Positions 1 to 37,406 of a stretch of DNA of 37,406 nucleotides are shown piece by piece; position 1 is the first letter of the stretch, and each line of letters starts with the position of its first letter. The stretch covers positions 1-37,406 of the forward strand of contig JARKOQ010000063.1 of the NCBI GenBank assembly GCA_029976005.1. Direction: 5' to 3'. The notes under the pieces were generated by a model that saw nothing but the letters and a program-made list of their open reading frames with translations, did not search any database and was not told where the DNA came from. Made by a program: the position numbers and the translations under genes. Source of the stretch: Aggregatilineales bacterium. Lineage in GTDB: Bacteria > Chloroflexota > Anaerolineae > Aggregatilineales > Ch27.

Positions 1-597
1 GGCCGTGGCCCGGTCGTACTCGGCGGTCTGCTGGGCGACGATCTCGATGCCCGCGGCGGCCTCGAATACCGGGGTGGAGCCGGTCTTGCGATCCTCGGAG
101 CTGGCCGCGCCGGGGATGCCTTCCAGGACGACGATCTTGCCAGAGCCGCCCATCCGGTCGATTAGCCACTGGGCCGCCAACTGCCCAATCAGGACGTTGT
201 TGGTGCCAATGTGGCTGGTGACCAGCGAAGAAGGCACGCCACGCTGGAGGGTGATGACCGGGATGCCTGCCGCGGTGGCCTGTTCGACCACGCCCATCGC
301 GCCATCCTGGGTGGCGTTGATCAGCAGCGCGTCGATCCCTGCCGCGATCAGGTCCTCGACATCCGAAATCTGCTTTTCGAGCTGGTCGTCCGCGCTCAGT
401 ACCGTGACCTGGACGCCATGCGCCTCGGCTTCGGCGACCACGCCTTCGGCCAGGCTGCGATAGAACGGATTGCCCTGGGTGGAGACCGACATGCCGAGCA
501 GGATGGAGTCCTGTGCCGAGGATGGCGCGGACCCTGTCAGCCCGACGAGCAGAATAGCGACGGCGGCCAACCAATGAAGAAGTCGCATGTGCTTCAT
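1..597 (-). CDS. Ribose-type ABC transporter substrate-binding protein (partial, C-terminus off the left edge)
   Basis: Periplasmic-binding-protein-like component (RbsB / peripla_BP_4 type) of a sugar ABC importer; it would capture the sugar outside the membrane and hand it to the permease. The 199 visible residues begin with a basic start and a hydrophobic stretch (about residues 5-28, ending in Ala-Gln) typical of a Sec signal peptide. They continue into the family signature: MSVSTQGNPFYRSLAEG, a DLIAAGIDALLI strand-turn and an AAGIPVITLQR segment. The ATG at 595-597 is preceded by AAGGGGGA on the minus strand. A second ATG three codons in is possible. It lies downstream of the permease and ATPase genes on the same strand, the usual order when the binding protein is the most expressed member. 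Sugar specificity cannot be read from the sequence. Confidence 0.88.
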   Translation of the reverse strand, partial: MKHMRLLHWLAAVAILLVGLTGSAPSSAQDSILLGMSVSTQGNPFYRSLAEGVVAEAEAHGVQVTVLSADDQLEKQISDVEDLIAAGIDALLINATQDGAMGVVEQATAAGIPVITLQRGVPSSLVTSHIGTNNVLIGQLAAQWLIDRMGGSGKIVVLEGIPGAASSEDRKTGSTPVFEAAAGIEIVAQQTAEYDRATA

Positions 598-630
598 AGT
601 TCCCCCTTGTTACACAAGGATTCTTTTCAC

Positions 631-666
631 CCCTCGGCGGAAAGAGATGGGGCGGGGGGCCGAGGG
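631..666 (-). promoter_or_regulatory. Intergenic stem-loop between permease and binding-protein genes
   Basis: CCCTCGGC (631-638) pairs perfectly with GCCGAGGG (659-666) across a 20-nt loop. No T-tract follows on the minus strand, so it is more likely an mRNA-stabilising or processing hairpin than a terminator. Such hairpins are common between ABC permease and binding-protein genes; a role here is inferred. Confidence 0.35.
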
Positions 667-699
667 AGAGCTACACTGGAAAAGTACTCGTGGAGGAGT

Positions 700-1668
700 T
701 CATGCGGCGCTGCTCGCACGAACCCGGCGATCCACCAAAATAGCGATCAGGATGACGATCCCCTTGGCCACGGGCTGGTAGTAGGCGTTGACATTCAGCA
801 GATTGAGGCCATTGGCCAGGATGCCAATGATCAGCGCGCCCACCAGCGTTCCGATGATCCCACCCCGTCCACCGGCCAGGCTGGTGCCGCCCAATACCAC
901 GGCGGCGATGGCGTCCAACTCGTCGCCTGAGCCGAGATTGGGCTGGGCGGAGCCAAGTCGCCCGGTGAGAATCACACCGGTCAGTCCGGCCAGCAGGCCG
1001 CTGATCGCGTAGGTGGCGGCTTTGATCAGGCGCACCCGGACGCCGGATAGCCGGGCAGCTTCCTGGTTGCCGCCGATCGCGAAGATGTAGCTGCCGAACG
1101 TCGTGCGGTTGAGCACGAAGTAGACGGCGGCGTACACCAAGAACAGAATCACGATGGGGACCGGCAGCGGGCCGAATTCCCCCCGACCCAGAAAGCGGAA
1201 GTTATTGTCCATCGCCATGATGGGCGCGCCGTTGGTGTAGACCAGGGCGATGCCGCGCGCGATCGTCAGGGTGCCGAGCGTGACGATAAACGGGGCAACG
1301 TCGCCGACCGTGATGATCAGGCCGTTGGCAACCCCAAACAGCAGGCCCATGCCGATCCCCGCCAGGATTGCCATCAGCGGACTGCTCCCGGCAGCCAGGG
1401 TCCCGGCGCTGAACACGCTTGAGACCGCCAGCAGCGAACCCACCGAGAGATCGATTCCGCCCGTCAGAATGACCAGCGTCATCCCGGCCGCGACGATGGC
1501 GTTCAGTGAGGACTGGCGCACGACGTTGATCAAATTCTCGGACGTAAGGAAGCGCGGCGTGAGCAGAGACAGCAGCAGGCAGATCAAAGCCAGCACCACG
1601 ATGGGGGCGAGACTGCCCCCGATTCGCCGCCAGTTCCAGCCTTCAGTTCGTAAACGTGCCGGAAGCAT
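700..1668 (-). CDS. Ribose-type ABC transporter permease
   Basis: RbsC/BPD_transp_2 family inner-membrane permease of about 322 residues, matching the family's usual length. The sequence is a series of hydrophobic helices and carries the family hallmark GGIDLSVGSLLA near residue 75, then further helices ending in a short basic tail (DRRVRASSAA). The reading frame stays open further upstream to 1761. The start at 1666-1668 (MLPARLRTEG) gives the expected length and overlaps the ATPase gene by 26 bp, suggesting translational coupling; no strong Shine-Dalgarno is visible. It pairs with the double ATPase upstream and the binding protein downstream to form one leftward operon. Confidence 0.9.
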   Translation of the reverse strand: MLPARLRTEGWNWRRIGGSLAPIVVLALICLLLSLLTPRFLTSENLINVVRQSSLNAIVAAGMTLVILTGGIDLSVGSLLAVSSVFSAGTLAAGSSPLMAILAGIGMGLLFGVANGLIITVGDVAPFIVTLGTLTIARGIALVYTNGAPIMAMDNNFRFLGRGEFGPLPVPIVILFLVYAAVYFVLNRTTFGSYIFAIGGNQEAARLSGVRVRLIKAATYAISGLLAGLTGVILTGRLGSAQPNLGSGDELDAIAAVVLGGTSLAGGRGGIIGTLVGALIIGILANGLNLLNVNAYYQPVAKGIVILIAILVDRRVRASSAA

Positions 1669-3280
1669 AGCGAATGATGGTTTCAGCAGCGGCAGCAGGC
1701 CGTTCGAATTGCGCGACAAGACGCCCTCCATAGACGACCACCACTCGGTCGCATAGGCCAAGCAATTCCGGCAGGTCGGACGAGATCAGCAGGATCGCTT
1801 TTCCCTGCTCCACGAGCTTGCCGATCACGCTGTAGATTTCAGCGCGCGCGCCGACATCCACCCCGCGCGTTGGCTCGTCCAGAATAAGGACTTCACAGCG
1901 ACTCGCCAGCCACTTGGCCAGGACTACTTTCTGCTGGTTGCCGCCGCTCAGGGTCCGGACCACTTGAGAAAGGTGTTGAAGCCGAATGTCGATGGTCCGG
2001 ATCAACTCATTGACCAGCGCCCGCACGGCCGACCGCCGCACGACGGTCCCCCGCGCATATCTGGATAGAACCGGCAGGCTGATGTTGTCTTCCACCGAGC
2101 GATCGAGAATCAGGCCCTGCAGCTTGCGGTCTTCGGGCACCATGCCGATTCCGGCCGCGATCGCCTCCCGCGTGGAGTGGAAGTGGACCTCACGCCCCCG
2201 GACTTCGATCCTGCCCTGGCGCAGCGGATCGGCTCCGAAAATCTGGCGGGCCAGCTCCGTCCTGCCGGACCCCATGAGTCCGGCCAGGGCCACGATCTCC
2301 CTGGCGCGGACGACCAGCTCGGCGTCGTCCCCCTCCGGGCCGGGTAGGCCGCTAACGCGCAGGACAACTTCCCCCGGCTGGACCCGACTCTTGGGGTACT
2401 GCTCGGTGATGTCGCGGCCGACCATCATGTGCACCAGTTCGTCGCGGGTGACGGCCCCGATGGGCTGGGTGCCGATGACTCGCCCGTCCCGCAGCACGGT
2501 GACGCGGTTGGCCAGCTTGAAGATTTCCTCCAGCCGGTGCGAGATGTAGATGACCGTCACCCCTCGATCGCGGAGCCGCCGGACGACCTCGAACAGAGTC
2601 GCCGTCTCCTGCTCGCTGAGTGGGGCAGTGGGCTCGTCCATGATCAGGAGCCGGACGTGCCGCGAGAGCGCCTTGGCGACTTCCACAAGCTGGCGTGCCG
2701 CGATGCCCAGATCGGCGATCAGCGTCTCAGGAGAGAGATCGACACCCAGCAGGCCAAGCAGCTCGCGGCTGCGCTGGTGCATGGTCCGAAAGTCGATGAC
2801 ACCCTGGAGGGTCTGAGGTTCGTGCCCGAGGAAGATATTGCGGGCCACGCTGAGGTAGGGCACCAGGTTCAACTCCTGGTAGATGACGCTGACGCCGAGG
2901 CGCTGCATGCTGGCGGGCGAGGGTTGCTGGACCTGCTGCCCGGCAAAGGTGAGCACCCCGGAATCCGCCTGGTATGCACCGGAGAGGATTTTGATCAGCG
3001 TGGATTTCCCCGCGCCGTTTTCGCCGATCAGGGCGTGAATCTCGCCTGCCTGGATTTGGAAGTGTACGTCGTGCAGAGCCACGACGCCTGGAAAGTGCTT
3101 GGTGATGCCCTGCATTTCCAACAGGCATTCACCCGACAGGCGCTCAGACTGGGAGGTCTCCAGGGCAACTGCGGAGTAAGCGTGATCGGTATCGCGTGTC
3201 TGTTCGTCCATGGCTCGCAACGCTGAGTCACCCGGTAAGCGTGGCCGTACTTGTAGAGAATGCCTGACCATCGCTGGCAC
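1643..3280 (-). CDS. Ribose/galactose-type ABC transporter ATP-binding protein (two ATPase domains)
   Basis: RbsA/MglA-type fused double nucleotide-binding protein that powers sugar import at the membrane. The first domain (about residues 53-290) has Walker A GENGAGKST, a Walker B LLIMDEPTA and a degenerate signature. The second (about 310-545) has a degenerate Walker A (GLMGSGRTE), signature LSGGNQQKVV and Walker B LILDEPTRGVD, the usual asymmetry of this family. Three starts are possible: GTG at 3280 (GAGG five to six bases upstream, and about 14 nt from the predicted transcription start), ATG at 3271 and ATG at 3211. Homology begins near residue 53, so the first start gives an unusual N-terminal extension. 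The gene is first in the leftward importer operon, under the promoter at 3301-3329. Confidence 0.93.
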   Translation of the reverse strand: MPAMVRHSLQVRPRLPGDSALRAMDEQTRDTDHAYSAVALETSQSERLSGECLLEMQGITKHFPGVVALHDVHFQIQAGEIHALIGENGAGKSTLIKILSGAYQADSGVLTFAGQQVQQPSPASMQRLGVSVIYQELNLVPYLSVARNIFLGHEPQTLQGVIDFRTMHQRSRELLGLLGVDLSPETLIADLGIAARQLVEVAKALSRHVRLLIMDEPTAPLSEQETATLFEVVRRLRDRGVTVIYISHRLEEIFKLANRVTVLRDGRVIGTQPIGAVTRDELVHMMVGRDITEQYPKSRVQPGEVVLRVSGLPGPEGDDAELVVRAREIVALAGLMGSGRTELARQIFGADPLRQGRIEVRGREVHFHSTREAIAAGIGMVPEDRKLQGLILDRSVEDNISLPVLSRYARGTVVRRSAVRALVNELIRTIDIRLQHLSQVVRTLSGGNQQKVVLAKWLASRCEVLILDEPTRGVDVGARAEIYSVIGKLVEQGKAILLISSDLPELLGLCDRVVVVYGGRLVAQFERPAAAAETIIRYASGTFTN

Positions 3281-3293
3281 TTTAGCCTCAGTC

Positions 3294-3310
3294 GTTGGTT
3301 ATTGTACAAC
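3294..3310 (-). promoter_or_regulatory. Predicted IclR-family operator O1 at the importer promoter
   Basis: Minus-strand sequence GTTGTACAATAACCAAC. It shares the pattern GTTG-N9-CAAC, with AAT at positions 7-9, with the elements at 3364-3380 and 4222-4238. It covers the -10 box of the importer promoter, so binding there should block RNA polymerase. Assignment to the adjacent IclR protein is inferred from proximity and the threefold recurrence. Confidence 0.7.
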
Positions 3311-3329
3311 AATGTTTCTTTATTGTCAA
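3301..3329 (-). promoter_or_regulatory. Sigma70-type promoter for the ABC importer operon
   Basis: On the minus strand, TTGACA (plus-strand 3324-3329), a 17-bp spacer, then TACAAT (3301-3306). This is a perfect -35, ideal spacing and a five-of-six -10. The predicted start lies near 3294, giving a very short leader before the GTG start of the ATPase gene. Confidence 0.8.
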
Positions 3330-3344
3330 CAACACTCCTTTTCA

Positions 3345-3373
3345 TTGACAGGCGGGCGTGCCCGTTGTATAAT
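3345..3373 (+). promoter_or_regulatory. Consensus sigma70 promoter for the IclR regulator gene
   Basis: TTGACA (3345-3350), a 17-bp spacer and TATAAT (3368-3373): an exact consensus promoter facing the regulator. The -35 boxes of the two divergent promoters are only 15 bp apart. Operator O2 overlaps the -10, implying autoregulation. Confidence 0.85.
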
Positions 3374-3380
3374 GCACAAC
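3364..3380 (+). promoter_or_regulatory. Predicted IclR-family operator O2 (autoregulatory)
   Basis: GTTGTATAATGCACAAC, within a slightly longer inverted repeat CGTTGT-N7-ACAACG (3363-3381). It contains the TATAAT -10 box of the regulator's own promoter and follows the same GTTG-N9-CAAC pattern as O1 and O3. Confidence 0.72.
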
Positions 3381-3419
3381 GATTGACCGGGAAAATGTGA
3401 TGGTTAAGAGAGACAATCG

Positions 3420-4163
3420 TTGTCAGAAATCAAATCCCTTGCCCGTGGGCTGAAATTGCTGGAACTCCTGGCGCAAGCCGAGAACGGGGCCGGGATCACG
3501 GAACTGGCCGGACAGCTCGACATCGACAAAAGCAGTGCATCGCGCCTGGTTCAAACCCTGGCGAGTTATGGGTTTGCCGAGCAGGACCCGGATACGCGCC
3601 GCTACAAGCTCGGCCCGCGCATCGTGACCCTCAGCCGGACCATGCTGACCCGCATGCCGCTGCGGGACGAGGCCAAGCCCTTCCTGCGTCGCCTGATGGA
3701 GCGGACCGGCGAAGGCGCGCACCTGGCCATCCTGTCGCAGGGGGGCGCGCTGTATGTCGATCAGGTCGAGTCGCCGGCGACTCTGCGCGCCACGACGGGG
3801 GTGGGCACGGTCGCCCCGCTGCACTGCACCGCGCTGGGCAAGGCGCTGCTGGCTTTTGACGCGCACGCGCACTTTCCGACGGAGTTGAAGGCCTACACGC
3901 CCAGGACGATCACGTCCCCTGAAACGCTGCGGGTGCACCTGGATCAGACGCGGCGACAGGGGTATGCCGTCGATGACGAGGAGTACGAATACGGCGTGCG
4001 CTGTCTGGCGGTGCCCGTGTTTGATTATCGCGGGAAGGCTGTCGGCGCGATCGGAATCTCCGGTCCGGCGGGCCGGATCAGCCTGGAGCGCCTTTCCGAA
4101 CTGGCGGCCATCACGCGGACGATCGGCCAGGAGTTGACCGACCGGCTGAGTTTCAAGCCCTGA
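3420..4163 (+). CDS. IclR-family transcriptional regulator
   Basis: Homodimeric DNA-binding regulator of 247 residues, the family's normal size. The N-terminal winged helix (about residues 1-65) contains ITELAGQLDIDKSSASRLVQTL, with the recognition helix in DKSSASRLVQT. The C-terminal IclR effector domain (about 75-245) includes the conserved LHCTALGKALLAF and DDEEYEYGVRCLAVPVF segments that shape the ligand pocket. Translation should start at TTG 3420-3422, with AAGAGAGA (3406-3413) six bases upstream. ATGs a little further upstream are out of frame. It is divergent from the importer and upstream of the catabolic genes, with identical operators at all three promoters, so it is most likely the local repressor released by the imported sugar or a metabolite. 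Confidence 0.93.
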   Translation: MSEIKSLARGLKLLELLAQAENGAGITELAGQLDIDKSSASRLVQTLASYGFAEQDPDTRRYKLGPRIVTLSRTMLTRMPLRDEAKPFLRRLMERTGEGAHLAILSQGGALYVDQVESPATLRATTGVGTVAPLHCTALGKALLAFDAHAHFPTELKAYTPRTITSPETLRVHLDQTRRQGYAVDDEEYEYGVRCLAVPVFDYRGKAVGAIGISGPAGRISLERLSELAAITRTIGQELTDRLSFKP

Positions 4164-4172
4164 TTTTGAAGT

Positions 4173-4203
4173 GAGATGGCGGATTGTCCGCCATTCTCTT
4201 TTG
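4173..4203 (+). terminator. Rho-independent terminator after the IclR gene
   Basis: ATGGCGGA (4176-4183), a 3-nt loop and TCCGCCAT (4187-4194) form a perfect 8-bp stem, extendable with GAG/CTC across a bulge, followed by TCTCTTTT. It separates the regulator from the oxidoreductase gene, which then has its own promoter. Confidence 0.8.
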
Positions 4204-4231
4204 CCAATATCACGCAACGCTGTTGTGTAAT
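4201..4231 (+). promoter_or_regulatory. Probable promoter for the catabolic gene run
   Basis: TTGCCA (4201-4206) and TGTAAT (4226-4231) are separated by 19 bp, a weaker match than the two divergent promoters. Support comes mainly from the preceding terminator and from operator O3 overlying the -10. Confidence 0.5.
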
Positions 4232-4238
4232 AAGCAAC
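4222..4238 (+). promoter_or_regulatory. Predicted IclR-family operator O3 at the catabolic promoter
   Basis: GTTGTGTAATAAGCAAC, the third GTTG-N9-CAAC element, again covering the predicted -10 and ending 12 bp before the start codon of the oxidoreductase. It ties the catabolic genes to the same regulator as the importer. Confidence 0.72.
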
Positions 4239-4250
4239 AACGGAGGGAGC

Positions 4251-5318
4251 ATGGACCAACTGCGGGTGGGCTTCATAGGCACCGGACGGATCTCCGATCT
4301 GCACGCCCTGGAATATCTGGCCAACGAACGGGCGCGGATTGTGGCCGTGTGCGACACCGATCTGGAGACGGCCCGCCGGCGCGGGCGGGCCTGGGGTGTC
4401 CCTGACGATCGAATCTTCACGGATTATCACGACCTGCTGGCGCTGCCGGACGTGGACCTGGTCGAGAACCTGCTGCCCCACCACCTCCATTACCAGTCCA
4501 CGCTGGATATCGCGGCGGCCGGTAAGCACATCTCCCTCCAGAAACCGATGGCCCTCACCGTCCAGCAGGCGGACGAGATGATCGCTGCCGCCAAACAGGC
4601 GGGCGTGATCTTCAAGGTCTTCGAGAACTTCATCTTCTATCCCCCCATCCAGCGCGCCAAGGCCCTGATCGAGGCGGGCGAGATCGGCGATCCGCTGACC
4701 ATCCGCATCAAGAGCAATTCCGGGATCAGCCCCAACGAGTGGGAAATCCCCGGCACGACCTGGGCCTGGCGCTTCGATCCGCAATCGTGCGGCGGCGGGC
4801 CGCTGGTCTTCGACGATGGGCACCACAAGTTCTCGCTGGGCTGGTTCTTCATGGGAGAGATCGCGGAGGAAGTGCATGCCTGGATCGGCCAGACCGAGAT
4901 GGCGCCCGGCCTCTTCCTGGACTCTCCGGCGGCCATCACCTGGAAGTTCTCCAATAACCGCTTCGGGTTGTTCGAGGCGGTGCGTTCCGCCGAGCTGGTG
5001 ATGGACACCAACCAGTACGCGCAGGACGACCGGATCGAAGTGACCGGCACCAAGGGCGTGATCTGGATCACGCGCGGGCATGGCAAGATGCTGGATATCC
5101 CGCCCGTGATCCTGTACCGCGACCGGCAGACGCGCGCCTTCTCCGACATGCCCGTGGGTTGGGAGCACAGCTTCATCAACTCGACGCGCCACTTCATCGA
5201 CGCTTACTTCAAGGGCGAGCCGCCCAGCCTGACCGGTGAGCAGGGCCGGGATATCCTGCGCTTTGCCCTGGCGGCCCAGGAATCGGCACGGACTGGCCGC
5301 GCCGTGGCGCTGAAGTGA
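4251..5318 (+). CDS. Gfo/Idh/MocA-family NAD(P)-dependent oxidoreductase
   Basis: Sugar or polyol dehydrogenase-like enzyme of 355 residues. The Rossmann N-terminus has VGFIGTGRISD (about residues 5-15) and an acidic VCDTD after the second strand, suggesting NAD(H). The family's E-K-P motif appears as QKP (LQKPMALT, near residue 97), keeping the catalytic Lys. The C-terminal half carries a GGGPLVFDDGHHKF segment with the conserved D-x-x-x-H type catalytic residues. The ATG at 4251 follows GGAGGGAG at 4242-4249. It is first in the catabolic run and its stop overlaps a possible GTG start of the next gene. Substrate unknown: the family covers inositol, glucose, apiose and many others. Confidence 0.88.
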   Translation: MDQLRVGFIGTGRISDLHALEYLANERARIVAVCDTDLETARRRGRAWGVPDDRIFTDYHDLLALPDVDLVENLLPHHLHYQSTLDIAAAGKHISLQKPMALTVQQADEMIAAAKQAGVIFKVFENFIFYPPIQRAKALIEAGEIGDPLTIRIKSNSGISPNEWEIPGTTWAWRFDPQSCGGGPLVFDDGHHKFSLGWFFMGEIAEEVHAWIGQTEMAPGLFLDSPAAITWKFSNNRFGLFEAVRSAELVMDTNQYAQDDRIEVTGTKGVIWITRGHGKMLDIPPVILYRDRQTRAFSDMPVGWEHSFINSTRHFIDAYFKGEPPSLTGEQGRDILRFALAAQESARTGRAVALK

Positions 5319-5338
5319 GCCAGAAAGCGGGGGGACCC

Positions 5339-7138
5339 ATGAGACTGACAGGTGCGGAAATCGTAGCCGAGATGCTGATCCAGGAGGGCGTGCCCTACGC
5401 GATCGGCATTGGGGGACATGGCAATCTGCCGCTGCTGGAAGCGTTCCGCCAGCGCCGGCAGCGGATCCAGGTGATCATGCCGCGCCACGAGCAGGCGGCG
5501 GTGCACATGGCGGATGGCTACTACCGGGTGAAGGGCGAGCCGCTGGCGGTGTTCACGTCGATCGGGGCCGGCGCGTCCAATACCGCGATCGGTCTGGCGA
5601 CGGCCTACGTCGACTCGATTCCCTTGCTGCTGCTGATCGGCGAGACACATACCTACATGCGCGGCGTGGGCGTGCTCCAGGAGATCGAGCGCCAGCGCTG
5701 GTCCGATCTGCCGCGCATGCTGGAGCCGGCGGTCAAGCGGAGCTGGCACATCGACAGCGCGATCCAGCTCCCGCGCGCGGTCAGCCAGGCTTTCAACGCG
5801 ATGTGCACCGGGCGGCCCGGCCCGACCCTGATCACGCTGCCGATGGACGTGCAGGCTGCTTCGCTGGAGGTAGAGGCGCTCGATCCGCGCGCCCGGCGGC
5901 CGCACGACCGCCCGGCGGGCGATCCGGCGGCGATCCGGCAGGCGGCGGAACTGCTGCTCCAGGCCAAACGCCCGGTGATCGTGGCGGGCGGCGGGGTGAT
6001 CCTCTCCGGGGCGGAGGCTGAATTGCTGGCCCTGGCAGAGCACACCGGCGCGTGCGTGGTCAGCACCATGCAGGGCAAGAGCGCCTTTCCGGAGCATCAC
6101 CCGCTGTATGCCTGGCACATGGGCGCCAACGCCACGACCTGCGGCAATCATATGACGGTCAGCGCGGACGTGATCCTGGCGGTGGGCGTGCGCTTCGCGG
6201 ACAAGGCGACCTGCTCCTACCGGCCCGGCGAATCGTTCAGCATCCCACCGACCAAACTGATCCACGTGGACATCGATCCGTTCGAGATCGGCAAGAACTA
6301 TCCGGTGGAAGTCGGCGTGGTTGGGGACGCCAAAGCCGTGCTGGCCGGGGTGGTCGAGGCCGTCCAGGCCCTTACGCCGCCGCGCGCCTGGCAGGACAGC
6401 GCCTATACTCGCGAGATCGGCGAGCAGGTGCGGGCCTGGTTCGCCAGCAACCGCGACCTGCGCGAGGCCGACAGCACGCCCGTCACGATGGGCCGCGTGA
6501 TCACCGAGCTGCGCAAGGTCCTGCCGCAGAACGGGATCGTGCTGACTTCCTCCGGGAACGCCCAGGCCCAGGTCTTTCAGGAGATGGCCTTCAGCCGGTC
6601 GCGCACGTACATCTCCGCCGGTGGGTTCAGCACGATGGGCTGGTCCTATCCGGCGGCGCTGGGGGCCAAGCTGGCCGCGCCGGATGCGCCGGTGGTGGCC
6701 CTGATCGGCGACGGCGACTTCCTGATGACCTTCCAGGAGATCGCCACGGCGGTGCAGTATGATATCCCGGTGGTGGCGCTGGTGCTGAACAACCAGGGCT
6801 GGCAGGCCATCCGCGACTTGCAGCGGATCGCGTTCGCGGAGGACGCCGACTACGCGACCATGTTCGAGCAGGACGACCGGCCGATCACCCCGCACATCGC
6901 CAACGCGGCGGCGGCCTTCGGAGCCTATGCGGCCCGGATCACCCGCCCGGACGAGATCGGCCCGGCCCTGCGCGACGCCCTGGCGGCCAACCGCCCGGCC
7001 GTGATCGAAGTCATGGTTGATGCACGCTTCGGGACGTCCGGCGGGCAGGCGCCCGGCTGGTGGGACGTCCCGATCCCGGAGGCGTTCGAAGCGCACCACA
7101 AGGCATACGTTCAGGCCCGGCGCGAGGAGCGAGTGTAG
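5339..7138 (+). CDS. Thiamine-diphosphate-dependent enzyme, acetolactate-synthase-like
   Basis: A 599-residue three-domain ThDP enzyme (N-terminal PYR domain, central Rossmann-like domain, C-terminal PP domain). The cofactor-activating Glu is E51 in PRHEQAAVHMADGYY. The ThDP/Mg2+ motif is GDGDF (457-461) with NN at 484-485. The family includes acetolactate synthase, glyoxylate carboligase, oxo-acid decarboxylases and the IolD hydrolase; no subgroup motif I know identifies this member. I chose ATG 5339 (behind a G-rich purine run) over GTG 5315, which overlaps the previous stop and would add eight residues. No small regulatory subunit gene follows, arguing against an amino-acid biosynthetic acetolactate synthase. 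Context points to a decarboxylase, carboligase or C-C hydrolase acting on a sugar-acid intermediate. Confidence 0.85.
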   Translation: MRLTGAEIVAEMLIQEGVPYAIGIGGHGNLPLLEAFRQRRQRIQVIMPRHEQAAVHMADGYYRVKGEPLAVFTSIGAGASNTAIGLATAYVDSIPLLLLIGETHTYMRGVGVLQEIERQRWSDLPRMLEPAVKRSWHIDSAIQLPRAVSQAFNAMCTGRPGPTLITLPMDVQAASLEVEALDPRARRPHDRPAGDPAAIRQAAELLLQAKRPVIVAGGGVILSGAEAELLALAEHTGACVVSTMQGKSAFPEHHPLYAWHMGANATTCGNHMTVSADVILAVGVRFADKATCSYRPGESFSIPPTKLIHVDIDPFEIGKNYPVEVGVVGDAKAVLAGVVEAVQALTPPRAWQDSAYTREIGEQVRAWFASNRDLREADSTPVTMGRVITELRKVLPQNGIVLTSSGNAQAQVFQEMAFSRSRTYISAGGFSTMGWSYPAALGAKLAAPDAPVVALIGDGDFLMTFQEIATAVQYDIPVVALVLNNQGWQAIRDLQRIAFAEDADYATMFEQDDRPITPHIANAAAAFGAYAARITRPDEIGPALRDALAANRPAVIEVMVDARFGTSGGQAPGWWDVPIPEAFEAHHKAYVQARREERV

Positions 7139-7152
7139 GGCACGGAGGGGAT

Positions 7153-7178
7153 CGCGGCCCGGCGACCACCGGGCCGCG
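7153..7178 (+). promoter_or_regulatory. Strong intergenic stem-loop
   Basis: CGCGGCCCGG (7153-7162) and CCGGGCCGCG (7169-7178) form a perfect 10-bp stem with a 6-nt loop in the 77-bp gap before the transketolase genes. It lacks a T-tract, so an attenuating or mRNA-processing role is more likely than full termination. Confidence 0.45.
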
Positions 7179-7215
7179 TGGTTGGATTGGGTGTTGGGGT
7201 AGGAGAATCTGGCTC

Positions 7216-8052
7216 ATGCACATGCACACGGAAGCGCTGATTGGCGAGCTGCAAGAGCGCGCCCGCCAGATCCGGCTGGATACGCTGGACATGGTCTACC
7301 GGCGGCAGGCCGGCCATCCCGGCGGATCATTCTCGGCGGCGGAGATTCTGGCGGCGCTGTACTTTCACCACCTGAAGATCGATCCGGCGAATCCGGCCTG
7401 GCCGGAGCGGGATCGCTTCATCCTGAGCAAGGGCCATGCGGCGGCGGCGCTCTACGTCGCCCTGGCGCGGCGCGGGTACTTCCCGCTGGCCGACCTCGAA
7501 AAATGGGGCCATCTCGACGGCCACCTGCAAGGCCACCCGGACCGGATCAAGACGCCCGGCGTCGAGATGTCCTCCGGCTTCCTGGGGCACGGGCTGTCGA
7601 TCGGGGTGGGGATGGCCCTGGCCCAGCGTCTGGGCGGGCCGCGCTACCACGTCTACGCCCTGATGAGCGACGGCTGCATGCAGTCCGGGGTGGCCTGGGA
7701 AGGGGCATTGACGGCAGCCAAGTACCGCTGCAGCGAGGTCACGGTCATCATGGACTACAACGACGTGCAACTCGACGGCGCGGCGCACGACATCATGCCG
7801 CTGGAGCCGCTGATCGATAAGTGGAAGGCGTTCGGGTTCGCGGTGCTGGAGATCAACGGCCACAACCTGCGCCAGGTGCTGGACGCCCTGGACGAGGCGC
7901 TGGAGATCCACAGCCAGCCGACCGTGATCGTGGCCCATACGACCAAGGGCAAGGGCGTGTCCTTCATGGAGAACACCGCCCTGTGGCACGGGGCCGTCCC
8001 CAACGCCGAGCAGTACGCCCAGGCCCGCGCCGAGCTACAGGAGGGGGCATGA
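7216..8052 (+). CDS. Transketolase, N-terminal (ThDP/PP-domain) subunit
   Basis: Cofactor-binding half of a split transketolase, 278 residues, as is usual for two-gene transketolases. The GHPGGSFSAAEILAALYF and LSKGHAAAALYVAL segments are typical. The ThDP/Mg2+ loop reads MSDGCMQSGVAWEGAL instead of the canonical GDGE-x-x-EGQ-x-WEA: the Asp stays but two acidic residues are lost, which may reflect an unusual donor or acceptor. The Asn of DYNDVQLDG, which completes Mg2+ binding, is present. The ATG at 7216 is preceded by AGGAGA at 7201; ATG 7222 is an alternative. The gene overlaps the next by four bases (ATGA), so the two subunits are translationally coupled. Confidence 0.93.
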   Translation: MHMHTEALIGELQERARQIRLDTLDMVYRRQAGHPGGSFSAAEILAALYFHHLKIDPANPAWPERDRFILSKGHAAAALYVALARRGYFPLADLEKWGHLDGHLQGHPDRIKTPGVEMSSGFLGHGLSIGVGMALAQRLGGPRYHVYALMSDGCMQSGVAWEGALTAAKYRCSEVTVIMDYNDVQLDGAAHDIMPLEPLIDKWKAFGFAVLEINGHNLRQVLDALDEALEIHSQPTVIVAHTTKGKGVSFMENTALWHGAVPNAEQYAQARAELQEGA

Positions 8053-8993
8053 TGGCCGAGATTCCGCAGCGTCAGGCCTACGGCATGGCCCTCGCCGAAT
8101 ACGGGGCCGTCAATCCCGATGTGGTCGTGCTGGACGCCGATGTATCGTCGTCCACGCTGACCAAGTTCTTCGCCGATCGCTATCCGGCGCGCTTCTTCAA
8201 CCTGGGCGTGACCGAAGCCTCGATGGTCGACGTCAGCGTTGGGCTGGCCCTGAGCGGCAAGATTCCCTTCGTGAACACGTTCGCGGCGCTGCTCACCCTG
8301 CGCGCCTGTGAGCAGATTCGCACCTGCGTGGCCTACGCCAACGCCAACGTCAAACTGGTAGGCGGCTACAGCGGGCTGTCCGACTACAAGGACGGGCCGA
8401 CCCACTTCGCCGTGAACGACGTGGCCCTGATGCGTGCGATGCCTAACCTGACCGTGATCGCGCCTGCCGACAACGTCGAGGCGGCGCGCATGGTGGCGGC
8501 TGTCGCCGAGCACGACGGCCCGGTTTACATGCGGATCAGCCGGGCGGCGGTGCCGGACGTGTTCGGTCCCGATCACCAGGTCCAGATCGGCAAGGGCGTC
8601 ACCCTGCGCGGCGGGCGCGACGTGACGATCGTCGGATCGGGCAGCATGATGGGCCGCTGCGTCAAGGCGGCGGATCAGCTCGCCGCCGAAGGCGTGGACG
8701 TGCGCCTGCTGAACATCCACACCATCAAACCCCTGGACGTGGACCTGCTCCGGCAGGCGGCCGAGGAAACCGGCGCGCTCGTCACCGCCGAGGATCACAG
8801 CGTGATCGGCGGGCTGGGCGGGGCCGTGGCGGAAGCGCTCGGCCGCTGCCGTCCGGCGGCGCTGGAATACGTCGGCTTGCAGGATACCTTCGCCGGGACC
8901 GGGCCGGATACCGAGTCCCTGATGGATGCCTGGGGATTGGGCGTGGTGGACATCGTCAATGCGGCCCGGCGGGCCATGCAGCGCAAGGCGTAG
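8049..8993 (+). CDS. Transketolase, C-terminal (PYR-domain) subunit
   Basis: Second half of the split transketolase, 314 residues. The PYR domain (about 1-165) contains the catalytic ThDP-activating Glu in FFNLGVTEASMVDVSVGLA and the substrate-binding GLSDYKDGPTHF loop. In most transketolases this loop continues into an E-D pair; here it is N-D. The C-terminal domain (about 185-310) has the RLLNIHTIKPLD and TAEDHSVIGGLGGAVAEAL segments common to transketolase and DXS relatives. Start ATG 8049 overlaps the previous stop; ATG 8052 is equally possible. Together the two subunits would transfer a two-carbon ketol unit between sugar phosphates or sugar analogues. Confidence 0.93.
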   Translation: MMAEIPQRQAYGMALAEYGAVNPDVVVLDADVSSSTLTKFFADRYPARFFNLGVTEASMVDVSVGLALSGKIPFVNTFAALLTLRACEQIRTCVAYANANVKLVGGYSGLSDYKDGPTHFAVNDVALMRAMPNLTVIAPADNVEAARMVAAVAEHDGPVYMRISRAAVPDVFGPDHQVQIGKGVTLRGGRDVTIVGSGSMMGRCVKAADQLAAEGVDVRLLNIHTIKPLDVDLLRQAAEETGALVTAEDHSVIGGLGGAVAEALGRCRPAALEYVGLQDTFAGTGPDTESLMDAWGLGVVDIVNAARRAMQRKA

Positions 8994-9027
8994 CCCTGGC
9001 CAAGAGCACACAATCAAGGAGCGACCC

Positions 9028-9654
9028 ATGCGAATCGCCGTGATCAACGAAACCAGCGCCGCCGACCGCAACGCGGATATCCTGGCGGCCCTGGAGGGGC
9101 GAGGGCATACCATCCTCAACGCGGGGATGGTCAAGAACGGCGCGCAGCCGGAGCTGACCTACATCCATACCGGGCTGTATGCCGCCCTGCTGCTCAACCT
9201 GGGCCGGGCGGACTTCGTGGTCGGTGGGTGCGGGACGGGGCAGGGTTTCCTCAACGCCGTGGTGCAGTATCCGGGGGTGGTGTGCGGGCACATCCTCAAT
9301 TCGCTGGATGCCTGGCTGTTCACCCAGATTAACGGCGGCAACTGCATCTCCCTGGCCCTGAACCAGGGCTATGGCTGGGCGGCGGACGTCAACCTGCGCT
9401 TCATCTTCGACCGCATCTTCAGCGTGGAGCGCGGCGCGGGCTACCCGGCCCACCGCAAGGAATCCCAGCAGGCTTCGCAGCGGACGCTGGATCAGGTTTC
9501 GCAGGCGACCCACCGCCCGCTGGCCGAGATCATCGCCCGGCTGCCGGATGGCGTGATCAAACCGGTGTTGGAGTTCCCTGGGGCGGCGGCGTTGATCGAC
9601 GCCGGATCGATCGCGGACGACGATCTGCGCGCCGCGTTTTTGCAGCGGATGTAG
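9028..9654 (+). CDS. RpiB/LacA/LacB-family sugar isomerase
   Basis: Aldose-ketose isomerase of 208 residues, longer than typical RpiB (about 150). The RpiB fold core covers about residues 1-150, with the active-site Cys C68 in VVGGCGTGQGFLNA. The remaining 60 residues form a charged C-terminal extension. Classical RpiB has a phosphate-binding arginine after GCGTG-x-G; here the loop is FLNAVVQYPGVVCGHI, so the substrate may not be a simple pentose phosphate. The ATG follows AAGGAG (9016-9021). Placement directly after the split transketolase suggests it interconverts a transketolase product and its next substrate, as SqwI does in the sulfoquinovose transketolase pathway. This parallel is inference. 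Confidence 0.85.
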   Translation: MRIAVINETSAADRNADILAALEGRGHTILNAGMVKNGAQPELTYIHTGLYAALLLNLGRADFVVGGCGTGQGFLNAVVQYPGVVCGHILNSLDAWLFTQINGGNCISLALNQGYGWAADVNLRFIFDRIFSVERGAGYPAHRKESQQASQRTLDQVSQATHRPLAEIIARLPDGVIKPVLEFPGAAALIDAGSIADDDLRAAFLQRM

Positions 9655-9684
9655 GCTGGCCCCCGGATCGGGGGATGGTCAGCC
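9654..9684 (+). promoter_or_regulatory. Intergenic stem-loop before the aldehyde dehydrogenase gene
   Basis: GGCTG (9654-9658) and CCCCC (9660-9664) pair with GGGGG (9670-9674) and CAGCC (9680-9684), giving a two-part hairpin with internal loop. No T-tract. It is the second GC-rich hairpin between genes of this run. Confidence 0.35.
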
Positions 9685-9702
9685 GAAAGCGAGAGTGAGA
9701 GG

Positions 9703-11178
9703 ATGCAGGCAAGACTCCTGAAAAACTACGTCGGTGGAAGCTGGCAGGTGTCAGCGGCCGCCGAGCATCTCGACGTGATCAACCCGGCGACCGCAGAGAC
9801 ACTCGCCCGCGTGCCGCTGTCGCCCCCAGGCGAGGTGGATCAGGCGGCGCGGGTCGCGGCGGCGGCCTTCGAGGACTGGCGGCATGTGCCCGCGACGGAG
9901 CGCATTCAATACCTCTTCAAGCTCAAGACCCTGATGGAAGCCCGCCTGGACGATCTCTCCCGGTCGATCACCCTGGAGAACGGCAAGACGCTGGGCGAGG
10001 CCAAAGGCGAGATGCGGCGCGCCATCGAAAACGTGGAGGTGGCGTGCGGCATCCCGATCCTGATGCAGGGCGACGTGTCGGAGGACATCGCGGCGGGCAT
10101 CGACGAACTGATGATCCGCCAGCCGGTCGGGGTGGCGGCGATCGTCGCCCCGTTCAACTTCCCCGGCATGATCCCGTTCTGGTTCCTGCCCTATGCCGTG
10201 GCGACCGGCAACACCGTGATCGTCAAGCCGTCGGAGCGCTGCCCGATCACGATGCAGATCGCGTTCGAGCTGTTCGAGGAAGTCGGCTTCCCCCCAGGCG
10301 TGCTGAACCTGGTCAACGGCGGGGCGGACACAGTCAACGCGATCCTCGATCATCCGGTGATTCAGGCGGTCAGCTTCGTCGGATCGACGCCGGTGGCCCG
10401 GCACATCTACGCGCGCGGCGCGGCCAACGGCAAGCGCGTCCAGGCCCAGGGCGGGGCCAAGAACCCGATCGTCATCCTGCCGGACGCCGACCTGGACATG
10501 ACGACCCGGATCGTGGCGGACAGCGCCTTCGGCAACGCCGGGCAGCGCTGCCTGGCCGCTTCCCTGGCGATTACGGTCGGGGAGGCGCAGGGGCCATTCA
10601 TTGACGCGCTTGCCGAGGCGGCCTCCAGCCGGGTGGTGGGCTCTGGATTGGACGAGCAGGTGACGATGGGTCCGGTGATTTCAGCCGCCAGCAAGGCCCG
10701 CATCCAGGGCCTGATCCAGACCGGGCTGGCCGAAGGCGCGGAGTTGATCGTGGATGGCCGGGAGGCGTCGATTCCCGGCTACGAGAAGGGGTATTTCCTG
10801 CGGCCCACGATCCTCGAAGTGGCGAATCCGGACAGCACGCTGGCCCGGACGGAGGTCTTCGGGCCGGTGCTGGGCCTGCTGCACGTCGACACGGTCGATC
10901 AGGCGATCGCGCTGGTCAATCGGGGGGCGTATGGCAACATGGCCTGCCTGTTCACCGGCAGCGGCGCGGCGGCGCGCAAGTTCCGGTCGGAGGCGATGGT
11001 GGGCAACATCGGGATCAACATCGGAGTGGCCGCGCCGATGGCTTTCTTCCCCTTCAGCGGGTGGAAGGACAGCTTCTTCGGCACGCTGCACGGCCAGAGT
11101 CGGCACGCGGTGGAGTTCTATACCCAGACCAAGGTGATCGTCGAGCGCTGGCCGAAGGAATGGTCCCGCACGTTCTGA
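9703..11178 (+). CDS. Aldehyde dehydrogenase, methylmalonate-semialdehyde-dehydrogenase-like (MmsA/IolA type)
   Basis: NAD(P)+-dependent aldehyde dehydrogenase of 491 residues. The catalytic Cys is C283 in [12 protein letters not shown]. The segment before it reads [11 protein letters not shown] rather than the E-L-G-G of ordinary ALDHs, so the usual general-base Glu is absent, as is characteristic of CoA-acylating methylmalonate-semialdehyde dehydrogenases. [10 protein letters not shown] and the Rossmann GSTPVARHI motif are also as in that subfamily. It would oxidise the last aldehyde of the pathway to an acid or acyl-CoA. It is the final gene of the rightward catabolic run. Malonic or methylmalonic semialdehyde, or a three-carbon aldehyde such as sulfolactaldehyde, are candidate substrates; context does not decide. 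Confidence 0.9.
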
Positions 11179-11287
11179 CGGGCGAGATGCTATGGGCCAG
11201 GGCCGGAAGGCAGTCCCGCAACGGGCATCTATCGTGTTGGGCCAGCCGCGATCGTCGACGCGATACGGGCGAGGGATGCGGGTACGC

Positions 11288-11329
11288 CACCGGGCAGGCT
11301 GACTTGCCGGAGGGGGACCCTGCCCGGTG
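11288..11329. promoter_or_regulatory. Perfect 11-bp inverted repeat in the convergent intergenic region
   Basis: CACCGGGCAGG (11288-11298) is repeated in inverse as CCTGCCCGGTG (11319-11329) with a 20-nt loop. It lies in the 336-bp gap between the convergent ALDH and metallo-beta-lactamase genes, just before a second hairpin. It may contribute to termination; it has no T-tract. Confidence 0.4.
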
Positions 11330-11360
11330 CGATGCCGGAATCCGGTCGCGCGTTGGTGCG

Positions 11361-11408
11361 ATGGCGGCCTGTCCTTCAGGGGGAGGGACAGGTCGCCATT
11401 GCTGTTTT
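11361..11408 (+). terminator. Probable terminator ending the catabolic operon
   Basis: ATGGCG-G-CCTGTCC (11361-11374) pairs with GGACAGG-T-CGCCAT (11385-11398) apart from one internal mismatch, followed by TGCTGTTTT. The T-tract is interrupted but the position, between convergent genes, fits. I see no gene in the rest of 11,179-11,514. Confidence 0.55.
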
Positions 11409-11514
11409 GGGTAGGCAGGCTGAAGCCGTAGCGTAGGTCAGCCGTTTGGTAGGGCGTTCGATTGAATGCTCCTGCAACAAAATCCAACGCTGCCGATCGC
11501 CCTGACTCCTGTCT

Positions 11515-13317
11515 CTAGTTGACGTAGTCCGCACTCAACAGGGCCTCGGCCTGCTGGCCGAAACGGTGGCCGCCGATTGTGACATCGACCGCGATCCGCG
11601 CCCGGCGATCCGCGAATCCGGCGGGCGGCGTGACCTGGAAGCGGGCGGTCGCGGTCGCCGACGCGGGCAGAGCCAGACTGATCGGGCCGCTGGCGGACCA
11701 GCCCTCCGGCGTGACGACCGCGATCACGGCCTCCGCCGGGCGCGCGAACGGGTTACGCACCTCGACCGTGAAATCGACCGGCTCCCCGCCGCGCGCCAGG
11801 GTCTGGTAGGGCGACAGACGGGCCAGGAAGCCTTCCGCGCCCAGGTCCGGCTCGGCCGGTTGCAGGTCGCGGTGCAGGCGATCCAGTTCCGCGCCCGCCC
11901 GGTCCAGCCGGTCGAAGTAGCCCGGTTTGACCCACAGCGGGGGCCAGTGACCGGACAGGATCGCATCCGGGGCGATCCGCCGGTAGAGCGCCGCGCTGAG
12001 GACGTAGTCGCCGACGCGGAAGCGGTTGGGATAGACGTAGTTCGGCTCCACCCCTGCGTCACCCATGTACTGGTCGCCCGTCGCCAGGAAGCGCTTGCCG
12101 TCGGCCTCGAACTCGATGGCGACGGCGTACAGGGTGTGGCCGGGCAGCGGGTGCAGGGTGAGGGTGTACTCCTCCCACGGGATGGGCACGCCCAGCGGCA
12201 GGCGGCGGTCGACCGGGATCGGGTCGTACCACAGGCAGGGCACGTCGTAATGGGTCGGATTCTCCAGGATATCGGCGAAGGTCTCCGCCGCCCAGACCTG
12301 GGCGCCGTGGACGCTGCGCAGCAGGTTGAACCCGGCCACGTGGTCGTCGTGGTAGTGGGTGGGCAGGGCCACGTCGATCCGTTCCACGCCGAACTGGGCC
12401 TTGAGGGCGGGCAGGGTGTGCAGCCAGGGGCGGCGCGAGGCGCGGTCGCTGCCGGACGGCTCGCTGGTGGCGAAGTCATAACCGAAGTCGATCAGCAGAG
12501 CCTTACGCGATTCCGAGAGCAGGACGTAGGTATTGGCTTCGCTGGACCGGTGGCGCAGGACGTGGGGCGTGACCGGCTCGTAGGGCCGGGCGTGCAGCTC
12601 GAACAGGCGAGGATGGGAGCCGCGCAGCCGGAGCAGGCTCCACAGGCGCTCGACCAGCAGGTCGATGGCCGGGCCGGGATCGGACATGGGCGCGCCGTGC
12701 GAGGGCAGCAGCCGGTCGGGCGCCCAGTCCTTGAGGTCGAGCAGGGATGGGATGCTGGCGACGACGCCCTCCGCCTCGTTATACGCCCACTGGGTGGCGG
12801 CCAGACTCCACATCTGGCCCGGCGCGGCGATCAGGTCGCCGGAGAAAGCGACGCGCTGCCCGGCGATCTCCGTCAGGAGCGTGATCGAGCCGGTGGTGTG
12901 CCCTGGCGTGGGCAAAACGCTGAAGGCAAGCCCGTCAAACGCCTGCACGGCGTAGTCCTGAAGCGTGCCCGCGATGGGGACCGGCTCCAGCAGCGAAAAA
13001 CGATCCTGGCGCATGCGGTAGTTGTTGACGACCTCACGGGCCTGCCAGTGGGCGTCCACCGCCCGGAACAGGTCTTGCTCGGTGTGGGGAACCCAGACGG
13101 GGATGCCCGCCGCGACCGCCCGCGCCAGGCCCTGGGCCTGATCGCGGTGGTGGTGGGTCATCAGCACGGCGGCGACCCGACTCACGCCGATCTCGGCCAG
13201 GTGATCCAGCACATCGCCGCTGCCGAAGTCGACCAGGACGGCTGTCTCCCCGCTGCGGACGACGTAGACGTTGCAGGTATCTTCAAAGCGGTAGAGATCG
13301 TGCAGCAGCTTGTCCAT
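11515..13317 (-). CDS. Tandem metallo-beta-lactamase-fold hydrolase
   Basis: A 600-residue protein with two MBL domains in series. Domain 1 (about 1-250) has the metal motif THHHRDQ (54-60), where the last His of H-x-H-x-D-H is Gln, plus GHTTGSI, SGDLI and SHGAPM motifs. Domain 2 (about 270-490) has an intact THYHDDH motif, GHTLYAV, ATGDQYMGD and SGHWPP. The last 110 residues look like an Ig-like beta-sandwich resembling NEW3-type domains of glycosidases. ATG 13317 follows AAAGGAG at ideal spacing; there is no signal peptide. Substrate unknown: MBL hydrolases act on thioesters, lactones, phosphodiesters and more. Lactone or ester hydrolysis would suit the sugar context, but that is a guess. 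Confidence 0.82.
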   Translation of the reverse strand: MDKLLHDLYRFEDTCNVYVVRSGETAVLVDFGSGDVLDHLAEIGVSRVAAVLMTHHHRDQAQGLARAVAAGIPVWVPHTEQDLFRAVDAHWQAREVVNNYRMRQDRFSLLEPVPIAGTLQDYAVQAFDGLAFSVLPTPGHTTGSITLLTEIAGQRVAFSGDLIAAPGQMWSLAATQWAYNEAEGVVASIPSLLDLKDWAPDRLLPSHGAPMSDPGPAIDLLVERLWSLLRLRGSHPRLFELHARPYEPVTPHVLRHRSSEANTYVLLSESRKALLIDFGYDFATSEPSGSDRASRRPWLHTLPALKAQFGVERIDVALPTHYHDDHVAGFNLLRSVHGAQVWAAETFADILENPTHYDVPCLWYDPIPVDRRLPLGVPIPWEEYTLTLHPLPGHTLYAVAIEFEADGKRFLATGDQYMGDAGVEPNYVYPNRFRVGDYVLSAALYRRIAPDAILSGHWPPLWVKPGYFDRLDRAGAELDRLHRDLQPAEPDLGAEGFLARLSPYQTLARGGEPVDFTVEVRNPFARPAEAVIAVVTPEGWSASGPISLALPASATATARFQVTPPAGFADRRARIAVDVTIGGHRFGQQAEALLSADYVN

Positions 13318-13357
13318 GGTTTGATCTCCTTTCAGGAGCCAACGCCCAACCGGATGC

Positions 13358-13495
13358 GGGATCGAAGATGTAGGGCGCGCCCTGCTGGACGGCATCGGCC
13401 GTGTGCAGGCACATGGCCGCCGACCAGGATTGGCCCACGAAGCCCATCGGGCGGCCTGAGAGGGCGTGGAACCACGCGTTAAATCCCCACTCCGC
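13358..13495 (-). pseudogene. Remnant of a glucosidase C-terminus (GH63/debranching-enzyme-like)
   Basis: On the minus strand this stretch reads AEWGFNAWFHALSGRPMGF then VGQSWSAAMCLHTADAV. This resembles the C-terminal end of amylo-alpha-1,6-glucosidase and GH63-like enzymes, which typically have E-W-G-F-N-E-W-F, then T-G-x-P-x-G, then W-S-A-A-M-Y-L. A stop lies directly upstream in frame and no catalytic domain is present, so only the tail of a former gene survives. It sits between the FGGY kinase and the MBL gene, indicating a deletion in this operon. Family assignment is by eye. Confidence 0.5.
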
Positions 13496-13652
13496 TCAAT
13501 TTGTTAGGGTTCCATAGTAACCTGTTTTGGAGGGAGCGCCCGCTGCTGATGACGAAGAACTCGATTTTATCACACACCACCCGGTTGACGGTCTGCCGGG
13601 CGGCGGTCAGCAGAGTCTTCAGGTTCACGACGTTGGACGGGCGGGGTGGCAT
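13479..13652 (-). CDS. Possible small ORF, unknown function
   Basis: A 57-codon frame starts at an ATG two bases after the kinase stop codon and ends where the glucosidase remnant begins. The product is basic, with an amphipathic stretch (LKTLLTAARQTVNRVV) and no motif I recognise. It has no convincing Shine-Dalgarno. It may be scar sequence left by the deletion that removed the glucosidase gene. Confidence 0.2.
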   Translation of the reverse strand: MPPRPSNVVNLKTLLTAARQTVNRVVCDKIEFFVISSGRSLQNRLLWNPNKLSGVGI

Positions 13653-13654
13653 GG

Positions 13655-15166
13655 TTAGTCTCGCTGAGAACCGGCCGGAGACGACCGGGCGAATTCATGC
13701 AGCGGCGCTTGCAGGTGCAGGTAACCATCCTCGAACAGGGCGCGGTAGGCGGTATGGCGCTTCGGGTCGGGTTGGATGACCTGGCGCGGCGATCCGGCGA
13801 CGGCGGCCAGGGCGGCGGGCGCGTCCGGATAGACTCCGCTGCCAACCCCGGCGGCGAGGGCCGCGCCAAGCAGAGTCGCCTCCACTTCGGGGAAGATTTC
13901 AATCCGGCAGCCGGACACGTCGGCCTTGATCTGGAGCAGGGCCGGGTTGCGCGCCCCGCCGCCCGCCACCGTGACTGCTTCGATGGACTGGCCGCTCATG
14001 GCTTCGCCCGCGCGCCGGATCAGCTCGACCTCGTAGGCGAGGCCTTCCAGCCCGGCTCTGGCCAGGTGGGCGCGGGTATGGTGGGCGCGCAGGCCGATGA
14101 ACGCTCCGGTCGCCAGCGGGTCGCTGTGCGGGGAGCCGCTGCCCAGTAGATACGGGAAGAAAAGCAGGCCGGTTGGCTCCGGCCCGGCAGATTCCACCAG
14201 GGTCGCCAGCTCGGTTTGGGAAAGCGGCTGCGCGCCGAGCAGGGCGCGCAGCCAGGCCAGCGCCCCGCCGGATGTGGACAGGCCGCCCATCCAGTAATGA
14301 ACCCCTTGCAGGGCGTGGCAGCCCGCCGCGAGACCGATCTGGAAGTCGGCCCCGGTCAGGGGCCGGGCCGGGAACGCGCCGATCAGGGCTTCGGCGGTGC
14401 CCATCGAATCGAAGACCCGGCCGGGCTGGACGGCCCCCGCCGCCAGCGCCGCGCAGACGTGATCGTGCCCGCTGACCGCCACCGGGATGCCCGGCGGCAG
14501 GCCCAGATCGGCCAGCGCTGATGTCGTCAGTCCGATGGGCGTCCCGGCGGGAGAGGCGGGCGGGAACACGTCCACATCCAGGCCCAGGGTTTCCAGCCAG
14601 GCGGTGTCCCACGCGCGGCGCGTCACATCGAAGGCGCAGGTGCGCCCGGCCAGGGAATAATCCGTGCCAAACGCGCCCGTCAGGCGGAAGACGATATAGT
14701 CCGCCGCGCCGAGCCAGACCGCGCCGTCCGCGATGGCCGGGTCGGAGTCGCGCAGCCAGAGCAGCTTGGCGAGGCTGCACTTGTAGGTCACGCGCAGGCC
14801 GGTGGTTGTGTAGATCGCCTGCGCGGCGCGGCGCTGGAGCAGGGCCTCGGCCTGGGATTGGGCGGCCGTGTCGAACCAGGGGAGCATGGCCGAGCGCGGG
14901 CGGCCGCTGGCCCGGTCGAGCAGCAGGCCGCTTTCGGCCATGCTGGCGATCCCGACGGCCGCGACCGGGCCAGACGCGCCCGCCAGGACTTCGCGGATGA
15001 CTTCAGCGGCGGTTGCCCACAGTTCCTCCGGGTCGAAATACGCCTGGCCGTCTGGCGTGTGGCGGGTCACGGTCGGGCGGGTGGCGATGTGCAGCGCCGC
15101 ACCGTCCGGCGCGAACAAACCCGCCTTGCAATGGGTCGTGCCGATGTCGATGCCCAGGAGTGCCAT
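13655..15166 (-). CDS. FGGY-family carbohydrate kinase
   Basis: ATP-dependent sugar kinase of 503 residues with the two-domain actin-like fold. The N-terminal phosphate-1 loop is LLGIDIGTTHCKAGLF (3-18). Domain 2 has the adenosine and phosphate-2 motifs, including SGHDHVCAALAAGAV with the conserved catalytic-base Asp, and VTVAGGGARNPALLQIKADVSG near residue 410. It resembles xylulose, gluconate or ribulokinase-type enzymes, and specificity is not deducible. The ATG at 15166 lacks a strong ribosome site. It precedes the MBL gene on the same strand, with the glucosidase remnant between them, and could phosphorylate the sugar brought in by the importer. Confidence 0.9.
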   Translation of the reverse strand: MALLGIDIGTTHCKAGLFAPDGAALHIATRPTVTRHTPDGQAYFDPEELWATAAEVIREVLAGASGPVAAVGIASMAESGLLLDRASGRPRSAMLPWFDTAAQSQAEALLQRRAAQAIYTTTGLRVTYKCSLAKLLWLRDSDPAIADGAVWLGAADYIVFRLTGAFGTDYSLAGRTCAFDVTRRAWDTAWLETLGLDVDVFPPASPAGTPIGLTTSALADLGLPPGIPVAVSGHDHVCAALAAGAVQPGRVFDSMGTAEALIGAFPARPLTGADFQIGLAAGCHALQGVHYWMGGLSTSGGALAWLRALLGAQPLSQTELATLVESAGPEPTGLLFFPYLLGSGSPHSDPLATGAFIGLRAHHTRAHLARAGLEGLAYEVELIRRAGEAMSGQSIEAVTVAGGGARNPALLQIKADVSGCRIEIFPEVEATLLGAALAAGVGSGVYPDAPAALAAVAGSPRQVIQPDPKRHTAYRALFEDGYLHLQAPLHEFARSSPAGSQRD

Positions 15167-15215
15167 CGCGAAAAGGCGTCTTTCTGCGCGTGCGGCTGAT
15201 CCGGCAGGATCGAGT

Positions 15216-15247
15216 CGTCCCCGGCTGCGGGATCCTGTCCGGGGACG
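15216..15247 (-). promoter_or_regulatory. Stem-loop between degV-like and kinase genes
   Basis: CGTCCCCGG (15216-15224) pairs perfectly with CCGGGGACG (15239-15247), loop 14 nt, in the 138-bp gap. It has no T-tract, so it is a weak or factor-assisted terminator, or an mRNA-stability element. Confidence 0.35.
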
Positions 15248-15304
15248 GGATGGACTCGATCTGGCCGGGTACCGGGCCTTCGCGCCGTGAGTGGGCTTTG
15301 AGGC

Positions 15305-16153
15305 TCAGCCGCTCTTGGCAGCCGCCAGCACCGCGAAGCCGACCGCGCCGGGGCCGATGTGTGTGCCAATGACCGGGGTGACGTTGACCGCGAGCGGCTC
15401 TTCGCCGTGCGGAAAGAGATGCTGGGCCTGGCGGCGCAAGGCCAGCGCTTTGTCGAGGGCGTCGGAATGGACCAGCGCCAGCCGCTCCAGATCGCCCAGG
15501 GCTTCGACCAGTTGAATGACTCGCTCAATGGCTTTTGCTGGAGTGCGTATCAGCTCTGAACCGGAAACGCCGTGATGATGCTTGAGCAGCGGCTTGATTT
15601 GCAGCAGCGCCCCCAGCCCATTTTGCCAGCCACTGACCCGGCCGCTTCGTTTCAGGTATTGGGTCGTGCCGAGGGCGGCAAACACGTACGTCCGGGCGCT
15701 CAGGTGGTCTATCAGGGTCAGGAGGTCCTGAATGGACTGGCCTTCGGCGATCGCTTCGGCCACTTTTTGAACGATGAAACCCATGCCCAGACTCATCGCT
15801 TTCGAGTCGATCACCGTCACCGGGATTTCGTCGAATTCGGTCGCGGCCAGGCGAGCAACTTCAACCACCGTGCTCAAATCGGACGAAATGTGGATCGACA
15901 GAATGGCTGACGCGCCTTCGGCGGCCAGTTGGGCATAGGCCGTCTGGAACTGCGCGATGCCTGGCGCTGCGGTGGTGGGATGGGTGGTATCCCTGGCCAG
16001 GCGGGCGTAGAACGCCTCGCGAGACAGGTCGATGCCATCCTGATAGCTCTCCTGCCCGAAGTGGATGAAAAGCGGGACGACCTTGATGTTGTAAGCCTCG
16101 ATGATGTGCGGGGGGAGATCACACGTGCTGTCGGTGACAATTCGAATGGTCAA
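15305..16153 (-). CDS. DegV-family fatty-acid-binding protein
   Basis: DegV proteins (FakB-like) bind a fatty acid and present it to a FakA-type kinase; many members have no assigned role. The 282 residues show the family N-terminus RIVTDSTCDLPPHIIEAYNI (4-23), then the PLFIHFGQESYQDGIDLS strand, a TTAAPGIAQF loop and the VIDSKAMSLGMGF segment. A C-terminal YLKRSGRVSGWQ motif leads into the second alpha/beta domain. Translation begins at TTG 16151-16153 with AGAGGTAA just upstream. No fakA-like gene is in the window. Confidence 0.9.
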   Translation of the reverse strand: MTIRIVTDSTCDLPPHIIEAYNIKVVPLFIHFGQESYQDGIDLSREAFYARLARDTTHPTTAAPGIAQFQTAYAQLAAEGASAILSIHISSDLSTVVEVARLAATEFDEIPVTVIDSKAMSLGMGFIVQKVAEAIAEGQSIQDLLTLIDHLSARTYVFAALGTTQYLKRSGRVSGWQNGLGALLQIKPLLKHHHGVSGSELIRTPAKAIERVIQLVEALGDLERLALVHSDALDKALALRRQAQHLFPHGEEPLAVNVTPVIGTHIGPGAVGFAVLAAAKSG

Positions 16154-16239
16154 TACAATTACCTCTATTCGGCTCTACGACGATACGATCGCGGACGAGA
16201 CGTCTTTGGCGCAACGCTCCACGGGGTCCGCTCTTCAGT

Positions 16240-16593
16240 TCAGGTCAGCGGCCATACGAGGATGACCCCGAAGACGATCTCCACGATGATGCTGATGATG
16301 TTGGACTGTTCGATGGAGCCGTCAACGAACATTGCAATTGTTCTCACGCCGGCGACCACGAGGTACGTAAAGCCAAGCATCAGGTACATCTGAGGCGCGT
16401 ACTGCCGAAACAGCAGGGGGGCCAGGCCCAGGGCGATGAAGAATCCACCCAGCACGGCGCGCACCTCTGTGGTTCCACGCGGGTTGCCTGCCACGACCAG
16501 TCCCGTGAAGCCGCTGATGCCGGTCGGGTTCAGGGCAGATATCACGCCGACCACAATCGTCCCCAGTGCAGCGACAATTTTGAGGAGATGCAT
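16240..16593 (-). CDS. Small four-helix membrane protein (DUF4345-like)
   Basis: A 117-residue integral membrane protein with four hydrophobic helices, at about residues 4-35, 45-62, 67-88 and 97-117. Conserved features include a glycine-rich first loop, an R-A-V-L-G-G-F-F start of helix 2 and a single charged loop residue set between helices 3 and 4, as in DUF4345-type proteins. ATG 16593 is preceded by AAAGGATGG. Function unknown. It is transcribed leftward from an extended -10 promoter and may be read into degV. Confidence 0.7.
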   Translation of the reverse strand: MHLLKIVAALGTIVVGVISALNPTGISGFTGLVVAGNPRGTTEVRAVLGGFFIALGLAPLLFRQYAPQMYLMLGFTYLVVAGVRTIAMFVDGSIEQSNIISIIVEIVFGVILVWPLT

Positions 16594-16662
16594 TGTCCAT
16601 CCTTTCGAGGCATTGGAATGATGAACACCACGTGGCCGAACGATCCCCGTGGAATGGCATCG

Positions 16663-16693
16663 ATTTTAGCATGTTTTAGATAAGATACCTCAA
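16663..16693 (-). promoter_or_regulatory. Probable extended -10 promoter for the membrane protein and degV
   Basis: On the minus strand, TTGAGG (16688-16693), 19 bp, then TGC-TAAAAT (16663-16671). The TGn extension compensates for the long spacer. The start would leave roughly a 60-nt leader. Confidence 0.45.
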
Positions 16694-16728
16694 TACTGAT
16701 TTCCGGGCACTGTGCCTGAAAGGGACCG

Positions 16729-16775
16729 GGGCATCTCGTTCACACTCAGAAGCGGCAGGTGCACGGTGAAGGTCG
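16729..16775. repeat. 47-bp repeat copy A (orphan copy of a histidine-kinase 3' end)
   Basis: 46 of 47 bases match 18372-18418, the last codons of the histidine kinase gene, in the same orientation. Read leftward it encodes the same FTVHLPLLSVNEMP tail, but without the stop, and runs on to a TGA at about 16699. The sequence to its right shows no kinase similarity that I can see. Otherwise I see no gene in 16,594-17,042. Confidence 0.85.
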
Positions 16776-17009
16776 ATATTTGGGCAAGCTGGTCCAATTG
16801 TCGGATAGCTTGTGGGCCTGCCCTGGCCTTCCGCAATGCTGGCCCGACAGGCAAGTTCGTGGGGGAACTGACCGATCCGCTTTCGATCAGTGTCCAGGTC
16901 GACGGCTGCTTGATCCTGGCCGTCGAGAGCTGATGTCGCGGTCAGCACACACCGGCGAGGCTGTCCAAAAAAGCGGGCGGCCTTGTCTCGTCAGGCGCGG
17001 CAGATCGTA

Positions 17010-17036
17010 TATAATGACCCAAAACCACCGGGAGGT
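17010..17036 (+). promoter_or_regulatory. -10 element and ribosome-binding site of the amidohydrolase gene
   Basis: TATAAT at 17010-17015 has no good -35 partner. It is followed by a short leader with GGAGGT at 17031-17036, well placed for the ATG at 17043. Confidence 0.4.
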
Positions 17037-17042
17037 CACCGC

Positions 17043-18083
17043 ATGGGAAGCAAGCTCAGAGTTGCCGCGATCCAGTTGGACTGCGCCCCCGCGCCGGTCA
17101 CAGCACGGCTGGAAAGGGCTGCCGGTTTGATCACGCAGGCGGCGGAGGCGGGCGCGCGGCTCGCTGTGATGCCGGAGTTGTTCAACACGGGCTACGAATA
17201 TCACCCGCGCAACTATGCCCTGGCGGAGCCGATCGACGGCCAGACCGTCACCTGGATGCAGGCGCAGGCCGCCCGGCATGGGCTGCACCTGGCGGGGACG
17301 CTGATCCTGCTGGACGGGCCGGACATCTACAACGCGGCCGTGCTGGCCGCCCCGGATGGGCGTCTCTGGCGCTACGCCAAACACTATGTCCCCTTTTGGG
17401 AGCGGGCCTACTTTCGCGGCGGCGATGCGATCACCGTCGCGGACACCGATCTGGGCCGTTTGGGGATGCTGATCTGCTGGGATCAGTACCATCCCGATCT
17501 CTGGGCGGACTATGCGGGCCAGGTCGATGCCGTGCTGGTCATGAGCTGTCCGGGGGACGTCGGGACGAGCGACCTGCACTTCCCGGATGGTCTCCGGGCC
17601 AAATTCCTGGACCTGGTAGGCCCACCGCCGCCTATGCCTGACGCGGACGAATCCAGTCCCACCGAAGAAACGCCGGAACATCCCGCCGCCGCGTGGATAG
17701 GCGTCCCCGTGATCGAATCCTCCGCCACCGGCAGGATTCGCACCCGGCTGCCTTTGATCGAGACCTTTTTTCCAGGCTCACCGCTGGAGGGACGCGCCTC
17801 CCAGGCGGCGGACATGATCATGGAGTGTGGGTTTCCCCCCGCGACCCAGATCGCGAATGGGCAGGGCGCGGTCCTGGCGCGGGGCAGCGCGATCGGGGAC
17901 GCCATCGTGCTCGCCGAGATCGACATCCTGGATGCCGCGCCAACGCCGCCAACGGCCGAGCCGGTCTTCCCCATCGCGGCGGAAATGTACCAGCTTTCGG
18001 ATGAGATCGTCCCGGCGATGATGGTGCCGCTCTACCGGGAAGGGGCGCGCCGCCAATGGGGGACGCACATGGCCCCCGATTGA
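17043..18083 (+). CDS. Carbon-nitrogen hydrolase (nitrilase superfamily)
   Basis: Cytosolic amidase or carbamoylase-type enzyme, 346 residues. The catalytic triad is visible: E45 in VMPELFNTGYEY, K113 in YAKHYVPFWERAYF and C145 in GMLICWDQYHPD. After about residue 180 it departs from simple nitrilases, with a Pro/Glu-rich linker and a later EIDIL strand. Candidate activities are N-carbamyl-putrescine or amino-acid-type amide hydrolysis; I cannot choose. The ATG has GGAGGT upstream. It runs opposite to its neighbours and is bracketed by the 47-bp repeats, suggesting that it arrived by a rearrangement. Confidence 0.85.
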   Translation: MGSKLRVAAIQLDCAPAPVTARLERAAGLITQAAEAGARLAVMPELFNTGYEYHPRNYALAEPIDGQTVTWMQAQAARHGLHLAGTLILLDGPDIYNAAVLAAPDGRLWRYAKHYVPFWERAYFRGGDAITVADTDLGRLGMLICWDQYHPDLWADYAGQVDAVLVMSCPGDVGTSDLHFPDGLRAKFLDLVGPPPPMPDADESSPTEETPEHPAAAWIGVPVIESSATGRIRTRLPLIETFFPGSPLEGRASQAADMIMECGFPPATQIANGQGAVLARGSAIGDAIVLAEIDILDAAPTPPTAEPVFPIAAEMYQLSDEIVPAMMVPLYREGARRQWGTHMAPD

Positions 18084-18086
18084 CGA

Positions 18087-18368
18087 CCGGGGAATCGACT
18101 TATGCGCCGGAAGCGGTGGGTGCCGCCCGGTGGGATCGCTCAGGTAGGCTTCGATGACGCGCGGGTTCTCCCGCCGCATGGCAGGTTGGCTTGCGCAGGC
18201 CAGCACGTAGGCGTAATCTGCCACCTGGAGTCTTGCGCGCGTCGGGTTGGCCTGGGCCTTGACGTCCGCGATGATGCGCAACACCTCATCGACCAACGGC
18301 GGCGCGCGGCCCATGCTCGGTTTGCCCGGCATCAGCGCCCGGTTGATGAGTAGGGCCGTCCATCCCCC
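18087..18368 (-). other. Open, coding-like stretch after the histidine kinase stop; unidentified
   Basis: Directly after the kinase TGA the same frame stays open for about 90 codons of strongly GC3-biased sequence (including APPLVDEVLRIIADVKAQAN), then runs into the 3' end of the opposing amidohydrolase gene. The only ATG near its beginning (18332) has no clear ribosome site. It could be a small gene, a remnant truncated when the amidohydrolase arrived, or chance. I do not recognise the product. Confidence 0.25.
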
Positions 18369-20174
18369 TCAGGGCATCTCGTTCACGCTCAGAAGCGGCA
18401 GGTGCACGGTGAAGGTCGTCCCCTCGCCGGACGTGCTGCGGACCTCGATCTTGCCGTCGAGACTCTCGATGAGATGCCTGGCGATCGACAGGCCCAGCCC
18501 GGTGCCATGCGCCTCCATCTCGCGGGCGTTCTTCGCCCGGAAGAACTCCTCGAAAAGGTGGGGCAGGTCCTCTTCCGCGATCCCGATGCCCGTATCGCTG
18601 ACGGTCAGATCGACCCAGGTTTCGTCCCAACCCAGTGTGGCGGATACCCGGCCTTCTTCGGGCGTGTACTTGATGGCGTTGCCGATCAGGTTGATCAGGA
18701 TGCGGCGCAGCCCTTCCTGATCGGCGTTGATCCAGAGTGGGGGGAGCAGATCGGCATTCGTCTCCAGGGTGATGGACTTGCCGCGGGCCTGATCGCGCAG
18801 GGTGTCGCAGACGGTTTTCAGGCTGGAGGTGATATCCAGCGGCCCGGCTGCCTGGGGGACGGCGTGCTGCTCCTTGCCGCGAGCCAGGTCGAGCAGATCG
18901 GTGATCAAGTCCTGAAGGAAGCCAAGGCGTTTTTCGACGCGGGAGAGCAGCTCGGCCTGTTGTTTGGTGAGCTGGCCCACATAACCCCGGCTGAGGCTGG
19001 TGACGAGACTCTGCGCTCCGGCGATGGGCGTGCGCAACTCGTGCGTGACCGTGCGCAGGAAGCGCGCCTCGGTTTTGTCTTTCTCAGCGAGCTGCTGGTA
19101 CTGGAGCGCGTTCGACAGCGCGATCCCCGTCTGCGCCGTCATGACGGTCAGAAACGGAATATCGTTCTGGGTGAAGTGATGCGCGCTGCTGCTGTAAACG
19201 CGCAACACGCCCATCGCGTGCCCATCCGTGCCGGGGATCGCCATGACCATCCCCGACAGGATGCCTTCTTGCAGCATCGAGCTTTTGTACATGAAGCGCT
19301 GCTCGGTGCGGACGTCACGGATGATCTGGGGGACGCCGCTGGCGGCTTGCTGATCGATCACGCTGTCGGACAGGTTGACATTGCCCTTGTGGATGTAACT
19401 GTCGCTCAAGCCATAACCTACCGCGAAGCGCAGCGTGTTTCCATCCGGCGAAAGCAGGCGAACGACGCCCGCCGTGGCATTCAGGGTCTGCGCGCAGGTC
19501 TCCAGCAGGCGTTGCAGGACTTCGTTGACGTCGAGAGTCGACGTGACCATCTGGGCGGCCTGGTAGAGGGCTACGGCTTCCCGGCGCTGGCGGCGCAGGT
19601 AGGCGGCCACACTGATGCCCACGACGAACAGCAGCAGCGTCGTCAGACTGAACACGACGAGCACCGTGCCAATATAACGAGCGTCGCGGAACAGGCCGAG
19701 ACCGGCCCACAGACCCCGATGAGGCACCACCCCCCGGTATTCCAGCAGGGCAATGGCCCCCAGGAGCGCCGTCGCGAGGGGGACCAGGCCAAACGCGGCC
19801 CGGCGTGAGAGAACCAGGGCGGTGCCAAACAGATGGACGACAAAATAGATAAGGTAGGGACTCTCGATCCCGCCGGTGACGTGGAACGAGACCCCCATCG
19901 TGACCAGATCGACCAGACATTGAAGGTAGACGAAGGGCCGGAGCGAGAGGGATGTCCGGTGGACGGCGTACCACAGCACGCTGTTGAGGATGAGATGAAC
20001 GAGACCGAGGATCAGGAGGACGACAGGTTGAGCGGTCTGGCCAGGGCCTGGCGATGGGAGCAGTGCGACGAGCATCGCCCCCGCTGCGGTCACCCAGCGC
20101 AGCCCGATGAGAACGCGGAAATTGGCTTTTAGCTCACCGTCAGGAATCGCGCCGGGGTACGCCAGAGGTTTCAT
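18369..20174 (-). CDS. Membrane-bound GAF-domain sensor histidine kinase
   Basis: A 601-residue sensor kinase. Residues about 20-210 hold around six transmembrane helices with very short loops. A GAF domain follows (about 220-360), then HisKA with the phospho-acceptor H378 in RTVTHELRTP. The HATPase domain (about 470-598) shows NLIGNAIKYTP (N box), DTGIGI (G1), FEEFFRA (F box) and GTGLGLSIA (G2). ATG 20174 has AAGGA ten bases upstream. It diverges from the LuxR-type regulator gene and the CODH/ACS operon behind it, so it may sense redox, gas or ligand state through GAF or the membrane domain. Its pairing with the neighbour is doubtful because that receiver lacks the phospho-Asp. Confidence 0.92.
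   Translation of the reverse strand: MKPLAYPGAIPDGELKANFRVLIGLRWVTAAGAMLVALLPSPGPGQTAQPVVLLILGLVHLILNSVLWYAVHRTSLSLRPFVYLQCLVDLVTMGVSFHVTGGIESPYLIYFVVHLFGTALVLSRRAAFGLVPLATALLGAIALLEYRGVVPHRGLWAGLGLFRDARYIGTVLVVFSLTTLLLFVVGISVAAYLRRQRREAVALYQAAQMVTSTLDVNEVLQRLLETCAQTLNATAGVVRLLSPDGNTLRFAVGYGLSDSYIHKGNVNLSDSVIDQQAASGVPQIIRDVRTEQRFMYKSSMLQEGILSGMVMAIPGTDGHAMGVLRVYSSSAHHFTQNDIPFLTVMTAQTGIALSNALQYQQLAEKDKTEARFLRTVTHELRTPIAGAQSLVTSLSRGYVGQLTKQQAELLSRVEKRLGFLQDLITDLLDLARGKEQHAVPQAAGPLDITSSLKTVCDTLRDQARGKSITLETNADLLPPLWINADQEGLRRILINLIGNAIKYTPEEGRVSATLGWDETWVDLTVSDTGIGIAEEDLPHLFEEFFRAKNAREMEAHGTGLGLSIARHLIESLDGKIEVRSTSGEGTTFTVHLPLLSVNEMP
18372..18418. repeat. 47-bp repeat copy B (3' end of the histidine kinase gene)
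   Basis: Direct-repeat partner of 16729-16775 with one mismatch. The two copies flank the oppositely oriented amidohydrolase gene. Confidence 0.85.
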
Positions 20175-20258
20175 ATCCGGTGTCCTTGCCGAATAGGGCA
20201 GGGCAGTGAGGAAGTGGAATATCAGGCGAGACGTTGATCTGCGGTGTAATTGCTGTTA

Positions 20259-20276
20259 TATACTATAAGTATAGCA
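20259..20276 (-). promoter_or_regulatory. Extended -10 promoter of the histidine kinase with overlapping palindrome
   Basis: On the minus strand TGC-TATACT (20268-20276) matches an extended -10. It overlaps a perfect inverted repeat TATACT-ATA-AGTATA (20259-20273), possibly an operator. No -35 match is present at 17 bp. Confidence 0.4.
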
Positions 20277-20702
20277 CTTAATTCTGGCCTGGGGGGCCGG
20301 GGCAGCCTGGCTTCACCAGACAGTGCTTGCTGGCGATAAAACCCGTCCATGACCGCCGCTGTCATTGCACCCAGTCGATAGCTCCGGGGTGTGCAGGTAT
20401 GGGCACCATTCGAGCACCGAGGCTTCCCGGATTGGTTCGATGCCAACGGCTGGTTGCCGCGTATCGACCCCCCTTTCTGGGCGCATCCACCGGCCTGCTC
20501 CACCGGCCGGCCTGGGGGCGCCACTTGTCTCCACTGACTTCCTCATGGCGCTCAATCCAACTCACCAGTCTGTAGCGTGAGCTAGTTCCGGCTTCACCTC
20601 TGTAAGCTGTCCCGCGATCGTTTGGGTCCCCGTTCGCACCCTGAACTAGTACATCTGCACTGGTTTTGACAGACGCAGACGATGGAAATTCGGAGTGCCG
20701 CA
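20277..20702. other. Gene-free region between divergent sensor and regulator genes
   Basis: About 425 bp without a credible gene on either strand: frames are short and without recognisable products. It contains TGAAC/TGGTT half-sites near 20433, 20642 and 20660 that recur in the leader of the hdr operon, so it is probably regulatory DNA. Confidence 0.5.
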
Positions 20703-21383
20703 ATGAGAGATGCAACGGATGTCACGAGAATCCTGCTGGTCGATCCGAACGTGCTGTTTCGCTGCGGTATCGCTCGTCTGCTCGATTCCCAGCCGGACTT
20801 TCGCGTGGTTGGCCAGACCGGGAACTACATGGAAGTCGCCGATCTGGTCGCTCACCTGCTGCCCGACATGGTGTTGATCGAAACGGAACTGGATGGGTGC
20901 GATGGGGTGGCTCTGGTCGGGCTGCTGCACCAGCGCTTCCCTTCCGTTTCCCTCATCTTCCTGACCTCGGAGATCAGAACCGATCTGGTGCTGGAGTGCG
21001 TCGTCGCGGGCGCGGTGGGGTATCTCCAGAAGAACATCACACCCGAAGAATTGTTCGTGCGGCTGCGCAGCCTCAGCTCCGGCGAGGCGGCCATGTCTCC
21101 CAGGACGGTCCGCATGTTGATGGATCGGCTGAGCACCAGCAAATACCTGCTGCAACTGTGCAGCACCCCGGACCCGGTGTTGACCCCGCGTGAGTGGGAA
21201 ATCCTCAGCCGGGTGGCGCGCGGCATGACCAACAGGCAGATCGGAGAGGCGCTCCAGATATCGGAGCATACCGTTCGCAATCATCTCTGCAATGTTTACC
21301 AGAAGCTCAACCTGCGCAACCGTCTCCAGGCCGCCGTCTACAGCGTGATTCATGGTCTGACCGACCTTGAGAATCTGAGTTGA
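20703..21383 (+). CDS. LuxR/NarL-type response regulator with non-canonical receiver
   Basis: A 226-residue regulator (233 if the ATG at 20682 is used). ATG 20703 has GGAGTG well placed upstream. The receiver domain (about 8-125) lacks the normal acidic pair (ILLVDPN) and has Glu in place of the phospho-acceptor Asp (MVLIETELDG; Glu codon 20880-20882). The conserved late Lys is kept (GYLQKNI). The LuxR-type helix-turn-helix (about 160-220) is standard: LTPREWEILSRVARGMTNRQI then ISEHTVRNHLCNVYQKL. It probably works without phosphorylation, or is held permanently active. Position suggests control of the downstream hdr-mvh-acs operon and possibly of itself. Confidence 0.9.
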   Translation: MRDATDVTRILLVDPNVLFRCGIARLLDSQPDFRVVGQTGNYMEVADLVAHLLPDMVLIETELDGCDGVALVGLLHQRFPSVSLIFLTSEIRTDLVLECVVAGAVGYLQKNITPEELFVRLRSLSSGEAAMSPRTVRMLMDRLSTSKYLLQLCSTPDPVLTPREWEILSRVARGMTNRQIGEALQISEHTVRNHLCNVYQKLNLRNRLQAAVYSVIHGLTDLENLS

Positions 21384-21458
21384 TCAGGCCCGCGACTGGG
21401 TCATTTGAACCAGTACAGTCGATCCATCACCGCCAGGCAAGGGGGTATGCATGGCGCA

Positions 21459-21488
21459 TGGACTGCACAGGTGCGGGCTTGATACAAT
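21459..21488 (+). promoter_or_regulatory. Candidate promoter of the hdr-mvh-acs operon
   Basis: TGGACT (21459-21464), 18 bp, TACAAT (21483-21488). Both boxes deviate from consensus, as expected for an activator-dependent promoter. It would give a leader of roughly 150 nt containing the 16-bp palindrome. Confidence 0.35.
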
Positions 21489-21563
21489 GCAGATAGCAGT
21501 TCGTTCCTTACCTCACAATTATCATCGTTGCTAACGATGCCTCCTGGTTCGTTTCGCGCGCGA

Positions 21564-21579
21564 TGGTTCATCTGAACCA
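21564..21579. promoter_or_regulatory. 16-bp palindromic candidate operator in the hdr operon leader
   Basis: TGGTTCATCTGAACCA: two perfect 7-bp arms around TC. Half-sites TGAACCAG (21406-21413), CTGGTTCG (21545-21552) and, before the regulator gene, TGAACTAG (20642-20649) share the core. The cluster around the LuxR-type regulator suggests these are its binding sites. Confidence 0.5.
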
Positions 21580-21645
21580 ACGCGACCGGTTTCTCACCCT
21601 GCCGAGCGAAGTCCCTCACCGCGACAAGAAGGAGGTCATCCTCTC

Positions 21646-22215
21646 TTGAACGCAACACGTCCCCCCACGTTTTTTGATCGTGTCGTGGCCGCCACGCCGG
21701 ATGGCGAGCGTCTCAGCCAGTGTCTCCAGTGCGGCACCTGCGGCGGTTCGTGCCCATCCGCGGCGGACATGGATTACACCCCGCGCGAGCTGTTTGCCAT
21801 GACGATGGCCGGCCTCGAGGAGGAGGTGCTGGCCAGCAATACTCCCTGGTTCTGCGTCTCCTGCTATGCCTGTACCGTCCGCTGCCCGCAGGAAATCCCG
21901 ATCACCGATCTGATGTACACGTTCAAACAGATGGCGATCGAGGCCAAACGGTTCGAGCACCGGTCCACGGCTGATTGGTCTGAATCGTTTGTGGGTTTCG
22001 TCGAGCAGCGCGGCCGCAGCTTCGAGCTGGGGCTGGCGACGCGCTATCACCTGTTTCATCATCCCGCGCAGGTGTTCAAGATGGGGGCGCTGGGGCTGAA
22101 CATGCTGCGCCACAACCGGCTGGCGCTCCGGCCCAAGAGCATTCGTGGCATCGAGCAACTGCGGGCCATTCTCGACAGGGCGAAAGTGCTCGCTGAAAAG
22201 GAGGCCTGGCGGTGA
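21646..22215 (+). CDS. hdrC: Heterodisulfide reductase-like iron-sulfur subunit HdrC
   Basis: Electron-transfer subunit with two [4Fe-4S] clusters, 189 residues. Cluster motifs are C26-x2-C29-x2-C32-x3-C36 and C70-x2-C73-x2-C76-x3-C80, each followed by Pro. It passes electrons from HdrA to the cysteine-rich HdrB. The start is TTG 21646, ten bases behind a near-perfect AAGGAGGT (21629-21636); no in-frame ATG lies nearby. It is the first gene of the operon and overlaps hdrB by four bases. The C-terminal 90 residues form the usual helical tail. Bacteria of this type lack the CoM-S-S-CoB heterodisulfide, so the name reflects the family, not the substrate. Confidence 0.93.
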   Translation: MNATRPPTFFDRVVAATPDGERLSQCLQCGTCGGSCPSAADMDYTPRELFAMTMAGLEEEVLASNTPWFCVSCYACTVRCPQEIPITDLMYTFKQMAIEAKRFEHRSTADWSESFVGFVEQRGRSFELGLATRYHLFHHPAQVFKMGALGLNMLRHNRLALRPKSIRGIEQLRAILDRAKVLAEKEAWR

Positions 22216-23165
22216 CCACATCATCCTACGTCTACTATCCGGGATGCGCGTTGCAGCACCGCTCCCATGCTTACGAGGTGTCCAACCAGGCTGTGGCCAA
22301 GGCCCTGGGGATTGAGCTGGTCGAGCTGGATGACTGGAACTGCTGCGGGGCAACCGAGTACTTCTCTGTCAAACGTCTGCCGGCTTATGCCCTGGTCGCG
22401 CGCAATCTGGCGCTGGCGGCCCAGGCGGGCACCGAGGAGCTGGTCGTGCCGTGCAGCGCCTGCTTCCTGAACCTCCACAAAACGGACAGTCATATGCGGC
22501 AGCATCCTCGCCTGGAACAGGCGGTCAACGAGGCGCTTGAGGCGGGCGACCTCCACTACAAGCCGGGCAGTGTCCGGGTCCGGCACCTGGTGGAGGTGAT
22601 CATCAACGATATCGGCTTCGAACGGCTGGGCCAGTTGGTGCGCCGGCCGCTGTATGGCCTCAAGCTCGCGGCGTACTACGGCTGCCTGATCGTCCGTCCG
22701 GACAACGTGCTGGACGATGTCGAGCAGCCCATGCTGCTGGACCGGATGATCGAGGCGCTGGGGGCCGAGGCCGCGCCGTTCTCGATGAAGACGGCCTGCT
22801 GCGGCGGGCATATGACCCAGATCAGCGAGACCACCGCGCTGGAGATGATCCACCGGCTGGTCACGAATGCCTCGGTCAGCGAGGCCGATGCGATGGTGAC
22901 CATCTGCCCGATGTGCCAGCTTAACCTGGATGTCTACCAGGATGCCGCCAACCGGATGTTCGAAACAAGCTACACCATGCCGGTGCTGTTCTTCACCCAG
23001 GTCATCGGCCTGGCGCTGGGCCTATCCCTGGAGGCGCTGGGATTTGGGCAGGAGTTTGTGAGCGTGGAGCCTCTCATCGAAAAAATCCGGGACGTCCCGC
23101 CCGCGCGCAGCAAGCCTGAACGCCGGCCCAAGCAGGCCTTGCCCATGCCGGCCATGCCCCAATAG
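22212..23165 (+). CDS. hdrB: Heterodisulfide reductase-like catalytic subunit HdrB (two CCG domains)
   Basis: A 317-residue subunit that in methanogens holds two non-cubane [4Fe-4S] clusters at the disulfide-reducing site. Both CCG (DUF224) signatures are complete: YYPGC ... DWNCCGA ... PCSAC in the first half and YYGC ... TACCGGH ... CPMC in the second. It starts with GTG at 22212, overlapping the hdrC stop. The 40-residue C-terminal tail beyond the second domain is Pro/Arg-rich. In acetogens and sulfate reducers the HdrB acceptor is often unknown or passed to another enzyme such as a methylene-THF reductase; none is visible in this window. Confidence 0.93.
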   Translation: MTTSSYVYYPGCALQHRSHAYEVSNQAVAKALGIELVELDDWNCCGATEYFSVKRLPAYALVARNLALAAQAGTEELVVPCSACFLNLHKTDSHMRQHPRLEQAVNEALEAGDLHYKPGSVRVRHLVEVIINDIGFERLGQLVRRPLYGLKLAAYYGCLIVRPDNVLDDVEQPMLLDRMIEALGAEAAPFSMKTACCGGHMTQISETTALEMIHRLVTNASVSEADAMVTICPMCQLNLDVYQDAANRMFETSYTMPVLFFTQVIGLALGLSLEALGFGQEFVSVEPLIEKIRDVPPARSKPERRPKQALPMPAMPQ

Positions 23166-23176
23166 GAGAGCGGCTC

Positions 23177-25189
23177 ATGACTGAATCTCGTGTGGGAGTC
23201 TATGTCTGTCACTGCGGGCACAATATCGCCGGGGCGGTCGATGTCGAGCACCTGTCCGAATGGGCGCTGGACCTGCCTCAGGTGGTCGTGGCCCGCAATT
23301 ACCAGTTCATGTGCGCCGGGACTGGCCAGGAGCTGATCGAAAACGACATCCGGGAGTACGGGTTGACGCATGTCGTGGTGGCCTCCTGCTCGCCCCACAT
23401 GCACGAAAAGACGTTCCGCAACGCCTGCGAGCGGGCCGGGCTGAACGCCTACCTGTTCGAGATGGCGAATATCCGCGAGCACGCCTCGTGGGTACATCCC
23501 AACAACCGCAGCGCGGCCACCTCCAAGGCCAAGGCGCTGGTCAGCGCGGCCGTCCACCGGGTGCTCAAGCACCAGGCGCTGGAGCCGATGCGCGTGGACA
23601 TTCAGCCGACGACCCTGGTGGTGGGCGGCGGGATCGCCGGCATCCAGGCGGCGTTGGAGATCGCCGACGCCGGGTATCCGGTCTACGTGGTGGAGCGCGA
23701 ACCCAGCATCGGCGGGCACATGGCCCAGTTCGACAAGACGTTCCCGACGCTGGACTGCGCGGCCTGCATCCTGACCCCGAAGATGTTCGACGCGGGCGCC
23801 CACCCGAACATCACCCTGCTGACCTACAGCGAGATCGAGCAGGTCGAAGGCTCGGTGGGCAACTTCCGCGTCACGGTGCGCCGGAAGGCCCGCAAGGTGC
23901 GCGAGGACGTGTGCACGGGCTGCGGCACGTGCTGGGAGAAATGCCCGGTCAAAGTGGTTGATGGGGTCTTTGAGGCGGGCCTGGGCTATCGCAAGGCGAT
24001 CTATCGCCCGTTCCCCCAGGCCGTGCCCAAGTATCCGGTGATCGATGTCGAGAACTGCACCTACTTCAAAACCGAAAAATGCCGGGCCTGCGAGCGGTAC
24101 TGCCCGGCCTCGGCGATCGATTTTGAGATGCAGGACGAAATCGTCACGCTGACGGTGGGCAATATCATCCTGGCGACCGGCTACGACCTGTTCGATCCGC
24201 GCCGCATCCCGCAGTATGGCTACGGACGCCTGCCCAATGTGTTCACCAGCCTGGAGTTCGAGCGGCTGACGAACGCGGCCGGGCCGACCGGGGGCAAGAT
24301 CACCCTGCGCGATGGCGAAACCGAGCCGCGCTCCGTGGCGATCATCCACTGCGTCGGCAGCCGGGATAAGGCCTACAACGAGTACTGCTCGGCGATCTGC
24401 TGTATGTCCTCGCTCAAGTTCGCCCACCTCGCCAAGGAAAAGACCAACGCCGAAATCTACAATTTCTATATCGACATGCGGCCGATCGCCAAGGGGTACG
24501 AGGAGTTCTACCACCGCATCCTGGCCGAGGGCGTGCATTTCATCCGGGGGCGCGTGGCGGAGATCACGGACGCCGCCTACGGTCCGGAGGAAGCGGGCAA
24601 GCTGGTGGTGGTCGCCGAGGACACCCTGATCGGCCGCCAGCGCCGCGTCCCGGTTGATATGGTGATCCTGGCGGCAGGACTGGAACCGCGCCGGGACTCC
24701 CAGGCCGTCTCACACCTGTTCGGGGTTGGCTGTGGCGACTCCGGCTTCTTCACGGAGCGCCATCCCAAGCTGGACCCGGTGGCGACCGTCACCGAGGGCA
24801 TCTACATCGCCGGGGCCTGCCAGGGGCCGAAGGACATCCCCGATACGGTGGCCCAGGGCGCGGCGGCGGCGGCGCGCGTGCTGGGCGTGATCTCCCGCAA
24901 GCAGGTGCTCCTGGAGCCGGTGCGGGCCAGCATCGACGAGAGCCGCTGCTCCGGGTGCCGTGTCTGCAATAACCTGTGCCCGTACAACGCCATCGAGTAT
25001 CTCGCCGAGCCGGGGGTGTCACGCGTTAACGCGGCGCTCTGCAAGGGCTGCGGGACGTGCGTGGCCGCCTGCCCAAGCCAGGCGATCACCGGCGCGCACT
25101 TCACCTTCGATCAGATCATGGCCGAAATTGACGGCATCCTGATCGATGTCAGCGATCGTGAGCAAAGCCCGATTGAGGTTCTCGCCTGA
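23177..25189 (+). CDS. hdrA: Heterodisulfide reductase-like flavin subunit HdrA (electron-bifurcating)
   Basis: FAD iron-sulfur protein of 670 residues, the bifurcation centre of Hdr complexes. In order: an N-terminal VCHCGHNI domain, a FAD-binding dinucleotide fold starting VVGGGIAGIQAALEIAD near residue 152, the family-specific IGGHMAQFDKTFPTLDCAACILTPKM, an inserted ferredoxin domain with CTGCGTCWEKCP and CRACERYCP, the CVGSRD segment, and a C-terminal 2x[4Fe-4S] ferredoxin (CSGCRVCNNLCP and CKGCGTCVAACP). ATG 23177 follows TAGGAGAG. It takes electron pairs from MvhD and splits them between low-potential ferredoxin and HdrB. Ferredoxin thus reduced would drive CODH next door. Confidence 0.95.
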   Translation: MTESRVGVYVCHCGHNIAGAVDVEHLSEWALDLPQVVVARNYQFMCAGTGQELIENDIREYGLTHVVVASCSPHMHEKTFRNACERAGLNAYLFEMANIREHASWVHPNNRSAATSKAKALVSAAVHRVLKHQALEPMRVDIQPTTLVVGGGIAGIQAALEIADAGYPVYVVEREPSIGGHMAQFDKTFPTLDCAACILTPKMFDAGAHPNITLLTYSEIEQVEGSVGNFRVTVRRKARKVREDVCTGCGTCWEKCPVKVVDGVFEAGLGYRKAIYRPFPQAVPKYPVIDVENCTYFKTEKCRACERYCPASAIDFEMQDEIVTLTVGNIILATGYDLFDPRRIPQYGYGRLPNVFTSLEFERLTNAAGPTGGKITLRDGETEPRSVAIIHCVGSRDKAYNEYCSAICCMSSLKFAHLAKEKTNAEIYNFYIDMRPIAKGYEEFYHRILAEGVHFIRGRVAEITDAAYGPEEAGKLVVVAEDTLIGRQRRVPVDMVILAAGLEPRRDSQAVSHLFGVGCGDSGFFTERHPKLDPVATVTEGIYIAGACQGPKDIPDTVAQGAAAAARVLGVISRKQVLLEPVRASIDESRCSGCRVCNNLCPYNAIEYLAEPGVSRVNAALCKGCGTCVAACPSQAITGAHFTFDQIMAEIDGILIDVSDREQSPIEVLA

Positions 25190-25202
25190 GGCAGGAGACA
25201 CG

Positions 25203-25694
25203 ATGATGAGCGATTCAGACAAGTTCACCCCGGTGATCGTGGGGTTTCTGTGCAACTGGTGCTCCTATCGTGCGGCCGACCTGGCGGGCACCTCGCGCAT
25301 GGGCTATCCCGCCACGCTGCGCGATATCCGGATCATGTGTACCGGACGGCTCGACCCGACGTTTGTCCTGCGGGCGCTGCAGGAAGGGGCGGACGGTGTG
25401 CTGATCATGGGCTGCCATCCCGGCCAGTGCCACTACCAGGAGGGCAACTACAAGGCCATCCGCCGCTTCGCCCTCCTCAAGCGCGTGCTGCGCCAGATGG
25501 GCCTGGAAGAGGAGCGCGTGCAGCTCCACTGGGCTTCGGCGGCGCAAGGGCTGTTGTTCGCCGAAACCGTCTCCCGGATGACCAAACAGATTCAGGCCCT
25601 CGGCCCGCTGGACTGGAGCCGCAACTGGCCCAACGAGGAGCCTTTCATGCTTCTGCAACCGTATCTTCACGAGGAGGCCGCCCATGGCCGATAA
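25203..25694 (+). CDS. mvhD: Hydrogenase/Hdr linker iron-sulfur subunit MvhD
   Basis: A 163-residue [2Fe-2S] protein that bridges the hydrogenase MvhAG to HdrA. The conserved Cys are present in FLCNWCSYRAAD (C17, C20), IMCTGRLDP and GCHPGQCHYQEGN, all typical of FrhD/MvhD (PF02662). ATG 25203 (a second ATG follows at once) is preceded by AGGAGA. The 3' end overlaps mvhG by 11 bp, indicating coupled translation. Its presence is what makes this a hydrogen-linked Hdr complex instead of a formate- or NADH-linked one. Confidence 0.95.
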   Translation: MMSDSDKFTPVIVGFLCNWCSYRAADLAGTSRMGYPATLRDIRIMCTGRLDPTFVLRALQEGADGVLIMGCHPGQCHYQEGNYKAIRRFALLKRVLRQMGLEEERVQLHWASAAQGLLFAETVSRMTKQIQALGPLDWSRNWPNEEPFMLLQPYLHEEAAHGR

Positions 25695-26697
25695 ACCGAA
25701 ACTTGCGCTGTATTGGGCTTCTTCGTGCGGGGGCTGCGAGATCGCCGTCCTGGGCCTGCATGAGAAAATCCTGGACGTGGCCGCGGCGTTTGACATCGTC
25801 TTCTGGCCGTGCGTGATGGACATGAAGTATGCCGACGTGGAGGCTCTGGAGCCGGGCAGCATCGACGTGTGTCTGTTCAATGGGGCGATTCGGAATGACG
25901 AAAACGCCCGGATGGCCCACCTGCTGCGGGAGAAGTCCAAAGTGCTGATCGCGTTCGGTTCGTGCGCGGTCGGTGGGGCTATCCCCGGCCTGGCGAACTT
26001 CAGCAGCCGCGACGAGATGTTCGAGTGGATTTACTACCAGTCGCCCACGACGGAGAATCCATCGCGGGTCTTCCCCCAGCGGCGGACGGACGTGGCCGAA
26101 GGCGAGCTGGAGCTGCCCGCGTTCTGGAACACGGTGAAGGCGCTGGCCCAGGTCGTCCCGGTGGACTACTACCTGCCCGGCTGCCCGCCGGAAGTCCAGT
26201 CGATCGAGCTGGCCGTCAATGCGCTGGTCAGCGGCGCGGTTCCCCCATCGGGGGCGGTCATCGGCCTGAATATCGCGGTCTGCGATGAGTGCCCGCGCGA
26301 GCGACAGGACAAGAAGATCAGCCGCTTCTACCGGCCCCAGGAGATCATTCCCGACCCGGCGATCTGTCTGCTCGACCAGGGCCTGTTCTGCGCCGGGGTT
26401 GCGACGCGGGCGGGCTGCAAGGCGCGCTGCCCTCAGGTGGGCATGGGCTGCCGGGGCTGCTACGGCCCGCTGGATGGGGTCTACGACCACGGCGCGCGCC
26501 TGCTGTCGGCGATTGCCTCGATCATCGACGCGGATACGCCAGAGGAGGTGGAAGCCGTCCTGGATACCCTGCCCGATCCGGCCGGGTACTTCTACCGCTA
26601 CTACCTCCCCCAGTCTCTGCTGCGTCGCCGGGCGCGCGAAAACGGCCAGAAGCAGTCCGCCGCTGAAAAGACGCCCGTGGCGACCCCGACGAATTAA
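25684..26697 (+). CDS. mvhG: NiFe hydrogenase small subunit MvhG (group 3c-like)
   Basis: Iron-sulfur subunit of a cytoplasmic [NiFe] hydrogenase, 337 residues with no twin-arginine signal, as expected for group 3. Proximal-cluster ligands are seen in SSCGGCEIAVL (C15, C18), GSCAVGG and PGCPP. The C-terminal half contributes further clusters through CDECPRERQ, CAGVATRAGCKARCPQ and GMGCRGCYGP. The last 30 residues are a basic, low-complexity tail. It overlaps mvhD and is 13 bp from mvhA. It transfers electrons from H2 to MvhD. Confidence 0.95.
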   Translation: MADKPKLALYWASSCGGCEIAVLGLHEKILDVAAAFDIVFWPCVMDMKYADVEALEPGSIDVCLFNGAIRNDENARMAHLLREKSKVLIAFGSCAVGGAIPGLANFSSRDEMFEWIYYQSPTTENPSRVFPQRRTDVAEGELELPAFWNTVKALAQVVPVDYYLPGCPPEVQSIELAVNALVSGAVPPSGAVIGLNIAVCDECPRERQDKKISRFYRPQEIIPDPAICLLDQGLFCAGVATRAGCKARCPQVGMGCRGCYGPLDGVYDHGARLLSAIASIIDADTPEEVEAVLDTLPDPAGYFYRYYLPQSLLRRRARENGQKQSAAEKTPVATPTN

Positions 26698-26710
26698 CCT
26701 GGAGGAAGCG

Positions 26711-28204
26711 ATGACACGCATTGCAATTGATCCAATCACCCGGCTGGAAGGCCATGGCAAGATCGAAATCTTCCTGGACGAGGCGGGCGAAGTCAACAAC
26801 TGCTACTTCCAGGTGCCCGAACTGCGCGGCTTCGAGGTCTTTTGCCTGGGGCGTCCAGCGGAGGAGATGCCGCGCCTGACCAGCCGGATCTGTGGGGTGT
26901 GCCCGGAGGCGCACCACATGGCGGCGGCCAAAGCCCTGGACGCGCTCTACCACGTCGATCCACCCCCGGCCGCCAAGAAACTGCGCGAGCTGCTGTATTC
27001 GGCGTTTTTTGTCACCGATCACGCCACCCACTTCTACGCCCTGGGCGGGCCTGACTTCGTGGTCGGGCCGGATGCCCCGGCGGCGGAACGCAACATCCTG
27101 GGGGTGATCGCCAAGGTGGGGCTGGAGATCGGCGGGAAGGTGATCGCCGCTCGCAAGCGCAATCACCAGGTGATCGAGATGATCGGCGGGCGGACGATCC
27201 ATCCCGTGTCGGCCCTGCCCGGCGGGATGAGCCACGCGATCACCGAGGAAGAGCGCCAGGAGATCGTCAAGATCGCGCGCCAGAACGTGGAATTCGGCCA
27301 GTTCTCGATCGACCTTTTCGAGCAGGTGGTGCTCCACAACCAGGCCTACGTGGACCTGATCACCAGCGACGCGTATACCCAGCGCACCTACTACATGGGC
27401 CTGGTCGATCACAACAACCATGTGAACTTCTATGATGGGGTGGTGCGGGTGGTCAATCCGGAGGGGGTTGAGTTTGCATCCTACATGCCGGATCAGTATG
27501 CCCAGCACATCGCCGAGCACGTCGAGCCGTGGACGTATCTCAAGTTCCCCTACCTGCGCAAGGTGGGCTGGAAAGGGTTCGTCGATGGCAAGGACAGCGG
27601 CGTGTACTGCGCCACGCCGCTCTCGCGCCTGAACGCGGCCGATGGCATGGCGACCTCGCTGGCGCAGGCCGAGTACGAGCGGATGTACGAAGTGCTGGGC
27701 GGCAAGCCGGTCCACCATACCCTGGCGACCCATTGGGCGCGGCTGGTGGAACTGCTCTATGCGGCCGAGCGGATGCTGGAGCTGGCCCAGGACCCCGAGG
27801 TGGCCAGCCCGAACGTGCGCACCCTGCCGGACCAGAAACCGACCGAAGGCGTGGGGATCGTCGAAGCGCCGCGCGGCACCCTGACCCACCATTACTTCAC
27901 CGATGAAAACGGCATCTTGCAGGAAGTCAACCTGATCGTCGGGACGACCAACAACCATGCCCCGATCTTCATGAGCATCAAGCGCGCGGCGGAAGGGCTG
28001 ATTCACAAAGGGGTAGTCAACGATGGGATTCTGAACCGGATCGAGATGGCATTCCGATCCTACGATCCTTGCCTGTCGTGCGCGACCCACTCGCTGCCCG
28101 GCCAGATGCCGCTCGAAGTGATCGTGCGCGACTGCACGGGGGCCGTCACCCATCACCTGAGTCAGTACGTGCCGCCGGAGAGTCTCGACCGATGTGTTGG
28201 ATGA
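26711..28204 (+). CDS. mvhA: NiFe hydrogenase large subunit MvhA (group 3c-like)
   Basis: Catalytic subunit of 497 residues that splits H2 at the Ni-Fe centre. The L1 motif is RICGVC (C61, C64) and the L2 motif DPCLSCATH (C454, C457, H460), supplying all four nickel thiolates; none is selenocysteine. About 37 residues follow His460, the C-terminal peptide that a dedicated protease removes once nickel is inserted. The ATG at 26711 follows GGAGGAAG. The protease gene begins just after the stop. With MvhG and MvhD it forms the hydrogen-oxidising arm of the bifurcating complex. Confidence 0.96.
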   Translation: MTRIAIDPITRLEGHGKIEIFLDEAGEVNNCYFQVPELRGFEVFCLGRPAEEMPRLTSRICGVCPEAHHMAAAKALDALYHVDPPPAAKKLRELLYSAFFVTDHATHFYALGGPDFVVGPDAPAAERNILGVIAKVGLEIGGKVIAARKRNHQVIEMIGGRTIHPVSALPGGMSHAITEEERQEIVKIARQNVEFGQFSIDLFEQVVLHNQAYVDLITSDAYTQRTYYMGLVDHNNHVNFYDGVVRVVNPEGVEFASYMPDQYAQHIAEHVEPWTYLKFPYLRKVGWKGFVDGKDSGVYCATPLSRLNAADGMATSLAQAEYERMYEVLGGKPVHHTLATHWARLVELLYAAERMLELAQDPEVASPNVRTLPDQKPTEGVGIVEAPRGTLTHHYFTDENGILQEVNLIVGTTNNHAPIFMSIKRAAEGLIHKGVVNDGILNRIEMAFRSYDPCLSCATHSLPGQMPLEVIVRDCTGAVTHHLSQYVPPESLDRCVG

Positions 28205-28217
28205 AGGATCACGGTGG

Positions 28218-28706
28218 ATGCCGCTTCGCACACTGGTCGTAGGGCTGGGTAATCCGATCCTGTCCGATGATGGGATCGGGTGGCAGGTGGAAGAAGCCCT
28301 GCGCCGGCAGGGCGCTGGCAGCGCGCCAGAGGCGGCAATCGACATCCTGCACGCCTGCGTGGGCGGGCTGGCTCTGGCCGAACTGATGACCGGTTACGAT
28401 CGCGTGATTGTCGTGGACGCGATCGTAACCGGTCAGGCGTTGCCGGGGACCGTGTCGCATTTTACCCTGGCGGACCTGCCCGGAACGCTCAACTCCTCCT
28501 CCAGCCATGACACCAGTCTGCGCCTCGCGCTCCAGATGCTGCGTGCCTGTGGCGCGCACGTCCCCCCGGAGAGCGCGGTGGCGTTCGTGGCGGTGGAAGC
28601 GCAAGATGTCTGGACGTTTGGCGAAGCGTGCACGCCGGCGGTCAAACAGAGCATTGGGGCGGCCGCGGCCGTGGTTGCGCATCTGCTTCGTGCACCTTTA
28701 TACTGA
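28218..28706 (+). CDS. Hydrogenase maturation endopeptidase (HycI/HyaD family)
   Basis: A 162-residue protease expected to cut the C-terminal extension of MvhA after nickel loading. Family features are VVGLGNPILSDDGIGWQVEEAL (7-28, acidic nickel-sensing residue), VIVVDAI near residue 67 and SSHDTSLRLAL near residue 100 with the conserved His. I chose ATG 28218, with AAGGA upstream, over the earlier in-frame GTG at 28194, which would overlap mvhA. Confidence 0.9.
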   Translation: MPLRTLVVGLGNPILSDDGIGWQVEEALRRQGAGSAPEAAIDILHACVGGLALAELMTGYDRVIVVDAIVTGQALPGTVSHFTLADLPGTLNSSSSHDTSLRLALQMLRACGAHVPPESAVAFVAVEAQDVWTFGEACTPAVKQSIGAAAAVVAHLLRAPLY

Positions 28707-28753
28707 GTCAGGATTGGGCGGCACGTCAACGATGAGCCGAAAGGGGACATACG

Positions 28754-29143
28754 ATGGAAACCCTGACGCTGCACCTTCCGGCTATGTACGGCGATCACCA
28801 TGTCATCGAGGTGCGCCGGCTCGTGTTGGGACTGCCTGGCGTGGTGGATGTCGACGCCAGCAGTTGTTTTCAAGTCGTGGAGATCGCTTTCGATCCGGCG
28901 CAACTCTCGTCGGAAACGATCCGGGCCACCCTGGATGAAGCCGGATACCTCCAGCCGCTGTCGTTTCCCGCAGAAGCCGGAACCTCAGCTTACCTATCCT
29001 CATCACAGGTCTTCTTTCGGCACACCGCAGCTTCGGAACAGATCAGGCAAGTGTTGAGCTTTGCCCAGGACCTCCCCGCAGGCGGGCGTGCATTGTGGCC
29101 CTGCCCTGGCCTGGGTCCCGTCCGCCTGGCAGAAGAGGAATAG
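28754..29143 (+). CDS. HMA-fold (heavy-metal-associated-like) protein without the CxxC motif
   Basis: A 129-residue protein. Residues 1-66 fit the beta-alpha-beta-beta-alpha-beta ferredoxin-like HMA pattern: LHLPAMYGDHHVIEVRRLVLG, then LPGVVDVDA, VVEIAFDP and IRATLDEAGY. The metal-binding C-x-x-C of copper or nickel HMA proteins is replaced by an AMYGDHH loop, which offers Asp and two His. The remaining 60 residues have no recognisable fold. AAAGGGGA precedes the ATG. It lies between a nickel-hydrogenase protease gene and the nickel enzymes CODH and ACS, so a metal-delivery or assembly role is attractive but unproven. Confidence 0.7.
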   Translation: METLTLHLPAMYGDHHVIEVRRLVLGLPGVVDVDASSCFQVVEIAFDPAQLSSETIRATLDEAGYLQPLSFPAEAGTSAYLSSSQVFFRHTAASEQIRQVLSFAQDLPAGGRALWPCPGLGPVRLAEEE

Positions 29144-29147
29144 GAAC

Positions 29148-31163
29148 ATGGCCAAGGCCAAGCGCACCCCTCAGGAACAGAGCATCGATCCCGCCGCCCA
29201 ACAAATGCTGGTTCGCGCCGAGGAGATTGGCGTCAGCACGGCCTTCTCTCGCGCGGATGACCTGGCCCCCTGTAACATCGGCTCGGCCGGGATGTGCTGC
29301 AAGCTGTGCGGCATGGGGCCGTGCCGCCTGACCAAGGACGGGCAGACCGGAATCTGCGGGGCGACGATCGACACGATCCAGGCCCGCAATCTGATCCGGG
29401 CCATCTCCGCCGGGGCCGCGGCCCACTCCGATCACGGCCGCGACATGGCCTTCACGCTGAAGGCCGTCGCCAACGGAGAGGCGGAAGGCTACTTCATCCG
29501 GGATGTGGCCAAGCTGCGCACGGTGGCTGCCCACTACGCTATCCCCATCGAGGGCCGCGCGCCGGAGGAGATCGCCAACGACCTGGCGGACCTGTACCTG
29601 GCCCAGTTTGGCCAGCAGCGGGGCGTGGTCGCGCCGGTCGTCCGCGCGCCGGAGAAGCGCCAGCAGCGCTGGAAGGAGCAGGGAATCCTGCCGCGCGGCG
29701 TCGACCGCGAGGTGGTGGAGGCACTGCACCGCACCCACATCGGCGACGACCAGGACCCGGAGCACATCCTCCAGCACGGGGTGCGCACGGCCCTGGCCGA
29801 TGGCTGGGGCGGCAGCATGATCGCCACCGACGTGGCCGACATTCTGTTTGGGACTCCCGCGCCGATTCTGGGCCAGGCCAACCTGGGCGTGCTCAAGCAG
29901 GATATGGTCAACGTCGTCGTGCACGGCCACGAGCCAACCCTCAGCGAGATGATCGTCGCCGCTTCCCAGACGCCGGAAATCATTGAATATGCCAAAGCAG
30001 CCGGAGCCAAAGGCGTCAACCTGGCCGGCATCTGCTGCACGGCCAACGAAATCCTGATGCGTCAGGGCGTCCCGGCGGCGGGTAACTTCCTCCAGCAGGA
30101 GCTGGCGATCCTGACCGGCGCGGTCGAGGCCATGGTGGTCGATGTGCAGTGCATCATGCAAGCGCTGGTCGGCCTGGCCGAGAACTTCCACACGCTGATC
30201 ATCACCACGTCGCCCAAGGTCAAGATCAAGGGCGCGACTCACATCGAGTTCGATGAACACAAGGCCCTGACGATTGCCAAGGAGATTCTGAAGAAGGCGA
30301 TTGACAACTACAAGAATCGGGGTGAGACGCACATCCCCGATGTGCGCGAAGACCTGATCCCCGGTTTTTCGCACGAGTATATCAACTACATGCTCGGCGG
30401 CTCGTACCGGGCGTCGTTCAGGCCGCTGAACGATGCCATCATCTCCGGGCGTATCCGGGGGGTGGCGGCCATTGTGGGCTGCAACAACCCGCGCAGCTCG
30501 CACGACTACCTGCACACCTATGTTACTCAGGAGTTGCTCAAGCAGGATGTGCTGGTCGTGCAGACCGGGTGCGGGGCCATCGCCAGCGCCAAGCTGGGGC
30601 TGCTGCTGGGCGAAGCCGGTCTGGATCAGGTCGGGCCGGGCCTGCGCGAGGTCTGCGAGGCGGTCGGCATCCCGCCCGTGCTGCACATGGGATCGTGCGT
30701 GGACAATACCCGCATCCTGACCGTGCTGACGCAGATGGTCGCGGATGGCGGGCTGGGCGATGACATCGACCAGATTCCGGCGGTGGGCCTGGCACCGGAG
30801 TGGATGAGCGAGAAGGCGCTGGCGATTGGCACCTACTGCGTCGCTTCTGGCGCGTACGTGATCTTCGGCGGCGCTTCCCCGGTCAGCGGCATGCCCGACC
30901 GGGTGAGCGACAGCGACATCGTCCTGAACTACATCTCCTCCGGCTGGGAAAAGCTGTATGGCGGCAAGCTGGAGTTCGTGGCCGATCCGGACGAGATGAT
31001 CCGCCGCGCGTTGGCCCACATCGATCAGAAGCGTGCCGCGTTAGGGCTGGCCGAATACCGCCCGGAGCGGTTCGGGCGCAGCGGCGATGCGCGCATCCAC
31101 GAGCTGGAGCAGTTGTCCCTGGCCGAGCAACGGCAGGCCCTCTACGGCCTGACCAACCGGTAG
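29148..31163 (+). CDS. acsA: Carbon monoxide dehydrogenase catalytic subunit (CODH, AcsA/CooS)
   Basis: Ni-Fe CODH of 671 residues, close to the acetogen enzyme. It reduces CO2 to CO with ferredoxin and sends CO through a tunnel to ACS. D- and B-cluster cysteines lie in PCNIGSAGMCCKLCGMGPC (C42, C50, C51, C54, C59) and GICG. C-cluster ligands are seen in VHGHEP (His), GICCTANE, GCNNPR, TGCGAI and YCVASGA. The ATG at 29148 follows AGGAA just after the preceding gene's stop. It directly precedes acsB, as in a bifunctional CODH/ACS complex, so this is the alpha2beta2 type instead of a stand-alone CO-oxidising CooS. I see no CooC-like nickel-insertion ATPase in the window. Confidence 0.96.
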   Translation: MAKAKRTPQEQSIDPAAQQMLVRAEEIGVSTAFSRADDLAPCNIGSAGMCCKLCGMGPCRLTKDGQTGICGATIDTIQARNLIRAISAGAAAHSDHGRDMAFTLKAVANGEAEGYFIRDVAKLRTVAAHYAIPIEGRAPEEIANDLADLYLAQFGQQRGVVAPVVRAPEKRQQRWKEQGILPRGVDREVVEALHRTHIGDDQDPEHILQHGVRTALADGWGGSMIATDVADILFGTPAPILGQANLGVLKQDMVNVVVHGHEPTLSEMIVAASQTPEIIEYAKAAGAKGVNLAGICCTANEILMRQGVPAAGNFLQQELAILTGAVEAMVVDVQCIMQALVGLAENFHTLIITTSPKVKIKGATHIEFDEHKALTIAKEILKKAIDNYKNRGETHIPDVREDLIPGFSHEYINYMLGGSYRASFRPLNDAIISGRIRGVAAIVGCNNPRSSHDYLHTYVTQELLKQDVLVVQTGCGAIASAKLGLLLGEAGLDQVGPGLREVCEAVGIPPVLHMGSCVDNTRILTVLTQMVADGGLGDDIDQIPAVGLAPEWMSEKALAIGTYCVASGAYVIFGGASPVSGMPDRVSDSDIVLNYISSGWEKLYGGKLEFVADPDEMIRRALAHIDQKRAALGLAEYRPERFGRSGDARIHELEQLSLAEQRQALYGLTNR

Positions 31164-31173
31164 GAGGAAAGCC

Positions 31174-34020
31174 ATGTCCCGCTATATCGCCACCCGCGCG
31201 ATCCGAGGGGCCAATGCCCTGGTGGCCGAAGCCGAGGTCATGCTCCACAAGGCGCTGGCCGAAAAAGGGCCGGATACCCCGGTCGCCTTCCCCAATACCG
31301 CCTACTATCTGCCCCTGATTTTTGGCATGACCGGGCGGCAGATCGAAACCATCGGCCAGTTGGCGCCAATCCTCCAGGAAGCCCGCGCCTTGCTGCATCC
31401 CTTGCCCTCTCAGCAGCACTGGACGCCTTACCTGGGCGAGACACTGGATAGCGGCATGGCGACTCTGCTGGCCGCCGAGGTGATTGAGGCGCTGCGTTTT
31501 GTGTATGGCCTCCAGCCGGAGCCGATGCCCGGCTTTCACCTGGCCGGCGGCACGTCCTTCACGAGTCCCGACAACGGGCAGGGCGCCAACGGCCATGACG
31601 GCCACCTCAACGGGCCGATCGACGACATCCAGCTCCGCACGTGGGGCATCCAGCTCGTCGACGGGCGCATGCCTGGCTTCGCGGCGATTGTCGGCGCGGC
31701 CAAATCCAACGAGGTCGCGGTCAGAATCGTGCGCGAGCTTCAGCGCCGCAACATCCTGACCTTCCTGTCCGGCAACGTCAACGGGCGCAGCATCATCCAC
31801 CAGTTGATGGAGGAGGGCGTCGAGCTGGGTTACGACACCTATACCGTACCCTTCGGCACGGACACGATCAGCGCCATCTACGCGCTCGGCTTTGCGGTGC
31901 GCTCGGCGCTGACCTTTGGCGGCATGAAGGGCGGCATGGCCCGCGACATCCTGATGTACAACAAGGAGCGCGTCTTTGCCTTCGTGCTGGCCCTGGGCGA
32001 GGTCGATGATCTCAAGTACGCCGCCGCCGCCGGCGCGATCAACTTCGGTTTCCCGGTCATCGCGGATACGGTCATCCCGGAAATTCTGCCGACTGGCGTC
32101 ACCACCTACGAGCACGTGGTCAGCCTGCCCTTCAACGAGATCGACGGCGTGGATGACCTGGAGCGCGCCGAACGGCTGGTGCAGAAGTGCATCGAGGTGC
32201 GCGGCGTCAAGGTCAAGGTCGCCAACGTGCCGGTGCCGGTGCCGTATGGCTCGGCGTTCGAGGGCGAGGTGGTGCGCAAGGCCGACATGCGGATCGAGTT
32301 CGGCGGCAAGTATTCGCGCTGCTTCGAATACCTGACCATGGCCGAGCTGGACGCGATCACCGACGGCAAGGTCGAGGTGATCGGGGACGGCTTCGCGGCG
32401 ATCGAAGCCCAGGGCCATATGGACATGGGGATCGTGGTCGAAGTCGCCGGGCGCGAGATGCAAAAGGACTTCGAGCCGGTGTTGGAGCGCCAGATTCACT
32501 ACTTCGTCAACGGGGCCTCCGGCATCCAGCACATCGGCCAGCGCGACATCGCCTGGATTCGCATCTCGACGGCTGCCGCCGACAAGGGCTTCGACCTGGA
32601 GCACTTCGGCAAGATCATCCACGCCCGGCTGCACGCCGACTTTGGCGCGATCGTGGACAAGGTCCAGGTCACGATCTACACCGAGCCGCAGCAGTTGCAG
32701 GCCTGGCTGGCCAGGGCGCGCACCGCCTACGACTACCGCAACAAGCGCCTGGCCGACCTGACTGACAATTCTGTTAATGAGTTTTATAGTTGTACTTTGT
32801 GCCAGTCTTTCGCCCCGGACCACGTCTGTATCGTCAGCCCGGAGCGGCTGGGTCTGTGCGGCGCGTACAACTGGCTGGACTGCAAGGCCTCCTTCAGCAT
32901 CAACCCCACCGGCCCCAACCAGCCGATCAAGCTGGGGACGCAGATGGACGGCCGCAAGGGGTACTGGACAGGCATCAACCAGTACGCCCAGAGTGCCTCG
33001 CACGGCAAAGTCGGCGAAGTCGCCATGTACTCGATCATGGAAAACCCGATGACGGCCTGTCTGACGGCCGATGCCACGCTCGTGGTTGATGGGCATACAA
33101 CGACGATCGGCGCGTGGGTCGAAGCGCATCTCGGCCAGCAAGGCCCCTTTGAGGCCCGCGTGTTGACCCTGGACGAACAAGGGCAGGTCGTCCCCAGCCA
33201 GATTCTCGGGGTCCACCGTAACCCCGCGCCGCCCGTCCTTGTGGAGATGACGACAAAATCCGGGCAAAAGCTGACGCTCACGCCCAACCATCCAGTTGCG
33301 GTGGATCAGCCTGATGGGTTGAATTGGCTGCGTGCCGACGAGATAGGCGCAGGTGATCGCATCTATGCTGCGCGAACACCCTCCTTGGCAGAGAAAACCG
33401 GCCGATCGCGACCCGTCAGGAGCAACGTCGAGCGCGTGCTTGCCGCTCAGCCGGAAGCCGGGCCTGTCCTGCAACCCTGGCTGGAACACGAGGACTTCCT
33501 CGACACCGTGACTCGTGTCGAGATGGTCGAGAGCGGAGATCGTAATCCCTGGGTCTACAACCTGAGTCTGTTGGACATCAACAGTTATCTCGCCAATGGC
33601 TTGCTGGTGAAAAACTGCGGGTGCTTTGAGTGCATCGTGATGCTGATCCCGGAAGCCAACGGCGTGATGGTTGTCAACCGCGAGGATACCAGCATGACTC
33701 CGGCGGGCATGACCTTCTCCACCCTGGCCGGGATGGCGGGCGGCGGCCTGCAAACGCCGGGCGTGATGGGCGTCGGCAAGTTCTACCTGGTCAGCCCCAA
33801 GTTCATCTCGGCTGACGGCGGCTTCAAGCGCGTGGTGTGGATGAGCAGCGTGCTGAAGGAGACGATGGCCGACGAGTTCAAGGCCGTCGCCGAACGCGAG
33901 GGCGATCCGGAACTGCTTGAGCGGATTGCCGACGAGCGCAGTGTCACCACGGTCGAGGAGCTGCTGGCCTGGTTGGAAGCCCACAACCACCCGGCGCTGG
34001 TGATGGACCCGATTTTCTAG
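31174..34020 (+). CDS. acsB: Acetyl-CoA synthase (ACS, CODH/ACS subunit) carrying an in-frame intein
   Basis: ACS condenses CO, a corrinoid-bound methyl group and CoA into acetyl-CoA. The 948-residue precursor minus a 186-residue intein leaves 762 residues, close to full-length bacterial AcsB (about 730). It keeps the N-terminal CODH-binding domain absent from archaeal forms. A-cluster cysteines C540, C543, C552 and C562 lie in YSCTLCQSFAPDHVC and GLCGAY. Their spacings of 3, 9 and 10 equal those of Moorella Cys506, 509, 518 and 528. The Moorella Cys595-Gly-Cys597 motif is here C815-G-C817, immediately after the intein (residues 629-814). Without the insertion its spacing from C562 is exactly the Moorella value of 67. 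ATG 31174 follows TAGGAGGAAAG. A sharp AT-rich codon patch covers residues 531-547. Confidence 0.95.
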   Translation: MSRYIATRAIRGANALVAEAEVMLHKALAEKGPDTPVAFPNTAYYLPLIFGMTGRQIETIGQLAPILQEARALLHPLPSQQHWTPYLGETLDSGMATLLAAEVIEALRFVYGLQPEPMPGFHLAGGTSFTSPDNGQGANGHDGHLNGPIDDIQLRTWGIQLVDGRMPGFAAIVGAAKSNEVAVRIVRELQRRNILTFLSGNVNGRSIIHQLMEEGVELGYDTYTVPFGTDTISAIYALGFAVRSALTFGGMKGGMARDILMYNKERVFAFVLALGEVDDLKYAAAAGAINFGFPVIADTVIPEILPTGVTTYEHVVSLPFNEIDGVDDLERAERLVQKCIEVRGVKVKVANVPVPVPYGSAFEGEVVRKADMRIEFGGKYSRCFEYLTMAELDAITDGKVEVIGDGFAAIEAQGHMDMGIVVEVAGREMQKDFEPVLERQIHYFVNGASGIQHIGQRDIAWIRISTAAADKGFDLEHFGKIIHARLHADFGAIVDKVQVTIYTEPQQLQAWLARARTAYDYRNKRLADLTDNSVNEFYSCTLCQSFAPDHVCIVSPERLGLCGAYNWLDCKASFSINPTGPNQPIKLGTQMDGRKGYWTGINQYAQSASHGKVGEVAMYSIMENPMTACLTADATLVVDGHTTTIGAWVEAHLGQQGPFEARVLTLDEQGQVVPSQILGVHRNPAPPVLVEMTTKSGQKLTLTPNHPVAVDQPDGLNWLRADEIGAGDRIYAARTPSLAEKTGRSRPVRSNVERVLAAQPEAGPVLQPWLEHEDFLDTVTRVEMVESGDRNPWVYNLSLLDINSYLANGLLVKNCGCFECIVMLIPEANGVMVVNREDTSMTPAGMTFSTLAGMAGGGLQTPGVMGVGKFYLVSPKFISADGGFKRVVWMSSVLKETMADEFKAVAEREGDPELLERIADERSVTTVEELLAWLEAHNHPALVMDPIF
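32764..32812 (+). other. AT-rich codon patch over the A-cluster cysteines of acsB
   Basis: From about Asp531 to Ser546 most codons end in A or T (aat tct gtt aat, then ttt tat agt tgt act), in a gene where nearly all other codons end in G or C. The protein sequence itself is conserved (NEFYSCTLCQSF). The patch begins and ends abruptly and includes Cys540 and Cys543. Confidence 0.7.
33058..33615 (+). mobile_element. Mini-intein in acsB (186 residues, no homing endonuclease)
   Basis: Hint-type self-splicing element between N-extein MENPMTA and C-extein CGCFECIVML. Block A begins at Cys1 (CLTADATLVV). Block B has the T-x-x-H motif T75-P-N-H78 in GQKLTLTPNHPVAV. The N4 block is WLRADEIGAGDRIYAA (90-105). 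Block F is VYNLSLLDINSYLANG (166-181). Block G is LLVKN (182-186) followed by +1 Cys. Only about 45 residues separate N4 from the C-terminal blocks and none resembles LAGLIDADG or HNH endonucleases. Unusual points: the penultimate residue is Lys instead of His, the usual block F Asp is Asn, and the block F histidine is absent. Third-position GC is more mixed than in the exteins. The element removes itself post-translationally if active. Confidence 0.93.
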
Positions 34021-34027
34021 GAGGGGC

Positions 34028-34537
34028 ATGACCGAGCGCCTGCTGGTACGCGACCTGATGACCGTGGGGGTGACCACCTGCCCGCCGCAGACCCCGGTGG
34101 TGGAGGTCGCGCGCCTGCTGCTGGAGCGGGACCTCGAAGCGGTCGTCGTGCTGAACTCCGATGGACACGGCATCGGGGTCATCTCTCAGGATGATGTGGT
34201 GGAGGCTTATGGGCGGGACGACTGTGACGGGTTGACCGCCGAGGACATCATGCGCGACGACGTGCCGCAGGTTCCGCCCGATATCCCGCTCAAAGCCGCC
34301 GCCCAGATCATGCGCGATCAAGGCGTGCGCGCCCTGTTCCTGTCTCATCGGGCGGAAGGAATCACCTACCCGGCCGGCGTGATCACCTACCGCCATTTTC
34401 TGCGGCAGCTTGCCGCCCGCGACGATGGCGATCTGGCCGATCTGGGTATCCGGGCGGTGCGCAAGGAGCCTCTGCAATCTTTTTTCGAGCGGCGTGATGC
34501 GGCGCGGCGGCAGGCCCGCCAGCGCGATCAGGAGTGA
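34028..34537 (+). CDS. Two-CBS-domain protein
   Basis: A 169-residue soluble protein with a tandem CBS pair: CBS1 about residues 6-62 (VRDLMTVGVTTCPPQTPVVEVARLL ... GIGVISQDDVV) and CBS2 about 70-128 (AEDIMRDDVPQVPPDIPLKAAAQIM ... GVITYRHFL). The last 40 residues form a charged helix. CBS pairs usually bind adenine nucleotides or S-adenosylmethionine and signal energy state to a partner. It sits eight bases after acsB and overlaps the region just before acsD, so it is co-translated with the acetyl-CoA synthase machinery. This suggests an allosteric or assembly regulator of that complex, not a stand-alone protein. That role is inference. Confidence 0.9.
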   Translation: MTERLLVRDLMTVGVTTCPPQTPVVEVARLLLERDLEAVVVLNSDGHGIGVISQDDVVEAYGRDDCDGLTAEDIMRDDVPQVPPDIPLKAAAQIMRDQGVRALFLSHRAEGITYPAGVITYRHFLRQLAARDDGDLADLGIRAVRKEPLQSFFERRDAARRQARQRDQE

Positions 34538-34542
34538 CAGGT

Positions 34543-35517
34543 ATGCCAGTTCAGATTCCCAAGGACTCATGGGCCGGAAGCGTCCGCACGGTGACGCTGG
34601 GCGCGACGGCAGCCGAAGGCGGCACGCGGGCGCGATCGGTCACGGTGGGCGGCCAGAAGACGCTGCCGTTCATGCACTTCGAGCAGGTGACGCCCCACCG
34701 GCCGCTGGTGGCGATCGAGATCAAGGATCGCCGTCCGGAAGACTGGTCGCCGCTGCTGCTGGACGTGTGGGGCGACGCGATGGGCGATCCGGCCGCCTGG
34801 GCCAAAGCCGCCGAGCAGGCCGGGGCCGATCTGCTGGTGCTGGCCCTCAGCCTGACCGGGGGCGATGGACAGCCCACCCAGCCTCAGGCTGCGGTTGCCG
34901 CGGCGAAGGCGGTGCTGGACGCCAGCGGGCTGCCGCTGATCGTGTTCGGCCCCGGTCAGGCCGAGGCCGATAACGCGCTGCTGGTTCCCGTGGCCGAAGC
35001 GACCAAGGGCGAGCGCATCGCGCTGGGCATCTGCGAGGACAAGAACTATCGTACGCTGGTCGCCACGGCGCTGGCCAACGATCACCGGGTCATCGCCCGT
35101 TCGCCGATGGATGTCAATCTCGCCAAGCAGCTCAACATCCTGATCCACGACATGGGCCTGCCGCTGGATCGGATTTTGATGGATCCCACGACCGGGGCGC
35201 TGGGCTACGGGATCGAGTACGGTTATTCCGTGATGGAGCGGCTGCGTCTGGCCGCCCTGCAAGGCGACGCCATGACCCAGCTTCCCATGATCGTCACGCC
35301 GGGCTTCGAAGCCTGGAAGGCCAAGGAGGCCAAGGTCGGTCAGGACGTGCCGGAGGCCTGGGGTAACTGGGCGGAGCGGGCGATCACCTGGGAGGCGCTG
35401 ACCGCCGTGACCCTGATCGAATCCGGGGCGGACATCGTCGTGCTGCGCCACCCGGAGAGCGTCCGGCGCGTGCGCCAGGCGATCGATGCCTTGATGGCCG
35501 TGCCGGAAACTGCATAG
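34543..35517 (+). CDS. acsD: Corrinoid iron-sulfur protein small subunit (CFeSP beta)
   Basis: A 324-residue TIM-barrel subunit that pairs with AcsC to carry the methyl group to ACS. Family segments include SVTVGGQKTLPFMHFE near the N-terminus, VAIEIKDRRPEDWSPLL, ICEDKNYRTLVATAL, RSPMDVNLAKQLNILI and the DPTTGALGYGIEYGYSVMERLRLAAL block. I chose ATG 34543, with AGGAG upstream, over a GTG at 34534 that overlaps the CBS gene stop. Order acsD-acsC and close spacing are standard. Confidence 0.95.
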   Translation: MPVQIPKDSWAGSVRTVTLGATAAEGGTRARSVTVGGQKTLPFMHFEQVTPHRPLVAIEIKDRRPEDWSPLLLDVWGDAMGDPAAWAKAAEQAGADLLVLALSLTGGDGQPTQPQAAVAAAKAVLDASGLPLIVFGPGQAEADNALLVPVAEATKGERIALGICEDKNYRTLVATALANDHRVIARSPMDVNLAKQLNILIHDMGLPLDRILMDPTTGALGYGIEYGYSVMERLRLAALQGDAMTQLPMIVTPGFEAWKAKEAKVGQDVPEAWGNWAERAITWEALTAVTLIESGADIVVLRHPESVRRVRQAIDALMAVPETA

Positions 35518-35535
35518 GGGCAAGGAGACAACAGG

Positions 35536-36876
35536 ATGGCACTCTCTGGTATTCAGATTTACAAGCTGCTGCCCCAGACCAACTGCAAGGATTGCGGCTT
35601 CCCCACCTGCCTGGCCTTTGCCATGAAATTGGCGGCCAAACAGGTCGAACTGGCCGCCTGCCCGCACGTCAGCGCCGAGGCCCAGGCCCAGCTTGCCGAG
35701 GCTTCGGAGCCGCCGGTGCGCCTGATCAGCCTGCGCTCGAACGGGTTCGAGGTCAAGGCCGGGAACGAGGTCGTGCTGTTCCGCCATGAGAAGACCTTCT
35801 ACAACAAGCCGGGTCTGTTCCTGCGCGTGCGGGACAGCGAGCCGGTCGAGGCCATCCGGGCCAGGGTCGCGGCGGCGGACGGCTACCATGTGAACTACGT
35901 CGGGCGGGATCTCAGCCTGGATGGGTTCGCGGTGGAGGCGACAGGCGACAATCCGGCCGTGTTCACGGCCGCGATCGGCGCGGTGCGCCAGGCCAGCCAC
36001 CGGCCCCTGATTCTGATCAGCCATAACCCCGACCTGATCGCGGCCGGGCTGCGGCTGCTGGATGGAGAGCATCCCCTGATCTGCGGCGCGGACGCCTCCA
36101 ACTGGGAAAAGATGGGCGACCTGGCCAAACAGCACGGGGCGGCCCTGGTCGTCTGCGCCGATTCGCTGGATGGCCTGGCGGACCTGGCGACGAAGCTCAA
36201 GGATCGGGGCGTGGCTGACCTCGTGCTGGACCCGGCGGCGCGCCAGTTGGGCGCGTCCCTGCTGCTCGGCACGCAAATCCGCAGGCTGGCGCTCCGCCAG
36301 AATTTTCGCCCGCTGGGCTATCCGGTGATCGCTTTCCCTGGGGATGCACCCGATCCGGCTCAGGAAGCGACCCTGGCGGCCCAGGCGATCGCCAAGTATG
36401 CCGGGTTCATCGTGCTCGACCATTTTGCGGCGGAAGTGATGTACCCGCTGATGGTGCTGCGCGAGAACATCTACACCGACCCGCAGAAACCGATCCAGGT
36501 GCAGCCCGGCATCTACGAGATCAACAATCCAGGCCCCGAATCCCCGGTACTGGTCACGACCAACTTCAGCATCACGTATTTCAGCGTCGCCAACGAGGTC
36601 GAGAGTTCGGGCCTGCCGGCCTGGCTGATCGTGGCCGATGCCGAAGGCATGAGCGTGCTCACGGCCTGGGCGGCGGGTAAGTTTGACGCGGAGCGGATCG
36701 CCAAGTCGGTCAAGGGCTTTGGCATCGCCGACAAGGTCAGCCGCAAGCGGATCGTGCTGCCGGGGCATGTAGCGGTGCTTTCCGGCGAGCTTGAGGAGGA
36801 ACTGCCGGACTGGGAGATTCGCGTTGGGCCGCGCGAAGCGGTCGATCTGCCGGCTTTTATGAAACAGACTCTCTGA
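35536..36876 (+). CDS. acsC: Corrinoid iron-sulfur protein large subunit (CFeSP gamma)
   Basis: A 446-residue subunit with an N-terminal [4Fe-4S] domain, a TIM barrel and a C-terminal cobalamin-binding domain. The cluster motif is C17-x2-C20-x4-C25-x16-C42 (NCKDCGFPTC then AAC), exactly the CFeSP pattern. The cluster reactivates the cobalt when Co(II) forms. The C-terminal part includes TTNFSITYFSVANEVESSG and the GKFDAERIAKSVKGFGI segment. Co(I) of the bound corrinoid accepts the methyl group from methyl-THF through a methyltransferase (AcsE) not visible here and delivers it to the A-cluster of ACS. Confidence 0.96.
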   Translation: MALSGIQIYKLLPQTNCKDCGFPTCLAFAMKLAAKQVELAACPHVSAEAQAQLAEASEPPVRLISLRSNGFEVKAGNEVVLFRHEKTFYNKPGLFLRVRDSEPVEAIRARVAAADGYHVNYVGRDLSLDGFAVEATGDNPAVFTAAIGAVRQASHRPLILISHNPDLIAAGLRLLDGEHPLICGADASNWEKMGDLAKQHGAALVVCADSLDGLADLATKLKDRGVADLVLDPAARQLGASLLLGTQIRRLALRQNFRPLGYPVIAFPGDAPDPAQEATLAAQAIAKYAGFIVLDHFAAEVMYPLMVLRENIYTDPQKPIQVQPGIYEINNPGPESPVLVTTNFSITYFSVANEVESSGLPAWLIVADAEGMSVLTAWAAGKFDAERIAKSVKGFGIADKVSRKRIVLPGHVAVLSGELEEELPDWEIRVGPREAVDLPAFMKQTL

Positions 36877-36892
36877 CCGAACGGAAACCCGC

Positions 36893-37406
36893 ATGGCGAG
36901 TCACGCCGTCACCTTTGACCACACCCCACCGGTGGATGTTCCGACCGGGACGCTGCTGACGGAAGCCGCGCGCCTGGCCGGTGTCGATCTGCACCAGCCG
37001 TGCGGCGGGCAGGGCCGCTGCGGGCGGTGCGTGGTGCGGGTGACGGCTGGAGCGGTGCGCCGGCGCAGCACGCTGCGCCTGTCGCCGGAAGACACGGCCG
37101 CCGGGTATGCGCTGGCCTGCCAGGCCGTGGTCGAAGGGGATGTCGCGGTCAGTGTGCCGCCTCAGGAACGGGTCGAGCGGCGGCTGACGACCGATCGCAC
37201 CGCGATTGAGATTGGAATCCCAGCGGGCTATGATCCGGCGGTGGAACAGACGATCCGGCGGGTGACCCTGACCCTGACCCCGCCCAGTCTGGACGACCAG
37301 ACCGACGACTGGAGCCGGCTGCGTACCGCGCTCCGCCAGCAGGCCGGGGTGGAACGAGTCCGCGCGTCGCTGGCGCTGCTTCGCCAGATCGGGGCTGTCC
37401 TCCGGG
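36893..37406 (+). CDS. Reductive activator of CFeSP (RACo-like), partial at the right edge
   Basis: The first 171 residues of an ASKHA-type activator that uses ATP to drive an electron onto inactive Co(II)-CFeSP. A [2Fe-2S] ferredoxin domain occupies about residues 1-90 with ligands C37, C43 and C46 (PCGGQGRCGRC) and C76 (ALACQAVV). A linker segment follows, as in RACo; the ATPase domain would lie beyond the window. ATG 36893 is preceded only by a weak GGAAA. Position directly after acsC fits. Confidence 0.88.
   Translation, partial: MASHAVTFDHTPPVDVPTGTLLTEAARLAGVDLHQPCGGQGRCGRCVVRVTAGAVRRRSTLRLSPEDTAAGYALACQAVVEGDVAVSVPPQERVERRLTTDRTAIEIGIPAGYDPAVEQTIRRVTLTLTPPSLDDQTDDWSRLRTALRQQAGVERVRASLALLRQIGAVLR

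Follow-up and report, generated by a model that had tools for sequence, protein, structure and literature searches.

The acsB locus and its insert

The window, i.e., the whole stretch of 37,406 nucleotides that was analyzed, contains a Wood-Ljungdahl gene cluster in the order CO dehydrogenase, acsB, a CBS-domain protein, acsD, acsC and the start of an acsV-like gene, with hydrogenase and Hdr-like genes located farther upstream. The neighboring cooS, acsD and acsC genes all scored above their family cut-offs. The small protein encoded between acsB and acsD (about 34028-34537) has two CBS-domain stretches. The features discussed below are as follows.

29061..31163, + strand: CO dehydrogenase catalytic subunit (cooS/acsA), directly upstream of acsB (TIGR01702, 606.8 bits)
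31174..34020, + strand: acsB precursor gene, open for 948 codons (948 aa plus stop)
31174..33057, + strand: N-extein, residues 1-628, ending in MENPMTA (its end is Moorella residue 594)
32791..32802, + strand: C-T-L-C with Moorella Cys506 and Cys509 (site a), empty in the window gene and occupied in relatives
33058..33615, + strand: mini-intein of 186 aa, Cys1 to Asn186, precursor residues 629-814, predicted from the intein_Nterm model, alignment and predicted fold
33058..33060, + strand: intein Cys1 codon, start of block A (Cys in 57 of 57 inteins at Cys595, site b)
33280..33291, + strand: block B T-P-N-H, intein Thr75-His78 (TxxH in 57 of 57 site-b inteins by a loose pattern, residues 46-170)
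33382..33393, + strand: point, from the alignment, where longer relatives hold a LAGLIDADG endonuclease domain, absent here
33553..33615, + strand: blocks F and G, VYNLSLLDINSYLANGLLVKN, with the penultimate Lys at 33610-33612 and the terminal Asn at 33613-33615
33616..34017, + strand: C-extein, beginning CGCFEC
33616..33624, + strand: Cys-Gly-Cys (Moorella 595-597), its first Cys being the +1 residue, the predicted splicing nucleophile and by homology a ligand of both nickels
34534-35517, + strand: acsD, downstream of acsB in the same cluster
35536-36876, + strand: acsC, downstream of acsB in the same cluster

The 948-aa frame was identified as AcsB by the NCBIfam model CODH_ACS_al_bet (NF040764), which it matched in two stretches with 935.6 bits against a cut-off of 800, and all A-cluster cysteines (506, 509, 518, 528, 595 and 597) are present. 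Against both the acetyl-CoA synthase (ACS) family models and solved ACS chains, the match breaks off precisely after MENPMTA and resumes at CGCFEC, with residues 629-814 in between. An earlier note on this DNA, made from the letters alone, had placed an insert at 33058..33615 in a continuous frame, and these coordinates proved exact. When residues were numbered against 1mjg_M/1oao_C (P0001 residue minus 34 gives the Moorella number, ungapped over 136 residues), C540, C543, C552 and C562 corresponded to Moorella Cys506, Cys509, Cys518 and Cys528, and the +1 Cys, with the insert discounted, to Cys595. The spacing of 3, 9, 10 and 67 that the note had compared with Moorella ACS is thereby correct, as is its placement of the insertion exactly at Cys-Gly-Cys, with a +1 nucleophile equivalent to Cys595, described as a ligand of both nickels (PMC10299331).

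The insert scored 34.8 bits with the intein_Nterm model (TIGR01445; cut-off 24.5). Three models stayed just under their curated cut-offs: the Pfam models Intein_splicing (PF14890) with 34.4 against 35.8 and Hint (PF01079) with 27.2 against 29.7, and, for the whole protein, TIGR01443 intein_Cterm with 12.5 against 15.6. Its predicted fold, which is a model, is the intein (Hint) fold, with the solved Pyrococcus CDC21-1 and RadA inteins as the closest folds and sequence matches. A model of the whole 948-aa precursor (pTM 0.51) had very low confidence around both A-cluster motifs and was left out. The insert lies in frame in a conserved host protein whose relatives have an empty site, and its C-terminal Asn186 is followed by Cys, one of the three residues (Cys, Ser or Thr) looked for at this position. 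It has the make-up of a mini-intein, with 186 aa and no homing endonuclease domain, as a search for a LAGLIDADG domain in the insert gave no Pfam match at E<=1. Two positions depart from the canonical pattern. Block F, VYNLSLLDINSY, has Asn at the position where the block F consensus has His, and the penultimate residue is Lys185, not the usual His. The latter is usual but not defining, since cyanobacterial DnaE inteins have Ser or Ala there (PMC5874633). The Hint blocks read in the earlier note stood as far as family models, residues and predicted fold identify an intein, with these two residues as corrections. In the profile check it had proposed, TIGR01445 lay above its cut-off and PF14890, PF01079 and TIGR01443 narrowly below theirs, and the predicted fold was intein-like.

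Judged from sequence and fold model, the insert is a class-1 mini-intein in acetyl-CoA synthase, predicted to excise itself and to join Ala628 to Cys-Gly-Cys. Hedgehog and bacterial intein-like (BIL) structures also appeared among the fold matches, as would suit a Hint domain of another class that only cleaves. Domains of these types do not ligate conserved flanks, and the +1 Cys was found in 112 of 112 junctions of the family, which makes such an assignment highly improbable.

Inteins at two nickel-ligand cysteines of ACS

A homolog search with residues 600-840 returned 2735 proteins, and among the best 120 of these at least dozens of ACS proteins have an insert at exactly the window's position, which answers in the affirmative the comparison of AcsB homologs that the earlier note had called for. 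Mapping of 158 ACS proteins (158 of 174 kept, each with at least 500 mapped residues) revealed 40 with an intein at site b only, 38 at a second site only (site a), 17 at both and 63 at none. At least three of the 63 (P0135, P0153, P0167) are fragments ending within a site-a intein, and P0040, scored as a only, also matches the b intein and probably has both. The +1 residue at site a is Cys509, the bridge between the cubane and the proximal nickel; of the three thiolates that hold the catalytic nickel, the two ACS sites thus involve two, Cys509 at site a and Cys595 at site b. No third site was found in the 158 mapped proteins, a count that is biased because the sets were drawn with queries spanning sites a and b.

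All 57 b and 55 a inteins begin with Cys1, end in Asn ahead of a +1 Cys and contain a TxxH within the block-B region. Lys is penultimate in 51/57 b and 50/55 a inteins, and the block F position of the b inteins is divided between Asn (29/57) and His (28/57). Long b inteins measure 440-571 aa, with LAGLIDADG motifs in those aligned; inteins shorter than 300 aa, as in the window, make up 16/57 at site b and 0/55 at site a. These frequencies bear on whether the window copy still works. Its penultimate Lys and block F Asn are non-canonical, its endonuclease is gone and its Pfam scores fall below threshold, as might be expected of a decayed mini-intein that no longer splices and leaves ACS inactive. 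However, both residues are common among site-b inteins, long ones included, and the window copy retains an open frame, Cys1, TPNH, the terminal Asn and the +1 Cys. The intein's pN is well below its pS, although this ratio is only a rough guide because synonymous sites are near saturation. The family scores of cooS, acsD and acsC likewise speak against a dead intein, and the DnaE inteins are known examples without a penultimate His (PMC5874633). We regard a dead intein as unlikely, and continue with the reading of a splicing mini-intein.

In named genomes, 30 of 32 junction-pattern matches were ACS with a b intein; the other two (L048, L051) were chance matches and were rejected as ACS inteins. 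By depositor labels, the 30 loci comprise 18 Chloroflexota-type, 4 Aerophobetes, 3 Omnitrophota, 2 Acetothermia/Bipolaricaulota, 2 Actinomycetota and 1 Poribacteria, and one further protein, P0051, is labeled as a Thermoplasmatota archaeon. The labels are the depositors' own, and single cases may reflect mis-binning of metagenome-assembled genomes (MAGs). Neither the b nor the a C-junction pattern had an exact match in viral contigs. The source of the window is itself a MAG contig (268 contigs, 82% complete) of a likely Chloroflexota bacterium, which could raise the suspicion of an assembly or binning chimera; the junctions are exact and in frame, and the same site is occupied in the 30 loci just named, out of 32 selected by pattern, and in 57 proteins of the mapped set of 158. 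Because dozens of other public sequences are occupied at the same site, an assembly chimera is very unlikely.

Each of the two ACS profiles gave the opposite family median scores of 80 or 90 bits (lowest 53 and 74), whereas six non-ACS intein-bearing proteins scored 15-32 and 17-53 bits, in a comparison where the middles of long ACS inteins were cut out and those of the control proteins left in. By these sequence scores the a and b families are more closely related to each other than to any of the others tested. The earlier note had missed both that the insert, a mini-intein, belongs to a mobile LAGLIDADG family and that a sister family sits at a second nickel-ligand cysteine.

In the window gene, the 11 codons before the empty site a (NSVNEFYSCTL, 32767-32799) are strikingly AT-rich, with G/C at 2 of 11 third positions. 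This is the lowest value among 3650 overlapping 11-codon windows from eight stretches, in a gene with a GC3 near 0.88. The stretch may be the footprint of a past site-a intein (co-conversion followed by loss) or a recoded homing target.

Several relatives differ in architecture. Two site-a intein ACS proteins of about 1895 aa (P0137, P0138) have a CO dehydrogenase domain (PF03063) and are possible CODH-ACS fusions. In four others (P0029, P0042, P0124, P0125), and perhaps in the frames of G009 and G015, ACS is accompanied by a C-terminal tail of about 480-550 aa and a CdhD-like domain (PF03599), apparently through fusion to a corrinoid-protein subunit. The class survey also gave ACS frames of about 1230 aa, which were considered as carriers of extra inteins and rejected, as the ACS halves abut where coordinates are readable (G009, G015); these frames may instead have a CdhD-like domain fused at the C-terminus, like P0029 and P0042. 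Some insert-bearing ACS genes are split in databases, or called 'homing endonuclease' or 'subunit delta'. The latter name was given at source to P0009 and P0014, which contain a C-terminal ACS part, an intein and a PF03599 domain, and intein-bearing ACS genes are therefore easily missed.

Distribution and history

Within the window's own order, ACS was found in 27 of 101 genomes and an intein in 8 of these 27 (by HSP breaks). Seven of the eight have b and five have a (one across two contigs), with both in four. The same-family genomes G002 and G004 have an empty site. An empty-site motif scan found an uninterrupted site in 16 of 20 own-order loci; two of the remaining four (L025, L026) come from intein-bearing genomes, and the genomes of the other two (L017, L029) have abutting ACS halves. 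In the class survey, 156 of 396 genomes had an ACS match. The b junction pattern occurred in 14 of the 396, of which 13 are ACS (13/156) and the last, G296 (L073), is a chance match that is not ACS; the a junction pattern occurred in 3 of 396. Both counts are lower bounds because the patterns demand exact codons.

A tree of 112 ACS calls for no fewer than 23 changes in the state of site b, and starred branches force 12 of these. The window and L053 fall within a starred group of 15 whose remaining 13 members are empty; their host parts are 91% identical over 762 residues, and both have a mini-intein. On the intein tree the long/short state needs 15 changes, with 18 of 61 inteins short. The intein set held complete inteins only, after removal of 6 duplicates, and the later tree step kept 49 of 61, each with at least 600 mapped residues. 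All trees were quick or FastTree reconstructions, and the extein tree was flagged for long branches meeting (P0051 with P0049).

Pairwise alignment gave the window intein 59% identity to L053 and 71% to L039, which had suggested separate gains in the window and L053. This candidate history was dropped: the family alignment gave 65% and 69%, respectively, and the AU test allows the two as sisters (p 0.627), with the sister tree being the likelier. It is odd that synonymous sites between the window and L053 are saturated in the inteins (pS 0.797) and not in the host flanks (pS 0.488, 234 codons). The GC3 of the intein is 0.704 vs 0.881 for the exteins; in neighboring genes, 12 of 2300 overlapping 186-codon windows are as low as the intein, and the contrast is modest evidence. 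Taken together, these sequence comparisons suggest a homing element that was repeatedly gained or lost and whose endonuclease was also lost more than once.

In the source genome (G000), weak intein matches were also found in DnaE, Sms/RadA and DnaB frames with intein models (L002 C174, L003 C102, L004 C5), and the host therefore appears to carry several inteins.

Predicted splicing, nickel and the possible role of the intein

We consider it very probable that the locus is best explained as a whole by a class-1 mini-intein at Cys595, of homing origin, predicted to splice before nickel is bound and persisting mainly as a selfish element. An ancestor of the window copy would have entered acsB by homing, at the site that surrounds the Cys595 codon, and would have lost its endonuclease later. 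Cys1 would form the thioester and Cys595 would take over the N-extein; Asn186 would then cyclize, perhaps with Lys185 helping in place of His, and the exteins would be joined. Class-1 splicing of this kind would yield a 762-residue ACS with Ala-Cys-Gly-Cys intact, and nickel would be loaded afterwards.

Cys595 and Cys597 are ligands of both nickels; the proximal one is also held by the bridging Cys509, and the distal one by the backbone amides of Cys595-Gly-Cys597 (PMC10299331). Because Cys595 would serve both as a free-thiol nucleophile and as a nickel ligand, splicing should come before nickel is loaded, and Ni(II) bound too soon at the CGC motif would prevent it; this order of splicing first and nickel second is chemistry by inference. 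The earlier note went further in stating that no A-cluster can form before splicing, which is overstated. The complete CGC tripeptide lies in the C-extein, and, as described in PMC8910529, C-terminal 136-residue ACS fragments that start one residue before Cys595 bind nickel without the remaining protein. Three fragment variants with added residues between 594 and 595 contained 0.5-0.8 Ni (PMC8910529, Table 1). Nickel in these variants is no proof of a distal site in the precursor, because the crystal of one of them showed nickel elsewhere, bound via the free N-terminus, and an empty distal site (PMC8910529). The distal nickel site might thus form on the unspliced chain, and what plausibly waits for splicing is the complete A-cluster with Cys509 and the cubane.

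The use of two proximal-nickel cysteines raises the possibility of a splicing checkpoint, in which the inteins keep the oxygen-sensitive ACS inactive until conditions are reducing and the right metal is supplied, with a disulfide between Cys(-3) and Cys1 as the trap at site a. In the MoaA intein, the N-extein Cys that pairs with Cys1 is at position -3. A Cys occupies -3 in each of the 55 site-a inteins mapped, and the Pyrococcus abyssi MoaA intein, whose host is likewise an oxygen-labile metalloenzyme and which shares with site a an N-extein Cys near Cys1, stops splicing through a disulfide between that Cys and Cys1 when oxidized (PMC10663303). The persistence of short inteins at site b in 16 of 57 cases also agrees with a checkpoint. 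However, the Cys at -3 is Cys506, which is kept for the cubane anyway, and the window intein, unlike that of MoaA (PMC10663303), has no N-extein Cys adjoining the junction, its -3 residue being Met. Furthermore, most sampled ACS genomes have no intein (b pattern 13/156 and a pattern 3, both lower bounds), and such patchy presence suits a selfish element. A checkpoint is a possibility to which we give limited credence, and we are similarly doubtful that sister families with the nucleophiles Cys509 and Cys595 constitute a thiol and metal gate, in which the full A-cluster would arise only after splicing under reducing, metal-poor conditions. We prefer the explanation that the intein is retained chiefly as a selfish element, lodged in a codon essential to the active site, where an inexact deletion would destroy the enzyme; there may be a regulatory benefit, which this explanation does not need.

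Inteins are best known from replication and repair proteins. The Pyrococcus CDC21-1 and RadA inteins resemble the ACS insert in fold and intein landmarks; their hosts are DNA replication/recombination proteins, their identity to the insert is about 18-27%, and the ACS family differs from them in its mostly penultimate Lys. The Mycobacterium tuberculosis SufB intein (PMC8891592) is also in an Fe-S related protein, although its host is an assembly factor and not an Fe-S/Ni enzyme. Also close are ACS inteins named only by annotation pipelines, as 'LAGLIDADG family homing endonuclease' or 'CO dehydrogenase/acetyl-CoA synthase beta subunit/intein/homing endonuclease', which share the host and the same or the sister site and are, unlike the window copy, long and endonuclease-bearing. 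In the literature searched, mostly outside subscription papers, we found no description of an ACS intein, of a sister pair at nickel cysteines or of a prevailing penultimate Lys, in agreement with the earlier note, which knew of no intein described in ACS. In the passages covered, inteins are reported in GyrB and DnaE (PMC6390638), in DnaE (PMC1274311) and fused to a methylase (PMC11208441), with none reported in ACS, and ribonucleotide reductase is the sole intein-bearing protein named for two methanogens (PMC3087415). The element itself is of a known kind.

In the ACS inteins, two separate insertion points, both at metal ligands, interrupt the central enzyme of the Wood-Ljungdahl pathway, which builds acetyl-CoA from one-carbon units, and they do so in MAGs from more than one phylum. 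The debated question of whether inteins at catalytic cysteines are redox or metal sensors or parasites of conserved codons becomes testable in one enzyme, and the family is a source of natural inteins with a penultimate Lys. Wood-Ljungdahl capacity may be undercounted, because some insert-bearing ACS genes are split or misnamed in databases. Since a single ACS place was found in the source genome (a second copy is possible given its completeness), acetyl-CoA synthesis and carbon fixation there probably depend on the predicted splicing. In many other uncultured microbes with an intein-bearing ACS, the building of acetyl-CoA would likely depend on protein splicing as well, and, if the thiol and metal gate were true, many uncultured bacteria and at least one archaeon would turn on their acetyl-CoA synthesis through splicing.
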